Source of the DNA: Enterobacter mori
GTDB taxonomy: Bacteria > Pseudomonadota > Gammaproteobacteria > Enterobacterales > Enterobacteriaceae
Direction: 5' to 3'
Length of the DNA: 64,000 bases
NCBI RefSeq assembly: GCF_025244905.1
Contig: NZ_CP104285.1
Span: forward strand, 434,001-498,000
The translations under genes were made by a program, and so were the position numbers. The notes under the pieces were generated by a model. It was given only the letters and a program-made list of their open reading frames with translations, did no database searches and was not told the DNA's origin. Positions 1 to 64,000 of the stretch are shown here, in pieces; the stretch's first letter is position 1; each line of letters begins with the position of its first letter.

Positions 1-833
<833 letters not shown>

Positions 834-845
834 GGAGTTTCGATT

Positions 846-1151
846 ATGACCGTACGTATCCTGGCTGTATGTGGCAATGGGCAAGGCAGCTCCATGATCA
901 TGAAGATGAAAGTGGACCAGTTTTTAACCCAGTCAAACATCGACCACACGGTAAACAGCTGCGCAGTGGGCGAATACAAAAGCGAGCTGAACGGCGCAGA
1001 CATCATCATCGCTTCTACCCACATCGCCGGTGAAATCACCGTGACGGGCAACAAATATGTGGTGGGCGTGCGCAACATGCTTTCGCCTGCGGATTTCGGC
1101 CCAAAACTGCTGGAAGTGATCAAAGAGCACTTCCCTCAAGACGTGAAGTAA
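846..1151 (+). CDS. ulaB: Ascorbate PTS EIIB component
   Basis: UlaB is the cytoplasmic EIIB subunit that passes phosphate from UlaC to ascorbate entering through UlaA. The 101-residue product has the EIIB P-loop near its N-terminus, VCGNGQGSS, whose cysteine is the phosphorylation site in this family. Length and sequence match E. coli UlaB. The ATG follows an AAGGAG ribosome site 12 bases after ulaA, and ulaC starts 9 bases after its stop, so the three PTS subunits are made together. Confidence 0.95.
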
Positions 1152-1160
1152 GGACGAAAC

Positions 1161-1628
1161 ATGAAACTACGTGATTCGCTGGCAGAGAATAACTCCATCC
1201 TTTTACAGGCTGAGGCCAGCACCTGGCAGGAAGCGGTGAAGCTGAGCGTGGATCTGCTGGTTAAGGCTGACGTTGTCGAGCCGCGTTACTACCAGGCCAT
1301 TCTGGATGGCGTGGCGCAGCACGGCCCGTACTTTGTGATTGCACCAGGCCTGGCGATGCCGCACGGCCGCCCTGAAGAAGGCGTGAAAAAAACCGGCTTT
1401 GCTCTTGTGACGCTGAAAACGCCGCTGGTGTTTAACCATGAAGATAACGACCCGGTCGACATCCTGATCACCATGGCCGCCGTGGATGCCAACACCCACC
1501 AGGAGGTGGGCATCATGCAGATCGTCAATCTGTTTGATGACGAAGCCAATTTTGACCGTTTACGCGCCTGCCGTACCGAGCAGGAAGTGCTGGATTTAAT
1601 TGATAACGCCACTGCGGCGGCAGTCTAA
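1161..1628 (+). CDS. ulaC: Ascorbate PTS EIIA component
   Basis: UlaC is the EIIA subunit (mannitol/fructose-type fold) that takes phosphate from HPr and gives it to UlaB. The 155-residue product carries the active-site histidine in the motif AMPHGRPE, about residue 70. It sits between ulaB and ulaD in the ula operon, 9 bases after ulaB. Length agrees with E. coli UlaC (154 residues). An AAGGACGAAAC stretch precedes the ATG. Confidence 0.95.
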
Positions 1629-1640
1629 GAGGAATTGAAC

Positions 1641-2291
1641 ATGTCATTACCAATGTTGCAGGTTGCGCTGGATAACCAAACGTTGTCCCACGCTTACGAA
1701 ACTACCCGCCTGATCGCGGAAGAGGTGGACATCATCGAAGTGGGTACCATTCTGTGCGTGGGCGAGGGTGTGCGCGCCGTTCGCGACCTGAAGGCGCTCT
1801 ATCCGCATAAAATTGTGCTGGCGGATGCCAAGATCGCCGATGCAGGTAAAATCCTCTCCCGCATGTGCTTTGAAGCCAATGCCGACTGGGTCACCGTGAT
1901 CTGCTGTGCGGATATCAACACCGCCAAAGGCGCGCTGGACGTGGCAAAAGAGTTTAACGGCGACGTGCAGATTGAGCTGACCGGCTTCTGGACCTGGGAG
2001 CAGGCGCAGGAGTGGCGCGACGCGGGCATTCAGCAGGTAGTGTATCACCGCAGTCGTGATGCGCAGGCCGCAGGCGTGGCGTGGGGTGAAGCGGATATCA
2101 GCGCCATCAAACGTCTGGCGGATATGGGCTTCAAAGTGACCGTCACCGGCGGCCTGGCGCTGGAAGATCTGCCGCTGTTCCAGGGTATTCCAATTCACGT
2201 CTTTATTGCCGGTCGTAGTATTCGCGATGCGGCGTCTCCGGTGGAAGCGGCGCGTCAGTTCAAACGCTCAATCGCTCAGCTTTGGGGCTAA
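1641..2291 (+). CDS. ulaD: 3-keto-L-gulonate-6-phosphate decarboxylase
   Basis: UlaD decarboxylates 3-keto-L-gulonate 6-phosphate to L-xylulose 5-phosphate in anaerobic ascorbate use. It is an orotidine-decarboxylase-superfamily TIM barrel; the motif [10 protein letters not shown] (about residues 58-67) holds the Asp-x-Lys-x-x-Asp catalytic signature. The ATG at 1641 behind GAGGAATTGAAC is preferred over an upstream TTG at 1635 because it gives 216 residues, the length of the E. coli enzyme. It lies 12 bases after ulaC. Confidence 0.95.
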
Positions 2292-2300
2292 GGAGCGGAT

Positions 2301-3161
2301 ATGTTGTCAAAACAGGTCCCGCTTGGCATCTATGAAAAGGCACTCCCTGCGGGGGAGTGCTGGCTGGAGCGGTTACAGCTGGCAAAAGAGCTGGGCTTCG
2401 ATTTTGTCGAAATGTCCGTGGATGAGACAGACGAACGACTCTCTCGCCTCGACTGGAGTCGAGAACAGCGCCTGGCGCTGGTGAGTGCCATCGCAGAAAC
2501 GGGCGTGCGCGTGCCGTCCATGTGCCTGAGTGCCCACCGCCGTTTTCCGCTCGGCAGCGAAGATGATGCCGTGCGTGCGCAGGGGCTGGCGATCATGCGT
2601 AAAGCCATTCGCTTTGCACAGGACGTGGGTATCCGCGTGATCCAACTGGCGGGTTATGACGTGTACTATCAGGAAGCCAACGATGAAACGCGCCGTCGTT
2701 TCCGTGACGGTCTGAAAGAGAGCGTTGAAATGGCAAGCCGCGCGCAGGTCACGCTGGCGATGGAGATCATGGACTACCCGTTGATGAACTCCATCAGCAA
2801 GGCGCTGGGCTATGCGCACTATCTGAATAACCCGTGGTTCCAGCTGTATCCCGATATCGGCAACCTGTCGGCATGGGATAACGATGTGCAGATGGAGCTG
2901 CAGGCGGGCGTAGGGCATATCGTGGCGGTGCACGTCAAAGATACCCGTCCAGGCGTATTCAAAAATGTTCCGTTCGGCACCGGGGTGGTGGATTTCGAAC
3001 GGTGCTTCGAGACGCTCAAACAGACAGGTTATTGCGGGCCGTACCTGATTGAGATGTGGAGCGAAACGTCTGACGACCCGGCCGCGGAAGTGGCAAAAGC
3101 GCGGGACTGGGTGCGCGAACGTATGGCGCGGGCGGGGTTGCTGGAGGCTGAACATGCTTAA
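2301..3161 (+). CDS. ulaE: L-ribulose/L-xylulose-5-phosphate 3-epimerase
   Basis: UlaE converts L-xylulose 5-phosphate to L-ribulose 5-phosphate, the third enzymatic branch of ascorbate degradation. The 286-residue product is an AP-endonuclease-2-like TIM barrel. Metal-site residues appear in LAMEIMDYP (Glu about 155) and VHVKDTRPG, and IEMWSE near the C-terminus (Glu about 251). The next gene, ulaF, overlaps its last 8 bases, which indicates translational coupling. Confidence 0.95.
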
Positions 3162-3840
3162 ACTTAAACAGCAGGTCTTTGAAGCCAACATGGATCTGCC
3201 GCGCTATGGCCTGGTCACGTTCACCTGGGGCAACGTGAGCGCTATCGATCGCGAGCAAGGTCTGGTAGTGATCAAGCCGAGCGGTGTGGCGTATGACACC
3301 ATGAAAGCTGAAGATATGGTGGTGGTGGATCTTGAAGGGCGTGTCGTTGACGGCAAATGGCGGCCTTCATCAGATACCGCAACCCATCTGGCGCTGTATC
3401 GGCGTTATCCGTCCCTTGGGGGCGTGGTGCATACCCACTCCACGCACGCGACGGCATGGGCACAGGCGGGGCTGCCCATACCGGCACTTGGGACGACGCA
3501 TGCGGACTACTTCTTTGGCGACATTCCCTGTACTCGCGCATTAACGCAGGCTGAGGTGGAAGGCGAGTACGAGCTCAACACCGGGAAGGTGATTATCGAC
3601 ACGCTGGGCGAAAGTGAACCGCTGCATACGCCGGGGATTGTGGTGTACCAGCACGGTCCGTTCGCCTGGGGTAAAGATGCTCACGACGCGGTACATAATG
3701 CCGTGGTGATGGAAGAGGTGGCCAAAATGGCGTGGATTGCCCGCGACATTAACCCACAGCTTCAGAGCATTGATGATTACCTGATGAATAAGCATTTTAT
3801 GCGTAAGCATGGCCCGAATGCCTATTACGGGCAGAAGTGA
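3154..3840 (+). CDS. ulaF: L-ribulose-5-phosphate 4-epimerase
   Basis: UlaF is the class II aldolase-family epimerase that makes D-xylulose 5-phosphate, linking ascorbate to the pentose phosphate pathway. The zinc-binding histidines are seen in [13 protein letters not shown] (about residues 91-103) and later in YQHGPF. The ATG at 3154 inside the end of ulaE gives 228 residues, equal to E. coli UlaF. It closes the operon and is followed by a strong hairpin at 3847-3890. Confidence 0.95.
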
Positions 3841-3846
3841 ATAAGT

Positions 3847-3890
3847 GCTCTGGAATACCAAAACAGTTGTAACCGGTGGTATTCCGGAGC
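3847..3890. terminator. Long hairpin after ulaF
   Basis: The 14-base arm GCTCTGGAATACCA (3847-3860) pairs with TGGTATTCCGGAGC (3877-3890), with one T-G pair and a 16-base loop. It starts 6 bases after the ulaF stop. No T-run follows on the plus strand, so it may stabilise the 3' end rather than act as a simple intrinsic terminator. Confidence 0.6.
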
Positions 3891-3895
3891 CATTC

Positions 3896-3923
3896 ACAAA
3901 AAAAAAGCCCCCGGGCAGGGGGC
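3896..3923 (-). terminator. Intrinsic terminator of yjfY
   Basis: Read on the minus strand, GCCCCC - TGCCC - GGGGGC (3923-3907) is followed by an uninterrupted run of T. It lies 57 bases past the yjfY stop and is a textbook rho-independent terminator for that strand. Confidence 0.85.
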
Positions 3924-3980
3924 AACGTCAACTATGGCTATGTTCTCGTTGTTGGCTTTCCTGGTGCTAGCGTTAAAGCG

Positions 3981-4256
3981 TTACCGGTAAATATCTGCAC
4001 TGGCGTGCATATTGCCGTTGCTGCCGGGCTCACGGGTTAACATCACGTGGTAATAGGTTGCGCCCTGCGCATCGGTTTCTTCGTTTAATGCCTGATCTGC
4101 TTCACTTTCCGTGGCGAAATTATGATTGATGTAAATTACGCCCAAGCTTTGCACATCATCCATGTTTCTGGCCTGTCGGCTGTCTATCTTGATGGCTGCC
4201 ATCGCGTTTGCACTGAGCAAAAGCGCCGCCATTATGGCTAATGCGATTTTTTTCAT
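3981..4256 (-). CDS. yjfY: YhcN/YjfY-type DUF1471 periplasmic protein
   Basis: This is a 91-residue DUF1471 (YhcN/McbA family) protein of the periplasm; the E. coli protein in this place, YjfY, has the same length. A cleavable signal peptide, MKKIALAIMAALLLSANAMA, precedes a small alpha/beta domain with the usual TESEADQALNEETDAQGA stretch. The start at 4256 is chosen because it begins the signal peptide; an open frame continues upstream to 4385 but adds a charged tail that does not fit. Family members respond to stress or affect biofilm; the role of YjfY itself is unknown. Confidence 0.85.
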   Translation of the reverse strand: MKKIALAIMAALLLSANAMAAIKIDSRQARNMDDVQSLGVIYINHNFATESEADQALNEETDAQGATYYHVMLTREPGSNGNMHASADIYR

Positions 4257-4471
4257 GATATGCGCTCCACGACTGCGTGCTGTGTGACGGTTTGTCCTGC
4301 TCCTTCTCGGTTTAGATGGTCTCTGATTAAAGTGTAATCGCTTATCGCTGCACGATGAGTGACCATTTCTGATGGTGTTGTTCAAAAAAACAACGCTTCT
4401 CGGTGTGATTAATTTTAAATCACCGACTTAGACCCGCTTCGCGCTTTGTGCGAATTATTTGTGCAATCAGC

Positions 4472-4500
4472 TTGAGTTTCCAGGGGCACGCAAGTATTAT
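4472..4500 (+). promoter_or_regulatory. Sigma-70 promoter of the rpsF operon
   Basis: TTGAGT (4472-4477) and TATTAT (4495-4500) are separated by 17 bases and lie 100 bases before rpsF. This is the best promoter in the 343-base gap between yjfY and rpsF. Confidence 0.65.
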
Positions 4501-4514
4501 GACGCGTCAATTTT

Positions 4515-4995
<481 letters not shown>

Positions 4996-5001
4996 TTTCT
5001 G

Positions 5002-5548
<547 letters not shown>

Positions 5549-5577
5549 TCGGGCACGGTCCATTAATACGACTTTAA

Positions 5578-6039
<462 letters not shown>

Positions 6040-6063
6040 TTTTTTACTCTGCTCACGTCGAAG

Positions 6064-6098
6064 CGCCGGCCTTGTGCCGGCGTTTTGCTTTTCTGGGA
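6064..6098 (+). terminator. Intrinsic terminator after rplI
   Basis: CGCCGGC-cttgt-GCCGGCG is followed by TTTTGCTTTT, 25 bases past the rplI stop. Confidence 0.85.
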
Positions 6099-6191
6099 GA
6101 CCAGAATTCATCATTTCTTCTTGTATGGTAGCTATTCCTGTCGCATTCTCTGATAATAAATTGAAACGCAATTTTATTTATGAGATTTGTC

Positions 6192-7121
6192 ATGGATACC
6201 GCTCTGCCCACGCCTGTCTTTGCTCGCCGAAATGTGGCCTATGCCTGCGCCACGCTCTGCTGTCTGCTCTGGGGTAGCTCCTACCCGGCCATTAAAAGTG
6301 GTTATGAGCTTTTCCAGATCGCAACTGATGATATTCCATCGAAAGTGGTGTTTGCCGGATACCGATTCCTGTTTGCCGGTGTGTTGCTGCTGCTGTTTGC
6401 ATTGGCCCAGCGAAAACCGATTGGCAGGCTTACGCCCACGCAGTTTGGCCAGCTCACCCTCCTCGGGCTGACCCAGACGACTATTCAGTACACGTTCTTC
6501 TATATAGGCCTGGCCTACACGACGGGGGTGAATGGTTCAATCATGAACGCCACTGGAACCTTCTTCAGCGTGCTGTTGGCGCACTTTATCTACCACAACG
6601 ACAAACTCAGCTATAACAAAACGCTGGGCTGTATTCTCGGGTTTGCCGGGGTGATGTTAGTGAACTTCCACAGCGGGTTAAGCGATTTCCGGTTTGTCTG
6701 GAAGGGTGACGGGTTTGTGGTGCTGGCTGCTTTTATTCTCTCCGCTGCCACGCTATACGGAAAGCGCATCTCCCAGACCGTCGACCCCACGGTGATGACC
6801 GGCTGGCAGCTGGCTATCGGTGGACTGGTATTGGTGGGTGGCGGATATGCGACAGGCGGAACGCTGGAAGTGCACAGCATGAAGGCCATCGCCGTGCTGG
6901 GATATCTGACGCTGCTCTCATCCGTCGCCTTTGCGCTATGGAGCGTGCTGCTGAAAGTAAACCGCGTCAGTATGATTGCGCCGTTTAACTTCGTTGTGCC
7001 GGTGGCAGGTACGGTATTATCCGCCATTTTCCTTGGGGAAAATATTCTGGATATCAAATATGCGATTGCGCTGGTGCTGGTCTGTTCGGGGATCTGGTGG
7101 GTGAACAAGCGGAGTGCCTGA
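6192..7121 (+). CDS. EamA/DMT-family transporter, unassigned
   Basis: This 309-residue protein has about ten hydrophobic segments in two EamA halves, the layout of drug/metabolite transporters (RhaT/YdcZ-type superfamily). Conserved-looking features are LCCLLWGSSYPAIKSGYELF near the start and PFNFVVPVAGTVLSAIFLGE in the second half. The substrate cannot be told. The ATG at 6192 is preferred to one at 6180 because GAG is better spaced, but neither site is strong. E. coli carries yjfZ and ytfA at this place, so this is a lineage-specific gene. It runs convergent with ytfB. Confidence 0.8.
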   Translation: MDTALPTPVFARRNVAYACATLCCLLWGSSYPAIKSGYELFQIATDDIPSKVVFAGYRFLFAGVLLLLFALAQRKPIGRLTPTQFGQLTLLGLTQTTIQYTFFYIGLAYTTGVNGSIMNATGTFFSVLLAHFIYHNDKLSYNKTLGCILGFAGVMLVNFHSGLSDFRFVWKGDGFVVLAAFILSAATLYGKRISQTVDPTVMTGWQLAIGGLVLVGGGYATGGTLEVHSMKAIAVLGYLTLLSSVAFALWSVLLKVNRVSMIAPFNFVVPVAGTVLSAIFLGENILDIKYAIALVLVCSGIWWVNKRSA

Positions 7122-7130
7122 GAACAGTGT

Positions 7131-7162
7131 GCCGGGTGGCGGCTACGCCTTACCCGGCCTAC
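7131..7162. repeat. REP-type palindrome
   Basis: GCCGGGTGGCGGCTACGCC followed by TTACCCGGCCTAC is the enterobacterial REP unit. The same unit recurs at 13036, 16379 and, shortened, 28840. It lies between the convergent DMT transporter gene and ytfB. Confidence 0.8.
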
Positions 7163-7166
7163 AGAA

Positions 7167-7802
7167 CTAGCGTGCGCGAATAAAACTGCCGTCGGTCTGA
7201 CGGGTAAACAGCACCTGCTGACCATTTCCGGTATCAATCGTGAGTCCGGTTACCACGCCGCTGGCGTTCTGGCGGATCTGCACCATCTGTCCATTTTGCA
7301 AATTGCTCAGCGGCTTGCCTGCGCCTTCCACCTGCGCCATAGCATAGACATCCGTAGCAGGCAGGTTGTGGTCGCGGAACAGCTGCGCGAGCGTTTTACC
7401 CGGCTCAACGCGATAGGAACGCCATTGCTGTTCAATGCCTGTCGGTTGCTGAACCTGTGGCGCAGCGGCCTGCTCCTGCGGTTGTTCTTCCTGAACGGGT
7501 TCAGGCTCTACAGGTGCGACCTGGCCCGGATCGTTGGATGGCGTCACCAGCTGCGTCTGCATAGGCTGCGCGTCCGGCTGCGGTCGCGTTTGCGACTGGA
7601 TATCCAACTGCGCATTGCGGGTCACCGGCGCGGTATCAACGTCGTCGCCGCCAGAAGGAAGCAGGAAGCCCACAATTACCAGTAGCGCGCCAATGATAAT
7701 GCCTCTGCGGTGCATAGGGGGCAGCGGGTCCATAATGCGAAAATTGTCTGGCGCCTGCCAGATTTTCGCCAGGGTAGGTTTCAGTTCAAATCGCCCGGGC
7801 AT
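7167..7802 (-). CDS. ytfB: OapA-family cell-division protein YtfB
   Basis: YtfB is an inner-membrane protein whose periplasmic OapA domain binds glycans and which localises to the division site in E. coli. The 211-residue product has a cytoplasmic N-terminus, one membrane segment near residues 34-49 (GIIIGALLVIVGFLLPSGG), a long Pro/Gln-rich linker, and a C-terminal LysM-like domain (WRSYRVEPGKTLAQLFRDH). It is full length against the 212-residue E. coli protein. Confidence 0.93.
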   Translation of the reverse strand: MPGRFELKPTLAKIWQAPDNFRIMDPLPPMHRRGIIIGALLVIVGFLLPSGGDDVDTAPVTRNAQLDIQSQTRPQPDAQPMQTQLVTPSNDPGQVAPVEPEPVQEEQPQEQAAAPQVQQPTGIEQQWRSYRVEPGKTLAQLFRDHNLPATDVYAMAQVEGAGKPLSNLQNGQMVQIRQNASGVVTGLTIDTGNGQQVLFTRQTDGSFIRAR

Positions 7803-8034
7803 GGCTCTCCTCCTGCTCCGCGTCTTTTTTATCCTGTCCTGAGAAGTGTAGTTTGCTAACTGCCTGATGGGCGTAACAAAGCCAGCTTTCGTGACACATA
7901 TTTGGGAAAATCCTGACTGGCTCTATTGTTTCTGTTTCGCGGCAGTTTGTCACCTTTACTTAAGACAAAGTTTTACCCATAAGGGCATGGCTGATATGCT
8001 GCCCGCTACTTTAAATGTGATGGAAGGAAAACCC

Positions 8035-8655
8035 ATGACCACCCCGACTTTTGACACTATCGAAGCGCAGGCAAGCTACGGCATCGGCTTGCAGGTAGGA
8101 CAGCAGCTGAGCGAATCCGGCCTGGAAGGTCTGTTACCGGAAGCGCTGGTGGCGGGTATCGCTGACGCGCTGGAAGGCAATCATCCGGCTGTTCCGGTCG
8201 ACGTGGTGCACCGTGCGCTGCGTGAAATTCACGAACGTGCTGACGCCGTACGTCGCGCGCGCTTCGAAGAGATGGCAGCAGAAGGCGTGAAATATCTGGA
8301 AGAGAACCGTGAGCGCGAAGGCGTGAACAGCACCGAATCGGGCCTGCAGTTCCGCGTGATCAACCAGGGCGACGGCGCGATCCCGGCACGCACCGACCAC
8401 GTTCGCGTTCACTACACTGGCAAACTGATCGACGGTACCGTGTTCGACAGCTCTGTTGCACGCGGCGAACCGGCTGAATTCCCGGTTAACGGCGTAATCG
8501 CGGGCTGGATCGAAGCGCTGACCCTGATGCCAGTGGGCTCCAAATGGGAGCTGACCATTCCTCAGAACCTGGCCTACGGCGAGCGTGGCGCGGGCGCGTC
8601 CATTCCGCCATTCAGCACTCTGGTCTTTGAAGTCGAGCTGCTGGAAATCCTGTAA
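8035..8655 (+). CDS. fklB: FKBP-type peptidyl-prolyl isomerase FklB (FKBP22)
   Basis: FklB speeds cis-trans isomerisation of X-Pro bonds. The 206-residue product has an N-terminal helical dimerisation region and a C-terminal FKBP domain with [18 protein letters not shown] and the usual [16 protein letters not shown] end. The ATG at 8035 behind GGAAGGAAAACCC is chosen over in-frame upstream starts because it gives exactly the E. coli length. A 12-base perfect stem follows at 8669. Confidence 0.95.
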
Positions 8656-8668
8656 TCGGCTTTTCTTA

Positions 8669-8696
8669 TTTCCTCTCCCCGCTCGGGGAGAGGAAA
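8669..8696. terminator. Hairpin after fklB
   Basis: TTTCCTCTCCCC (8669-8680) pairs perfectly with GGGGAGAGGAAA (8685-8696) around a GCTC loop, 14 bases past the fklB stop. It resembles the CCCTCTCCCC repeat family found elsewhere in the window. The rest of the 311-base gap to cycA is AT-rich leader in which I see no further gene. Confidence 0.6.
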
Positions 8697-8966
8697 ATAG
8701 TGATAAAACCTATAGTTACGACGTAATCAACATTTTATCTTGCAAACGAAACTGTTGCGTGTATTTTTGTGAGCTGTTTCGCGCTGTATGAGTGATATGA
8801 CACTCACTTTCAACATATTATTAACATAATATTCAAATCATAGTATTCATCCCGCCGATTCTTACCTAATATCGATTAGCCCTTACAAGGGACCGTCATT
8901 CTTTGACGTATTTAAAGGCCAGAAGAGCCTTAACAACACAGACAGGCATAAACAGGAAAATATCAC

Positions 8967-10376
8967 ATGGTAGATCAGGTCAAAGTCGTCGCCGACGAAG
9001 AGGCGTCGTCTGAACAGTCGCTACGGCGCAATCTCACAAACCGTCATATTCAGCTTATCGCTATCGGGGGTGCCATCGGTACCGGGCTGTTTATGGGGTC
9101 AGGCAAAACCATCAGTCTTGCCGGGCCGTCAATCATCTTCGTTTATATGATCATCGGTTTCATGCTTTTCTTCGTGATGCGCGCAATGGGTGAATTGCTG
9201 CTCTCGAACCTCGAATACAAATCCTTTAGCGACTTTGCTTCCGACCTTCTGGGGCCATGGGCGGGCTATTTTACCGGCTGGACCTACTGGTTCTGCTGGG
9301 TTGTCACCGGTATGGCTGACGTTGTCGCCATCACGGCATACGCGCAATTCTGGTTCCCCGGCCTTTCGGACTGGGTGGCTTCGCTGGCGGTGATTGTCCT
9401 GCTGCTGAGCCTGAACCTTGCCACCGTGAAAATGTTCGGTGAGATGGAGTTCTGGTTCGCGATGATCAAAATCGTCGCTATCGTAGGGCTGATTGTTGTG
9501 GGTCTGGTGATGGTACTGACGCACTTCCAGTCGCCAACCGGCGTTCAGGCATCATTTACCCATCTGTGGAATGACGGCGGCTGGTTCCCGAAAGGCCTTA
9601 GCGGCTTCTTTGCAGGCTTCCAGATAGCGGTGTTTGCGTTTGTCGGGATTGAGCTGGTGGGCACCACGGCTGCGGAAACCAAAGATCCGGAGAAATCCCT
9701 GCCGCGCGCCATTAACTCCATTCCGGTACGTATCATCATGTTCTACGTGTTCGCACTGATCGTGATTATGTCCGTGACGCCGTGGAGTTCGGTGGTGCCA
9801 ACCAAGAGCCCGTTCGTTGAGCTGTTCGTGCTGGTGGGCCTGCCTGCTGCCGCGAGCCTGATTAACTTCGTGGTGCTGACCTCAGCGGCTTCATCTGCAA
9901 ACAGCGGCGTGTTCTCCACCAGCCGTATGCTGTTTGGTCTGGCGCAGGAAGGCGTTGCGCCGAGCGCGTTCGCCAAGCTGTCTAAACGTGCGGTACCGGC
10001 GAAAGGGCTGACCTTCTCCTGCATCTGCCTGCTGGGCGGTGTGGTGATGCTCTACGTCAACCCAAGCGTGATCGGCGCGTTCACCATGATCACCACGGTC
10101 TCTGCGATCCTGTTTATGTTCGTCTGGACCATCATTCTGTGTTCATACCTAGTGTACCGCAAACGTCGTCCGCACCTGCATGAGAAATCGATCTACAAGA
10201 TGCCGCTGGGCAAGCTGATGTGCTGGGTGTGCATGGCGTTCTTCGTCTTCGTGCTGGTACTGCTGACGCTGGAAGATGATACCCGTCAGGCGCTGATCGT
10301 CACGCCGCTGTGGTTTATCGCGCTGGGGCTTGGCTGGCTGTTTATCGGTAAGAAACGTATGGCAGGCGTAAGGTAA
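8967..10376 (+). CDS. cycA: D-serine/D-alanine/glycine symporter
   Basis: CycA is a proton symporter of the amino acid-polyamine-organocation family that takes up glycine, D-serine, D-alanine and the antibiotic D-cycloserine. The 469-residue protein has twelve predicted membrane segments; the family signature IAIGGAIGTGLFMGSGKTI lies in the first. Length matches E. coli (470). A long 5' leader precedes it; in E. coli the sRNA GcvB represses cycA mRNA, which I cannot verify here. Confidence 0.97.
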   Translation: MVDQVKVVADEEASSEQSLRRNLTNRHIQLIAIGGAIGTGLFMGSGKTISLAGPSIIFVYMIIGFMLFFVMRAMGELLLSNLEYKSFSDFASDLLGPWAGYFTGWTYWFCWVVTGMADVVAITAYAQFWFPGLSDWVASLAVIVLLLSLNLATVKMFGEMEFWFAMIKIVAIVGLIVVGLVMVLTHFQSPTGVQASFTHLWNDGGWFPKGLSGFFAGFQIAVFAFVGIELVGTTAAETKDPEKSLPRAINSIPVRIIMFYVFALIVIMSVTPWSSVVPTKSPFVELFVLVGLPAAASLINFVVLTSAASSANSGVFSTSRMLFGLAQEGVAPSAFAKLSKRAVPAKGLTFSCICLLGGVVMLYVNPSVIGAFTMITTVSAILFMFVWTIILCSYLVYRKRRPHLHEKSIYKMPLGKLMCWVCMAFFVFVLVLLTLEDDTRQALIVTPLWFIALGLGWLFIGKKRMAGVR

Positions 10377-10380
10377 AAGC

Positions 10381-10408
10381 AAAACGGCAACTTCGGTTGC
10401 CGTTTTTA
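10381..10408 (+). terminator. Intrinsic terminator after cycA
   Basis: AAAACGGCAAC-ttcg-GTTGCCGTTTT has an 11-base perfect stem with a UUCG loop, followed by more T. Confidence 0.9.
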
Positions 10409-10417
10409 GTTTTTGCA

Positions 10418-10450
10418 CCCTCTCCCCGTGGGAGAGGGCCGGGGTGAGGG
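10418..10450. repeat. CCCTCTCCCC-family palindromic repeat (single unit)
   Basis: CCCTCTCCCCgtgGGAGAGGG followed by GGGGTGAGGG is one hairpin unit of the repeat family that occurs as pairs at 30730, 39050, 52472 and 56164. It separates convergent cycA and ytfE. Confidence 0.75.
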
Positions 10451-10471
10451 CATCAGGCCGCAGCGGCCTTT

Positions 10472-11134
10472 TCATTCCCCCGCTAATGCCCGCGGGAACA
10501 GAACGTTGTTCTCAAGACTGATGTGTTCCATCAGGTCGTCGATCATCTCGTTAATGCCGTTGTACATCGCTTTCCAGGTGGTGCACGCCTCTGGCGGCGG
10601 CGTGACGTTGTGGGTGGTGTGTTTGATCACTTCCAGCAGTTCACCGGCGTCATCGTGCTCGCTTTCCATCACGCTGATGGGCCCCATCGTCTGGCTGCCC
10701 ATGCCCTGTTTAATCATCGGGAAGAGGATCTGCTCTTCTTTCATCATGTGGCTGGACAGCTCTTCGTGCAGCATGGTCAGGTATTTTGCCAGACCGCGCG
10801 GTACGGAAGGTTTGTCGGCATGGACGCGCTCAACTTTGGTCGCCTGCAGGATCAGCTCGGGCAGCTGTTCACGGTGGCGGTCGTGGTATCGCACTATGAT
10901 ATGGTCGATGATTTCAGCGAGCGGTGCGGTGCGCCAGTCTTTATCGATGGGCTGCTCGGCCAGCTGTGCCAGCTCGGCTTCAATCACATCGACATCCAGC
11001 TCTTTACGCGACGCTGCGCGCGCCAGGGTTTGCTTACCGCCGCAGCAGTAATCCATATCGTATTTACGGAAAAGCGCAGAAGCGCGAGGAATGGAGAGCG
11101 CCAGCTCGCCAAGGGGTTGGTCGCGAAAGGCCAT
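10472..11134 (-). CDS. ytfE: Iron-sulfur cluster repair di-iron protein YtfE (RIC)
   Basis: YtfE repairs Fe-S clusters damaged by nitric oxide or oxidants. The 220-residue protein has an N-terminal DUF542 domain with the paired cysteines ([11 protein letters not shown], about residues 26-36) and a hemerythrin-like di-iron domain with His/Glu ligands in [32 protein letters not shown] and ESEHDDAGE. An NsrR-type operator lies 27 bases upstream at 11161-11183, which fits NO induction. Confidence 0.96.
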
Positions 11135-11160
11135 AGCAGTTACCTCATCATCAATAATAT

Positions 11161-11183
11161 AAGATGCATATTAAATACATCTT
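11161..11183 (-). promoter_or_regulatory. NsrR operator of ytfE
   Basis: The 23-base near-palindrome AAGATGCATAT-T-AAATACATCTT fits the known 11-1-11 NsrR motif. It lies just upstream of ytfE, the best-known NsrR target. Confidence 0.85.
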
Positions 11184-11312
11184 TAAAGTGATGCTATAAC
11201 CCTTTAGAGGGAAGGGATGAAATGAGAAGCAGATCACAAAAAAATACCCCTTTTAACTCCCTGAATGGACATAAGAAAGTGCTTTAGAAAGTTTTTAAAG
11301 GTGTAGAAACAG

Positions 11313-11339
11313 TAAACAACGCGCCGTGCCTGCCGATAG
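11313..11339 (+). promoter_or_regulatory. Sigma-28 (FliA) promoter of the chemoreceptor at 11380
   Basis: TAAA (11313-11316), 15 bases, then GCCGATAG (11332-11339) matches the flagellar class 3 consensus TAAA-N15-GCCGATAA with one mismatch. It ends 40 bases before the start codon. Confidence 0.85.
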
Positions 11340-11379
11340 ATACACGTCAGACAATACCTGCATATAAAAAAGGCAACGC

Positions 11380-13029
11380 ATGTTTAAACGTATAAAAGTC
11401 ATTACCCTTCTGATTTCGGTGCTGCTTGTGCTCGGCATCATGCAGCTGATCTCTGCCGGCATTTTCATCAATGCGCTGAATAACGATAAAGAGAACTTCA
11501 CCGTTTCTCAGCTTTCCAGCCAGAACGTTGCGGAATTTACCGACGCCTGGATTAGCCTGAATCAGGCGCGCGTGACGCTGAACCGCGGTATGCTGCGCCT
11601 GCAAAGCAGCATGGCGTCGCAGATTAACGGCGGTCAGCTGAACGAGCTGGTTAATACCGCAAAAAATCTGCTGGCCGATGCACAGGTCCATTACGATAAA
11701 TACTATGCTCTGCCGAATACCCCGGGTCTGGATGAGAACCTGGCCGATCGGCTGGAAGAGCAGTACCGCATTTACTCTTCTACCCTTACGCAAATGAACG
11801 TGCTGCTGGGCCAGGGCAACCTGGAAGATATGTTCAAACAAAATGCCGAACAGAAGCAGACGGCAATGCAAAAGGTCTATCGCGAGTGGCGCGAGGCACA
11901 GGCTGCGCTCACCAGTAAAGGCATTCAGGATAACGAAAGCGACTATAAGCGCATCCTGTGGATCCTTTCTGCCGTCATGATTCTCGTCATTGCGGTGATT
12001 ATCTCCAGTTGGATTGCGATGCGCCGCGTGCTGCTGCTGCCTCTGGAGGACGTCATCAACCATATCCGCGCCATCGCTGCAGGGGATTTGACCCAGCCGA
12101 TTCAGGCACAGGGTAAAAACGAAATGGCGATCCTGGCCCGCAACGTTCAGGAGATGCAAACGTCGCTGGCGAACACCGTCGGCGTGGTACGTGAAGGCGC
12201 AGATACCATCTATACCGGCGCGGGCGAAATTTCTGCCGGCAGCAACGATCTCTCTTCCCGGACCGAGCAGCAGGCCGCGTCTCTGGAAGAGACCGCTGCC
12301 AGCATGGAACAGCTGACCGCCACCGTGAAGCAGAACGCCGATAACGCGCGTCAGGCTTCCCGTCTTGCGCTGGACGCCTCCTCAACGGCGAAGAAAGGCG
12401 GCAACGTGGTGGAAGGCGTGGTGCGTACAATGGACGAAATCGCCACCAGCTCCAGTAAAATTGCGCAAATTACTAACGTGATCGACGGTATTGCCTTCCA
12501 GACGAACATCCTGGCGCTGAACGCGGCGGTGGAAGCGGCGCGCGCGGGCGAGCAGGGCCGTGGTTTTGCGGTGGTGGCAGGGGAAGTCCGTACACTCGCA
12601 CAGCGCAGCGCCCAGGCGGCGAAAGAGATCAAAGCGCTGATCGATGATTCCGGCGAGCGCGTGAACGCGGGCTCCCAGCTGGTTAACGAAGCCGGGGAGA
12701 CGATGGCAGAGATCGTCAATGCGGTCACCCGCGTCACCGACATCATGGGTGAAATTGCCTCGGCCTCTGACGAGCAGAGCCGTGGTATCGATCAGGTCGG
12801 TCAGGCGGTGGCGGAGATGGACCGCGTCACCCAGCAGAACGCCTCGCTGGTTGAAGAGTCTGCGGCCGCGGCGGCGGCGCTGGAAGATCAGGCTGCACGC
12901 CTGAACGAAGCGGTGGCGGTGTTTAAAATCACCCGCAACCAGGCGGTCAAAGCGGCGCCGGTAAAAACCTATGTACCGAAGGCGCAGCCCGTAGCCGCGG
13001 CGTCTGAAGGGAACTGGGAAACGTTTTAA
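11380..13029 (+). CDS. Methyl-accepting chemotaxis protein with NWETF tail
   Basis: This 549-residue chemoreceptor has a first membrane segment at residues 8-30, a periplasmic four-helix ligand domain of the Tar/Tsr type, a second membrane segment near 190-210, a HAMP domain, and the signalling hairpin tip [20 protein letters not shown]. It ends in NWETF, the pentapeptide that tethers CheR and CheB in high-abundance receptors such as Tsr and Tar. A FliA promoter lies upstream. The ligand is not known. E. coli has no receptor at this place, so this is an addition between ytfE and ytfF. Confidence 0.93.
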
Positions 13030-13035
13030 GGGCTT

Positions 13036-13105
13036 GCCCGGTGGCGGCTACGCCTTACCGGGCCTACGATTTTGTAGGTCGGGTAAGCGCCAGCGCCACC
13101 CGGCA
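13036..13105. repeat. Paired REP palindrome (BIME)
   Basis: Two REP units in opposite orientation, GCCCGGTGGCGGCTACGCC and, after GTAGGTCGGGTAAGCG, CGCCACCCGGC, form a head-to-tail pair between the convergent chemoreceptor gene and ytfF. Confidence 0.85.
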
Positions 13106-13109
13106 AAAA

Positions 13110-14075
13110 TCACATCTCCGACGCCGGAACAACCCTCGGTTTTTCCGGCTTCGCTCTTACTGCAATCACCACCCCAACGACCAGCAATAAAATTCCACAG
13201 GCCGTTAACAGCGGCGGCACGCTCTGGCGCATCAGGAAGGTGTAAAGCAGCCCGGCAAGAGTTTCGAAGACAATCAGGGGCCCTAAAATTACCGTCGGCA
13301 ACTTCTGGCTGGCAATATTCCAGCACAGCGCGCCCACCCAGGAGCACAGCACCGCAATCGCCACCATCAAGCCTACAAACAACCACGGCCTTGGACCGAA
13401 GGGCTGGGCAAATTCCGGCTGTTGATAACCTAACCAGATACACGCGGCGACATACCCCACGAGCGAGACGGGCAACGTGACCAGCGCCTGCGCCGTCGCC
13501 CACATCATCGGGTGCTTATCCGGATTCTCCCGCAGCCAGCGCGCATTGCGCAGGGCATACCAGGCCCAGCACGCTACCGAGATGAATGCTAAAAGGATCC
13601 CAGAACCGTAACGCCATAAGCTGAAGTCTTCCAGGCCGTGGCTCAGCTCGGCAACGTTCACACATACCAGCCCTATGGCGGTGCATACCAGTGCAGGGGC
13701 CATTTTTGACCAGGCGAGTTTGCCATCGCGGTGGCTATAGAGCAGATTCGCGAACACAGGTATAACGACGGGTAGCGTACCGATGATCATGGTCGACACC
13801 GGCGCACCGGTGCGCTGTATCGCGCTTGCCAGGCAAACGTAATAGATGAGGTTGCCCATCATGGTCAGCGCCAGCGCGGTCAACCAGTCCTGGCGGCTGA
13901 GCTGGCGCAAGCGCGCCCGCCCCAGCCAGGCCAGAGGGAGGGCAATCAGCCCCAGCGCCAGATAACGCCCCGTGGACTGCAGTATCGCCGGGTACTCTGG
14001 CACTATTAGCGGGCCGACAAAAATCAGCCCCCACATCAAGCCTGCAAGCAGGGCATACAACACGCCGCTAATCAT
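13110..14075 (-). CDS. ytfF: EamA-family inner membrane transporter YtfF
   Basis: YtfF is a ten-segment DMT-superfamily protein of unknown substrate. The 321-residue product is the same length as E. coli YtfF, with the start MISGVLYALLAGLMWGLIFV. The ATG at 14075 is preferred to an in-frame GTG four codons upstream because it restores the E. coli length. An AraC-type regulator gene on the same strand ends 75 bases upstream, so the two may share a transcript or be functionally linked. Confidence 0.92.
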   Translation of the reverse strand: MISGVLYALLAGLMWGLIFVGPLIVPEYPAILQSTGRYLALGLIALPLAWLGRARLRQLSRQDWLTALALTMMGNLIYYVCLASAIQRTGAPVSTMIIGTLPVVIPVFANLLYSHRDGKLAWSKMAPALVCTAIGLVCVNVAELSHGLEDFSLWRYGSGILLAFISVACWAWYALRNARWLRENPDKHPMMWATAQALVTLPVSLVGYVAACIWLGYQQPEFAQPFGPRPWLFVGLMVAIAVLCSWVGALCWNIASQKLPTVILGPLIVFETLAGLLYTFLMRQSVPPLLTACGILLLVVGVVIAVRAKPEKPRVVPASEM

Positions 14076-14150
14076 TTTTCCATCCACATTGATTTACTTT
14101 GCACTCAGTGTAGGAGGGCGAAATACGTGCGTATTGTATGAGATTGCGCA

Positions 14151-14975
14151 TTAGCGCTGCGCAACCTGCTTTTGATAACGCACCGGCGTAATGCCGTAGC
14201 GGCGGGTAAAGGCGCGGGTTAAATGCGACTGATCGGTCAGCCCGGTTGCGGCAGCCACTTCGGCGGCGGGCATACCGTGAGTGAGAAACGCTTTGGCACG
14301 CCACAGGCGTATCGCCATCAGCATTTGATGCGGCGTGATGTGAAAATGGGCCTTGAACTGGCGCTGGAAATGGTACGGGCTGAGCGAGACAACGTTTGCC
14401 AGCTCGTCCAGCGTCAGAGGGTGCATATAGTTATCGTGCAGATACTCGCGGACACGTTCGAACCGGTGTGCGCCTTCCTGAATCACCGGCGCGTGATGGG
14501 CTAACGGTCGGAACGTCTCAATCAGATCCAGCAGCATTCCTTTTTGTGCCAGCGGGTCGTTCGTATGCCACAGGCCGTAAATCAGCTGACCGATTTGCAG
14601 CGAGCGCTGCGGGTCGTAGCGGGTGACGTCGCTAAACCACCAGTGACGCAGGCCGGTGACCTCTTCGAGCAGGTCGGGTTCGATATAGACCATCCGGTAG
14701 CGCCAGCCGTCAACGGTTGCGGATTCCCCGGTGTGGATCTCGTCCGGGTTCATGGTGACAACGGATTTCTCGGGGGCGAGGTGCTGGGTACCGCGATAGC
14801 GGAAGCGTTCGGCACCGGTTTCAATGGTGCCAATGCCGAAGGCTTCGTGCGTGTGAGGCTCAAAGGCGTAGTCAGAGATATGTGCGTGATAGAGTTCCAG
14901 GCCCGGCAGCTGCGCCAGATGGCGAAAGCGCGCGCTGTCTCTCTCATCAATGAACTGTTCCGGTACGCCTTGCAC
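14151..14975 (-). CDS. AraC-family transcriptional regulator
   Basis: The 274-residue protein has an N-terminal cupin-type AraC ligand domain (HTHEAFGIGTIETG, about residues 41-54) and a C-terminal double helix-turn-helix with LDELANVVSLSPYHFQRQFK and AAEVAAATGLTDQSHLTRAF. It resembles regulators found next to amino-acid or metabolite exporters. It is co-directional with and just upstream of ytfF, an EamA transporter, so control of ytfF is a reasonable inference. E. coli has no such gene here. Confidence 0.88.
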   Translation of the reverse strand: MQGVPEQFIDERDSARFRHLAQLPGLELYHAHISDYAFEPHTHEAFGIGTIETGAERFRYRGTQHLAPEKSVVTMNPDEIHTGESATVDGWRYRMVYIEPDLLEEVTGLRHWWFSDVTRYDPQRSLQIGQLIYGLWHTNDPLAQKGMLLDLIETFRPLAHHAPVIQEGAHRFERVREYLHDNYMHPLTLDELANVVSLSPYHFQRQFKAHFHITPHQMLMAIRLWRAKAFLTHGMPAAEVAAATGLTDQSHLTRAFTRRYGITPVRYQKQVAQR

Positions 14976-15056
14976 GGTGAGCCTCCTCGTGGGTCATCGC
15001 TTCATTATCAGAGATGACCTGAGGGGATGCCACAAAAAATAACCAATCCGTAACAA

Positions 15057-15905
15057 TTACAGGATGGATTTGACGCTCTCCGCCAGCGTTGTCGTTGGGC
15101 GACCGATCAGCTTGCTCAGAGTACGGCTGTCGTCGAACAGGCCGCCTTTCGATGCGCCGGTGTCTGAATCCGCCAGCATATCCGCCAGCCCGGCTGGCAG
15201 GCCAACGCCCTTCAGCGCGGCGGCAAAATCGGCTTCGCTCAGGTTCTGATATGCCACCGGCTTACCGCTCTGCTTGCTCAGTTCAGCCGCCAGTTCGCTC
15301 AGCGTCCACGCGCTGTCGCCCGCCAGTTCATACACTTTACCTGCGTGACCTTCCTCAGAAACGACTTTGGCTGCCGCCGCCGCGTAATCTGCACGGGTCG
15401 CAGAGGCGATTTTGCCTTCACCCGCAGCACCAATAAATACGCCATGCTCCAGCGCCGGCGGTGCGCTCGCCAGATAGTTTTCGGTGTACCAGCCGTTGCG
15501 CAGCAGGGCATGTGGCACGCCAGAATCTGCCAGCGCTTTCTCGGTTTGGACGTGTTCAACGTGAAGACCGAGCGGCGATTTGTCCGCATGCAGCAGGCTG
15601 GTGTAGGCAATAAACTTCACGTCTGCCGCCTTGGCGGCGTTAATCACGTTCTGATGCTGCGTGGCGCGCTGTCCCACTTCGCTGGAGGAGATCAGCAGCA
15701 GTTTATCCACGCCGTTCAGCGCAGTCGTAAACGCCGCCTGGTCCGTGTAATCCGCCTGTCGCACCACAATCCCCTGCTGGCTTAAGGCCTGAGCTTTCGC
15801 CGGGTTACGTACGATAGCCACAATCTGGTTGGCCGGTACGGTTTTCAACAGCTGTTCGATAACGAGATGGCCAAGCTGGCCGGTAGCGCCGGTAATCGCG
15901 ATCAT
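15057..15905 (-). CDS. qorB: NAD(P)H:quinone oxidoreductase QorB
   Basis: QorB (YtfG) is an NmrA-like short-chain dehydrogenase-fold enzyme that reduces quinones with NADPH. The N-terminal Rossmann motif is ITGATGQLGHLVIEQL and the product is 282 residues, close to E. coli (286). The ATG at 15905 behind AAGGAGATTC is used; upstream in-frame codons lie in the shared promoter region. It is divergent from ytfH, an HxlR regulator, and the 84-base gap holds nested inverted repeats. Confidence 0.95.
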   Translation of the reverse strand: MIAITGATGQLGHLVIEQLLKTVPANQIVAIVRNPAKAQALSQQGIVVRQADYTDQAAFTTALNGVDKLLLISSSEVGQRATQHQNVINAAKAADVKFIAYTSLLHADKSPLGLHVEHVQTEKALADSGVPHALLRNGWYTENYLASAPPALEHGVFIGAAGEGKIASATRADYAAAAAKVVSEEGHAGKVYELAGDSAWTLSELAAELSKQSGKPVAYQNLSEADFAAALKGVGLPAGLADMLADSDTGASKGGLFDDSRTLSKLIGRPTTTLAESVKSIL

Positions 15906-15929
15906 GATGAATCTCCTTCGTGTTTGTCT

Positions 15930-15977
15930 GGTGTTATGGCACACTAACACCATAACTAACTTTTAGTAAGTACGTAC
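15930..15977. promoter_or_regulatory. Nested inverted repeats between qorB and ytfH
   Basis: GGTGTTA (15930-15936) pairs with TAACACC (15945-15951), and GTTATGG (15933-15939) with CCATAAC (15950-15956). A further palindrome GTACGTAC lies at 15970-15977. These are candidate operators for the HxlR-type regulator YtfH, which would control both genes. Confidence 0.5.
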
Positions 15978-15989
15978 AAAAAGGTAAGT

Positions 15990-16376
15990 ATGAAAACACC
16001 AATACCGACGCTCAGCGAGCAAATGCGCGATGGCAATCTCTTCGCGGAACAGTGCCCTTCACGGGAGGTGCTCAAACACGTTACCAGCCGCTGGGGTGTG
16101 CTGATCCTGCTGGCCCTTCAACAGGGAACGCACCGCTTTAGCGAGCTTCGCCATAAAATGGGCGGAGTGAGTGAAAAGATGCTGTCCCAGTCGCTTCAGG
16201 CGCTGGAGCAGGACGGCTTTGTCGACCGCGTGTCGTATCCGGTTGTGCCACCGCATGTTGAATATAGCCTGACGCCGATGGGGGTTGAGGTCAGCGAGAA
16301 AGTGGCCGCGCTGGCGGACTGGATTGAGGTTAACACGCCGAAGGTGATGGCGAACCGGGACGAGCGGGCGGCGTAA
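15990..16376 (+). CDS. ytfH: HxlR-family transcriptional regulator YtfH
   Basis: The 128-residue protein is a winged-helix HxlR/DUF24 regulator: a cysteine in EQCPSREVLKHV near residue 22, then RWGVLILLALQQGTHRFSEL and VSEKMLSQSLQALEQDGFVDR, with the wing at PPHVEYSLTPMG. Family members often sense electrophiles or quinones through the N-terminal cysteine, which fits its divergent neighbour qorB. Confidence 0.93.
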   Translation: MKTPIPTLSEQMRDGNLFAEQCPSREVLKHVTSRWGVLILLALQQGTHRFSELRHKMGGVSEKMLSQSLQALEQDGFVDRVSYPVVPPHVEYSLTPMGVEVSEKVAALADWIEVNTPKVMANRDERAA

Positions 16377-16378
16377 AA

Positions 16379-16449
16379 GCCGGGTGGCGGCTTCGCCTTA
16401 CCCGGCCTACTCGAACTCGTAGGTCGGGTAAGCGAAGCGCCACCCGACA
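16379..16449. repeat. Paired REP palindrome (BIME)
   Basis: GCCGGGTGGCGGCTTCGCC and, inverted, GGCGAAGCG-type arms ending CGCCACCCGAC flank GTAGGTCGGGTAAGCG. The pair fills the gap between convergent ytfH and cpdB. Confidence 0.85.
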
Positions 16450-16458
16450 CAAACAACG

Positions 16459-18402
16459 CTACTTGCTTAGGTCTACCTGATAAATCGCGAATCCAATATC
16501 ATCCGTCGCAACCTTCTTCATCGGATACTGCGCTTTATCCTTAATAAACGCGGCTGCCTTGTCGGACGGTGAGGTTTCAAAGCGGATATCCAGCTTCGTC
16601 TCGCTGTGGATCGGTGCCAGACGCCAGTTGTTATCCACTGCCGGATGAATTTCGCCCGCTTTTTTCGACTCCGCGCCGATCCACGCCGCCAGCACCGAGC
16701 GGTTCTCGTCCGGTGAAGCAAAAGCGATGTGGCTATCGCCCGTTCCGGCAAACTTGCCGCCGTAGGCGCGGTAGTTATTGGTCACCACCAGGAAGGTGGC
16801 ATTCGGGTCGATCGCCTTGCCGTTGAAGGTCAGGTTTTTTATACGCTCGGCCTGCGGGTTAATCGCCTGGCACTCGCCGTCATATTTCGCAGGCTGGGTA
16901 ACGTCAATCTGATACTCCACGCCGTCGATCACGTCGAAGTTGTAGGTGCGGAACCCATCCCAGTTAATCAGCGACTGCGGCTTGCTGCTGTTCGGGTCAA
17001 TCTGATTAAACTGCCCGGCGGAACACTCCAGCCACTCTTTCACCTCTTTGCCCGTCGCTTTGACGACGACCAGCGTATTCGGATAAAGATAGAGATCGGC
17101 GGCGTTACGGAAGGTCAATTGGCCTTTTTCGACTTCCACGTAGCTTGCTGGGTCATTTTTGCGCCCACCCACCTTGAACGGTGCTGCGGCTGAAAGCACC
17201 GGCAGTTTTGCCAGATCCGGATCGCCCTGCACAAAGTGTTCGGCATAGGCTTTCTGCGCCATGTTGACCACCTGAACGGTCGGGTCATCCTGAACCAGCG
17301 CCAGGAAGCTGTACATGTTGTCGGCGGATTTGCCGATCGGCTTGCTGACAAATTCGCGGGTAGCGTCGTGATCGTGCTTCAGCACGTCGACCAGCTTTTT
17401 ATCTTCAGTTGCCAGAGATTTTTTAGCCGCAGCGTCGTAAATAGGACGCGCTTCGGCTTTTGACTGCGTCACCTTCCAGCTGCCACCGTCGTTATTCAGC
17501 ACCAGATCCACCACGCCAAGATGATCGCCCCACATCCCCGGCATCACCGACGGCACGCCGTTGAGCGTCCCTTTCTCGATATCTGCGCCTTTGATGCTGG
17601 CGAAATCTTTGCCCGGGAAGACTGCGTGAGCGTGGCCGAACAGGATCGCGTCAACGCCCGGCACTTCGCTCAGGTAGTAAACCGAGTTTTCTGCCATCGC
17701 CTGATACGGATCGGCGGAGAGACCCGAGTGGGCAACAACGACCACCAGATCGGCGCCTTTTTCGCGCATTTCCGGCACGTATTTGCGCGCGGTTTCGGTG
17801 ATGTCGTTGACGGTCACTTTCCCGTCGAGGTTGGCTTTATCCCACGTCATGATCTGTGGTGGCACAAAACCGATATAGCCAATCTTCAGCGTCTGCTTTT
17901 TACCTTCGCTGTCGACAACGTCAGTCTCTTTAATCAGATAAGGGGTAAAGAGCGGCTTTTTGGTCTTAACGTCGATGATATTGGCGTTAACGTACGGGAA
18001 TGTCGCACCGGCCAGCGCATCGTGCAGGTATGTCAGACCATAGTTAAATTCGTGGTTGCCGAGGTTGCCGACGGTGTAATCCAGGGTGTTCATCGCCTTG
18101 TAGACGGGATGGATTTCGCCCTTTTTCAGCCCTTTCGCGGCCATGTAATCGCCCAATGGGCTACCCTGAATTAAATCCCCGTTATCGACCAGCACGCTGT
18201 TTTTCACTTCACCGCGGGCGGCGTTAATCAAACTTGCTGTGCGTACCAGTCCGAATTTTTCGGTAGGCGTATCTTTGTAGTAATCGAAGTCCATCATGTT
18301 ACTGTGAAGATCGGTCGTTTCCAGAATACGAAGATCCACCGTTGCCGCCTGAACGCTGGCGGCCACCAACGTCGCCAGGAGCGTTGCGCTAAACTTAATC
18401 AT
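16459..18402 (-). CDS. cpdB: Periplasmic 2',3'-cyclic-nucleotide 2'-phosphodiesterase/3'-nucleotidase
   Basis: CpdB degrades 2',3'-cyclic nucleotides and 3'-nucleotides in the periplasm. The 647-residue product starts with a signal peptide ([19 protein letters not shown]), then a calcineurin-like metallophosphatase domain with [29 protein letters not shown] and GHAHAVFPG metal motifs, then a 5'-nucleotidase C-terminal domain with the substrate-stacking [13 protein letters not shown] region. The ATG at 18402 gives exactly the E. coli length. It is divergent from cysQ. Confidence 0.97.
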
Positions 18403-18592
18403 CAGAAGAGTCCTTTTTTCGATCCAAGCCACAAAAGATTATGTATGTATATCGCGTTGCTTACAGAAGTGTGAATCCTGCCAGAAATAAGGGTAGTGAA
18501 ACCGGAATTGCTTCACAGATAGCAGAATTGTTCGCATTACGATATAAATAAAACAACGAGTTATGACCACTGCGTTAATGAAGAGGTGGAGA

Positions 18593-19333
18593 ATGTTAGA
18601 TAAAATTTGTCAGCTCGCACGGGATGCGGGTGATGCCATTATGCAGGTGTACGACGGCGCGAAGCCGATGGACGTTGTCAGCAAAGCGGATGACTCCCCG
18701 GTCACGGCGGCGGATATTGCGGCGCATAAGGTGATCCTGAAAGGGCTGCAGGACTTAACGCCGGAGATCCCCGTTCTGTCTGAAGAAGCGCCGCAAGGCT
18801 GGGACGAGCGCCAGCACTGGCAGCGTTACTGGCTGGTGGATCCGCTGGATGGAACGAAAGAGTTCATCAAGCGTAACGGTGAGTTTACCGTCAACATCGC
18901 CCTGATTGAGAAGGGCAAAGCGGTGCTCGGCGTGGTTTACGCACCGGTGATGAAGGTGATGTACAGCGCCGCGGAAGGTAAGGCCTGGAAGGAAGAGTGC
19001 GGCGTGCGCAAGCAGATTCAGGTGCGTGATGCGCGTCCACCGCTGGTGGTGATTAGCCGTTCCCACAGCGACAGCGAACTGCAGGAGTATTTGCAGCAGT
19101 TGGGTGAACACCAGACGACGTCGATTGGCTCATCGCTCAAGTTCTGTCTGGTGGCGGAAGGACACGCGCAGCTTTATCCGCGATTTGGGCCAACCAACGT
19201 CTGGGACACGGCGGCAGGGCACGCGGTAGCGGCGGCGGCCGGTGCACATGTTCATGACTGGCAGGGTAAGCCGCTGGACTATACCCCGCGCGAATCATTC
19301 CTCAACCCTGGCTTCCGGGTTTCGATTTACTGA
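18593..19333 (+). CDS. cysQ: 3'(2'),5'-bisphosphate nucleotidase CysQ
   Basis: CysQ hydrolyses adenosine 3',5'-bisphosphate (pAp), the by-product of PAPS reduction, and so protects sulfate assimilation. The 246-residue inositol-monophosphatase-fold protein shows the metal motifs [24 protein letters not shown] and WDTAAGHAV. The ATG at 18593 behind GAGGTGGAGA gives the E. coli length; an upstream ATG at 18563 lacks a ribosome site. Its last 7 bases overlap the convergent ytfJ. Confidence 0.96.
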
Positions 19334-19884
19334 GCCAGCAGCTTGTGCAGCAGAGCAACCACCTGCTGCACTTCTTCCTGTGTTAATCCGCCGTCCTTCA
19401 CCCACTGCACGCGTCCCTCTTTATCGAGCACCACAATCGCAGAGCTCTCTTCGTCGAGCTGCCACGCCTTACGCGTCACGCCGTTGCTGTCGACAATAAA
19501 TTGCGACCACGGGTAGAGCTTTTTGTTGCTCTCCAGGCTTGAGCGCACAAACATGCCGGAGCCGGGGATGGCATCGTCGGTGTTCACAATGGTGGTGGTC
19601 TGGTAACGATCGTGCGGGAATTTTGCGGCCTTGATCGCTTCCACCAGGGTGGCATTTTTCTCTTTCGCAGATGTACGACCGGCAATATGTTGTACAACTC
19701 TCACTTTGCCCGCGAGCTGCGCGCTATTCCAGGCTTTATAGCTAAACTTATCATTGTCGAGAATCAATTCTCCCCGGTCAGCAATGCCGACTGGCGGTAC
19801 GCGTTGTCCTTTTTCAATAGTGTGAGCGCAAGCCCACAGGGGCAGCAGCAGGCAGGCTGCTGCAAGGATATTACGTAGGGTCAT
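19327..19884 (-). CDS. ytfJ: Thioredoxin-like periplasmic protein YtfJ
   Basis: The 185-residue product has a signal peptide ([20 protein letters not shown]) and a thioredoxin-fold domain ([19 protein letters not shown], later [20 protein letters not shown]). The usual CxxC active site is absent: GRTSAKEK stands in its place. Function is unknown in the family. It overlaps convergent cysQ by 7 bases. Length agrees with E. coli (184). Confidence 0.9.
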
Positions 19885-20208
19885 GGTGTTTCCTTATTGT
19901 TAGCAGGTGATCCGACCACTTGGTCTTACGCTTTTAATCATAAGTGCGATCAATGGGGTTTTCCCGCAATCCCGATGCCAGTTTGCGGGTGAACGCACAT
20001 ATCCATGAAAAAACGACGGCTTATACTGCCCTGAGTCACGGTTTGCAAAGATTATTCTGAATAATTGTAATCAAACGGTAAATAAACTTATGCACACTGG
20101 GTAACAACGTAGTTCTGGTCTATAGTCATTGGGCAATAAAATTTGCGCTCAGAACAGTCGGGCTGATTGTGGCACCGCAAGAGCGTATGATTCGCAGGAG
20201 ATACAAGA
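19885..20208. other. Intergenic region ytfJ-ytfK
   Basis: This 324-base gap holds the divergent promoters of ytfJ and ytfK. TATAGT at 20121-20126 lies about 80 bases before ytfK and is the best -10 for it; no good -35 is seen 17 bases upstream, so an activator is likely. I see no gene or stable RNA. Confidence 0.4.
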
Positions 20209-20415
20209 ATGAAAATTTTCCAACGCTACAACCCGCTTCAGGTGGCGAAGTACGTGAAGATCCTGTTCCGAGGACGGTTGTATATCAAGGATGTTGGCGC
20301 TTTTGAATTTGATAAGGGCAAAATCCTTATCCCAAAAGTGAAGGATAAACAGCACCTGTCTGTGATGTCCGAAGTCAACCGTCAGGTTATGCGTCTGCAA
20401 ACTGAGATGGCTTAA
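20209..20415 (+). CDS. ytfK: DUF1107 stress-response protein YtfK
   Basis: YtfK is a 68-residue DUF1107 protein; in E. coli it promotes the stringent response by stimulating SpoT synthetase under phosphate or fatty acid limitation. The sequence [20 protein letters not shown] is nearly identical to the E. coli protein, and length is the same. It is monocistronic, with a good AGGAGATACAAG ribosome site, and convergent with ytfL. Confidence 0.95.
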
Positions 20416-20435
20416 CCAACGTGCTATGCAGTAGT

Positions 20436-20463
20436 TAAAAAGACGGCTCCCAATGGGAGCCGT
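20436..20463 (-). terminator. Terminator between ytfK and ytfL
   Basis: ACGGCTCCC-aat-GGGAGCCGT (20443-20463) is followed on the minus strand by a five-T run, so it ends ytfL; it may also stop ytfK. Confidence 0.85.
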
Positions 20464-20485
20464 TGATGTATGTGGGGCAGGGACT

Positions 20486-21823
20486 TTACGCCGACACTTT
20501 CTCTTCCGCATCCGGAAGCTTCGGCACCAGAACGGTCGGTTTGTTATCGATGCGCGTCACCAGCAGCTGGTCGATGCGGTAGTTATCAATATCCACCACT
20601 TCAAACTTGAAGCCCGAGAACTTCACCGAGTCGGTACGTTTCGGGATTTTACGCAGCATAAACATCATAAAGCCGCCGATGGTCTCGTAGTTGCCCGACT
20701 GCGGGAACTCGTCGATATCCAACACGCGCATGACGTCTTCAATCGGCGTACCGCCGTCGATCAGCCATGAGTTTTCGTCACGCTGAACAATCTGCTCTTC
20801 CAGCCCCTGGCCTACCAGGTCGCCCATCAGCGTTGTCATTACGTCGTTCAGGGTGATGATACCCACCACCAGCGCGTATTCGTTCATGATCACCGCGAAG
20901 TCTTCTCCGGCAGTTTTGAAACTTTCCAGCGCTTCTGAGAGCGTCAGGGTGTCCGGCACAATCAGGGTATTGCGGATCTGCACGCCGCTGTTGAGGGCCA
21001 GACTCTGGTTTGCCAGCACGCGGTTCAGCAGGTCTTTGGAGTCGACGTAACCGATGATGTGGTCGATATCTTCATTACAGACCAGGAACTTAGAGTGAGG
21101 ATGCTGCGCCACTTTGTTCTTCAGGCTCTGCTCGTCTTCGTGTAAATCGAACCAGATAATGTTCTCACGGCCCGTCATAGAAGAGGGCACGGTACGTGAT
21201 TCCAGTTCGAATACGTTTTCAATCAGCTCGTGCTCCTGCTTACGCAGCACCCCGGCCAGCGCCCCGGCTTCTACAACCGCATAAATATCGTCAGAGGTGA
21301 TGTCATCTTTACGCACCATCGGCAGCTTAAAGATGCGGAAAATCACGTTTGCCAGGCCGTTGAAGAACCACACCAGCGGGCGGAACACGTACAGGCAGAA
21401 GCGCATCGGGTTGATGATACGCAAAGCCACGGCTTCTGGCGCAATCATACCGATGCGTTTCGGGGTCAGGTCTGCGAAGAGGATGAACAGGCCAGTCACC
21501 AGTGAGAAAGAGAGGATAAAGCTCAGCTGTTCGGCCAGCTCGGCGGACATGTACTGCACAAAGAGGCTATAAAACGCCGGGGAAAACGCCGCATCACCCA
21601 CGATACCGCCGAGAATGGCGACCGCGTTCAGGCCAATCTGCACCACGGTGAAGAACATGCCGGGGTTTTCCTGCATTTTCAGGATGCGCGTGGCGTTGAT
21701 GTTGCCTTCATCGGCAAGCAGCTTCAGTTTGATTTTACGGGACGCGGCCAGCGAGATCTCGGATATCGAGAAAAATGCACTGACGGCAATAAGGCAAAGT
21801 ATTACTAAAATACTGTTTAACAT
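20486..21823 (-). CDS. ytfL: CNNM/CorC-type hemolysin-related membrane protein YtfL
   Basis: The 445-residue protein has an N-terminal DUF21 (CNNM) transmembrane domain with about four membrane segments, a pair of CBS domains (about residues 205-330) and a C-terminal CorC/HlyC domain. E. coli YtfL (447 residues) has been linked to pH and polyamine/putrescine homeostasis; family members also handle Mg or Co. Substrate here is not shown by the sequence. Confidence 0.92.
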   Translation of the reverse strand: MLNSILVILCLIAVSAFFSISEISLAASRKIKLKLLADEGNINATRILKMQENPGMFFTVVQIGLNAVAILGGIVGDAAFSPAFYSLFVQYMSAELAEQLSFILSFSLVTGLFILFADLTPKRIGMIAPEAVALRIINPMRFCLYVFRPLVWFFNGLANVIFRIFKLPMVRKDDITSDDIYAVVEAGALAGVLRKQEHELIENVFELESRTVPSSMTGRENIIWFDLHEDEQSLKNKVAQHPHSKFLVCNEDIDHIIGYVDSKDLLNRVLANQSLALNSGVQIRNTLIVPDTLTLSEALESFKTAGEDFAVIMNEYALVVGIITLNDVMTTLMGDLVGQGLEEQIVQRDENSWLIDGGTPIEDVMRVLDIDEFPQSGNYETIGGFMMFMLRKIPKRTDSVKFSGFKFEVVDIDNYRIDQLLVTRIDNKPTVLVPKLPDAEEKVSA

Positions 21824-22040
21824 AGTTTATCCGGCTTCTCGCCAGATCCTCAGAAGGGGAGTTGATACCATTTGTGTGAAGACACATTGAACGTCAGCTC
21901 GTAGCGTTGAGCCGATTATTTCAGCGGGTAGTATAGCGTAAAGAGATGTAAATCTGCCAGAGGTCACATTTTGGGCAAAAAAGTGGCCGGACGGGGGGTT
22001 AATGAGGGGGAGTACATCATGAGATAGTACAGGCGTTTCC

Positions 22041-22062
22041 TGAGCGCCACGCGTGGCGCTCA
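22041..22062. repeat. 22-base perfect palindrome after msrA
   Basis: TGAGCGCCACG is followed directly by its reverse complement CGTGGCGCTCA. It lies 10 bases past the msrA stop and between msrA and ytfL, which run the same way. No T-run follows, so it is a hairpin or protein site rather than a clear intrinsic terminator. Confidence 0.6.
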
Positions 22063-22071
22063 TCCCTCTGT

Positions 22072-22713
22072 TCAGGCCAGCTGTGGCGGCAGGCAGACGC
22101 CGATGCCTCCGATTCCGCAGTAGCCATATGGGTTTTTATGCAGATATTGCTGGTGGTCGTCCTCGGCATAATAGAACGGCTTCGCGGTGGTGATTTCCGT
22201 GGTCACCTCGCGCGTATCGCCCGCGTCATGCATGGCTTTCTGAAAACGCTCAAGGCTGGCGCGCGCGGCAGCATCCTGCTCAGGGGTGAGCGGATAAATG
22301 GCCGAACGGTACTGGGTGCCGCGATCGTTACCCTGACGCATGCCCTGCGCCGGGTCGTGATTTTCCCAGAACACCTGCAGCAGTTGTTCGTAGCTGATGA
22401 TGGCCGGGTCATACACCACGCGAACCGCTTCCGCGTGACCGGTATCACCCGAGCACACTTCGCGGTAGGTTGGGTTTGGCGTGTAACCGCCGGTATAGCC
22501 TGCTGCGGTACTGTAAACACCGGGCAGCTGCCAGAACAAACGTTCAACTCCCCAGAAGCAGCCCATCGCGAACAGGGCGATCTCCATTCCATCAGGAACG
22601 TTTGTCATTGAATGGTTGTTAACGGCGTGTAAGGTCGCCACAGGCATAGGGGTGTTGCGTCCCGGTAATGCATCTGCTTGTGAAACCAGATGCTTTTTGT
22701 CGAATAAACTCAC
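22072..22713 (-). CDS. msrA: Peptide methionine-S-sulfoxide reductase A
   Basis: MsrA reduces the S epimer of methionine sulfoxide in oxidised proteins. The 213-residue product has the active-site motif [11 protein letters not shown] (Cys about residue 52) and the recycling region near the C-terminus, [14 protein letters not shown]. Length matches E. coli (212). It is divergent from tamA. Confidence 0.96.
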
Positions 22714-22937
22714 GATGGTGCCTCCCGGGTAGCGATGTTTCGGTTAAGGTTGTCACGAAGCGTTTAATTGAACACAATAAATGCGCTGAATGAGTCTAGA
22801 TTTAATCATAAGAAATATTTGGGTGTTACACCCATTTTCAACCCACGATTTGGGTTTTTGGCTAACAGGCCGTATGTTGCCGCGGAGCGGCACTGCATTT
22901 GCTTCCAGGGTGGAAACAGGGATATTCAGGAGAAAAC

Positions 22938-24671
22938 GTGACAAAAATCCGCCAGTTATGTTTGGTCAGTGTATTGCTGACAAGCGGGGTTGCCAGCGCG
23001 GCGAATGTCCGTTTGCAGGTTGAGGGGTTATCCGGGGCGCTGGAAAAAAACGTGCGCGCGCAGTTATCGACGATCCAGAGTGACGAAGTGACGCCGGACC
23101 GGCGTTTTCGCGCGCGCGTCGATGACGCCATCCGCGAAGGGCTGAAAGCGCTGGGGTATTACGAACCCACCATTGATTTCGATCTCCGCCCGCCACCAAA
23201 GAAAGGGCGTCAGGTGCTGATTGCCCGCGTCTCAGCGGGTGAGCCGGTATTGATTGGCGGTACCAACGTGGTGCTGCGCGGCGGCGCGCGTACGGATCGG
23301 GATTACCTGGATCTGCTGAGTACCCGTCCTAAAGTTGGCACCGTTCTGAATCACGGCGACTACGATCATTTTAAAAAATCCTTAACCAACGTCGCGCTAC
23401 GTAAAGGCTATTTCGACAGCCAGTTTAATAAAAGCCAGCTTGGCGTAGCGCTGGAGAGGCGTCAGGCCTTCTGGGACATCGACTACGACAGCGGTGAACG
23501 CTATCGTTTTGGCGATGTGACGTTCGAAGGATCGCAGATCCGCGAGGAGTACCTGCAAAATCTGGTGCCGTTTAAAAAAGGCGATTATTACCAGTCGAGC
23601 GATCTGGGCGAACTCAACCGCCGTTTGTCGGCAACCGGCTGGTTTAACTCGGTGATTGTCGCGCCGGAATTTGAAAAATCCCGCAAAACGAAAGTCTTGC
23701 CGCTGCACGGCGTGGTCTCTCCGCGTACCGAGAACACCATTGAAACCGGCGTCGGCTACTCCACGGACGTTGGCCCGCGCGTGAGAGCCTCGTGGAAAAA
23801 ACCGTGGATGAACTCCTACGGCCACAGCCTGACCACCAGTGTTAGCCTTTCCGCCCCAGAGCAGCAGCTGGATTTCAGCTACAAAATGCCGCTGCTGAAA
23901 AATCCGCTTGAGCAGTATTACCTTTTGCAGGGCGGTTTTAAGCGCACCGACCTGAACGATACCGAGCAGGACTCGACGACGTTTGCGGTATCACGCTTCT
24001 GGGATCTCTCCAGCGGCTGGCAGCGCGCCATTAACCTGCGCTGGAGTCTTGACCACTTTACCCAGGCCAACGTCACCAACACTACCATGCTGCTTTATCC
24101 GGGCGTGATGATCAGCCGTACCCGCTCGCGCGGCGGCCTGATGCCGACCTGGGGTGATTCACAGCGCTACTCTATCGACTACTCCAACACTATGTGGGGG
24201 TCTGACGTTGACTTCACGGTGGTGCAGGCGCAAAACGTCTGGATCCGCACGCTGTATGACAAACACCGCTTTGTGATGCGCGGCAACCTCGGCTGGATTG
24301 AAACGGGGGATTTCGAACGCGTGCCGCCCGATCTGCGCTTCTTCGCCGGGGGCGACCGCAGCATTCGTGGGTATAAGTACAAATCGATCTCGCCTGAAAA
24401 CGACAAAGGCCAGCTGACCGGGGCATCAAAACTGGCGACCGGCTCGCTGGAGTATCAGTACAACGTCAGCGGCAAGTGGTGGGGCGCCATGTTTGTCGAC
24501 GGCGGTGAAGCGGTGAACGATATCCGCCGCAGCGATTTCAAAACCGGCGCGGGCGTCGGCGTGCGCTGGCAGTCTCCCGTCGGGCCCATCAAGCTCGATT
24601 TCGCCGTGCCGGTGGGCGACAAAGACGAACACGGTTTACAGTTTTACATCGGTCTGGGGCCTGAATTATGA
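22938..24671 (+). CDS. tamA: Autotransporter assembly outer membrane protein TamA
   Basis: TamA is the outer membrane BamA homologue of the translocation and assembly module. It has a signal peptide, three POTRA domains (about residues 22-265) and a 16-strand barrel with the conserved [16 protein letters not shown] loop motif. The GTG at 22938 behind CAGGAGAAAAC is chosen because it gives 577 residues, the E. coli length; an upstream ATG at 22899 would spoil the signal peptide. tamB overlaps its last 4 bases. Confidence 0.96.
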
Positions 24672-27600
24672 GTTTATGGAAGAAGATAAGCCTCGGCGTA
24701 CTGATTTTTATCGTTCTGCTGCTCGGCACGGTGGCGTTTCTGGTGGGTACCACCACCGGCCTGCATCTGCTGTTTAACGCTGCGAACCGCTGGGTGCCGG
24801 GGCTGGAAATTGGCCAGGTGACGGGCGGCTGGCGCGACCTGCGTTTGAAGAACATTCGTTATGAGCAGCCGGGCGTGGCCGTTAATGCAGGCGAATTCCA
24901 CCTTGCCGTGAAGCTGGGCTGCCTGCGGGACAGCAAGCTCTGCGTGAACGATCTGTCGCTAAAAGATGTTAACGTCGCGATAGATTCGAAAAAAATGCCG
25001 AAGTCTGCGCCGGTCGAGGAAGAGGACAGCGGACCGCTGAATCTTTCCACACCGTACCCGATTGCGCTCTATCGGGTGGCGCTGGATAACGTCAATATCA
25101 AAATCGACGACACCACTGTGTCCGTGATGGATTTCACCTCCGGCCTGCGCTGGCAGGAGAAAAACCTCACCCTGACGCCAACGTCCCTGCAGGGGCTGCT
25201 GATTGCGCTACCGAAAGTGGCCGACGTGGCGCAGGAAGAGATTGTCGAGCCGAAGATCCAGAACCCGCAGCCGGAAGAAAAGCCGCTGGGTGAAACGCTG
25301 AAAGATCTCTTCTCGAAACCGGTTCTGCCGGAGATGACCGACGTGCATCTGCCGCTGAACCTCAACATTGAGGAATTCAAAGGCGAACAGCTGCGTCTGA
25401 CGGGCGATACCGACCTGACGGTCTATAACATGCTGCTGAAAGTCAGCAGCATTGACGGCAACATGAAGCTCGACGCGCTGGATATCGACACCAATCAGGG
25501 CTCTGTCAATGCGTCAGGGAATGCCCTGCTGCGCGACAACTGGCCGGTGGATATCACCCTCAATAGCGCCCTGAACATCGATCCGCTGAAAGGCGAAAAG
25601 GTGAAGGTCAAAGTAGGCGGGGCGCTGCGCGAGAAGCTGGACGTCGGGGTCAATCTCTCCGGCCCGGTGGATATGGTGCTGCGTGGGCAAACCCAGCTGG
25701 CAGAAGCCGGTTTACCGCTCAACCTGGAGATTGTCAGCAAGCAGCTTTACTGGCCGTTCACCGGCGAAAAACAGTTCCAGGCCGATGACCTGAAGCTGAA
25801 GCTGAGCGGCAAGATGACCGACTACACGCTCTCGTTCCGCACCGCGGTGAAGGGGCAGGGCGTGCCGCCCGCGAACATTACCCTCGATGCAAAAGGCAAC
25901 GAACAGCAGGTTAACCTCGACAAGCTGACCGTCGCGGTGCTGGAGGGCAAAACCGAGCTGACCGCGCTGCTCGACTGGCAGCAGGCAATCAGCTGGCGCG
26001 GCGAGCTGAAGCTGACGGGCATTAACACCGCCAAAGAGGTGCCGGACTGGCCGTCGAAACTGGACGGTCTGATTAAAACCCGCGGTAGCCTGTACGGCGG
26101 CACCTGGCAGATGGACGTACCGGAAATCAAGCTCACCGGGAACGTGAAGCAGAACAAGATAAACGTTGAAGGCTCGGTGAAAGGCAACAGCTACCTGCAG
26201 TGGGTGATCCCGGGGCTGCACGTGGCGCTGGGCCGCAACACGGCGGATATCAAAGGCGAGTTGGGGGTTAAAGATCTCAACCTTGACGCCACCATCGACG
26301 CGCCGAATCTGGATAACGCCCTGCCGGGTCTGGGCGGCACGGCGAAGGGGCTCGTGAAGGTGCGCGGCACGGTAGACGCGCCGCAGCTGCTGGCGGACAT
26401 TACCGCCAATAACCTGCGCTGGCAGGAGCTGAGCGTTGCCCGCGTCCGCGTGGAAGGGGATGTGAAATCCACCGATCAGATCGGCGGTAACCTGAACCTG
26501 CGCGTGGAGCGCATTTCTCAGCCGGACGTGAACATTAACCTGGTCACCCTCGACGCCAAAGGCAACGAGAAGCAGCACGATCTCCAGCTGCGCGTGCAGG
26601 GCGAGCCGGTCTCAGGCCAGCTCCACCTGACCGGCAGCTTTGACCGCAAAGAAGCGCGCTGGAAAGGGACGCTGGATAACACGCGTTTCAATACACCGGT
26701 CGGGCCGCTGGCGCTGTCGCGCTCCATCGCGCTGGACTACCGCAACGCCGAGCAGAAGATCAGCATTGGGCCACACTGCTGGACCAACCCGAATGCGGAA
26801 CTGTGCGTGCCGCAGACCATCGATGCGGGCGCGGAAGGGCGCGCGCAGATCAACCTCAACCGCTTCGATCTGGCGATGCTGAAGCCGTTTATGCCGGATA
26901 CGACCCAGGCCAGCGGCGTCTTCAGCGGGAAAGCCGATGTGGCCTGGGACACCACCAAAGAGGGGCTGCCGCAGGGCAGCGTGACGCTCTCCGGGCGTAA
27001 CGTGAAGGTGACGCAGGAGGTGAACGATGCGCCGCTGCCGGTGGCGTTTGATACCCTGAACCTGAGTGCCGATCTGCATAACAATCGCGCACAGCTGGGG
27101 TGGACAATCCGCCTGACCAACAACGGTCAGTTGGACGGTCAGGTCCAGATTACCGATCCGCAGGGACGGCGTAATCTGGGCGGCAACGTTAACATTCGTA
27201 ATTTCAACCTGGCGATGGTGAACCCGATTTTCGCACGCGGGGAAAAAGCCGAGGGCATGCTGAACGCTAATCTGCGCCTGGCTGGCAACGCGCAAAGCCC
27301 GCAGCTGTTCGGTCAGATGCGGCTCAGCGGCGTGGATATCGACGGCAACTTCATGCCGTTTGACATGCAGCCCAGCCAGATCGCGATGAACTTCAACGGC
27401 ATGAGCTCGACGCTGAGCGGCTCGGTGCTGACCCAGCAGGGGCAAATTAACCTGAGCGGTGATGCTGACTGGAGCCAGCTTGATAACTGGCGCGCACGCA
27501 TCGCGGCGAAGGGGAGCCGGGTACGCATCACCGTACCGCCGATGGTGCGCCTGGACGTCTCACCTGACGTCGTCTTTGAGGCGACACCGAGCCTGTTCAC

Positions 27601-28444
27601 TCTGGACGGTCGCGTCGACGTGCCGTGGGCGCGCATCGTGGTTCACGACGTGCCGGAAAGTGCGGTCGGCGTCTCAAGTGATGAAGTTATGCTCAATGAA
27701 AATCTGAAACCTGTTGAACAACAGAGCGCAGGCATACCAATCAATAGTAATCTTATCGTGCACGTGGGGAATAACGTGCGGTTGGATGCGTTTGGGCTGA
27801 AGGCGAGGCTCACGGGCGACCTGAAGGTGGCGCAGGATAAACAAGGGCTTGGCCTCAACGGGCAGATCAATATCCCTGAAGGGCGTTTCCATGCCTATGG
27901 TCAGGATCTGATTGTCCGCAAAGGCGAGCTGCTGTTCTCCGGTCCACCCGATCAGCCTCTGTTGAACATCGAAGCGATTCGTAACCCGGAAGCGACGGAA
28001 AATGACGTTATTGCTGGCGTTCGCGTCACCGGTTCGGCTGACGAACCGAAAGCGGAGATCTTCTCTGACCCGGCGATGTCGCAGCAGGAAGCCCTCTCTT
28101 ATCTGCTGCGTGGACAAGGTCTGGACAGCGGACAAAGCGACAGTGCGGCGATGACCTCGATGTTAGTGGGTCTGGGGGTTGCACAAAGTGGGCAGGTTGT
28201 GGGTAAAATCGGCGAGACGTTCGGCGTAAGCAATCTGGCGCTGGACACCCAGGGCGTGGGTGACTCCTCGCAGGTGGTGGTCAGCGGCTATGTACTGCCG
28301 GGTCTGCAGGTAAAATATGGTGTGGGGATCTTTGACTCACTGGCAACACTCACGTTACGCTATCGCCTGATGCCTAAGCTATATCTGGAAGCAGTGTCCG
28401 GCGTAGACCAGGCACTTGATCTGCTCTATCAGTTTGAGTTTTAG
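24668..28444 (+). CDS. tamB: Translocation and assembly module inner membrane protein TamB
   Basis: TamB is a very long AsmA-like protein that spans the periplasm from an N-terminal membrane anchor ([20 protein letters not shown]) to TamA; it serves outer membrane protein assembly and, with YhdP and YdbH, phospholipid transport. The 1258-residue product is full length (E. coli 1259). The bulk is repetitive beta strands forming a hydrophobic groove, and the C-terminal DUF490 domain ends in a typical outer membrane-type YQFEF. The ATGA overlap with tamA couples translation. Confidence 0.97.
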
Positions 28445-28446
28445 CA

Positions 28447-28791
28447 ATGCGAATATTTGTCTACGGCAGTTTACGAACCAAGCAAGGCAACAGTCACTGG
28501 ATGACCAATGCCTTGCTGCTGGGGAATTACAATATCGAGAACTACCAGTTGTACAGTCTGGGCCACTATCCAGGCGCGGTTCCGGGGGAAGGAACAGTAC
28601 AGGGTGAAGTTTATCGTATTGACAATGCTACGCTTGCCGAACTTGATGCCTTGCGCACCAGGGGCGGTGAATATGCACGCCAGTTGATCCAGACGCCGTA
28701 CGGAAGTGCGTGGATGTACGTCTACCAGCGTCCGGTCGACGGGTTAACGCGGATTGTAAGCGGTAATTGGTTAGACAGAGACCAGTACTGA
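28447..28791 (+). CDS. ytfP: Gamma-glutamylcyclotransferase-family protein YtfP
   Basis: The 114-residue protein has the GGCT/AIG2 fold start MRIFVYGSLRTKQGNSHWM, with the YGSL substrate motif and a Glu in the DALRTRGGEYAR region. Its true substrate is unknown. It follows tamB by 2 bases and ends the operon at a strong terminator. Confidence 0.93.
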   Translation: MRIFVYGSLRTKQGNSHWMTNALLLGNYNIENYQLYSLGHYPGAVPGEGTVQGEVYRIDNATLAELDALRTRGGEYARQLIQTPYGSAWMYVYQRPVDGLTRIVSGNWLDRDQY

Positions 28792-28792
28792 T

Positions 28793-28830
28793 AAACGACA
28801 ACGCCACCGTGAGGTGGCGTTGTCGTTTTT
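28793..28830 (+). terminator. Intrinsic terminator after ytfP
   Basis: A 16-base perfect stem, AAACGACAACGCCACC with GGTGGCGTTGTCGTTT, and a GTGA loop are followed by TT. Confidence 0.92.
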
Positions 28831-28839
28831 GCGCCTCTT

Positions 28840-28865
28840 GCCGGGTAAGCGTAGCGCCGCCGGGC
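28840..28865. repeat. Short REP palindrome
   Basis: GCCGGGTAAGCGTAGCGCC followed by GCCGGGC is a shortened REP unit between the terminators of ytfP and ppa. Confidence 0.65.
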
Positions 28866-28877
28866 GAAACTCTCCAG

Positions 28878-28907
28878 CCAAAAAAAAGCCCCGACTCGCG
28901 GGGCTTT
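28878..28907 (-). terminator. Intrinsic terminator after ppa
   Basis: On the minus strand AAAGCCCCG-cgagt-CGGGGCTTT is followed by a long T-run (28887-28879), 18 bases past the ppa stop. Confidence 0.92.
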
Positions 28908-28925
28908 ATTGATCGGCAGTAAGAA

Positions 28926-29456
28926 TTACTTCTTAGCAGCGCGCTCGAAAGAGGCGATGATTTCTGCTTTCGCCGCTTCAGCGTTGTCCCAGCCGTCAAC
29001 CTTAACCCACTTGCCTTTTTCGAGGTCTTTGTAGTGCTCGAAGAAGTGGCTGATCTGCGCTTTCAGCAGTTCTGGCAGGTCGTTCACATCTTTAATGTGA
29101 TCGTACTCTTTGCTCAGCTTGGTGTGCGGTACCGCAACCAGTTTCGCATCTTCACCCGCTTCGTCGGTCATTTTCAGCACGCCAACTGGACGGCAGCGAA
29201 TGACGGAGCCTGGCTGCAGTGGGTATGGCGTTGGGACCAGCACGTCAACCGGATCTCCGTCCAGAGACAGGGTGTTGTTGATGTAACCGTAGTTGCACGG
29301 GTAGAACATCGCGGTAGACATAAAGCGGTCAACGAACAGCGCACCAGTGTCTTTGTCGATTTCATATTTGATAGGATCTGCGTTAGCCGGAATTTCGATA
29401 ACTACGTAGATGTCTTCTGGCAGTTCTTTACCCGCAGGGACGTTGAGTAAGCTCAT
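28926..29456 (-). CDS. ppa: Inorganic pyrophosphatase
   Basis: Ppa hydrolyses pyrophosphate and drives biosynthetic reactions forward; it is essential in E. coli. The 176-residue protein has the family signature DGDPVDVLV and the [19 protein letters not shown] region. The ATG at 29456 behind AAAGGACACCGAC gives the E. coli length; the frame stays open upstream into the ytfQ promoter region but lacks a ribosome site there. It is divergent from ytfQ. The E. coli chpSB toxin genes are absent from this gap. Confidence 0.97.
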
Positions 29457-29619
29457 GTCGGTGTCCTTTAAAATGGATGGTAAACAAGTGGCAGGTATTA
29501 TAGCCAACTCGCGCTGAATGTCTCCGCCTGTTTTCGCCATCTCCCCTCGTTAACACTACTTTTCAGACCGTTTCCATGACAGGAAAATCCATAAACTCAG
29601 CCGCATTTTTAATGGTGGA

Positions 29620-29635
29620 ATGAAAGCGATTACAA
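29620..29635 (+). promoter_or_regulatory. GalR/LacI-type operator upstream of ytfQ
   Basis: ATGAAAGCGATTACAA fits the GalR/GalS-type pattern TGnAAnCGnTTnCA exactly. It lies about 146 bases before ytfQ, a galactofuranose importer gene, in the 309-base gap shared with ppa. Which regulator binds is an inference. Confidence 0.6.
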
Positions 29636-29669
29636 ACTTGTGATTAACGTTTTATTCACTTTTCTGAAG

Positions 29670-29711
29670 TGTGATGTAACGCAATTCGTTACATATTTCA
29701 TTGGCTATAGT
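29670..29711 (+). promoter_or_regulatory. ytfQ promoter with half CRP site
   Basis: TATAGT (29706-29711) is a good -10 without a -35. TGTGA at 29670-29674 opens a CRP-like site whose right half is degenerate and which would be centred near -40, as in class II CRP promoters. Confidence 0.45.
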
Positions 29712-29765
29712 CATTTCGCAGAACATCTTTTAGCCAACAATAACTCACCCTACGAGGACGTTCAT

Positions 29766-30722
29766 ATGTGGAAGCGCTTACTTCTTGTCACAGCAGTTTC
29801 GGCAGCCATGTCGTCTATGGCGATAGCCGCACCTTTAACCGTAGGTTTTTCGCAAGTCGGCTCTGAATCCGGCTGGCGCGCGGCAGAAACCAACGTAGCG
29901 AAAAGCGAGGCCCAGAAACGCGGGATCACGCTGAAAATCGCCGATGGTCAGCAAAAACAAGAGAACCAGATCAAAGCCGTACGCTCCTTTATCGCCCAGG
30001 GCGTAGATGCCATCTTTATTGCGCCCGTCGTGGCGACCGGCTGGGAGCCCGTGCTGAAGGAAGCGAAAGACGCGGAGATCCCGGTCTTCCTGCTCGATCG
30101 TTCCATTGATGTAAAAGACAAATCTCTCTATATGACCACCGTGACGGCCAATAACGTTCTTGAAGGACAGTTGATTGGTGACTGGCTGGTGAAACAGGTT
30201 GACGGAAAGCCGTGTAACGTCGTTGAACTGCAGGGCACCGTCGGGGCGAGCGTGGCCATCGACCGTAAGAAAGGCTTTGCTGAAGCTATCGCCAAAGCGC
30301 CAAACATCAAAATTATCCGTTCTCAGTCCGGTGACTTTACCCGCAGTAAGGGCAAAGAGGTCATGGAAAGCTTTATCAAGGCTGAAAACAACGGCAAGAA
30401 CATCTGCATGGTTTACGCCCACAACGATGACATGGTGATCGGTGCGATTCAGGCGATTAAAGAAGCGGGTCTGAAGCCGGGCAAAGATATCCTCACCGGC
30501 TCTATCGACGGCGTGCCGGACATCTACAAAGCGATGATCGACGGCGAAGCGAACGCCAGCGTGGAGCTGACGCCAAACATGGCGGGCCCGGCATTCGACG
30601 CGCTGGAGAAATTCAAGAAAGACGGCACGATGCCGGAGAAAGTGACGGTCACCAAGTCCACGCTCTACCTGCCTGACACGGCGAAAGAAGAGTTAGAGAA
30701 GAAGAAAAATATGGGCTACTAA
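29766..30722 (+). CDS. ytfQ: Galactofuranose ABC transporter periplasmic binding protein
   Basis: YtfQ binds furanose forms of galactose and arabinose for the YtfQRT-YjfF importer. The 318-residue product starts with a signal peptide (MWKRLLLVTAVSAAMSSMAIA) and has the two-lobe periplasmic-binding-protein type 1 fold (FSQVGSESGWRAAETNVAKS; VYAHNDDMVIGAIQAI). The ATG at 29766 gives the E. coli length. A repeat element separates it from ytfR. Confidence 0.96.
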   Translation: MWKRLLLVTAVSAAMSSMAIAAPLTVGFSQVGSESGWRAAETNVAKSEAQKRGITLKIADGQQKQENQIKAVRSFIAQGVDAIFIAPVVATGWEPVLKEAKDAEIPVFLLDRSIDVKDKSLYMTTVTANNVLEGQLIGDWLVKQVDGKPCNVVELQGTVGASVAIDRKKGFAEAIAKAPNIKIIRSQSGDFTRSKGKEVMESFIKAENNGKNICMVYAHNDDMVIGAIQAIKEAGLKPGKDILTGSIDGVPDIYKAMIDGEANASVELTPNMAGPAFDALEKFKKDGTMPEKVTVTKSTLYLPDTAKEELEKKKNMGY

Positions 30723-30729
30723 GCCCTCG

Positions 30730-30849
30730 CCCCTCACCCCAGCCCTCTCCCCGGAGGGGAGAGGGGGAAAGGCAGGGCGGAGCTGGATATTAACAATTGG
30801 CACGACATAGTCCCCTCTCCCCTCCGGGGAGAGGGTCAGGGTGAGGGGA
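30730..30849. repeat. Paired CCCTCTCCCC-family repeat inside the ytfQ-ytfR gap
   Basis: CCCCTCACCCC plus the hairpin CCCTCTCCCCGGAGGGGAGAGGG (30743-30765) is mirrored by a second hairpin and GGGTGAGGGG at its right end. The right end runs straight into GAGGGGAGGACAT before the ytfR ATG. The element can fold as two small hairpins or one large one. Confidence 0.8.
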
Positions 30850-30855
30850 GGACAT

Positions 30856-32358
30856 ATGACCACTGAACAACACCAGGAAATCCTCCGCACAGAGGGCTTG
30901 AGTAAATTCTTCCCCGGCGTGAAGGCGCTGGATAACGTCGATTTCAGCCTGCGTCGCGGCGAGATTCTGGCGCTGCTGGGCGAGAACGGGGCGGGGAAAT
31001 CGACGCTGATCAAAGCGCTGACCGGCGTGTATCACGCCGATCGCGGCACCATCTGGCTGGAAGGCCACGCCATTTCGCCCAAAAATACCGCCCATGCCCA
31101 ACAGCTGGGGATCGGGACGGTGTATCAGGAAGTAAATCTGCTGCCGAACATGTCGGTGGCGGATAACCTGTTTATTGGCCGTGAGCCACGCCGTTTTGGC
31201 CTGCTGCGCCGCAAAGAGATGGAAGCGCGGGCGACAAAACTGATGGAATCATACGGCTTCTCCCTCGACGTCCGCGAGCCGCTGAACCGCTTTTCCGTGG
31301 CGATGCAGCAGATCGTCGCCATCTGTCGGGCTATCGATCTCTCCGCAAAGGTGCTGATCCTCGACGAACCCACCGCCAGCCTTGATACCCAGGAAGTGGA
31401 AATGCTCTTTACCCTGATGCGCCAGCTGCGCGATCGGGGCGTGAGCCTGATCTTCGTGACGCACTTCCTCGATCAGGTGTATGAAGTGAGCGATCGTATC
31501 ACGGTACTGCGCAACGGCAGCTTTGTAGGGTGCCGCGAAACCCGTGAGCTGCCGCAGATTGAGCTGGTGAAAATGATGCTGGGCCGAGAGCTGGAAACCA
31601 ATGCCCTCCAGCGTGCAGGGCGCACGCTGCTCAGCGAGAAACCGGTCGCTGCGTTCAGTGATTACGGCAAAAAAGGGGTCATCTCACCGTTTAACCTTGA
31701 GGTTCGCCCCGGTGAGATTGTCGGCCTGGCGGGCCTGTTAGGCTCAGGCCGAACCGAAACCGCCGAGGTGATCTTCGGGATCAAGCCTGCCGACAGCGGC
31801 AGCGCGCTGATCAAGGGCAAACCCCAAACCCTGCGTTCGCCGCATCAGGCATCGTGTCTGGGCGTTGGCTTCTGCCCGGAAGATCGGAAAACGGACGGCA
31901 TCATTGCCGCCGCCTCAGTGCGGGAAAATATCATTCTGGCGCTGCAGGCCCAGCGCGGCTGGCTGCGTCCCATTCCGCGTAAAGAACAAAACGCCATTGC
32001 CGAGCGCTTTATCCGTCAGCTCGGTATTCGCACCCCGAGCGCGGAACAGCCCATTGAGTTTCTCTCCGGCGGTAACCAGCAGAAGGTTCTCCTCTCGCGC
32101 TGGCTGCTGACAAAACCGCAGTTCCTGATCCTCGACGAGCCGACGCGCGGCATTGATGTAGGCGCACACGCTGAAATTATTCGTCTGATCGAAACGCTGT
32201 GCGCGGACGGTCTGGCGCTGCTGGTCATTTCGTCCGAGCTTGAGGAACTGGTGGGTTATGCCGATCGCGTCATTATCATGCGCGATCGCAAGCAGGTGGC
32301 AGAGATCCCGCTGGATAAGTTGTCCGTTCCGGCAATCATGAATGCCATCGCGGCGTAA
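30856..32358 (+). CDS. ytfR: Galactofuranose ABC transporter ATPase
   Basis: YtfR is the fused double ATPase of the importer. The 500-residue product has two ABC modules; the first has Walker A GENGAGKST and Walker B VLILDEPTASLD with signature RFSVAMQQ, the second GLLGSGRTE, signature LSGGNQQK and Walker B FLILDEPTRGID. The degenerate first signature and second Walker A are usual for RbsA/YtfR-type proteins. The ATG at 30856 gives the E. coli length. Its ribosome site GAGGGGAGGA is formed by the end of the preceding repeat. Confidence 0.96.
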   Translation: MTTEQHQEILRTEGLSKFFPGVKALDNVDFSLRRGEILALLGENGAGKSTLIKALTGVYHADRGTIWLEGHAISPKNTAHAQQLGIGTVYQEVNLLPNMSVADNLFIGREPRRFGLLRRKEMEARATKLMESYGFSLDVREPLNRFSVAMQQIVAICRAIDLSAKVLILDEPTASLDTQEVEMLFTLMRQLRDRGVSLIFVTHFLDQVYEVSDRITVLRNGSFVGCRETRELPQIELVKMMLGRELETNALQRAGRTLLSEKPVAAFSDYGKKGVISPFNLEVRPGEIVGLAGLLGSGRTETAEVIFGIKPADSGSALIKGKPQTLRSPHQASCLGVGFCPEDRKTDGIIAAASVRENIILALQAQRGWLRPIPRKEQNAIAERFIRQLGIRTPSAEQPIEFLSGGNQQKVLLSRWLLTKPQFLILDEPTRGIDVGAHAEIIRLIETLCADGLALLVISSELEELVGYADRVIIMRDRKQVAEIPLDKLSVPAIMNAIAA

Positions 32359-32368
32359 GGAGCTAATC

Positions 32369-33394
32369 GTGATGCCCCGTTCACTTTCGCAAACCGGTGA
32401 GCCAAAGCGCCGCTTCAGCTGGCCGACCGGCACGCCGCAAATCGCGGCGCTGCTGGTGGTACTGCTGGTGGATAGCCTGGTCGCGCCGCATTTCTTCCAG
32501 GTAATCGTGCAGGATGGCCGCCTGTTTGGCAGTCCGATCGATATTTTAAACCGCGCCGCACCCGTCGCGCTGCTGGCGATTGGTATGACGCTGGTGATCG
32601 CCACCGGCGGGATTGACCTCTCCGTCGGCGCGGTCATGGCGATTGCCGGAGCCACCGCCGCCTCGATGACCGTCGCCGGGCATAGCCTGCCGGTGGTGCT
32701 GCTGGCCGCACTGGGCTCCGGGGTATTAGCCGGGCTCTGGAACGGTATTCTGGTAGCGGTTCTCAAAATTCAGCCCTTTGTTGCCACCCTGATCCTGATG
32801 GTGGCCGGGCGCGGCGTGGCGCAGCTGATCACCTCCGGGCAGATTGTCACCTTTAACTCCCCGAGCCTGGCGTGGCTCGGTAGCGGCAACCTTCTGTTCT
32901 TCCCGACGCCGGTGATTATTGCTCTGGTCACGTTAGTGGTGTTCTGGCTTTTGACCCGTAAAACGGCGCTCGGCATGTTTATTGAAGCGGTGGGGATCAA
33001 CATCCGCGCCGCGCGCAACGCCGGGGTCAACACCCGCTTGATGGTGATGCTGACCTACGTGCTGAGCGGCGTCTGCGCCGCCATTGCCGGGGTCATCGTC
33101 GCGGCGGATATTCGCGGGGCCGATGCTAACAACGCGGGGCTCTGGCTGGAGCTGGACGCGATCCTCGCGGTGGTGATCGGCGGTGGGTCGCTGATGGGCG
33201 GACGCTTTAACCTGCTGCTCTCGGTAGTGGGGGCGCTGATCATTCAGGGCATGAACACGGGCATCCTGCTCTCGGGATTTCAGCCGGAACTCAACCAGGT
33301 GGTGAAAGCGGTGGTCGTGCTCTGCGTGCTGATCGTCCAGTCGCCGCGCTTTGTCAGCATCATTAAGGGGATCCGTGGCCATGATAAAACGTAA
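32369..33394 (+). CDS. ytfT: Galactofuranose ABC transporter permease YtfT
   Basis: YtfT is one of two RbsC-type permeases of the importer. The 341-residue product has about nine membrane segments and the family motif ATGGIDLSVGAVMAIAGA. GTG at 32369, followed directly by ATG at 32372, is placed after TAAGGAGCTAATC; the GTG start gives the E. coli length, and the ATG one codon later is the alternative. It lies 10 bases after ytfR. Confidence 0.95.
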   Translation: MMPRSLSQTGEPKRRFSWPTGTPQIAALLVVLLVDSLVAPHFFQVIVQDGRLFGSPIDILNRAAPVALLAIGMTLVIATGGIDLSVGAVMAIAGATAASMTVAGHSLPVVLLAALGSGVLAGLWNGILVAVLKIQPFVATLILMVAGRGVAQLITSGQIVTFNSPSLAWLGSGNLLFFPTPVIIALVTLVVFWLLTRKTALGMFIEAVGINIRAARNAGVNTRLMVMLTYVLSGVCAAIAGVIVAADIRGADANNAGLWLELDAILAVVIGGGSLMGGRFNLLLSVVGALIIQGMNTGILLSGFQPELNQVVKAVVVLCVLIVQSPRFVSIIKGIRGHDKT

Positions 33395-34361
33395 TTTGCC
33401 GTTAATGATCACGCTGGGCGTGTTTGTGCTGGGGTATCTCTACTGCCTCACCCAATTTCCTGGTTTCGCCTCCACGCGTGTGATTTGCAACATTCTGACG
33501 GATAACGCCTTTTTAGGTATCATCGCCGTCGGGATGACCTTTGTGATCCTCTCCGGTGGGATCGATCTTTCCGTCGGCTCGGTGATCGCGTTTACGGGCG
33601 TTTTCCTCGCGAAGGCCATTGGGTTCTGGGGCATCTCTCCGCTGGTGGCATTCCCGCTGGTGCTGGCGATGGGCTGCGCGTTTGGTGCCTTTATGGGGCT
33701 GCTGATCGACGCGCTGAAAATTCCTGCCTTTATCATCACCCTCGCCGGGATGTTCTTCCTGCGCGGCGTGAGCTATCTGGTGTCGGAAGAGTCAATTCCG
33801 ATTAACCATCCCATCTACGACACGCTCTCCAGCCTGGCGTGGAAAATCCCCGGCGGCGGCCGCCTGAGCGCGATGGGGCTGCTGATGCTGGGCGTGGTGG
33901 TGATTGGCATCTTCCTCGCCCATCGTACCCGGTTCGGCAATCAGGTTTACGCCATTGGCGGCAGCGCCACCTCGGCAAACCTGATGGGCATTTCGACCCG
34001 CAGCACTACCATCCGCATCTATATGCTTTCAACGGGGCTGGCAACGCTGGCGGGTATCGTCTTCTCTGTGTATACCCAGGCCGGTTACGCACTGGCGGGC
34101 GTGGGTGTTGAGCTGGATGCCATCGCCTCGGTGGTGATTGGCGGTACGCTGCTGAGTGGCGGGGTGGGAACGGTGCTGGGCACGCTGTTCGGCGTGGCGA
34201 TCCAGGGGCTGATTCAGACCTACATTAACTTCGACGGCACGCTCAGCTCGTGGTGGACCAAGATCGCCATCGGCATTTTGCTGTTTATTTTTATTGCCCT
34301 GCAGCGCGGTCTGACGGTGCTCTGGGAGAATCGTCAGAGTTCGCCTGTAACACGTGTATAA
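33381..34361 (+). CDS. yjfF: Galactofuranose ABC transporter permease YjfF
   Basis: YjfF is the second RbsC-type permease (LSGGIDLSVGSVIAFTG motif) and pairs with YtfT. The ATG at 33381 overlaps the end of ytfT by 14 bases and gives 326 residues (E. coli 331). Its stop codon at 34359-34361 is part of the sigma-28 promoter of the next gene. Confidence 0.95.
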   Translation: MIKRNLPLMITLGVFVLGYLYCLTQFPGFASTRVICNILTDNAFLGIIAVGMTFVILSGGIDLSVGSVIAFTGVFLAKAIGFWGISPLVAFPLVLAMGCAFGAFMGLLIDALKIPAFIITLAGMFFLRGVSYLVSEESIPINHPIYDTLSSLAWKIPGGGRLSAMGLLMLGVVVIGIFLAHRTRFGNQVYAIGGSATSANLMGISTRSTTIRIYMLSTGLATLAGIVFSVYTQAGYALAGVGVELDAIASVVIGGTLLSGGVGTVLGTLFGVAIQGLIQTYINFDGTLSSWWTKIAIGILLFIFIALQRGLTVLWENRQSSPVTRV

Positions 34362-34385
34362 ATATTCTCCGGTAGCGGCCGATAA
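34359..34385 (+). promoter_or_regulatory. Sigma-28 (FliA) promoter of the chemoreceptor at 34430
   Basis: TAAA (34359-34362), 15 bases, then GCCGATAA (34378-34385) is a perfect flagellar class 3 consensus. The TAAA box contains the yjfF stop codon. Confidence 0.9.
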
Positions 34386-34429
34386 CCTTTTTTTCTGTCC
34401 AGAAATATCTCGCTACCGGAAATAACATC

Positions 34430-36001
34430 ATGCTGAAAACGCTATCGATTCGTACCGGCTTGCTCTCTTTACTGGCCGTTATGACCCTTCTGCTGCTGAT
34501 TGTCAGCGGCATCGGTATTTATGCCCTTACACAAAGTTCTTCTTCACTCCAGCGCATCAACCACCTTCAGGGTGAGCAGATGGTGCAGCTTAATTCTGGC
34601 TATACGCTGATCCTGCGCGCGCGCAATGAGGCGGGCCAGGCCGTCCGAATGATGGAAATTGGTCTGCTGGACGATGCATCCAAATCGGTAAAAAACATCA
34701 ATCAGGAAATTGCCCAGGCGCAGAAAACGCTGAAAGCCGTGATCGACGGCGGTGTGGCTGACGGGCAGGGACAAAAGCTGCTGGATAACGTAGCTGCGAG
34801 TCTGGCGGCGTATACCCGGCAGGGCATCAACCCGATGCTGAAAGCCCTGAACGACCAGAGCGCGGACGGTTACTACGACCTGATTGAGAACGCGCTGATT
34901 CCGGTGGCTAACAAGTTTGATAACGATATGCAGGCTTTCCAGGCGTGGAGCGAAGCGCGTGGCAAAGCGGAAGTCAGCGCCGTGCAGTCGAGCAAAACCC
35001 GCGTCCTGATCCTTATCGTTGTCGCCGCGCTGCTGACGGCAGGCATTATCGTCCTCGCGTGGCTGGTGCTGCGCCATATGCTGCTGAAGCCGCTTTCGGC
35101 TTCCATTGCTCAGCTTGAACATGTCGCGGCAGGGGATTTAACCCACACGCTGGAACACACGGCCAGCCAGGAATTTAACCGGCTCAACGCAGCCATTGAA
35201 ACGATGCGCCAGTCGCTGATGGGATCGGTTCTGCGGGTGCGCGATGCCAGCTCGCAAATCGATACGGGCAGCCGCGAGCTGACGGCGGGGAACATGGATC
35301 TTGCCCAGCGCACGGAATCCACCGCCACGTCGCTGGAGCAAACGGCGGCCAGCATGGAAGAGATCACCGCCACGGTGAAACTCAACGCGGATAATGCAGA
35401 GCAGGCGCACCAGCTGGCGAAGTCCGTCTCCGACACGGCTGACCACGGCAGCGAAATGGTCTGCTACGTGATTGAAAAAATGCGCGATATCTCCGGCAGC
35501 TCGGCGCGCATCGCCGATATCCTGAGCGTGATTGACGGTATTGCCTTCCAGACCAACATTCTGGCGTTGAACGCCTCCGTTGAAGCCGCGCGCGCGGGCG
35601 AACAGGGGCGGGGTTTTGCCGTCGTCGCGGGAGAAGTGCGAAACCTGGCCAGCCGCAGTGCCGACGCGGCGAAAGAGATCCGATCTCTTATCAGCGATTC
35701 GCAGACCCACGTGAATGAGGGGAGCGAGCTGGCACAGCAGGCCGGTGAAACGATGGATGAGATCGCAACAGAAGTGCTGCGGATGACCAAACTGATGCGT
35801 GAAATTGCGACCGCGTCTCAGGAGCAGAGTCGCGGCATTGAGCAGGTGAATATCGCGGTGAACCAGATGGACGAAACGGCGCAGCAAAATGCGGCGCTGG
35901 TACAGCAGTCATCCGCCGCGACACGCTCGCTGGAAGAGCAGTCGCGCGAACTGATGGAAGCCATGTCCTCGTTTAAGCTGACGGCCCAGACTGCTGCATA
36001 A
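34430..36001 (+). CDS. Methyl-accepting chemotaxis protein without CheR-docking tail
   Basis: The 523-residue receptor has membrane segments near residues 11-32 and 190-212, a periplasmic four-helix domain (Tar_ligand-like), a HAMP domain and the signalling tip [20 protein letters not shown]. It ends SFKLTAQTAA and so lacks the NWETF-type pentapeptide, as low-abundance receptors such as Trg and Tap do. It lies right after the furanose importer, which suggests, but does not prove, a sugar-related ligand through YtfQ. E. coli has no gene here. Confidence 0.93.
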   Translation: MLKTLSIRTGLLSLLAVMTLLLLIVSGIGIYALTQSSSSLQRINHLQGEQMVQLNSGYTLILRARNEAGQAVRMMEIGLLDDASKSVKNINQEIAQAQKTLKAVIDGGVADGQGQKLLDNVAASLAAYTRQGINPMLKALNDQSADGYYDLIENALIPVANKFDNDMQAFQAWSEARGKAEVSAVQSSKTRVLILIVVAALLTAGIIVLAWLVLRHMLLKPLSASIAQLEHVAAGDLTHTLEHTASQEFNRLNAAIETMRQSLMGSVLRVRDASSQIDTGSRELTAGNMDLAQRTESTATSLEQTAASMEEITATVKLNADNAEQAHQLAKSVSDTADHGSEMVCYVIEKMRDISGSSARIADILSVIDGIAFQTNILALNASVEAARAGEQGRGFAVVAGEVRNLASRSADAAKEIRSLISDSQTHVNEGSELAQQAGETMDEIATEVLRMTKLMREIATASQEQSRGIEQVNIAVNQMDETAQQNAALVQQSSAATRSLEEQSRELMEAMSSFKLTAQTAA

Positions 36002-36329
36002 TCATATTCACCCCTGGTACGTGCTGTGCCAGGGTTTTATTTGTCGATGAATTTAACGCATTAATATTATCGTGAATATTCCCCATTAATATTTCCAGCG
36101 CGCTGGTTAACGCTAACGCTTTTTCAGTGGGTTCAAGATATAAACCTTTACGGTAAAACAGTGGCTCATCAAAAAGTTGATTAAAGCGTTTCAGCGCCAG
36201 GCTTACCGCTGGACGGGACATGTCCAGGCGCACAGAGGCTTTCGCCATGCTGCCGCAACGAACAATTTCAATAAAGACAGGAATAAGATTTAAATCGATG
36301 CCGGTATTGGCACGAGAATAGTTTTTCAT
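35973..36329 (-). pseudogene. Truncated LysR-type regulator (DNA-binding part only)
   Basis: The 118-residue frame (start MKNYSRANTGIDLNLIPVF at 36329) has a full LysR helix-turn-helix and linker: GSMAKASVRLDMSRPAVSLA, then DEPLFYRKGLYLEPTEKALA, resembling the LeuO type. The effector-binding domain of about 200 residues is missing. The frame ends inside the convergent chemoreceptor gene, overlapping it by 29 bases and including its terminator. It is either a decayed gene or a stand-alone DNA-binding protein. Base composition looks more AT-rich than the neighbours. The in-frame ATG at 36359 is an alternative start. Confidence 0.65.
36012..36038 (+). terminator. Intrinsic terminator after the second chemoreceptor
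   Basis: CCCTGGTAC-gtgct-GTGCCAGGG is followed by TTTT, 10 bases past the stop. It lies inside the 3' end of the convergent LysR-type reading frame. Confidence 0.8.
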
Positions 36330-36443
36330 CGCGAATATGCTCCAGGAAATAATTGTCAAACTGTTATGGAAATAATGCAGGAGCAGGGATGAAGATTAAA
36401 GCGTCTTTTTTATAAACACTTATACGGTAAATTATATAAATGA

Positions 36444-36467
36444 CTGGGAAGCCTGGCGGCTTCCCAG
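36444..36467 (-). terminator. Hairpin after fbp
   Basis: CTGGGAAGCC-tggc-GGCTTCCCAG is a 10-base perfect stem 10 bases past the fbp stop; the following minus-strand sequence is T-rich but broken. Confidence 0.7.
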
Positions 36468-36477
36468 GAGAAAGGGG

Positions 36478-37476
36478 TTACGCGTCCGGATACTCACGGA
36501 TGAAACGTTCAACGTCTTCAACCATGTGGTTGTTGCCGACGAAGAACGAACGGCGCTGGTGCAGGCTTTCCGGCACGATGTCCAGAATACGCTCTTTACC
36601 GTCGCTCGCCTTGCCGCCCGCCTGTTCAGCGAGGAACGCCATCGGGTTGCATTCGTACAGCAGACGCAGCTTCCCGTCCGGGTGGCTGGCGGTGCTTGGA
36701 TAGAGGTAAATGCCGCCCTTCAGCAGGTTGCGGTGGAAGTCAGCGACCAGAGAACCGATATAGCGGGAGGTGTACGGGCGCTGGGTGGCTTTATCTTCTT
36801 CCTGGCAGAATTTGATGTACTTCTTCACGCCGCTCGGGAATCTGATGTAGTTGCCTTCGTTGATGGAATAAGTGTTGCCCTTCTCCGGGAAGCGCATACG
36901 TTCCTGGCTCAGGCAGAACACGCCCAGTGAAGGATCGTACGTGAAGGCGTGAACCCCGCACCCGGTGGTATACACCAGCATGGTGGACGAACCATACACC
37001 ACATAGCCCGCAGCAACCTGGTTGCTGCCCGGCTGGAGGAAATCTTCTTCGGTGACCGGCGAGCCAACAGGCGTCACGCGGCGGTAGATGGAGAAAATGG
37101 TGCCGACAGAAACGTTAACGTCGATGTTGGAGGATCCATCCAGCGGATCCATCAGAACAACGTATTTCGCGTGTTCGCATCCTTCGAAAACAACAATTTC
37201 ATCTTCTTCTTCGGAGGCGATACCCGCAACGATGTCGCGCGCGCGCAGTGCAGCTTTCAGTTTTTCATTTGCGAACAGGTCGAGTTTCTGTTGCACCTCA
37301 CCCTGAACGTTCTCGGCACCGCTGGCACCCAGGATATCGACCAGACCGGCCTTGTTGATATCACGGTGGATGATCTTAGCGCCCAGCTTTATTGCCGACA
37401 GCAAAGCAGTGAGTTCACCGGTAGCATGAGAAAACTCGTGCTGCTTTTCGACAATAAATTCACCTAACGTTTTCAT
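36478..37476 (-). CDS. fbp: Fructose-1,6-bisphosphatase class 1
   Basis: Fbp removes the 1-phosphate of fructose 1,6-bisphosphate in gluconeogenesis. The 332-residue protein shows the Mg site ASEEEDE and [13 protein letters not shown] and the substrate/AMP-related C-terminal [20 protein letters not shown] motif. Length equals E. coli. It is divergent from mpl across a 198-base gap. Confidence 0.98.
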
Positions 37477-37674
37477 AACACTTTCCCTGCATCTTATGTG
37501 AGTAGAGCGATTGTATGTTCAACAAAACGACTAAAGCCCAACAATCTTAACAAATATTCAAATAGTAGCGCAGTGGTGAATCGCGCCAGCAAAATACGGA
37601 TTTACCTGAAATGCGTTTCACAGCCGCTAACATGTGAGTAAAATGTGCGCCACATTGAAGAAGGATAGTGACGT

Positions 37675-39048
37675 ATGCGCATTCATATATTGGGGATTTG
37701 TGGCACTTTCATGGGCGGACTGGCAATGCTGGCGCGCTCACTGGGCCATGAAGTAACAGGTTCGGACGCCAATGTGTATCCGCCGATGAGCACGCTTCTG
37801 GAGAAGCAGGGCATCTCTCTGATTCAGGGATACGATGCCAGCCAGCTGGACCCGCAGCCGGACCTGGTCATCATTGGCAACGCCATGACCCGTGGTAACC
37901 CATGTGTTGAAGCGGTGCTGGAACGCAATATTCCGTTTATGTCTGGCCCACAGTGGCTGCATGACTTCGTGCTGCGTGACCGCTGGGTTGTTGCCGTTGC
38001 CGGTACCCACGGCAAAACGACCACCGCCGGAATGGCGACCTGGATCCTCGAAGCCTGCGGCTATAAGCCGGGCTTTGTGATTGGCGGCGTACCGGGCAAC
38101 TTCGACGTTTCTGCGCGTCTGGGTGACAGCCCGTTCTTTGTGATCGAAGCCGACGAATACGACTGCGCGTTCTTCGACAAGCGTTCCAAGTTTGTGCATT
38201 ACTGCCCGCGCACGCTGATCCTCAACAACCTTGAGTTCGATCACGCGGATATCTTTGACGACCTGAAAGCGATCCAGAAACAGTTCCACCACCTGGTGCG
38301 CATTGTTCCGGGCCAGGGCCGCATCATCCTGCCGGAGAACGACATCAACCTGAAGCAGACCCTGGCGATGGGCTGCTGGAGCGAGCAGGAGCTGGTGGGC
38401 GAACAGGGTCACTGGCAGGCGAAGAAACTCAACGCCGATGCCTCCGAGTGGGAAGTGCTGCTCGACGGTGAAAAAGTGGGTGAGGTGAAGTGGGGCCTGG
38501 TGGGCGAGCACAACATGCATAATGGCCTGATGGCCATTGCTGCGGCGCGCCACGTGGGCGTTCTGCCTGCTGATGCGGCCAATGCGCTGGGCTCGTTCAT
38601 TAACGCCCGTCGCCGTCTGGAACTGCGCGGCGAAGCGAATGGCGTGACGGTGTATGACGATTTCGCGCATCACCCGACGGCCATTCTGGCAACGCTTGCA
38701 GCGTTACGCGGCAAGGTTGGCGGCACCGCGCGCATTCTGGCCGTGCTGGAACCGCGCTCGAACACCATGAAGATGGGCATCTGCAAAGATGACCTCGCGC
38801 CGTCGTTAGGACGTGCCGATGAAGTCTTCCTCCTGCAGCCGCAGCATATTCCGTGGCAGGTGGCCGAAGTGGCCGACGCCTGCATTCAGCCTGCGCACTG
38901 GAGTGCGGACGTGGATGTCTTAGCGGATATGGTGGTGAAAGCCGCACAGCCTGGCGATCATATTCTGGTGATGAGCAACGGCGGTTTTGGTGGGATCCAT
39001 CAGAAGCTGCTGGACGGTCTGGCGAAGAAAGCCGCGGCCGCAGAGTAA
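37675..39048 (+). CDS. mpl: UDP-N-acetylmuramate:tripeptide ligase Mpl
   Basis: Mpl recycles cell-wall tripeptide by ligating L-Ala-gamma-D-Glu-meso-Dap to UDP-MurNAc. The 457-residue Mur-ligase-family protein starts with a Rossmann segment (HILGICGTFMGGLAMLARS), then the ATP loop AVAGTHGKTTTAGM (about residue 106) and the C-terminal domain ligand DDFAHHPTAI. Length equals E. coli. A repeat pair follows. Confidence 0.97.
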   Translation: MRIHILGICGTFMGGLAMLARSLGHEVTGSDANVYPPMSTLLEKQGISLIQGYDASQLDPQPDLVIIGNAMTRGNPCVEAVLERNIPFMSGPQWLHDFVLRDRWVVAVAGTHGKTTTAGMATWILEACGYKPGFVIGGVPGNFDVSARLGDSPFFVIEADEYDCAFFDKRSKFVHYCPRTLILNNLEFDHADIFDDLKAIQKQFHHLVRIVPGQGRIILPENDINLKQTLAMGCWSEQELVGEQGHWQAKKLNADASEWEVLLDGEKVGEVKWGLVGEHNMHNGLMAIAAARHVGVLPADAANALGSFINARRRLELRGEANGVTVYDDFAHHPTAILATLAALRGKVGGTARILAVLEPRSNTMKMGICKDDLAPSLGRADEVFLLQPQHIPWQVAEVADACIQPAHWSADVDVLADMVVKAAQPGDHILVMSNGGFGGIHQKLLDGLAKKAAAAE

Positions 39049-39049
39049 T

Positions 39050-39131
39050 CCCCTCACCCCAGCCCTCTCCCCATAGGGGAGAGGGTGTTCAATTTCCCTC
39101 TCCCCTATGGGGAGAGGGTCAGGGTGAGGGG
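39050..39131. repeat. Paired CCCTCTCCCC-family repeat between mpl and darP
   Basis: CCCCTCACCCC with hairpin CCCTCTCCCCataGGGGAGAGGG is mirrored by a second copy ending GGGTGAGGGG. It fills the space between convergent mpl and darP. Confidence 0.85.
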
Positions 39132-39137
39132 AACAGA

Positions 39138-39689
39138 TTACTCGTCGTTCTCAGACAGCTCGCGCAGATACTGGAAAATCAGACGCGCGGACTTCGGCGG
39201 TTTATTCCCTTCTTTCTCTTTCTTCGCATTGCGGATCAAAGAACGCAGCTGCTGGCGGTCGGCATCCGGCCACAGGTTCAGCACTTCCGGTACGGCGTCA
39301 TCACCTTGTTCAATCAGACGATCGCGGATCTGCTCAAGCTTATGGAAAAACGCAACCTGCTGGTTGTGACGGTTTTTCAGCTTGTCCAGTGCCTGGCGGA
39401 TCGGATCGACGTCGCGCTGACGCAGCATTTTCCCGATAAGCTGAAGCTGGCGACGACGGCCTTCTTTCTTGATTTTCTGTGCCAGTTCAATGGCATCACG
39501 CAGATCCTGGTCGAGCGGGATCTTATCCAGCGCGTTTTTACCCAGTTCTACCATTTCTGCGCCAAGCTGTTTTAACTCTTCGGCGTCACGCTTAATTTCA
39601 CTTTTACTGACCCAGATGATCTCATCATCTTCGTCTTCGATGTCATCACCGGGAACGTCGTCGAGCCAGTCTTCGGGCTGCTTAGTCAT
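39138..39689 (-). CDS. darP: 50S ribosome biogenesis factor DarP (YjgA)
   Basis: DarP (formerly YjgA, DUF615) helps late 50S subunit assembly. The 183-residue product has an acidic N-terminus ([15 protein letters not shown]) and the family core VWVSK-like [13 protein letters not shown] and RQHNQ-type basic helix. Length equals E. coli. It is divergent from pmbA. Confidence 0.95.
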
Positions 39690-39784
39690 GTCAGGCTCCT
39701 TAAAAAAAGAGGCTAATGTTACCAGTTAAGACGCGCACTGAAAAACGGTTCTCTGTTAGACTTCAGATAACTCTCTCTTACAGT

Positions 39785-41137
39785 ATGGCATTTGCGATGA
39801 AAGTAACCTCACAAGTTGAAGCGCAGCGTAAGATTCTGGAAGAAGCCGTCTCCACCGCGCTGACGCTCGCTTCAGGTAAATCAGATGGCGCCGAAGTGGC
39901 GGTCAGCAAAACCACCGGCATTAGCGTGAGCACCCGCTATGGCGAAGTGGAGAATGTAGAATTCAACAGCGATGGCGCGCTTGGGATCACGGTGTATCAC
40001 CAGAATCGCAAAGGCAGTGCGTCATCCACCGATCTCAGCCCGGATGCCATTGCCCGTACGGTGCAGGCGGCGTTGGACATTGCCCGTTATACCTCTCCGG
40101 ACCCTTACGCAGGCGTGGCGGATAAAGACCTGCTGGCCTTCGATGCCCCGGACCTCGATCTTTTCCATCCGGCGGAAGTCACCCCGGACGAAGCCATCGA
40201 ACTGGCCGCGCGCGCCGAGCAGGCTTCCCTGCAGGCGGATAAACGCATCACCAATACCGAAGGCGGCAGCTTTAACAGCCACTACGGCATCAAAGTGTTC
40301 GGCAACAGCCACGGTATGCTGCAGGGCTACTGCTCAACCCGCCACTCGCTCTCAAGCTGCGTCATCGCCGAAGAGAACGGCGACATGGAACGCGACTACG
40401 CCTACACCATTGGCCGCGCGCTGGGCGATTTGCAGTCTCCGGAGTGGGTCGGTAAAGCGTGTGCCGAACGCACCCTGTCTCGCCTCTCCCCGCGCAAGCT
40501 CTCCACCATGAAAGCCCCGGTCATTTTTGCCAATGAAGTGGCGACAGGTCTGTTTGGTCATTTGGTAGGCGCTATCGCGGGCGGCTCGGTGTACCGAAAA
40601 TCGACCTTCCTGCTCGACTCGCTGGGCAAGCAGATCCTGCCAGAATGGCTGACCATTGAAGAGCATCCGCACCTGCTGAAAGGGCTGGCCTCCACGCCGT
40701 TCGACAGCGAAGGCGTACGCACCGAACGTCGCGATATTATCAAAGACGGTATTCTGACCCAGTGGCTGCTGACCAATTACTCCGCACGCAAGCTGGGGCT
40801 GAAAAGCACCGGTCACGCGGGTGGGATCCACAACTGGCGCATTGCCGGTCAGGGCCTGAGCTTTGAGCAGATGCTGAAAGAGATGGGCACCGGCCTGGTC
40901 GTCACGGAACTGATGGGTCAGGGCGTAAGCGGCATCACCGGCGACTACTCGCGCGGCGCGGCGGGATTCTGGGTCGAAAACGGCGAAATTCAGTATCCGG
41001 TGAGCGAAATCACTATCGCCGGCAACCTGAAGGACATGTGGCGCAACATCGTTACGGTCGGTAACGATATTGAAACACGTAGCAATATACAGTGTGGTTC
41101 TGTATTACTCCCGGAGATGAAAATCGCCGGACAGTAA
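39785..41137 (+). CDS. pmbA: Metalloprotease subunit PmbA (TldE)
   Basis: PmbA/TldE forms a heterodimer with TldD that matures microcin B17 and degrades CcdA; PmbA lacks the zinc site itself. The 450-residue product matches E. coli in length and sequence ([40 protein letters not shown]). The ATG at 39785 is chosen for length; an ATG at 39797 (MKVTSQ) is an alternative. Confidence 0.96.
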
Positions 41138-41179
41138 TACCCGTGAAAGCGTGATTAATAATAAAAAAGGAAGTGAGCA

Positions 41180-41566
41180 ATGCGTAAACACCTGTTAGCG
41201 ATCGTCGCGGCTTCAACGCTGGTTCTTGGCTCGTCTGCGTTTGCTGCCGATCTCGAAGACAATATGGACATCCTCAGTGAAAACCTGAAGGTGGTGCAGA
41301 AAACGGACAATGCGGCGGAAATGAAAGGCGCATTGACCAAAATGCGTGAAGCGGCGCTGGACGCGCAAAAAGCGACCCCGCCGAAGCTGGAAAGCAAAGC
41401 GGCAGACAGCGCAGAGATGAAAGACTACCGTCACGGCTTTGACGTGCTGGTGGGTCAGATTGACGGTGCGCTGAAGCTGGCTAACGAAGGCAAAGTGAAG
41501 GAAGCCCAGGCGGCAGCCGACCAGTTTGTCGCCACGCGTAATACGTATCACAAGAAGTATCGTTAA
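41180..41566 (+). CDS. cybC: Soluble cytochrome b562
   Basis: CybC is a periplasmic four-helix-bundle heme b protein of uncertain role. The 128-residue precursor has a signal peptide ([20 protein letters not shown]) and a mature [17 protein letters not shown] start; the heme ligands are Met at mature position 7 and His in the C-terminal RNTYHKKYR. The gene is intact here, unlike the truncated copy annotated in E. coli K-12. It follows pmbA by 42 bases. Confidence 0.95.
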
Positions 41567-41576
41567 TCCCGCAGTC

Positions 41577-41617
41577 GAACGGCATGCAAAGGCGAAACAG
41601 GGCCCGGCATGCCGTTC
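41577..41617. terminator. Hairpin after cybC
   Basis: GAACGGCATGC (41577-41587) and GCATGCCGTTC (41607-41617) pair perfectly over 11 bases. It lies between convergent cybC and the small ORF at 41627; no clear T-run on either side. Confidence 0.6.
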
Positions 41618-41626
41618 TGTCAGCCG

Positions 41627-41725
41627 TTAAAATTGCGTGCGAAAGTAAGCAAAGAGCAGGATTTTTGCCAGAATAGTGATGAAAATACAGCTCAGAAACA
41701 AAATCGCCAGATATTTACGCATCAT
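41627..41725 (-). CDS. Small membrane protein, 32 residues
   Basis: The frame encodes a 32-residue peptide beginning MMRKYLAILFLSCIFITILA, basic at the N-terminus and then one hydrophobic helix, ending FAYFRTQF. It starts 10 bases after the stop of the ferric-reductase-like gene, behind AAGGGGAACGA, so it looks like the last gene of that cluster. It is too short to recognise. Single-pass mini-proteins of this sort often attach to a larger membrane partner; that is inference. Confidence 0.5.
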   Translation of the reverse strand: MMRKYLAILFLSCIFITILAKILLFAYFRTQF

Positions 41726-41734
41726 TCGTTCCCC

Positions 41735-43048
41735 TTATACGTAGCTGTATTTATCAGCGTGGCAATTTTCAAGCGGAACGTTCAGCGCTGACAGCATCTT
41801 CTCCACCTCGTTAATCATCTCTTCCGGTCCGCTTATAAAATAGCGATGGTGCTCATAGCCTGATGGAATAGCACGTTTCAGGAACTCGACATCAATGCGC
41901 CCGGTTTCGCCATGCCACTCTGCTGCCGGGTGTTCAGGTAAAAATAGTACGGTGAACTCCGAACGTGCTGTCATTGCTATCAGCTCCTCCCTGAACGTGG
42001 CGGACTCCCAGTCCCTGACGCAATAAATCAGCAGAACGGGTCGGTTATCCTCTCGATCCGCCATCGTTCTCAATATGCTCATGACGGGCGTAATACCGAT
42101 GCCTCCGGCAATAAAAACATGCAGCGCGGGGCTGTCTGTCAGGCTATAAACGCCAAAAGGTCCCTCAATAAAGACTTTATCGCCCGGCGAGAGGGTGCCT
42201 AATTTTTCTGTAAAATCGCCCCGCTGCTTTACAGACATTTCGACATCCGGATATCTCTCCGCGCTGGAAGAGAAGGCAAAGGGGTGAGCGGTCAGTTTGA
42301 AGGGGCTGGCAAACGCCGTTAACAGGCCAAACTGCCCGGGCAAGAACGTCATTCCCGAATGTCCCTCCGGTTTCATCACCAGCGTGAGACAGTTACCCCT
42401 TTCCTGTCGCGTAGACGTGACTACCCAGGGCTTTTTTGAGGACAGGAGTGGGCGAATCACGCGCGTGTAAAGCACCAACGTGCCCCATATCAGGATCAGG
42501 GCGATCCAGAGCAGATGCTTTAACGGCGATTCAAGATAAAACCCCCAGGCAAAGGCATGGAGAAGCCCTGACCCAATCGCCACCACGGCTAACGAAATGT
42601 GCAGGAAATGCCAGTATTCATACCTGATTTTGAGCCTGGCTTTAAACAGCGTGAGAACAATTAACGCGAGGAATGCGTAAGTTGACAGTGAAGCGAAACG
42701 TGCTCGCCAGGGGGCGTCAAAAATATTCAACAGCGCGAGCTTCCCCGGATCGGCAATAAATAAAATAACGGGATGCGCGACGATCGCGACGACAGCGAAC
42801 AGGGACATGATCTTATGCATCTTATAAATCACGTTTTCACCCCATGCGCGAACAATCCATTTTATTCGTGCCGTCAGAACCAGCTGAAAACCCAACATCG
42901 CCAGGCCGGCATAGCCCAGGACGACAGAAAATTCCGTCCAGTAATCTCTTGCCGGAGGCAAAGTGGCAAAAAGCAATACCATCATGGGACTCAATATCAA
43001 TACGATAAAAAGTGTCGCGCTAAGAATAATCCATTTCATATCTTTCAT
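41735..43048 (-). CDS. Ferric-reductase-like transmembrane flavoprotein
   Basis: The 437-residue protein has an N-terminal six-segment ferric-reductase-like transmembrane domain (about residues 5-200) with paired histidines in YKMHKIMSLFAVVAIVAHP and YWHFLHISLAVVAIGSG, candidate heme ligands. A ferredoxin-reductase-type domain follows: FAD motif HPFAFSS (about 255), NAD(P) motif IAGGIGITPVMSIL (about 318) and a C-terminal GPEEMI. It probably moves electrons from NAD(P)H across the membrane to iron, oxygen or another acceptor. It resembles AcmA/NOX-type bacterial relatives but I cannot name it. It lies in a minus-strand accessory cluster. Confidence 0.82.
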   Translation of the reverse strand: MKDMKWIILSATLFIVLILSPMMVLLFATLPPARDYWTEFSVVLGYAGLAMLGFQLVLTARIKWIVRAWGENVIYKMHKIMSLFAVVAIVAHPVILFIADPGKLALLNIFDAPWRARFASLSTYAFLALIVLTLFKARLKIRYEYWHFLHISLAVVAIGSGLLHAFAWGFYLESPLKHLLWIALILIWGTLVLYTRVIRPLLSSKKPWVVTSTRQERGNCLTLVMKPEGHSGMTFLPGQFGLLTAFASPFKLTAHPFAFSSSAERYPDVEMSVKQRGDFTEKLGTLSPGDKVFIEGPFGVYSLTDSPALHVFIAGGIGITPVMSILRTMADREDNRPVLLIYCVRDWESATFREELIAMTARSEFTVLFLPEHPAAEWHGETGRIDVEFLKRAIPSGYEHHRYFISGPEEMINEVEKMLSALNVPLENCHADKYSYV

Positions 43049-43082
43049 TTTTCGTCCTGTGAAACTAACGCCTTATTGCTGA

Positions 43083-43114
43083 AAAGCCCGACGGCGTACT
43101 ACCTTCGTCGTCGG
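43083..43114 (-). terminator. Possible attenuating hairpin between the Dps-like and reductase genes
   Basis: CCGACGACG and CGCCGTCGG (minus strand) pair with one G-U and are followed by CTTTTC. It would end or dampen transcription from the upstream genes into the reductase gene. Confidence 0.5.
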
Positions 43115-43137
43115 TTGGGGATAGAGGGTAGGTGGCT

Positions 43138-43593
43138 TCAAATGCTTTCATTGATCGCGTTCTTTACCCGTATCAGGTTTGCCGAGATTGCCCGCAGCAT
43201 GTGCCGGATGATGGGGTCGCGAAGTCGGATGAGGGTGTTGTTTAACGTAAACACCGTCGCATGATACTGCTCGCTCAATATTCTTAGCTCCATTAAAATC
43301 TGAGAAGCGTTCAGCGGTGGGTTCTTCAGATGCACCGTACCGTAAATGAAACGAGAGAATTCGTGGGAGCTTTCCTCAGACGCTGAGATATGTTCCACGA
43401 GTTTGTCATAATAACAAATGAGCTCTTTATTGAATTGCCTGAGTGTTTCATGTAGCGGCAAGAAAATAGCGCCTCGCATATTCCAACGGACCCGCTGTGT
43501 CATTTTTGATAATTTATGGAGTTGGTGTAATGGCTCTCTCAGTTCTGCAATATCACTTTTAGAGGTGATATTTATCTGCGGGAAAACAGTCAT
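43138..43593 (-). CDS. Dps-like ferritin-fold protein with altered ferroxidase site
   Basis: The 151-residue protein aligns without gaps to the Dps core: RWNMRGAIFLPLHETLRQF corresponds to the Dps HWNMRGANFIAVHEMLDGF region. Dps ferroxidase residues H51, H63, D67, D78 and E82 correspond here to R36, H48, R52, D63 and E67, so two of five ligands are replaced by arginine. The lysine-rich N-terminal DNA-binding tail of E. coli Dps is also absent. It may keep the shell fold without iron oxidation, or act otherwise. It lies between a Usp-like and a reductase gene. Confidence 0.75.
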   Translation of the reverse strand: MTVFPQINITSKSDIAELREPLHQLHKLSKMTQRVRWNMRGAIFLPLHETLRQFNKELICYYDKLVEHISASEESSHEFSRFIYGTVHLKNPPLNASQILMELRILSEQYHATVFTLNNTLIRLRDPIIRHMLRAISANLIRVKNAINESI

Positions 43594-43672
43594 GTTTATT
43601 TTTCCTGTAAATCAATTGGCGGTCGTTTCATGAGATGACTATCTGATTGTGCATAAAAAATATGTGCACGTA

Positions 43673-44101
43673 TTACAACAGTAATACCGGTATTTCGTTG
43701 TCGTTTAAAAAAAAGGAGAGCTCCATTTCTGATTGGGTTGGATAACGGCTGTCCATATTTTTATTCAGGATAACAATGTCGGCCTGTTTTTTCATGGCGA
43801 GCAGGCGAATAGCCTCATGCAGGCTACCAAAATGAATATGACGATGAACAAAGCCCACAGGTAAAACCAAACGCCGGGTTAGTGCTGCAAGCCGGTTTGT
43901 GGCCAACGTCGATAACACTTTTTCCAGCCTTTTCGTGTCAATAAAATGCTTTTGTGCGCGTTGGTAAACCGAATCCGGGATCACTGCCAGTAAATGCACA
44001 TGCCCTGAATTAACGTTAGAGAAATATTGTGCGCTGCTCAGTTCTTTTTTTACCGGGTTATCGGAAAAAATCTCTACCGGAATAATGATGTTGGTATACA
44101 T
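43673..44101 (-). CDS. Universal stress protein (UspA) family protein
   Basis: The 142-residue protein has the UspA-fold start MYTNIIIPVEIFSDNPVKKE, the HVHLLAVIPD strand and the later ADIVILNKN strand; it ends NEIPVLLL as Usp proteins do. The usual ATP-loop G-2x-G-9x-G-S/T is not visible, so it may not bind ATP. It is nearest to UspF/UspG-type proteins by eye. It lies in the accessory cluster after two small membrane genes. Confidence 0.78.
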   Translation of the reverse strand: MYTNIIIPVEIFSDNPVKKELSSAQYFSNVNSGHVHLLAVIPDSVYQRAQKHFIDTKRLEKVLSTLATNRLAALTRRLVLPVGFVHRHIHFGSLHEAIRLLAMKKQADIVILNKNMDSRYPTQSEMELSFFLNDNEIPVLLL

Positions 44102-44110
44102 AGTGTCTTT

Positions 44111-44386
44111 TTATGAAGCCAGTACAATGCGTGATATGAAATTCATAGTGATAGCAAACGAAAGAATAACGATGATAAAAATCAATAACCATTGGGTTAT
44201 TTCCAACCTTTTTATGGTTTTTTCATACGTTGCAATATCTGTTCGGGCCGCGAGGTGATTTTTATAATATAGATAATAGAGCATTATAAAAATATACATA
44301 GCGGGTACAGCCAATGTAATCCACCCAAGGTGGTAGATAAGAAGTTCAGTCATTAAAAACCCCATCAGGGCAACAAGGAAGAACAT
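44111..44386 (-). CDS. Small membrane protein, 91 residues
   Basis: The product has three hydrophobic stretches: MFFLVALMGFLMTELLIYHL, ITLAVPAMYIFIMLYYLYY and a C-terminal TQWLLIFIIVILSFAITMNF, with a charged YEKTIKRLEI helix between the second and third. I do not recognise it. It starts 3 bases after the stop of the gene upstream and ends 9 bases before the Usp-like gene, so it is certainly co-transcribed. Confidence 0.6.
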   Translation of the reverse strand: MFFLVALMGFLMTELLIYHLGWITLAVPAMYIFIMLYYLYYKNHLAARTDIATYEKTIKRLEITQWLLIFIIVILSFAITMNFISRIVLAS

Positions 44387-44389
44387 CCT

Positions 44390-44620
44390 TTATCTCCTTT
44401 TTTTCAATTTAAAATAAATAAGCGTGAAGATATCCAGCATCATCCAAATCCCGCCGAGCAGGAGGATATTGACCAGCGCGCCGCTCCAGAAAATGAAAGG
44501 TTTATAGCTCGCATCGTGCAGGACGCCCTGGGCTCCCCCCCACATCATAAGGACCGTAATAAGACAGATGATGTTGATGACGATAAGAAAGAAAATCAGA
44601 TAGCGGTTAATATTTTTCAT
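44390..44620 (-). CDS. Small membrane protein, 76 residues
   Basis: The product has two hydrophobic segments, YLIFFLIVINIICLITVLMM and SGALVNILLLGGIWMMLDIF, and ends in the basic YFKLKKRR. I do not recognise it. It lies 12 bases after the GlgC-like gene and 3 before the next small membrane gene. Confidence 0.6.
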   Translation of the reverse strand: MKNINRYLIFFLIVINIICLITVLMMWGGAQGVLHDASYKPFIFWSGALVNILLLGGIWMMLDIFTLIYFKLKKRR

Positions 44621-44632
44621 GGCTCAGCCTCA

Positions 44633-45916
44633 TCAATGGGTTATCGCGCGCAGCATCGCGCGAGTAACGAGTACAATTCCCTCTTCCGAGCGATAAAAAC
44701 GGCGTGCATCCTCATCGGCATTAACGCCAATTACCATTCCTTCCGGAATGTCACAGCCACGCTCGATAACACAGCGAGCAAGATGGCAGCCTTTGCCGAT
44801 GCGGGTATCTGGTAAAATAACGCAGCTATCTATGTGGCAGTCGGCATCAATATTAACGCGCGGGAAAAGGACCGATCTCATGATATCGGACCCGGTTACG
44901 ACGCAGCCGCTCGATACCAGCGAGTTTTGCGTGAGGCCATGATTCCCCTGCTCATTCTCTATAAATTTTGCGGGAGGAAGGGACTCCATGTACGTGCGGA
45001 TAGGCCATTTTGGGTCATACATGTTCAGATCCGGTTTAGCACAGACTAAATCAAGATTGCTTTTCCAGTAGGCGCTGAGCGTACCGACATCCCGCCAGTA
45101 AATGCTGTCATCCGCGCAGTCCTTGACGCAGGAATGGGCGAAAGAGTGTGCCCAAACGCTGCCCTGGCGGGTGGCCTTAGGAATGATGTCTTTACCGAAG
45201 TCATGGCTCGACTGGGGATCCGCGCTGTCTTCCAGCAGCATTTGATAGAGGCACGCGGCATTAAAAATATATATTCCCATCGACGCAAGCGATTGCGTGG
45301 GATCGCCAGGAAGTGTTGGGGGAACCGCTGGCTTCTCCACGAAGTCGATAACTTTATGATTCTCGTCGATAGCCATAACGCCAAATTCACGTGCGTCCAC
45401 CACCGGAACAGGGAGACAGGCGACGGAACAGAGGGCATTTTTTTGGACATGGTCAAGCAGCATGCGGGAGTAATCCTGCTTATAGATATGATCGCCTGCC
45501 ATAATGACAATATATTCTGCGCCGTACCGTTTTATAATATCGATATTTTGCGCGACGGCATCCGCAGTCCCCCTGTACCATCTTTCGTCATGTTTTCTTT
45601 GCTGAGCAGGTAACAGGTCTATAAATTCGTTCATTTCGTTACTGAGGAATGACCAGCCTCGTTGAATATGCTGAACGAGGGTATGTGATTGATATTGAGT
45701 AATTACCCCTATGCGTCGGATACCTGAGTTGAGGCAATTTGAAAGCGCAAAATCAATAATGCGGAATTTGCCTCCAAAGTGTACGGCAGGCTTAGCCCGC
45801 AGCGAGGACAAATCTCTTAGCCGCGTGCCTCTTCCTCCAGCCAGAATAATCGCGACCGATTTGGCAGGCAGTTGTTTGGCCAGGTATAGCGATTCCAGAT
45901 TACTTTCTTCTTTCAT
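44633..45916 (-). CDS. Glucose-1-phosphate adenylyltransferase, accessory copy
   Basis: The 427-residue protein is a GlgC: it makes ADP-glucose from ATP and glucose 1-phosphate for glycogen. Motifs are [13 protein letters not shown] (nucleotide loop), [20 protein letters not shown] (the Lys that binds the activator in E. coli GlgC is kept), [27 protein letters not shown] (substrate Lys) and a C-terminal left-handed helix domain. It is not beside glgB, glgX, glgA or glgP, so this is a second copy outside the usual glg operon. It opens the minus-strand cluster. Confidence 0.88.
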
Positions 45917-46424
45917 TTTAACTTCCTGTTTATAAGCACGTTTTCATTCGTGCTGTCCTTTGGGTTGCAGCTGTCACTGCCCATGTTATTTGCATAGGTA
46001 GTGGTTAACTCGCTCATTTATCTCACTTACTTGACGCTTCAAGAGGAAGAGTGATTCATTCATGAGAATGATATGTTTTTGCCTGAAATCCTGTTTTCAG
46101 CGCAAAACCACGCTCTGTCATGAGGTGCGCAGTAATAAATCATAAAAGCTATGAATGAAACCTTAATCTGGATCATCTTTTTAAAGGGATTTGGTCTTTT
46201 TATAAATAAAAAAAGCGCTTCAGCCATTTAGTTGGAACAGTGTTTTATTTATTGATTATTAACTTCTTAATATAATTAAAGAAATTATGTCTTTGGTTGT
46301 TTTTTAATCTCCGGAGGGGTTTTTATCCTAATGAATAATGATCCAGATTAAATTATTACAGTCAGATGTATGATTTATTACGCGGCCAGGCAAGGAAGCC
46401 ATAAGTTTTACAGGGGAACGTTAG
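45917..46424. other. AT-rich intergenic region with 14-base inverted repeat
   Basis: This 508-base gap separates the divergent GlgC-like cluster and the lipoprotein gene. It contains a perfect 14-base inverted repeat, TTAATCTGGATCAT (46163-46176) and ATGATCCAGATTAA (46338-46351). I see no gene; the strong AT content suggests silencing by H-NS. Confidence 0.5.
46163..46351. repeat. 14-base inverted repeat, arms 161 bases apart
   Basis: The arms TTAATCTGGATCAT (46163-46176) and ATGATCCAGATTAA (46338-46351) are exact reverse complements. They could be paired operators for one regulator of both divergent genes or termini of a small element; no target duplication is evident. Confidence 0.55.
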
Positions 46425-46637
46425 ATGTTAAAGGTTTGTATTGTACTCACTTTACTGCTCAGTATCGTTACCGGTTGTGATAACTCGATAAAATCAGTCG
46501 ATTATTTTTCCCGACATTTAAGTGAAGCCCTTCATCTTTCAGAGGAATGTGATAATAGTCTCTGGCGAAATGATGAATGTGCTAATGCGCATGATGCATT
46601 AATACAAGCAGAGCGGATGAGCACCATAACGAATTAA
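46425..46637 (+). CDS. EexN-like small lipoprotein
   Basis: The 70-residue product has a lipoprotein signal peptide (MLKVCIVLTLLLSIVTGC; lipid-modified Cys18) and a short mature part with SVDYFSRHLSEALHLSEECD and NDECANAHDALIQAE. The spaced cysteines and the Cys-x-Asn-Ala pattern look like EexN, the entry-exclusion lipoprotein of conjugative plasmids. No conjugation gene is nearby, so it is an orphan on the chromosome. GGGGAACGTTAG precedes the ATG. Confidence 0.6.
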   Translation: MLKVCIVLTLLLSIVTGCDNSIKSVDYFSRHLSEALHLSEECDNSLWRNDECANAHDALIQAERMSTITN

Positions 46638-46982
46638 TCATTGTAACATTGAGATAAATGAGCGTGTTGTCATACGGCATTTCTACGGAGATGCTCCGTG
46701 CCTTGCGTCTCATAAGAAAACCTTATCCAGCTCACATTTTCATACATTGCGTACTGGCGATTTGTGCTTCCTTGTCCCATTGCTTACGCGTTATAGCGTG
46801 ATATTCATCACGCAAATCATTCATTTTATCCATTTTCACCTGAATTATGTGGCACAGATCACTGCTGCTGCTCGCCTTTCCACTTCGAAGTGGAAAACAA
46901 CTCGCTACAAACAATCCCCCCTCAACGTTAGTTTTACCCCAGAGCCATTAACGGGGTAAGACCAGTGATTAACGGAGCGGTA
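46638..46982. other. Intergenic region before the SFCGS/DUF4310-4312 locus
   Basis: This 345-base gap carries the promoter of the following operon. A CRP-like site lies at 46848-46863. On the minus strand a short open frame (46732-46914) ends DEYHAITRKQWDKEAQ and might be a coding remnant, but it has no ribosome site. Nothing else is recognised. Confidence 0.4.
46848..46863 (+). promoter_or_regulatory. CRP-like site
   Basis: TGTGG-cacaga-TCACT matches the CRP consensus TGTGA-N6-TCACA at 8 of 10 positions. It lies 120 bases before the operon and would give catabolite control. Confidence 0.5.
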
Positions 46983-47303
46983 ATGAACGACGTTGGGGAA
47001 CAGGCGGAGCAAACAGAGCAGCTCGCGAACACCATGCTGCAGCAGGTTTATGCCCTGCTTGCCCGGCACAACATCATCCCCAATGCGGTACAGGAGCAGA
47101 TGCTCACCTCCCACGTTCGCGCGATGGCGCACCGGTCCGTGACCGGCGAGCCGCTGCCGGAGGTTGAAGCGGAACTGTTCGACGAAATTTCACCAGATTC
47201 AATGCAACTTGCCCGTGAAGTGGTGGCGCAGTTTGGCAACCTTCCTGATGAAGAAGCCTGGCTGCTCTCCGTTCACTTTGAAGTCGCGAAAGACAACCTT
47301 TAA
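46983..47303 (+). CDS. Small stand-alone PRD-domain protein (EF_0829/AHA_3910 type)
   Basis: The 106-residue protein is a single PTS-regulation domain without DNA- or RNA-binding part. PRD histidines appear in LTSHVRAMAHRS (about 43-54) and LLSVHFEVAK near the C-terminus. A family of such proteins, EF_0829/AHA_3910, is known only from this gene cluster. It may sense phosphorylation by PTS proteins, or inhibit the larger PRD regulator at 53741. The ATG at 46983 behind CGGAGCGGTA is preferred to one at 46965. The next gene starts 10 bases later. Confidence 0.78.
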   Translation: MNDVGEQAEQTEQLANTMLQQVYALLARHNIIPNAVQEQMLTSHVRAMAHRSVTGEPLPEVEAELFDEISPDSMQLAREVVAQFGNLPDEEAWLLSVHFEVAKDNL

Positions 47304-47313
47304 GGAGCAACAC

Positions 47314-47676
47314 ATGGAACAGATTACAGTCGTGATTGGCGATCGCCTGGGCAAAGGTCAGAAAGTGGCCGCTGGTGTGGAAAAAGCGGGCGGACGTGCG
47401 GTTGTCGTACCGGGTATGGCTGCCGATATGAAGCTCGGCGACATGATGAAAGCGGAAAACGCCACCTTCGGCATCTCCTTCTGCGGCAGCGGCGGCGCGG
47501 GCGCTATCACCGCGCAAACCAAATATGGCTACAAAGCGAAATACGGCATGCGTTCCGTGGAAGAGGGCGTGACCGCCATCAACGAAGGCTGCAACGTGCT
47601 GGGCTTTGGCTTTATGGATAAAGAAGAGCTGGGCGAGCGTCTGGTACAGGCGTGGCAGAAGAAATACGGCGCATAA
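47314..47676 (+). CDS. SFCGS-motif glycine-rich protein (DUF2620, EF_0830 type)
   Basis: The 120-residue soluble protein contains the family hallmark GISFCGSGGAGAITAQTKYG (about residues 53-72). The fold looks alternating beta-alpha (QITVVIGDRLGKGQKVAAGV; GRAVVVPGM; NVLGFGFMDK). Cys57 in a Gly-rich loop resembles the phosphocysteine loop of EIIB proteins, though here it lies mid-chain. Family function is unknown. It has a TAAGGAGCAACAC ribosome site and is followed at once by the DUF4312 gene. Confidence 0.82.
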   Translation: MEQITVVIGDRLGKGQKVAAGVEKAGGRAVVVPGMAADMKLGDMMKAENATFGISFCGSGGAGAITAQTKYGYKAKYGMRSVEEGVTAINEGCNVLGFGFMDKEELGERLVQAWQKKYGA

Positions 47677-47678
47677 GC

Positions 47679-47978
47679 ATGAAAGAACAGTTCACAACCA
47701 CGGTGAGAGTGAAGGGGAAAGGCGACGCCAAAGCGCGCGCCTTTGCCGACGCGCTCAACCACGTTCAGGCCGCGGTGATGAAAGCCTCACCGCATATCTT
47801 ACTGCGTATTGAGCCACAGGATGTGCAGGTTGTTCAGGCGCAAGAAGCGGTGCGTAAAGAAGCGTTTCTGTTCTTCTTTTTGCGCCGGGAAAGACGCACC
47901 TACAGCGTGGAGCTGGATGTGACCGTCAACGTGACCGCCATCAATCTCGACCAGGTGGATTTCGTCACGCAACGCTGA
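47679..47978 (+). CDS. DUF4312 protein (EF_0831 type)
   Basis: The 99-residue protein starts MKEQFTTTVRVKGKGDAKA and has a basic FFFLRRERRTY segment, then a strand-rich C-terminus. The family is known only with the SFCGS, DUF4311 and DUF4310 genes. The ATG is 2 bases after the SFCGS stop; GCATAAGCATG leaves little room for a separate ribosome site, so translation is probably coupled. Function unknown; a soluble subunit of the permease is likely. Confidence 0.8.
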   Translation: MKEQFTTTVRVKGKGDAKARAFADALNHVQAAVMKASPHILLRIEPQDVQVVQAQEAVRKEAFLFFFLRRERRTYSVELDVTVNVTAINLDQVDFVTQR

Positions 47979-48000
47979 TTATTCATAAAAGGGCAGACTG

Positions 48001-48777
48001 ATGTTCTTAATTATATTAATAAAATCGCTCATCATTGGCGGCCTGGTTGGCGTCGGTGTCGGAGCCGGGGCTGCACGCATGTTTCATGCGCCTACCACTC
48101 AGGGTATGGGCGCGTTTCGTACGTTGGGGGAACTGAACTCCTGTGAAGGGGATCCGGCGTCCCACTTCTCCTTCGGGTTAGGTTTCTTCTTTAACGCCTG
48201 GGCCTCTTCCGTGGCCGCAGGTGCCTTCACACAGGACGTTGACCACCGCATCATCCCGAACTGGGGTGCTGCCGCACTGATGATCAAAAACCGTAACGTC
48301 GGCGAAACGCTGCACGATCCGCGCAAAATGGCGATTGCCTGCGGCGTGATCGGCATGCTCGTCGTGACCTTCCTTAACCTGACCGCCTCCTCCGTTCCGG
48401 CCGCGCTTCAGGTCACCGCCGTGAAGGTGCTGGTCCCGGCGGCTAACCTGCTGGTCAACACCGTGATGCCGGTGATCTTCTGGCTGGCGGCCATCGACGC
48501 GGGTAAAAAATCGGGCTTCTGGGCCACCATTTTTGGCGGCGCGGCGCAGCTGATTATGGGCAACGCCGTGCCGGGCCTGGTGCTGGGCATCCTGATCGGT
48601 AAAGGCGTGGAAGAGAGCGGCTGGAACCACGTCACCAAAGTGATGATGGCGGCTATCGTTCTGCTGTTCGTGCTGAGCGGCTTCTTCCGCGGCTTCGACA
48701 TGAAGATGATCGAATCCTTCCATCTGACCGTGCCGAACTGGCTCGACATGATCCACAACTCGCTCAGCGGTAAATAA
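48001..48777 (+). CDS. DUF4311 membrane protein (EF_0832/AHA_3913 group)
   Basis: The 258-residue protein has about six to seven hydrophobic segments, beginning MFLIILIKSLIIGGLVGVGV, with a Gly/Ala-rich N-terminus and a conserved-looking HFSFGLGFFFNAWASSVAAG. The C-terminal third has VPNWLDMIHNSLSG. I infer the first half of a two-subunit permease with the DUF4310 protein. It follows DUF4312 by 22 bases. Confidence 0.8.
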   Translation: MFLIILIKSLIIGGLVGVGVGAGAARMFHAPTTQGMGAFRTLGELNSCEGDPASHFSFGLGFFFNAWASSVAAGAFTQDVDHRIIPNWGAAALMIKNRNVGETLHDPRKMAIACGVIGMLVVTFLNLTASSVPAALQVTAVKVLVPAANLLVNTVMPVIFWLAAIDAGKKSGFWATIFGGAAQLIMGNAVPGLVLGILIGKGVEESGWNHVTKVMMAAIVLLFVLSGFFRGFDMKMIESFHLTVPNWLDMIHNSLSGK

Positions 48778-48790
48778 CAGGAGCCTCTAC

Positions 48791-49432
48791 ATGGAACAGA
48801 ATAAAGGTTTTTGGTATGCCGACTGGTCGTTCCCGATCTTCGTTGGCCTGCTCTCCTCCGGCGTCTTCGCCGGGACGCATATGTACTACCTCTACGGCAT
48901 CGGCGCGTTTAACGAAGTGGCCTTCGTGGCGATGCTGAAAGCAGGAATCGATACCGGCGTCTACGGCGCGGTGGCGGCGTTCGGCGCGAGCTTCCTGTTC
49001 GCCCGTATTATTGAAGGGTCGCTGGTGGGCATCCTCGACATCGGCGGCGCCATCCAGACCGGCGTAGGCCTTGGCGTACCGGCGCTGCTGCTGGGGGCAG
49101 GCATCATGTTCCCGGTGACCAACTTCATTGCTTCGCTGATCACCGGCCTGGTGATTGGTCTGGCGATTGGCTACGTCATCATCCTGGCGCGTAAGTTCAC
49201 CATCAACCAGAGTAACTCCACCTACGGTGCAGACGTGATGATGGGCGCGGGTAACGCCTCCGGCCGCTTCCTCGGGCCGCTGATTATCCTCAGCGCCATG
49301 ACTGCCTCCATTCCGATTGGCGTCGGTTCCCTGCTGGGCGCACTGCTGTTTTACATCTGGCAGAAGCCGATTACCGGCGGCGCGATCCTCGGTGCGATGC
49401 TGTTGGGCTGGCTGTTCCCGGTCGCCCTTTAA
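48791..49432 (+). CDS. DUF4310 membrane protein (EF_0832-EF_0833 group)
   Basis: The 213-residue protein has about six hydrophobic segments after a short soluble lead (MEQNKGFWYADWSFPIFVGL). It contains paired Gly-rich loops, DIGGAIQTGVGLGVPALLLG and YGADVMMGAGNASGRFLGP. It follows DUF4311 by 13 bases behind CAGGAGCCTCTAC. With DUF4311 it is likely the membrane part of an uncharacterised transporter. Confidence 0.8.
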   Translation: MEQNKGFWYADWSFPIFVGLLSSGVFAGTHMYYLYGIGAFNEVAFVAMLKAGIDTGVYGAVAAFGASFLFARIIEGSLVGILDIGGAIQTGVGLGVPALLLGAGIMFPVTNFIASLITGLVIGLAIGYVIILARKFTINQSNSTYGADVMMGAGNASGRFLGPLIILSAMTASIPIGVGSLLGALLFYIWQKPITGGAILGAMLLGWLFPVAL

Positions 49433-49474
49433 TACCCGCGGGCGCCCTGGCGCCCGTCTTATCAGGAGATCCTC

Positions 49475-50608
49475 ATGTTTGATTTACTCCTGCGCCGTGC
49501 GCGCCTTACCGACGATACCCTGACCGATATCGCCATTCAGGACGGGAAAATCGCGGCGCTGGGCGAGATTGACGCTCCCGCCCGTAAAACGGTTGAGCTG
49601 AGCGGCGACGTATTCGTCAGCGCGGGCTGGATTGACTCCCACGTTCACTGCTACCCGAACTCCCCCATTTACCACGACGAACCTGACAGCGTGGGCATTG
49701 CTACCGGCGTCACCACCGTGGTTGACGCGGGCAGTACCGGTGCCGACGACGTGGACGATTTCTATGAAATCACCCGCAAAGCCTCTACCGAGGTCTTTGC
49801 CCTGCTGAACATCTCACGCGTGGGCCTGATCGCCCAGAACGAGCTGGCTAACATGGCCAACATCGACGCCGATGCGGTGAAGCAGGCGGTGACGCGCCAT
49901 CCTGATTTTATCGTCGGCCTGAAAGCGCGCATGAGCAGCAGCGTGGTCGGTGAAAACGGCATTACGCCTCTGGAGCGGGCGAAAGCCATTCAGAAAGAGA
50001 ACGGCGACCTGCCGCTGATGGTGCACATTGGCAACAACCCGCCGAACCTCGACGAAATTGCCGAGCTGCTGAGTTCCGGCGACATTATCACCCACTGCTA
50101 CAACGGCAAACCCAACCGCATTCTGACGCCCTCCGGCGAGCTGCGCGCCTCCATCACCTCCGCCCTGAAGCGCGGCGTGCGGCTGGACGTCGGCCACGGT
50201 ACGGCGAGCTTCAGTTTTGAGGTGGCGAAACGCGCCATCGCGATGGGCATTCTGCCGCACACCATCAGCTCGGATATCTACTGCCGCAACCGCATCAGCG
50301 GCCCGGTCGGTTCGCTGGCAAGCGTGATGTCGAAGTTTCTCGCCATCGGCATGTCGCTGCCGCAGGTGATTGACTGCGTCACCGCCAACGCCGCCGACGG
50401 CCTGCGCCTGACGCGCAAAGGCCGGATCCAGCCGGGTCTCGACGCTGACCTGACGCTGTTCACGATTAAACGCCAGCCGACGGTGCTGACGGATGCTGAA
50501 AACGACAGCCTGCAGGCTGAACACATTCTGGTGCCGCTTGCCGCGATCCGCGCGGGCAAGGGCTACATGACCGAACAAGGGAGCACGGAACATGCCTTCG
50601 ATTTATGA
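49475..50608 (+). CDS. Amidohydrolase/deacetylase family metalloenzyme (EF_0837/AHA_3915, COG3964)
   Basis: The 377-residue TIM-barrel amidohydrolase shows a full binuclear metal site: HVHCYP (about residues 57-62), the lysine region GLKARMSS (about 149), MVHIGNN, THCYNGKPN, GHGTASFSF and TISSDIYCRN with the last metal Asp. COG3964 members include enzymes that cut N-acyl or acetyl groups, so removal of an acyl group from an amino sugar acid is a reasonable guess. The next gene overlaps its last 17 bases. Confidence 0.85.
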   Translation: MFDLLLRRARLTDDTLTDIAIQDGKIAALGEIDAPARKTVELSGDVFVSAGWIDSHVHCYPNSPIYHDEPDSVGIATGVTTVVDAGSTGADDVDDFYEITRKASTEVFALLNISRVGLIAQNELANMANIDADAVKQAVTRHPDFIVGLKARMSSSVVGENGITPLERAKAIQKENGDLPLMVHIGNNPPNLDEIAELLSSGDIITHCYNGKPNRILTPSGELRASITSALKRGVRLDVGHGTASFSFEVAKRAIAMGILPHTISSDIYCRNRISGPVGSLASVMSKFLAIGMSLPQVIDCVTANAADGLRLTRKGRIQPGLDADLTLFTIKRQPTVLTDAENDSLQAEHILVPLAAIRAGKGYMTEQGSTEHAFDL

Positions 50609-51710
50609 AAAGTACAACTTAAAACAGGTTATCAACACCTCTGGCCGCATGACGGCGCTGGGCGTCTCCACGCCGCGCCCGGAAGTGGTGCAGGCGGCGA
50701 TGGACGGCATGAATCACTATTTCGAGATGAAGGATCTGGTCAACAAAACCGGGGAGTACATCGCGAAGCTGCTGGATGTGGAAGGTGCGACGGTCGTTTC
50801 CTGCGCGTCGGCGGGCATTGCCCAGTCCGTGGCGGCGGTGCTGGTCAAAGACAGCGACTGGCTGCTGGAAAACCTGCACGTCACCCCGATTGAGAACAAC
50901 GAAATCGTCCTGCCGAAAGGCCACAACGTGAACTTTGGCGCGCCGGTGGGCAGCATGGTGGCGCTGGGCGGCGGTAAGCTGGTGGAAGCGGGCTACGCCA
51001 ACGAATGCTCTGCCGATCAGCTGGCGGCGGCAATTACCCCGCGCACGGCGGCGATCCTCTACATTAAATCTCACCACTGCGTACAGAAAAGCATGCTCAG
51101 CGTGGAGCAGGCGGCGGTTGTCGCGCGTAAACACGATCTGCCGCTGATCGTTGATGCCGCAGCGGAAGAAGATCTGCACGTGTACTACCGCTCCGGCGCG
51201 GATCTGGTGATTTACAGCGGCGCGAAGGCGATCGAAGGGCCAACCAGCGGGCTGGTAATCGGCAAAACCCAGTACGTTGAGTGGGTGAAGCGCCAGACGG
51301 CGGGCATTGGTCGTGCCATGAAGGTGGGTAAAGAGGGCATTCTCGGCCTGACCTGCGCCATCGAACACTACCTGACGGCGACCAAAGAGAGCGGGGCTGA
51401 GATGGTGGCGAAGATGACGCCGTTTATCGACGCGCTCAACACCCTGAACGGCGTCACCGCGCGCGTGGTTTGGGACAGCGCCGGTCGCGACATCGCCCGC
51501 ACCGAGATTAAATTTGACGAAGCCGCAACGGGCGTCGGCACGGGTGACCTGGTGGCGAAGCTGAAACAGGGCGAATACGCCATTTACTTCCGTGGCTACA
51601 AGGCCAACGAAGGGATTATCGAAGCGGACGTGCGCAGCGTGAATGCTGACCAGCTGAACATCGTCTACCGCCGCATTAGCGAAGTGTTAGGACAGGAGAA
51701 AAATGCATGA
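50592..51710 (+). CDS. DgaE-like PLP-dependent ammonia lyase
   Basis: The 372-residue fold-type I PLP protein belongs to the SelA/DgaE group; the PLP lysine is in YSGAKAIEGPTSG (about residue 213). DgaE of Salmonella turns D-glucosaminate 6-phosphate into 2-keto-3-deoxy-6-phosphogluconate and ammonia. Although related to selenocysteine synthase, its length and its place between an amidohydrolase and an aldolase favour a DgaE role. It overlaps both neighbours, 17 bases before and 4 after. Confidence 0.85.
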   Translation: MPSIYEKYNLKQVINTSGRMTALGVSTPRPEVVQAAMDGMNHYFEMKDLVNKTGEYIAKLLDVEGATVVSCASAGIAQSVAAVLVKDSDWLLENLHVTPIENNEIVLPKGHNVNFGAPVGSMVALGGGKLVEAGYANECSADQLAAAITPRTAAILYIKSHHCVQKSMLSVEQAAVVARKHDLPLIVDAAAEEDLHVYYRSGADLVIYSGAKAIEGPTSGLVIGKTQYVEWVKRQTAGIGRAMKVGKEGILGLTCAIEHYLTATKESGAEMVAKMTPFIDALNTLNGVTARVVWDSAGRDIARTEIKFDEAATGVGTGDLVAKLKQGEYAIYFRGYKANEGIIEADVRSVNADQLNIVYRRISEVLGQEKNA

Positions 51711-52447
51711 AACTGACCCCCAACTTTTACCGTGACCGCGTCTGCCTGAACGTGCTGGCAGGGTCGAAGGCCAACGCCAGCGCCATTTACGAGGCGGCGG
51801 AAGGCCACGTGCTGGTGGGCGTGCTCTCCAAAAACTACCCGGACGTAGCCAGCGCGGTTGCGGATATGCGCGAATACGCGAAGCTGATTGATAACGCGCT
51901 TTCCGTTGGGCTGGGCGCGGGCGATCCGAACCAGTCGGCGATGGTGAGCGAAATCTCCCGCCAGGTGCAGCCGCAGCATGTTAATCAGGTCTTTACCGGC
52001 GTCGCCACCAGCCGCGCGCTGCTGGGGCAGAATGAGTCCGTGGTCAACGGTCTGGTCTCGCCGACCGGCACCGTCGGAATGGTGAAAATCTCCACCGGCC
52101 CGCTGAGCAGCACGGCCCCGGACGGCATCGTGCCGGTTGAAACCGCGATTGCCCTGCTGAAAGATTTCGGCGGCAGCTCCATCAAATACTTCCCGATGGG
52201 CGGCCTGAAGTGCCGCGACGAGTACAAGGCGGTGGCGGAAGCCTGCGCCCGTCACGACTTCTGGCTGGAGCCAACGGGCGGTATCGATCTGGAAAACTAT
52301 GAGGAGATCCTGCAGATCGCCCTCGACGCGGGCGTGAGCAAAATCATCCCGCATATCTACAGCTCGATTATCGACAAAGCCAGCGGCGATACGCGCCCGG
52401 AAGACGTGCGCACGCTGCTTGCGATGACGAAGAAGCTGGTGAAGTAA
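51707..52447 (+). CDS. DgaF-like 2-keto-3-deoxy-6-phosphogluconate aldolase (EF_0839/AHA_3917)
   Basis: The 246-residue class I aldolase has the Schiff-base lysine in SSIKYFPMGGLK (about residue 164) and the phosphate-binding EPTGGIDL loop. DgaF-type enzymes split KDGP to pyruvate and glyceraldehyde 3-phosphate. It starts in the ATGA of the dgaE-like gene and ends the run of overlapping genes. A repeat pair follows at 52472. Confidence 0.88.
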   Translation: MKLTPNFYRDRVCLNVLAGSKANASAIYEAAEGHVLVGVLSKNYPDVASAVADMREYAKLIDNALSVGLGAGDPNQSAMVSEISRQVQPQHVNQVFTGVATSRALLGQNESVVNGLVSPTGTVGMVKISTGPLSSTAPDGIVPVETAIALLKDFGGSSIKYFPMGGLKCRDEYKAVAEACARHDFWLEPTGGIDLENYEEILQIALDAGVSKIIPHIYSSIIDKASGDTRPEDVRTLLAMTKKLVK

Positions 52448-52471
52448 AACAAAAGCAAAACCAAAACCTTA

Positions 52472-52553
52472 CCCCTCACCCCAGCCCTCTCCCCAAAGGG
52501 GAGAGGGTGTAATCGTCCCCTCTCCCCTTTGGGGAGAGGGTTAGGGTGAGGGG
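52472..52553. repeat. Paired CCCTCTCCCC-family repeat before the lactonase gene
   Basis: CCCCTCACCCC with hairpin CCCTCTCCCCaaaGGGGAGAGGG, then the mirror copy ending GGGTGAGGGG. It divides the aldolase gene from the lactonase gene, which has its own ribosome site further on. Confidence 0.85.
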
Positions 52554-52584
52554 AGGAATACCGCACAAACCCGAAGGAGCCACC

Positions 52585-53721
52585 ATGCACACCCGTACCC
52601 TGCTTGTCGCTTCACTCTCTTTACTGGCTACCGCCGCTGTTGCTCAAACCCAGTATGCCTGGGTCGGCACCTACAACCCCAACGGCGAAGGGCTTTACCG
52701 CTTTACCGTTGACCCGCAAACCGGCGCGCTGGGTAACAAAACGCTGGTGAGCAAACTGCCGAATGCGGCGCAGTTGACCCTTTCACACGACGGTAAAACG
52801 CTCTATCTGGCAAGCGAAGTGGAGCAGGGCGTGGTGCAGGCGCTGCGCGTCGGCGATAACGGGGAGCTGAGCGAGCTCAATCAGGCAGCGTCCGGCGGTG
52901 CCGGGCCGGTGTATCTTTCACTGACGCCGAACGGTAAGCATCTGCTGGTGGCGAACTATGTCAGCGGAACCGTCGCGGTGCTGCCCGTTAACGCAGACGG
53001 CAGCCTGGGGGATGCCACGGATAAACATCAGGATCAGGGCGAACCGGGTGCAGCAAAACCGGAAGCCGCTGTAGAGGGCAGTTTCGCTATCAGCGATCAC
53101 AACGGCCCGCATGCGCACATGATCGCCGCCGATCCGAGCGGGAGGTACGTTTTTTCCACCGATCTGGGGTTAGATCGCATCTATCAGTACCGCTTTGACG
53201 ATCGAACCGGAAAGCTGACGCCAAACGATCCGCCGTTTATCAGTGCCTCTTCGAAAGGGGCCGGGCCACGCCACTTTGTCTTTACGCCAAAAGGCGATGC
53301 CCTGTGGCTGATTAACGAAGAGGCGTCTACGCTCACCCATTATACCGTGAACGCCAACGGCACCTTAAAAGAGGGTAAAACGCTTTCAGCCCTGCCGGAA
53401 GGTTACAAAGGCACCAGCTTTGCTGCGGGGCTGGCATTAAGCGCCGACGGTAAACAGCTGTATGTGGCTAACCGTTTGCATAACAGCATCGGGCACTTTA
53501 CCGTAACAGCGGAAGGGACGCTGACCCATCAGGACGATATCTGGACGCGCGGCGACTATCCGCGCACCCTGACGCTCGATAAACAGGGGCGCTGGCTGTA
53601 CGTCATGAATCAGCGCAGCGACAACATTACCCGTTTCCGCGTGGCGCAGGACGGAAAATTAAGCTTTGAGCCAGACTATACCCCGGTCGGCAGCCCATCC
53701 CAGATGGTCATTTCACCTTAA
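52585..53721 (+). CDS. Secreted lactonase-family seven-bladed beta-propeller protein
   Basis: The 378-residue product has a signal peptide (MHTRTLLVASLSLLATAAVA, cleavage near AVAQTQ) and a 6-phosphogluconolactonase/YkgB-type beta propeller: YAWVGTYNPNGEGLYRFTVD, DHNGPHAHMIAADPSGRYVF and GAGPRHFVFTPKGD. E. coli Pgl is cytoplasmic and shorter, so this is a periplasmic relative. It may open a sugar-acid lactone before uptake by the permease encoded upstream. The ATG at 52585 follows CCGAAGGAGCCACC. Confidence 0.82.
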   Translation: MHTRTLLVASLSLLATAAVAQTQYAWVGTYNPNGEGLYRFTVDPQTGALGNKTLVSKLPNAAQLTLSHDGKTLYLASEVEQGVVQALRVGDNGELSELNQAASGGAGPVYLSLTPNGKHLLVANYVSGTVAVLPVNADGSLGDATDKHQDQGEPGAAKPEAAVEGSFAISDHNGPHAHMIAADPSGRYVFSTDLGLDRIYQYRFDDRTGKLTPNDPPFISASSKGAGPRHFVFTPKGDALWLINEEASTLTHYTVNANGTLKEGKTLSALPEGYKGTSFAAGLALSADGKQLYVANRLHNSIGHFTVTAEGTLTHQDDIWTRGDYPRTLTLDKQGRWLYVMNQRSDNITRFRVAQDGKLSFEPDYTPVGSPSQMVISP

Positions 53722-53740
53722 GCCGTAAGAGGACAAACCC

Positions 53741-55651
53741 GTGCGATTTCCGAACCAACGTTTAGCGCAACTTTTCGATTTGTTGCAAAACGAGACGCTG
53801 CCGCAGGACGAGCTGGCGCAGCGGCTGTCGGTCTCCACGCGAACCGTCCGTGCCGATATCACCGCCCTGAACGCGCTGCTGGCAAGCCACGGCGCGCAGT
53901 TTATTCTCAGCCGCGGCAATGGCTATCAGCTCAAAATTGACGATGCTGAACGATACCAGCAATTACAGGCATCCCACCCGCGCGCGCTGCGCATTCCCCG
54001 GACCGGTCCCGAGCGCGTGCACTATCTGGTGGTACGTTTTCTTACCTCAGCGTTTTCCCTCAAGCTGGAAGATCTGGCGGACGAGTGGTTCGTCAGCCGC
54101 GCCACGCTGCAAAGCGACATGGTGGAAGTGCGCGAGTGGTTCCATCGCTACAACCTGACGCTGGAAACCCGTCCGCGCCACGGCATGAAGCTGTTTGGCA
54201 GCGAGATGTCCACCCGCGCGTGCCTGACCGACCTGCTCTGGGAGCTGGCGCAGCAGGACAGTCTCAACCCGCTGGTGACCGAAGTTGCTCTCAACGCGGG
54301 TGTGCCGGAGCAGATGGTGGCCGTGCTGCACGAGGCGCTGACGCGACATCACATCCGCCTGACCGACGAAGGCGAGCTGTTCCTGCGCCTGTACTGCGCG
54401 GTGTCGGTACGTCGTATCAGCGAAGGTTTCCCGCTTCCGGAATTCCACGCGGAAGATGTGGAAGAGAACGTGCGTGAAGCGGCGAAAGATATTGCGGTGT
54501 CTATCCAGCATCTGGCGGGGAAACCGCTTTCGCCTTCGGAAGAGAACTGGCTGTGCGTGCACATTGCGGCGCGGCAGATTCAGGAGATTGCCCCGAGCGC
54601 CATTAACGCTGATGACGATGAAGCGCTGGTCAACTACATCCTGCGCTACATCAACACCCACTATAACTACAACCTGCTCAGCGACGAGCAGCTTCACGCG
54701 GACCTGCTCACGCACATCAAAACCATGATCACCCGCGTGCGGTATCAAATCATGATCCCCAATCCGCTGCTGGATAACATCAAGCAGCACTACCCGATGG
54801 CCTGGGATATGACCCTCGCGGCGGTGTCGAGCTGGGGGAAATACACGCCGTATGTGATCAGCGAAAACGAGATCGGCTTCCTGGTGCTGCATATTGGCGT
54901 CGGGCTGGAGCGCCACTACAACATCGGCTACCAGCGCCAGCCGCGCGTGCTGCTGGTGTGCGACGCCGGTAATGCCATGGTCCGCATGATTGAAGCAGTG
55001 CTGCAGCGTAAATACCCGCAAATTGAGGTCACGCGCACGCTTACCCTGCGCGAGTACGAGCTGGCGGAAACGATTAGTGAAGACTTTGTGATCGCCACCG
55101 CACGCGTCAGCGAAAAGTCGAAACCGGTGGTGACGATCGCCCCGTTCCCGACTGATTATCAGTTAGAGCAGATCGGCAAGCTGGTGCTGGTGGACCGCAC
55201 CCGCCCGTGGATGCTGGATAAATACTTCGACGCGGCCCATTTCCGCATTATCGACAAGCCTGTTGACCAGCAAACGCTGTTCCGGGAACTGTGCACGCAG
55301 CTTGAAGGCGAGGGGTTTGTCGGCGCAGAGTTTCTGGACTCCGTCGTCGAGCGTGAAGCCATCGTCAGCACCATGCTCGGCGACGGCATTGCGCTGCCGC
55401 ACTCACTCGGCCTGCTGGCGCAGAAAACGGTGGTCTATACCGTGCTCGCCCCGCACGGCGTCCCGTGGGGGGACGAAACCGCGCACGTCATCTTCCTGCT
55501 CGCCATCAGCAAAAGCGAATACGAAGAGGCGATGGCGATTTACGATATCTTCGTCACCTTCCTGCGCGAGCGGGCAATGTCGCGGCTGTGTGGCTGCGGA
55601 GATTTTGCCGCGTTTAAGGCGGTGGCAATGGAGAGTTTGAGTCGGTTTTGA
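53741..55651 (+). CDS. PRD-type transcriptional activator with EIIB and EIIA domains
   Basis: The 636-residue protein has an N-terminal winged helix (LPQDELAQRLSVSTRTVRAD), a second helix-turn-helix of Mga type (LKLEDLADEWFVSRATLQSD), two PRDs (about 185-290 and 295-400), an EIIB-like domain (VLLVCDAGNAMVRMIEAVLQ) and a C-terminal EIIA-like domain with the active histidine in ALPHSLGLL. Such MtlR/LicR-like proteins activate sugar operons and are tuned by phosphorylation from HPr and a cognate EIIB. It starts with GTG 20 bases after the lactonase and very likely controls the operon at 46983. Confidence 0.9.
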   Translation: MRFPNQRLAQLFDLLQNETLPQDELAQRLSVSTRTVRADITALNALLASHGAQFILSRGNGYQLKIDDAERYQQLQASHPRALRIPRTGPERVHYLVVRFLTSAFSLKLEDLADEWFVSRATLQSDMVEVREWFHRYNLTLETRPRHGMKLFGSEMSTRACLTDLLWELAQQDSLNPLVTEVALNAGVPEQMVAVLHEALTRHHIRLTDEGELFLRLYCAVSVRRISEGFPLPEFHAEDVEENVREAAKDIAVSIQHLAGKPLSPSEENWLCVHIAARQIQEIAPSAINADDDEALVNYILRYINTHYNYNLLSDEQLHADLLTHIKTMITRVRYQIMIPNPLLDNIKQHYPMAWDMTLAAVSSWGKYTPYVISENEIGFLVLHIGVGLERHYNIGYQRQPRVLLVCDAGNAMVRMIEAVLQRKYPQIEVTRTLTLREYELAETISEDFVIATARVSEKSKPVVTIAPFPTDYQLEQIGKLVLVDRTRPWMLDKYFDAAHFRIIDKPVDQQTLFRELCTQLEGEGFVGAEFLDSVVEREAIVSTMLGDGIALPHSLGLLAQKTVVYTVLAPHGVPWGDETAHVIFLLAISKSEYEEAMAIYDIFVTFLRERAMSRLCGCGDFAAFKAVAMESLSRF

Positions 55652-55657
55652 GATAAG

Positions 55658-55681
55658 GGCGGATGGATATTATCCGCCTTT
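55658..55681. terminator. Terminator between the PRD regulator and nrdG
   Basis: GGCGGAT-(7)-ATCCGCC plus TTT serves the regulator gene on the plus strand; the two genes converge across only 32 bases. Confidence 0.6.
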
Positions 55682-55683
55682 GA

Positions 55684-56148
55684 TCAACGCAGATGATGCA
55701 CAACCTGGTTGCTGCTGCCGCGCCAGATGAGCGCCGGGTCTTTTAAATCCTGCACGAACTTGCCGTCGACCAGGACGTTAATCAGATCCACCACTTCCAT
55801 TTGCTGCGCGTTCAGCTCATTCAGCCTGTATCCCGTCCAGACCCAGATATCCTTTCCCGCGCACTCGCGGCGAATGCGTTTCACTAGCTTCAGGATCTCC
55901 GGCACGTTTTGCGGATGGAGCGGATCGCCGCCGGAGAGGGAAATCCCCTGGCGTTTGATGCGCGTGTCGTTCAGGTCGTTGATGATTTTATCTTCCATCT
56001 CCGCGGTGAACGGCATGCCGGAATTCAGGCGCCAGGTGCTTTTGTTGTAGCAGCCGGGGCATTCGTGGACGCAGCCTGAAACAAACAGGGTGCAGCGGGT
56101 GCCGGGACCGTTGACGATGTCGACGGGGTAGTATTGATGGTAATTCAT
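55684..56148 (-). CDS. nrdG: Anaerobic ribonucleotide reductase activating protein
   Basis: NrdG is the radical SAM activase that makes the glycyl radical on NrdD. The 154-residue protein has the cluster motif CVHECPGCYNKST (Cys-x3-Cys-x2-Cys, about residues 26-33) and GGDPLHPQN for SAM binding. Length equals E. coli. It lies downstream of nrdD, separated by a repeat pair. Confidence 0.97.
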   Translation of the reverse strand: MNYHQYYPVDIVNGPGTRCTLFVSGCVHECPGCYNKSTWRLNSGMPFTAEMEDKIINDLNDTRIKRQGISLSGGDPLHPQNVPEILKLVKRIRRECAGKDIWVWTGYRLNELNAQQMEVVDLINVLVDGKFVQDLKDPALIWRGSSNQVVHHLR

Positions 56149-56163
56149 AGCGTTAACCTGATG

Positions 56164-56271
56164 CCCTCACCCCGGCCCTCTCCCACAGGGAGAGGGAGAA
56201 AACCGGCGGCCGGCATAACAATGTGCTCGATCGGTCCCCTCTCCCTTGAGGGAGAGGGGTAGGGTGAGGGG
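56164..56271. repeat. Paired CCCTCTCCC-family repeat between nrdD and nrdG
   Basis: CCCTCACCCC with hairpin CCCTCTCCCacaGGGAGAGGG is mirrored by CCCTCTCCCTTGAGGGAGAGG and GGGTGAGGG. The element lies inside the nrdD-nrdG operon and may lower nrdG expression. Confidence 0.85.
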
Positions 56272-56289
56272 GAAAACCCCGCGCAGAAC

Positions 56290-58428
<2,139 letters not shown>

Positions 58429-58452
58429 GATCACTCCATTTTTGAAAACAGG

Positions 58453-58538
58453 TTATCCACAAAGGTGGAGAAGTATTCACCGGGCGTATTCCCCGCCGGG
58501 CCAAAGACTTCCCGCGTTCCCAGCTCGTGTTATCCACA
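58453..58538 (+). promoter_or_regulatory. Two consensus DnaA boxes in the nrdD leader region
   Basis: TTATCCACA occurs at 58453-58461 and at 58530-58538, both perfect DnaA R-boxes in the same direction, 77 bases apart. They lie between nrdD and its NrdR/FNR sites. Confidence 0.7.
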
Positions 58539-58587
58539 ATTCCGGCCAGCGTAAGCGCCGTCTTGTTGTTGGAATAGTAGACAATAA

Positions 58588-58634
58588 ATACAAGATGTTG
58601 GGTCGGGATGCATTTTAAGTGCTACATATAGTGA
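58588..58634 (-). promoter_or_regulatory. Tandem NrdR boxes of nrdD
   Basis: On the minus strand TCACTATATGTAGCAC (58634-58619) and ACCCAACATCTTGTAT (58603-58588) match the NrdR box ACACTATATNTTGTGT at 12 and 11 of 15 positions. Their centres are exactly 31 bases apart, the usual spacing of paired NrdR boxes. Confidence 0.75.
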
Positions 58635-58644
58635 TTTGCATCAA
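58631..58644. promoter_or_regulatory. FNR box of nrdD
   Basis: GTGAT-ttgc-ATCAA matches TTGAT-N4-ATCAA with one mismatch and overlaps the upstream NrdR box. E. coli nrdD is FNR-activated, so the site fits. The remainder of the 374-base gap to treC shows no gene. Confidence 0.7.
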
Positions 58645-58771
58645 ACATGTTTGCGATTTATTTGATGCAGAACAAAGTAAAAAGACGAGAGTACAAACGA
58701 CGGGCGCTTCAGCGATTGTAAAGGCGTACGAGAAAAATCTGATTAATTATTCAACAAAAACAGTAAAGTAA

Positions 58772-58795
58772 GCCGGGTGCAGGGCTGCACCCGGC
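58772..58795 (-). terminator. Hairpin after treC
   Basis: GCCGGGTGCAG-gg-CTGCACCCGGC is an 11-base perfect stem 8 bases past the treC stop, followed on the minus strand by T-rich sequence. Confidence 0.7.
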
Positions 58796-58802
58796 AGGAC
58801 GG

Positions 58803-60446
58803 TTACTGCTGCAACCACCAGACGGCTTCAAACGGACGCAGCGACGTCGTTTGCGGTGTCGGGTAGTTACTCATCAACACCTGCAACTTACCGCTGAGAA
58901 GGTCTGTCTGACATTCCTGAGGCGTATTACTCAGGTTCGCCACCACCATCAGCGTCTGCCCCTGCCACTGGCGGCGATAGCACCAAAGAGAAGGATGTTC
59001 CGGCTGGAGATCCTCATAATCCCCCCACGTCAGCACTGGCAGGGTTTTACGCAGGCTAATCAGCGACTGGTAGGTGTAAAACACCGAATCCGGGTCGTCG
59101 AGCGCCGAGCGGGCGTTCACCGTTTCGTAGTTATCGCAGACCCCAATCCACGGCTCGCCCTCGGTAAAGCCCGCATTGTGCGAAGCGTCCCACTGCATTG
59201 GCGTGCGTCCGTTATCGCGGGATTTGCTTGCCAGTATCGCCAGCAATTCATCCGGCTCGCGGCCGTTGGCCCGCAGTTCAGCGAACATGTTCAGGCTTTC
59301 CACGTCCCGGTAATCGGTGATGCGGCTGAAGTGCGGGTTGGTCATCCCCAGCTCTTCGCCCTGATAGATATACGGCGTGCCCTGCATGCCGTGCAACACC
59401 ATGCCGAGCATCTTCGCGGCAGCCACGCGGTGCTCCCTTTCGTCACCGAAGCGCGACACGATGCGCGGCTGGTCGTGGTTACACCAGAACAGCGCGTTCC
59501 ACGCTTTGTTGTGCATCCCCTGCTGCCAGTGGGTAAACAGGGTTTTCAGCGCCACGAAGTCAGGCTTCGCCTTTGTCCACTTTTCGCCGCCGGGGTAGTC
59601 CACCTTCAGGTGGTGGAAGTTAAAGGTCATCGACAGCTCGCTTCCGTCGAGCGACGCGTACTGCTGGCAGTTCTCAAGCGATGTCGAGGACATCTCGCCT
59701 ACCGTCATCAGGTTGCGCGGAGTGAAGACGTCGCGGCTCATCTCCTGCAGATATTCGTGGATGCGCGGCCCGTCTGTGTAGAAGCGGCGACCGTCGCCAA
59801 TGTTGTCTTCCGGGAAATCCTGATCTTTTGAAATCAGGTTAATCACGTCGAGACGCAAGCCGTCCACGCCGCGATCGGCCCAGAATTCGCACACCTTTTT
59901 CAGCTCGGCACGCACTTCAGGGTTTTCCCAGTTGAGGTCCGCCTGCTCCGGCGCAAACAGGTGCAGGTAATACTGCTCGCTCTCGGCGTGCCAGCGCCAG
60001 GCGTTGCCGCCAAACTTGGAGCGCCAGTTGTTGGGAAGCTGCTCCGGCGTGCCGTCGCGCCAGATGTAGAACTGGCGGTACGGGCTCTCTTTGTTCAGCG
60101 ACTCGCGGAACCAGGCGTGCTGCGTGGAGGTGTGGTTAAACACCATGTCCAGCACGATGCGGATGCCGCGCGCGTGCGCTTCGCTAACCAGCTCGTCAAA
60201 ATCATCCAGCGTGCCGTAGGCCGGGTCGATGGCGGTGTAATTCGCCACGTCGTAGCCGTTATCCACCTGCGGGGAGATATAAAACGGCGTCAGCCAGATG
60301 GCGTCAATGCCGAGAGTTTTCAGGTAGTCCAGACGCTGCGTCACGCCGCGCAGATCGCCCGTGCCGCTGCCGGTGGTGTCCTGGAAACTCTTTGGGTAAA
60401 TCTGATAGATGACGCCGTTCTGCCACCAGTGAGGGAGAGTATTCAT
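58803..60446 (-). CDS. treC: Trehalose-6-phosphate hydrolase
   Basis: TreC splits trehalose 6-phosphate into glucose and glucose 6-phosphate. The 547-residue GH13 enzyme shows the four family regions: DMVFNHTS, GLRLDVINL (nucleophile Asp), VGEMSS (acid Glu) and WCNHDQPR. The ATG at 60446 (MNTLPHWWQNGVIYQIYPK) is preferred to one five codons upstream. E. coli TreC has 551 residues. It lies 51 bases after treB. Confidence 0.97.
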   Translation of the reverse strand: MNTLPHWWQNGVIYQIYPKSFQDTTGSGTGDLRGVTQRLDYLKTLGIDAIWLTPFYISPQVDNGYDVANYTAIDPAYGTLDDFDELVSEAHARGIRIVLDMVFNHTSTQHAWFRESLNKESPYRQFYIWRDGTPEQLPNNWRSKFGGNAWRWHAESEQYYLHLFAPEQADLNWENPEVRAELKKVCEFWADRGVDGLRLDVINLISKDQDFPEDNIGDGRRFYTDGPRIHEYLQEMSRDVFTPRNLMTVGEMSSTSLENCQQYASLDGSELSMTFNFHHLKVDYPGGEKWTKAKPDFVALKTLFTHWQQGMHNKAWNALFWCNHDQPRIVSRFGDEREHRVAAAKMLGMVLHGMQGTPYIYQGEELGMTNPHFSRITDYRDVESLNMFAELRANGREPDELLAILASKSRDNGRTPMQWDASHNAGFTEGEPWIGVCDNYETVNARSALDDPDSVFYTYQSLISLRKTLPVLTWGDYEDLQPEHPSLWCYRRQWQGQTLMVVANLSNTPQECQTDLLSGKLQVLMSNYPTPQTTSLRPFEAVWWLQQ

Positions 60447-60497
60447 AGTGCGTTCCTGCAAATGCGAAGGGGCGCAACTGCGCCCCGAAAGAGAGAA

Positions 60498-61919
60498 TTA
60501 AACAATCTGCAGCGTGCCCTGACGGAACTTACGCTGATAAACCACGGTGGTGAGCGCCATTGGGACGATAATTGCCACCGCCATCGCCAGGGCAAACACC
60601 TGCCAGAACGCGGGCTGGATGGAGAGGATGCCCGGCAGGCCGCCGACGCCAATGCCGTTCGCCATCACGCCGTTGAGGCCGCACAGTAAACCTGCCAGAC
60701 CGGAACCGATCATCGCGCAGAGCATCGGGAAGCGGTATTTCAGGTTGATACCGTACATCGCCGGTTCGGTCACGCCGAGATAGGCGGAGATAGCGGCCGG
60801 AACGGAGATCTCGCGCTCGTTGTGCTTGCGGCTGACGATGATAATGCCGGTTACCGCAGAAGCCTGCGCAATGTTAGACAGCGCGATAATCGGCCAGACC
60901 GGCGTGCCGCCAAGGCTCTGGATCATCTGCATGTCGATCGCCAGCGTGGTCTGGTGCACGCCGGTGATCACCAGCGGGGCGTACAGGAAGCCAAACAGCG
61001 CGGCACCAATCGGCGCGAAGCTGCCGGTCATCAGGTGGCGCACCGCAAAGGCCACGCCGTCGCCGATCGTGCGGCCAAACGGACCGATAAAGGCGTGTGC
61101 CAGGAACACGGCAATAATCAGCGAGCAGACCGGCACCACCACCAGATAGAGGTAATCCGGCACGATGCGCTTCAGGCGCGTTTCAATAAAGCCCAGCGCC
61201 AGACCGGCCAGCAATGCCGGAATGACCTGCGCCTGATAGCCCACTTTGGCAATGGTAAACAGGCCGAAGTTCCACACCTCAGGCACCTGCTGACCAAGTA
61301 AGTAAGCGTTCATTAACTGTGGAGAGACCAGCGTGACGCCCAGCACGATGCCCAGAATCGGCGTACCGCCCATTTTGCGCACCGCGGACCAGCAAATCCC
61401 GACCGGCAGATAGAAGAAGATCGCTTCACCGATCAGCCACAGGAAGTCGTAGATGCTTTGCAGCGCCGGGTACATCTGCGCCAGCGTTTTGCCGTCGCTC
61501 ATCGGCACATCACCGATGACGTTACGGAAGCCTAAAATTAAGCCCCCGCTGATCAGCGCCGGCAGCAGCGGGAAGAAGATCTCCGCGAAGTGGGAAATCA
61601 GCTGCTCGTGCCACTTCATATTCTGGCGCGCGGCTTTCTTCGCCTGCTCTTTATCCGCAGAGGAATGCCCGGTTGTCGCCAGCAGAGCCTGATAGTAATC
61701 GCCCACTTCGGTACCAATGACGACCTGGAACTGCCCGGCGTTGGTGAAGCAGCCTTTGACCATGGAAAGTTCTTCAATGGCCTTTGGGTTGGCTTTGGCC
61801 GGATCGTTCAGCACGAAGCGCAGGCGGGTAATGCAATGGCTGACGGTGGCGATGTTTTCGCGGCCGCCGACCAGGACGATCAGCCGATCGATATCTGCTT
61901 GTTTGACTTTACTCATCAT
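60498..61919 (-). CDS. treB: Trehalose PTS permease EIIBC
   Basis: TreB imports trehalose as trehalose 6-phosphate, taking phosphate from EIIA-Glc (Crr). The 473-residue protein has an N-terminal EIIB domain with the phosphocysteine motif SHCITRLRFVL (Cys about residue 28) and a C-terminal EIIC with about ten membrane segments. Length equals E. coli. Start MMSK follows GAGGTTTC. Confidence 0.97.
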   Translation of the reverse strand: MMSKVKQADIDRLIVLVGGRENIATVSHCITRLRFVLNDPAKANPKAIEELSMVKGCFTNAGQFQVVIGTEVGDYYQALLATTGHSSADKEQAKKAARQNMKWHEQLISHFAEIFFPLLPALISGGLILGFRNVIGDVPMSDGKTLAQMYPALQSIYDFLWLIGEAIFFYLPVGICWSAVRKMGGTPILGIVLGVTLVSPQLMNAYLLGQQVPEVWNFGLFTIAKVGYQAQVIPALLAGLALGFIETRLKRIVPDYLYLVVVPVCSLIIAVFLAHAFIGPFGRTIGDGVAFAVRHLMTGSFAPIGAALFGFLYAPLVITGVHQTTLAIDMQMIQSLGGTPVWPIIALSNIAQASAVTGIIIVSRKHNEREISVPAAISAYLGVTEPAMYGINLKYRFPMLCAMIGSGLAGLLCGLNGVMANGIGVGGLPGILSIQPAFWQVFALAMAVAIIVPMALTTVVYQRKFRQGTLQIV

Positions 61920-61993
61920 GAAACCTCATGACAGATGGTGAGGGGGGTAATGACCTGAGCGCAAGCCTACTCCTTCAGCGTGACGGCGAAAAT

Positions 61994-62005
61994 GGGAACG
62001 TTCCC
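61994..62005. promoter_or_regulatory. TreR operator of treBC
   Basis: GGGAACGTTCCC is a perfect 12-base palindrome 75 bases upstream of treB and fits the TreR site. A CRP half site TGTGA (minus strand, 62025-62021) lies just upstream of it. Confidence 0.8.
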
Positions 62006-62044
62006 GAAATCAGGCGAAGATCACAATAATCCGTTAAGCGGGGG

Positions 62045-62992
62045 TTATGAAAGGTGGGCGGGAATAACGATCTGCCGCGGCTCTGCGCGCCCGTTGATCT
62101 GCTCGATCAACTGCGCGGCGGCCTGTCTGCCGGACTCGGCGTAGCCTGGGTCAACGGTGATGATCTCGGGGTGCAGGAACTTCATCAGCGGCGTGCTGCC
62201 GACGCTCGCCACCTGCAGGTTGTCGATACGCTGCTCCTGCAGATATTTGCTGGCACCCAGTGCCAGGGTATCCGTTGCGCACACCAGCGCGGTGGTCTGC
62301 GGCGTCAGGACGCTGGCGACCTGCTCGTAGCCCTGCTTCATACCCAGCCCCGGCAGAGAGGCCACGGCGGAGAGATTGTGGTTTTTGCAAAAGGCCAGGT
62401 AGGCCTCATGGCGCCGCTTGCCGGTGGTGACGTCCGCGTGCGGCACGCCCAGATAGCTGATGTGGCGATGGCCTTCGTCAAACAGGCGCTGCATCAGGGT
62501 AATAATCGCCCCCTCGTCGTCATAGCAGACGGAGGCAAAACCGTGTGCGTCGCGCGCCAGCAGCACCAGCGACGGCTGCCAGGGTCTCAGCATCTCTTCT
62601 TTGATGCCGGTAAAACCAAACAGCACCACGCCGTCAATATTGCGCCGCTGAAGCATACCTAAATGCTCTTCAACCAGCTGGGGCGAGAACTGGCTCTCCA
62701 TCATGATCGGGTCATAGCCCTGCTCGTAGAAGGCGGGCAGCATGGTCTGTACGGCGAGGTTTTCAGACAAAGAGTCCAGACGCGAGACAATGATCGCGAC
62801 CACTTTGTCACTCTGCCCGCGCATGGCGCGCGCGGAGCGGGAAGGGGAAAAGCCGTGCTGATTCATGACCGCCTCGACGCGCTCGCGCGTGCGTTCGCTG
62901 ACGCCGCTTTCGTTGTTCAGCACGCGTGAGACGGTCGATTTCCCCACGCCGCTTAAACGCGCGATGTCTTTAATCGTAAGGCGGTTCTGCAT
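62045..62992 (-). CDS. treR: Trehalose operon repressor
   Basis: TreR is the LacI-family repressor of treBC, induced by trehalose 6-phosphate. The 315-residue product has the N-terminal helix-turn-helix IKDIARLSGVGKSTVSRVLN and a periplasmic-binding-type effector domain. The ATG at 62992 (MQNRLTIKD) gives the E. coli length; the frame is open further upstream but that is promoter DNA. It is 125 bases upstream of treB on the same strand. Confidence 0.96.
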   Translation of the reverse strand: MQNRLTIKDIARLSGVGKSTVSRVLNNESGVSERTRERVEAVMNQHGFSPSRSARAMRGQSDKVVAIIVSRLDSLSENLAVQTMLPAFYEQGYDPIMMESQFSPQLVEEHLGMLQRRNIDGVVLFGFTGIKEEMLRPWQPSLVLLARDAHGFASVCYDDEGAIITLMQRLFDEGHRHISYLGVPHADVTTGKRRHEAYLAFCKNHNLSAVASLPGLGMKQGYEQVASVLTPQTTALVCATDTLALGASKYLQEQRIDNLQVASVGSTPLMKFLHPEIITVDPGYAESGRQAAAQLIEQINGRAEPRQIVIPAHLS

Positions 62993-63069
62993 GCTGTATT
63001 CCCTGTAACAACGACGATGTAGTGAATTGAGCCTAATGCTATAGCGCGATTTCGCTATGGGCAAAGTCT

Positions 63070-63104
63070 GGTTTACGTTCGGTTTACTTGCGCGGGGTTA
63101 TAAT
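63070..63104 (+). promoter_or_regulatory. PhoP-dependent promoter of mgtA
   Basis: A perfect PhoP box, GGTTTA-cgttc-GGTTTA (63070-63086), lies 12 bases before the -10 TATAAT (63099-63104). This is the arrangement of PhoP-activated low-magnesium promoters. Confidence 0.92.
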
Positions 63105-63381
63105 ACCGCCCGAATTGCCACAAACGGTATGGTTAAATCCTTATACTGCGCGGCGACACCCTACTTTTACTTACCGGAGGCCACATGGATCCCGATCCCA
63201 CACCTCTCCTGAACGGGAGAAAACGTTCTTTCCGGTAAGCCAGCTTTTGCTGTCTCACCGGTGATGTGAGGCAGCAACGTCCCAAACGTTCCTGCTTGAA
63301 AAATTGAGTGCCTCTCAGGTACGGCTTTGCCACGCCTGAAGGAAATGCTGCGTCCGCATTCGCGGATGCGGAGGAATGACT
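63105..63381 (+). promoter_or_regulatory. mgtA leader (Mg2+/proline-responsive)
   Basis: The long 5' leader of mgtA switches between structures that let or block Rho-dependent termination, depending on Mg2+ and on translation of mgtL. It holds mgtL at 63185-63238. Close to mgtA, TCCGCAT (63353-63359) pairs with ATGCGGA (63366-63372), covering the left half of the GGAGGA ribosome site. Confidence 0.75.
63185..63238 (+). CDS. mgtL: mgtA leader peptide MgtL
   Basis: The 17-codon frame encodes MDPDPTPLLNGRKRSFR. Salmonella MgtL is also 17 residues and begins MEPDPTP. The Pro codons at positions 3, 5 and 7 let translation respond to proline and Mg2+ supply. GGAGGCCAC precedes the ATG. One of the Salmonella prolines (position 9) is replaced here. 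Confidence 0.85.
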   Translation: MDPDPTPLLNGRKRSFR

Positions 63382-64000
63382 ATGTTTAAAAATATCACCC
63401 GGCAGCTGCAGGCCCTTCTGAGCCGCCACCTGCCACACCGTCTTGTTCAGCGCGACCCGCTGCCAAACGCCAAAAACATGGCGGGGGCGGCGATCCCCGC
63501 GTCCCTGAGCGAACGCTGCCTGAACGCGGCGGCAATGGATGAAAACGAAGTCTGGCGCGCCTTTGGCGGACACCCGGAAGGGCTAAACGCAGCCGAAGTG
63601 GAAAAAATCCGCGCCGTGCACGGCGATAACCAAATTCCGGCGCAGAAACCGTCTCCGTGGTGGGTACACCTGTGGCTCTGCTACCGCAACCCGTTCAACC
63701 TGCTGCTGACGGTACTCGGCATTATCTCCTACGCAACGGAAGATCTGTTTGCCGCAGGCGTGATCGCCCTCATGGTGGGTATTTCCACGCTGCTGAACTT
63801 TATTCAGGAAGCCCGCTCTACTAAAGCGGCGGATGCCCTGAAGGCGATGGTCAGCAACACCGCGACCGTGTCGCGCGTGATTAACGATCTCGGTGAAAAC
63901 GCCTGGGTGGAGCTGCCTATCGACCAGCTGGTGCCGGGCGATCTGGTGAAGCTGGCGGCGGGGGACATGATCCCGGCGGATTTACGCATTATCCAGGCGC
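63382..64000 (+). CDS. mgtA: Magnesium-transporting P-type ATPase (partial, 3' end outside window)
   Basis: MgtA is the PhoPQ-controlled P-type ATPase that imports Mg2+. About 206 of some 900 residues are present: a soluble N-terminus (MFKNITRQLQALLSRH), the first two membrane helices (PFNLLLTVLGIISYATEDLF and GVIALMVGISTLLNFIQEAR) and the start of the actuator domain (LVPGDLVKLAAGDMIPADLR). The ATG at 63382 behind GGAGGAATGACT is clear. The phosphorylation motif lies beyond the edge. Confidence 0.95.
   Translation, partial: MFKNITRQLQALLSRHLPHRLVQRDPLPNAKNMAGAAIPASLSERCLNAAAMDENEVWRAFGGHPEGLNAAEVEKIRAVHGDNQIPAQKPSPWWVHLWLCYRNPFNLLLTVLGIISYATEDLFAAGVIALMVGISTLLNFIQEARSTKAADALKAMVSNTATVSRVINDLGENAWVELPIDQLVPGDLVKLAAGDMIPADLRIIQA

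Follow-up and report, generated by a model that had tools for sequence, protein, structure and literature searches.

The gene cluster described here, found in a 64,000-nucleotide window of the Enterobacter mori genome, is real and widely conserved among bacteria, and the transport genes in it, as yet unstudied, seem to be connected with the cell's phosphate-relay sugar-uptake machinery (PTS). The order small PRD protein, SFCGS, DUF4312, DUF4311, DUF4310, amidohydrolase, DgaE-like lyase and aldolase, accompanied by a PRD regulator, is nearly fixed in 88 further loci that span four classes or phyla, with one alphaproteobacterium among them. We tentatively favor the reading that this locus is a PTS-governed operon through which an N-acylated 2-amino-2-deoxy sugar acid is taken up and broken down by an Entner-Doudoroff-type route.

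Gene content and conservation of the cluster

Ten genes lie on the plus strand where the earlier note had placed them, as borne out by the coordinates and family matches (Table 1), and all seven NCBIfam models of the EF_0829-EF_0839 set exceeded their curated cut-offs in the window. The tight packing described in that note holds for the genes themselves but not for the several overlaps, as overlaps are confined to the amidohydrolase/DgaE pair (17 bases) and the DgaE/aldolase pair (4 bases). A lactonase and a regulator are indeed found downstream, but a 137-base gap holding hairpin-like repeats parts the lactonase ATG at 52585 from the aldolase; a GTG at 52546 is a possible earlier lactonase start. 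The reported lack of a mannose-family PTS and of a sigma-54 activator also stood: no mannose-type EII occurs among the ten proteins, and the regulator lists HTH_11, Mga, PRD and EIIA_2 domains with no sigma-54 activation domain. The genome contains no second DgaE-family gene above cut-off.

Table 1. Features of the locus and its upstream region, in window coordinates.
Feature	Position	Strand	Basis
CRP-like site TGTGGCACAGATCACT	46848..46863	+	Consensus match only; starts 29 bases before palindrome start
Perfect 20-base palindrome TTTCCACTTCGAAGTGGAAA, presumed PRD-regulator operator	46877..46896	.	Conserved TTTCC-N10-GGAAA
Small single-PRD protein, EF_0829 family	46983..47303	+	TIGR03582, 140.9 bits, cut-off 69
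SFCGS protein, EF_0830 family	47314..47676	+	TIGR03577 above cut-off
DUF4312 protein, EF_0831 family	47679..47978	+	TIGR03578 above cut-off
DUF4311 membrane protein, EF_0832 family, presumed permease subunit	48001..48777	+	TIGR03580 above cut-off
DUF4310 membrane protein, EF_0833 family, presumed permease subunit	48791..49432	+	TIGR03579 above cut-off
COG3964 / EF_0837 amidohydrolase, presumed N-deacylase	49475..50608	+	TIGR03583, 578 bits, cut-off 432
DgaE-family PLP ammonia lyase	50592..51710	+	TIGR01437, 606 bits, cut-off 385
KDGP aldolase, EF_0839 / DagF family	51707..52447	+	TIGR03581 and NF047796 above cut-off
Seven-bladed lactonase, accessory, N-terminal signal-like stretch	52585..53721	+	PF10282, 322.8 bits
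PRD regulator: HTH, Mga, PRDs, EIIB-like stretch (by eye), EIIA	53741..55651	+	Pfam

An arrangement repeated almost identically in that many loci argues that the cluster is more than chance. It confirms the co-occurrence of the DUF families, which the earlier note had put forward for checking, and, together with the family matches, supports its proposal of a conserved uptake and catabolic unit. That note had described the families as conserved together in Enterococcus and Aeromonas, with no assigned substrate; we likewise found no assigned substrate for the unit, but its spread proved far wider. Locus L114 keeps the regulator, the PRD gene and the four DUF genes while all three catabolic enzymes are missing, so that these genes form one module. 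Furthermore, PRD and SFCGS lie within one open frame in locus L110. No kinase-like gene was seen among the ORFs of at least 120 residues located between core genes in the 88 loci.

Links between the module and the PTS

Residues H44, R51, E91 and H98 of the small PRD protein, including both phospho-histidine positions (H44 and H98), were each present in 86 of 86 distinct sequences; the window's protein scored 21.1 bits against the Pfam PRD cut-off of 23. His 325 and His 384 of PRD2 in the regulator were kept in 82/82 sequences, its EIIA histidine in 74/82 and its EIIB-like cysteine in 68/82. TTTCC-N10-GGAAA was found within 300 bases upstream of the PRD gene in 78 of 85 loci, compared with 3/8500 shuffles and 3/1518 random stretches. 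Within its own genome the palindrome has one exact place and one more at 3 mismatches. The CRP-like site recurs at the identical spacing to the palindrome in 15 of the 41 upstream regions (from the 85) that were scanned by pattern.

Genes for HPr and EI stand beside the locus in only two lineages, which are independent and unrelated. Two Bartonella plasmids that are nearly identical (L014 and L015) carry an HPr-EI fusion 64 bases downstream of the regulator, and the L014 fusion has intact HPr and EI histidine motifs. In the Firmicute G563, HPr and EI genes follow the aldolase and a HAD phosphatase; since this genome carries other HPr and EI genes elsewhere, the pair beside the locus may be housekeeping. 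None of the 13 genomes of its class, G563 included in the count, was a further carrier. EI was detected in 48 of 50 locus carriers and was not found in G404 and in G805, a MAG. HPr and the PEP-utilizer C domain were also not found in G404, and no further carrier turned up among the 32 genomes of its order (a count that includes G404). Opposite-strand HPr-like neighbors at 14 loci were dropped, because the seven inspected resemble, as named by eye, the NPr of the rpoN-ptsN operon and say nothing on a PTS link.

The link thus rests on the phospho-PRD protein, the PRD/EIIB/EIIA regulator, the adjacent HPr and EI genes, and a phosphate pocket in the lyase without an operon kinase. This evidence revises the earlier note, which had called the permease new and pointed to the missing mannose-family PTS.

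The same evidence bears on a rival possibility, to which we give some weight while thinking it unlikely, namely that DUF4310/4311 form an ordinary carrier, that the PTS does no more than switch its activity by way of the PRD protein, and that the acid gets its phosphate, ahead of the lyase step, from a kinase whose gene lies elsewhere. The PRD domains of known systems have regulatory roles (PMC4987338), no EII fold or family was seen for the DUF proteins, and G404 keeps the locus without detectable EI. Against it stand the two lineages in which HPr and EI adjoin the locus and the absence of a kinase-like gene among the intervening ORFs of the 88 loci.

SFCGS and the membrane proteins

On profile matches, SFCGS is a distant RpiB/LacAB relative, a kinship overlooked in the earlier note. 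Of 28 chosen members, 20 had PF02502 (LacAB_rpiB) among their matches at E ≤ 10 (best 3.5e-5), and the window's SFCGS scored 16.5 bits, below the gathering score of 24.7. A cysteine invariant in 88/88 distinct sequences aligns with Cys66, the catalytic cysteine of E. coli RpiB. An ordinary EIIB was rejected, as PTS_IIB was not listed at E ≤ 10 and LacAB_rpiB was matched instead. Sequence searches of solved structures with the SFCGS and DUF4312 profiles returned chance matches only, and no related family was seen for most of the 29 DUF4312 members chosen.

DUF4311 and DUF4310 both contain hydropathic segments and gave moderate AlphaFold2 models (pLDDT 82.9 and pTM 0.61; pLDDT 71.3 and pTM 0.60, respectively). 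No solved fold stood out in fold searches with these models, and PTS permeases were absent among the matches listed; the lack of a match does not establish that the folds are new. Comparison of the two with hhalign gave a probability of 0.4.

Group translocation is plausible as a candidate mechanism, although EI went undetected in 2 of 50 carriers and the fold searches pointed to no PTS fold. A bolder and doubtful proposal is that PRD-SFCGS-DUF4312-DUF4311-DUF4310 represents an undescribed family of PEP-dependent group-translocating permeases with a relay from HPr to the PRD histidine, the SFCGS cysteine and the substrate. The one-domain PRD protein would act as EIIA, taking phosphate from HPr on histidine; SFCGS, with its RpiB fold, would act as EIIB via the invariant cysteine; and the sugar acid would be phosphorylated as two membrane subunits of a novel kind let it in. 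A cousin would then sit in the yhf operon of E. coli (yhfS-yhfZ). Like the locus, this operon encodes a small PRD protein, YhfY; it also has YhfU, a DUF2620 protein weakly similar to SFCGS, the uncharacterized YhfT, and genes whose annotations read aminotransferase, PLP-binding protein and hydrolase. Its enzymes are other ones than those of the locus. Between DUF4311 and YhfT there is no more than a hint of similarity (hhalign E 0.012, probability 3.6), and hhalign revealed none between DUF4310 and YhfT (probability 0.2). SFCGS and YhfU were linked by weak Pfam matches in 8 of 28 chosen members (best 0.015), with an hhalign probability of 0.3.

The RpiB/LacAB similarity and the aligned catalytic cysteine could instead mean that SFCGS is an isomerase or epimerase and that it and DUF4312 are enzymes, the substrate being an amino sugar or other epimer converted by SFCGS rather than an aldonate. 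We regard this as improbable, given that both proteins stay with the membrane and PRD genes in L114, where the catabolic enzymes are missing, and that PRD and SFCGS share the L110 frame.

Catabolic enzymes and candidate substrate

Active-site residues of the lyase were taken from Salmonella DGL, in which three arginines are placed near the substrate phosphate. The PLP lysine, the proton-donor His163 and the phosphate arginines (Arg301/332/346) were each found in 89/89 distinct sequences, and the His162 position was kept in 87/89, the Bartonella lyases having alanine there. Retention of the three arginines makes a 6-phosphate the likely substrate. At 381 bits against an equivalog cut-off of 600, the lyase is a DgaE family member and not an equivalog, while the aldolase exceeded the KDGP aldolase (DagF) equivalog NF047796 (394 bits, cut-off 300) and has solved relatives 3m0z and 3nzr. 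This pair fits the split to pyruvate and a C3 phosphate proposed earlier.

The amidohydrolase metal ligands (H56, H58, K150, H184, H207 and D267) occur in 99/99 distinct sequences. A very close solved chain is 8wzy (730.6 bits), and solved members of the COG3964 group were deposited as dihydroorotase or adenine deaminase. The lactonase, present in 30 of the 88 loci, begins with MHTRTLLVASLSLLATAAVAQ, signal-like as judged from its sequence. From the amidohydrolase family with its conserved ligands and from this lactonase, we infer an N-acyl amino sugar acid as substrate.

The Salmonella dgaABCDEF system has a DgaE-family lyase, a DagF-family aldolase and PRD-type control in common with the locus. 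Its permease reportedly belongs to the mannose family, going by the title of Miller 2013. This PTS permease and a LevR-like sigma-54 activator (PMC9529869, PMC4987338) occur in dga only, whereas the locus has the four DUF genes, an amidohydrolase in addition, and a PRD regulator for which no sigma-54 domain is listed.

The Pseudoalteromonas ong pathway for N-acetylglucosaminate from oxidized chitin runs, as proposed here, through deacylation and then deamination to keto-deoxy-gluconate. It handles unphosphorylated acids with an SSS-family transporter, a D-aminoacylase-type deacetylase (OngB), a D-amino-acid deaminase-type enzyme (OngC) and a KDG kinase, KdgK (PMC9537276). A similar route, with the acid unphosphorylated until KDG and a housekeeping KDG kinase giving KDGP, is quite improbable for the locus. 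All three phosphate-site arginines of the lyase are invariant, OngB and OngC belong to families other than those of the locus, and the SSS transporter and KDG kinase are absent among its ten proteins. In its favor, a KDG-kinase-like gene adjoins the E. faecalis locus. The EF_0829-EF_0839 set of Enterococcus and Aeromonas has families and order identical to the window locus, and the E. faecalis locus further includes a cellobiose-type EIIC, a 99-residue protein, a MupG-like protein and a PfkB kinase. No EIIA was detected in the E. faecalis regulator, in contrast to that of the window.

Import of an acid already phosphorylated, such as a sugar acid 6-phosphate shed by other microbes, would account for a phosphate-specific lyase without an operon kinase but is very improbable, as it would need neither the signal-like lactonase nor the adjacent PTS components.

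Oxidized chitin gained no special support as the source of the substrate, since LPMO_10 (PF03067) was not significantly commoner among carriers. The search covered 75 genomes and left out five listed Enterobacterales below 3 Mb. In an even draw, 3/12 carriers matched against 6/15 Enterobacterales without the locus (Fisher p 0.68); adding 48 of the 49 carrier genomes that underlie other loci gave 32/60 against 6/15 (Fisher p 0.40), counts in which G370 and G840, with identical match coordinates, are probably one genome counted twice.

Proposed pathway and its implications

In the PTS-governed operon that we tentatively favor, the substrate would most likely be N-acetyl-D-glucosaminate. In some Enterobacterales a presumably secreted lactonase would open the lactone, and DUF4311/DUF4310, with cytoplasmic SFCGS, DUF4312 and the phospho-PRD protein, would import the acid. 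The acid would be phosphorylated at C6 either in the course of uptake or immediately afterward, and the PTS-linked import complex itself is the most likely agent. The amidohydrolase would then remove the acyl group, the DgaE-like lyase would convert the amino sugar acid 6-phosphate to KDGP and ammonia, and the aldolase would cleave KDGP to pyruvate and glyceraldehyde 3-phosphate. Control would fall to the PRD regulator, which may sense how far the system is phosphorylated and act at TTTCC-N10-GGAAA.

This reading is favored by the invariant lyase arginines with no intervening kinase-like ORF, the KDGP aldolase score, the conserved operator, the invariant histidines of the small PRD protein and of the regulator's PRD2, the HPr/EI neighbors, the L110 frame and the enzyme-less L114. 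It is weakened by the two carriers in which EI is missing, by the resemblance of SFCGS to RpiB and not to a PTS EIIB, by DUF4310 and DUF4311 matching no known fold, by the small number of independent HPr/EI neighbors, by the KDG-kinase-like gene in E. faecalis and by the alanine of the Bartonella lyases.

No account of the module as a transporter was found in the literature searched. Five function-less families that co-occur across Proteobacteria and Firmicutes would gain a testable role in PTS-coupled entry of amino sugar acids. If true, the phosphoryl relay would be a new type of PTS permease assembled from unrelated components, would account for PRD genes without a recognizable EII, would suggest substrates for the COG3964 amidohydrolase group, and would give a starting point for work on E. 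coli YhfT and YhfU. Elsewhere, the ef_0839 or ef_2975 promoter emerged in a urine screen (PMC2912369), dgaF was among the genes enriched in urinary E. faecalis (PMC10746210), and STM4446, a candidate relative of the lyase described here, appears in a Salmonella expression table (PMC11000858).

Gene content and conservation of the locus

Ten genes assigned by Pfam and NCBIfam make up the locus. Gaps of 2 to 42 bases separate the genes from PRD through to the amidohydrolase, which overlaps the DgaE-family lyase gene by 17 bases; the latter overlaps the aldolase gene by 4 bases. The 137 bases between the aldolase gene and the ATG of the lactonase gene (window 52448-52584) contain, twice, the hairpin-like repeats CCCTCTCCCC...GGGGAGAGGG, which may uncouple expression of the lactonase and regulator genes from that of the operon. 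The Enterobacter mori genome carries one DUF4310 gene and one DgaE-family gene over cut-off, the locus copy. Left of the locus lies a 427-residue GlgC-like (ADP-glucose pyrophosphorylase) gene with unrelated small genes alongside, and three RNA elements were found elsewhere in the window.

Features of the locus, of its surroundings and of compared loci
Feature	Position	Strand	Basis
Ten-gene locus	window 46983-55651	+	
PRD (EF_0829)	gene 1 of locus	+	Pfam + NCBIfam
SFCGS (EF_0830)	gene 2 of locus	+	Pfam + NCBIfam
DUF4312 (EF_0831)	gene 3 of locus	+	Pfam + NCBIfam
DUF4311 (EF_0832)	gene 4 of locus	+	Pfam + NCBIfam
DUF4310 (EF_0833)	gene 5 of locus	+	Pfam + NCBIfam
EF_0837 amidohydrolase	gene 6 of locus	+	Pfam + NCBIfam
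DgaE-family lyase	gene 7 of locus	+	Pfam + NCBIfam
EF_0839/DagF aldolase	gene 8 of locus	+	Pfam + NCBIfam
Seven-bladed lactonase	gene 9 of locus	+	Pfam + NCBIfam
PRD/EIIA regulator	gene 10 of locus	+	Pfam + NCBIfam
GlgC-like gene	window 44633-45916	-	by eye from sequence
RpsF leader	window 4518-4602		over Rfam cut-off
STnc450 sRNA	window 21882-21938		over Rfam cut-off
Magnesium riboswitch	window 63170-63283		over Rfam cut-off
LPMO_10 gene	G000:C1:503648-504145	-	
E. faecalis additions	L013 11548-14283 + 17253-18263		
Aeromonas caviae deletion	L016 8876-13282		
Firmicute neighbour genes	L111 15877-19231		sequence starts only
Firmicute neighbour genes	L113 1331-4688		sequence starts only
E. coli K-12 yhf operon	L115 4936-12345		

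At E up to 0.01, a search with the SFCGS protein returned 1138 relatives, of which 120 were listed, and a scan of genome contigs confirmed at least 499 places, of which 80 were kept. With the centre genome counted each time, DUF4310 occurred in 12 of 398 evenly drawn genomes from the window's phylum and, for the Firmicute phylum to which genome G398 belongs, in 8 of 398 (7 over cut-off). No match at near identity to window 46965-52447 was found in 5,426 E. coli genomes.

Gene presence was scored in 88 loci of at least 10 kb each; the window's own locus was not counted, nor was a Bartonella plasmid that nearly duplicates another, nor any shorter locus. The core was nearly constant: DUF4311 was present in 88 loci, DUF4312, SFCGS and DUF4310 in 87 each, the amidohydrolase, lyase and aldolase in 86 each, PRD in 85 and the regulator in 84, with the lactonase in 30. 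Among the three loci scored without PRD, L110 and L112 have a diverged PRD and L039 begins within the operon; of the four without a regulator, L032, L050 and L091 have a clipped flank and L071 has a full one. Additional ORFs of at least 120 residues interrupt the core only in L013 (E. faecalis) and L110, and none is kinase-like (judged by Pfam/NCBIfam in L013, by sequence start only in L110). Another locus, L114, carries the regulator, PRD and four DUF genes without any catabolic enzyme. The Aeromonas caviae record has an internal deletion that joins the start of DUF4310 to the aldolase and removes the amidohydrolase and lyase.

A conserved upstream palindrome, the presumed operator

Starting 106 bases 5' of the PRD gene is a perfect 20-base palindrome whose exact sequence occurs nowhere else in the Enterobacter mori genome. 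The pattern TTTCC-N10-GGAAA, common to alpha-, beta- and gammaproteobacteria, was present in 78 of 85 upstream regions, which are not 78 independent events because the loci are related, compared with 3/8500 shuffled and 3/1518 random stretches. The seven regions lacking it belong to six Firmicute loci and Arsenophonus (one mismatch). Upstream of regulator genes it was absent (0/81). Of 41 regions scanned for a CRP-like site, 15 have one beginning 29 bases 5' of the palindrome.

Catabolic enzymes

A study of Salmonella DGL places Arg301, 332 and 346 close to the phosphate of the docked substrate and has His163 protonate C3 (PMC9529869). Equivalents of these four residues and of the PLP lysine were conserved in all 89 distinct full-length lyases from the loci, the window's included (95/95 with repeat sequences counted). 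His162 was conserved in 87 of the 89, both Bartonella lyases having Ala. The aldolase exceeds the KDGP-aldolase equivalog cut-off. The catabolic reading of the earlier note, namely deacylation, deamination and cleavage of a putative N-acylated amino sugar acid, stands, and the phosphate arginines strengthen its 6-phosphate step. The lyase scored 381 against the narrow DGL equivalog model, under the cut-off of 600, and the exact sugar may therefore differ.

A route through free KDG, which would count against the scheme proposed below, fits the KDG-kinase-like gene that adjoins the E. faecalis locus. The additions to that locus, an extra cellobiose-type EIIC, a family-less 99-residue protein, a MupG-like protein and a PfkB kinase, suggest that a phosphorylated disaccharide also enters this pathway. 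Four Firmicute loci have a HAD-type phosphatase gene 3' of the aldolase (L112 by Pfam; L110, L111 and L113 by sequence start). Near L111 and L113, but outside the operon, are genes whose starts resemble those of a four-carbon acid sugar kinase, a PdxA-like dehydrogenase and a permease of the KdgT type.

The amidohydrolase, related to solved structures 2ics and 2ogj, retains its metal ligands (HxH, Lys, His, His, Asp) in 99/99 distinct sequences. In 2013 work by Ornelas, COG3964 enzymes were reportedly weak on N-acetyl-D-serine and good at hydrolysing acetyl-(R)-mandelate. Glucosaminate being a D-amino acid, a reasonable guess for the substrate is N-acyl-glucosaminate. The lactonase N-terminus appears signal-like by eye; the putatively exported enzyme would have an extracytoplasmic lactone as its substrate.

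A predicted PTS-linked uptake module

The main addition to the first reading is that the predicted uptake module appears linked to the PTS, with an RpiB-like protein and a phospho-PRD protein at its centre. In the small PRD protein, H44, R51, E91 and H98 were found in 86/86 distinct sequences and were the sole invariant columns of a chosen 34-member alignment (identity to the window's protein down to 17%); these columns correspond to the sites at which PRDs are usually phosphorylated. In the regulator, both PRD2 histidines are present in 82/82 sequences, the EIIA His in 74/82 and an EIIB-like cysteine in 68/82. The EIIA His is missing from exactly the eight Firmicute regulators, and these retain the EIIB-like cysteine.

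Among family matches of 28 chosen SFCGS members, LacAB_rpiB was listed for 20 (E up to 10; best 3.5e-5), DUF2620, the YhfU family, for 8 (best 0.015), and PTS_IIB was not listed; the window's protein matched LacAB_rpiB at E 0.0083, below the family cut-off. The SFCGS cysteine, present in 88/88 distinct sequences, aligns with Cys66 of E. coli RpiB, and NVLGFG...ELGERLVQAW aligns with RpiB NVLAFG...ELAKMIVDAW (hhalign E 0.0013, probability 18).

Gene neighbours also point to the PTS. Two near-identical Bartonella plasmids encode an HPr-EI fusion 64 bases 3' of the regulator. The Firmicute genome G563 has HPr and EI downstream of its aldolase and HAD genes, in the same orientation and 248 bases past HAD, a weaker case because other HPr and EI genes are present there. 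L110 has PRD and SFCGS within a single open frame; a ribosome-binding-like stretch inside it precedes SFCGS, so the product may be one protein or two.

EI (PF05524) was detected in 48 of 50 chosen carriers, one being the Bartonella plasmid record, which weighs little because EI is widespread in these groups; against a PTS link, none was found in G404 or in the MAG G805. Neither HPr nor the PEP-utilizer C domain was found in G404. That domain was present in 14/14 control genomes, so parts of G404 may be missing from its assembly, or the system may be PTS-independent there.

A PTS-governed operon for uptake and breakdown of an N-acylated 2-amino-2-deoxy sugar acid, phosphorylated on or during uptake, is a tentative proposal, to which we give somewhat less than even chances. 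That the five products from PRD to DUF4310 literally form a new PTS permease, passing phosphate from HPr via the PRD His and SFCGS Cys to the sugar acid, seems unlikely.

The E. coli yhf operon has a gene set comparable to that of the locus. YhfY and the small PRD protein are similar (hhalign E 2.8e-5), and the likeness of YhfT to DUF4311 is a hint only. In the K-12 operon, yhfY, yhfU and perhaps yhfT make up a set similar to the genes of the locus for PRD, SFCGS and the membrane proteins, and the yhf set and the module may be parts of one wider system.

LPMO genes were not enriched in locus carriers. An Enterobacter mori LPMO_10 gene lies near the locus, about 5.6 kb past the window's right end; in genomes G370 and G279, too, no more than about 30 kb separates LPMO_10 from DUF4310, and this proximity probably reflects shared synteny.
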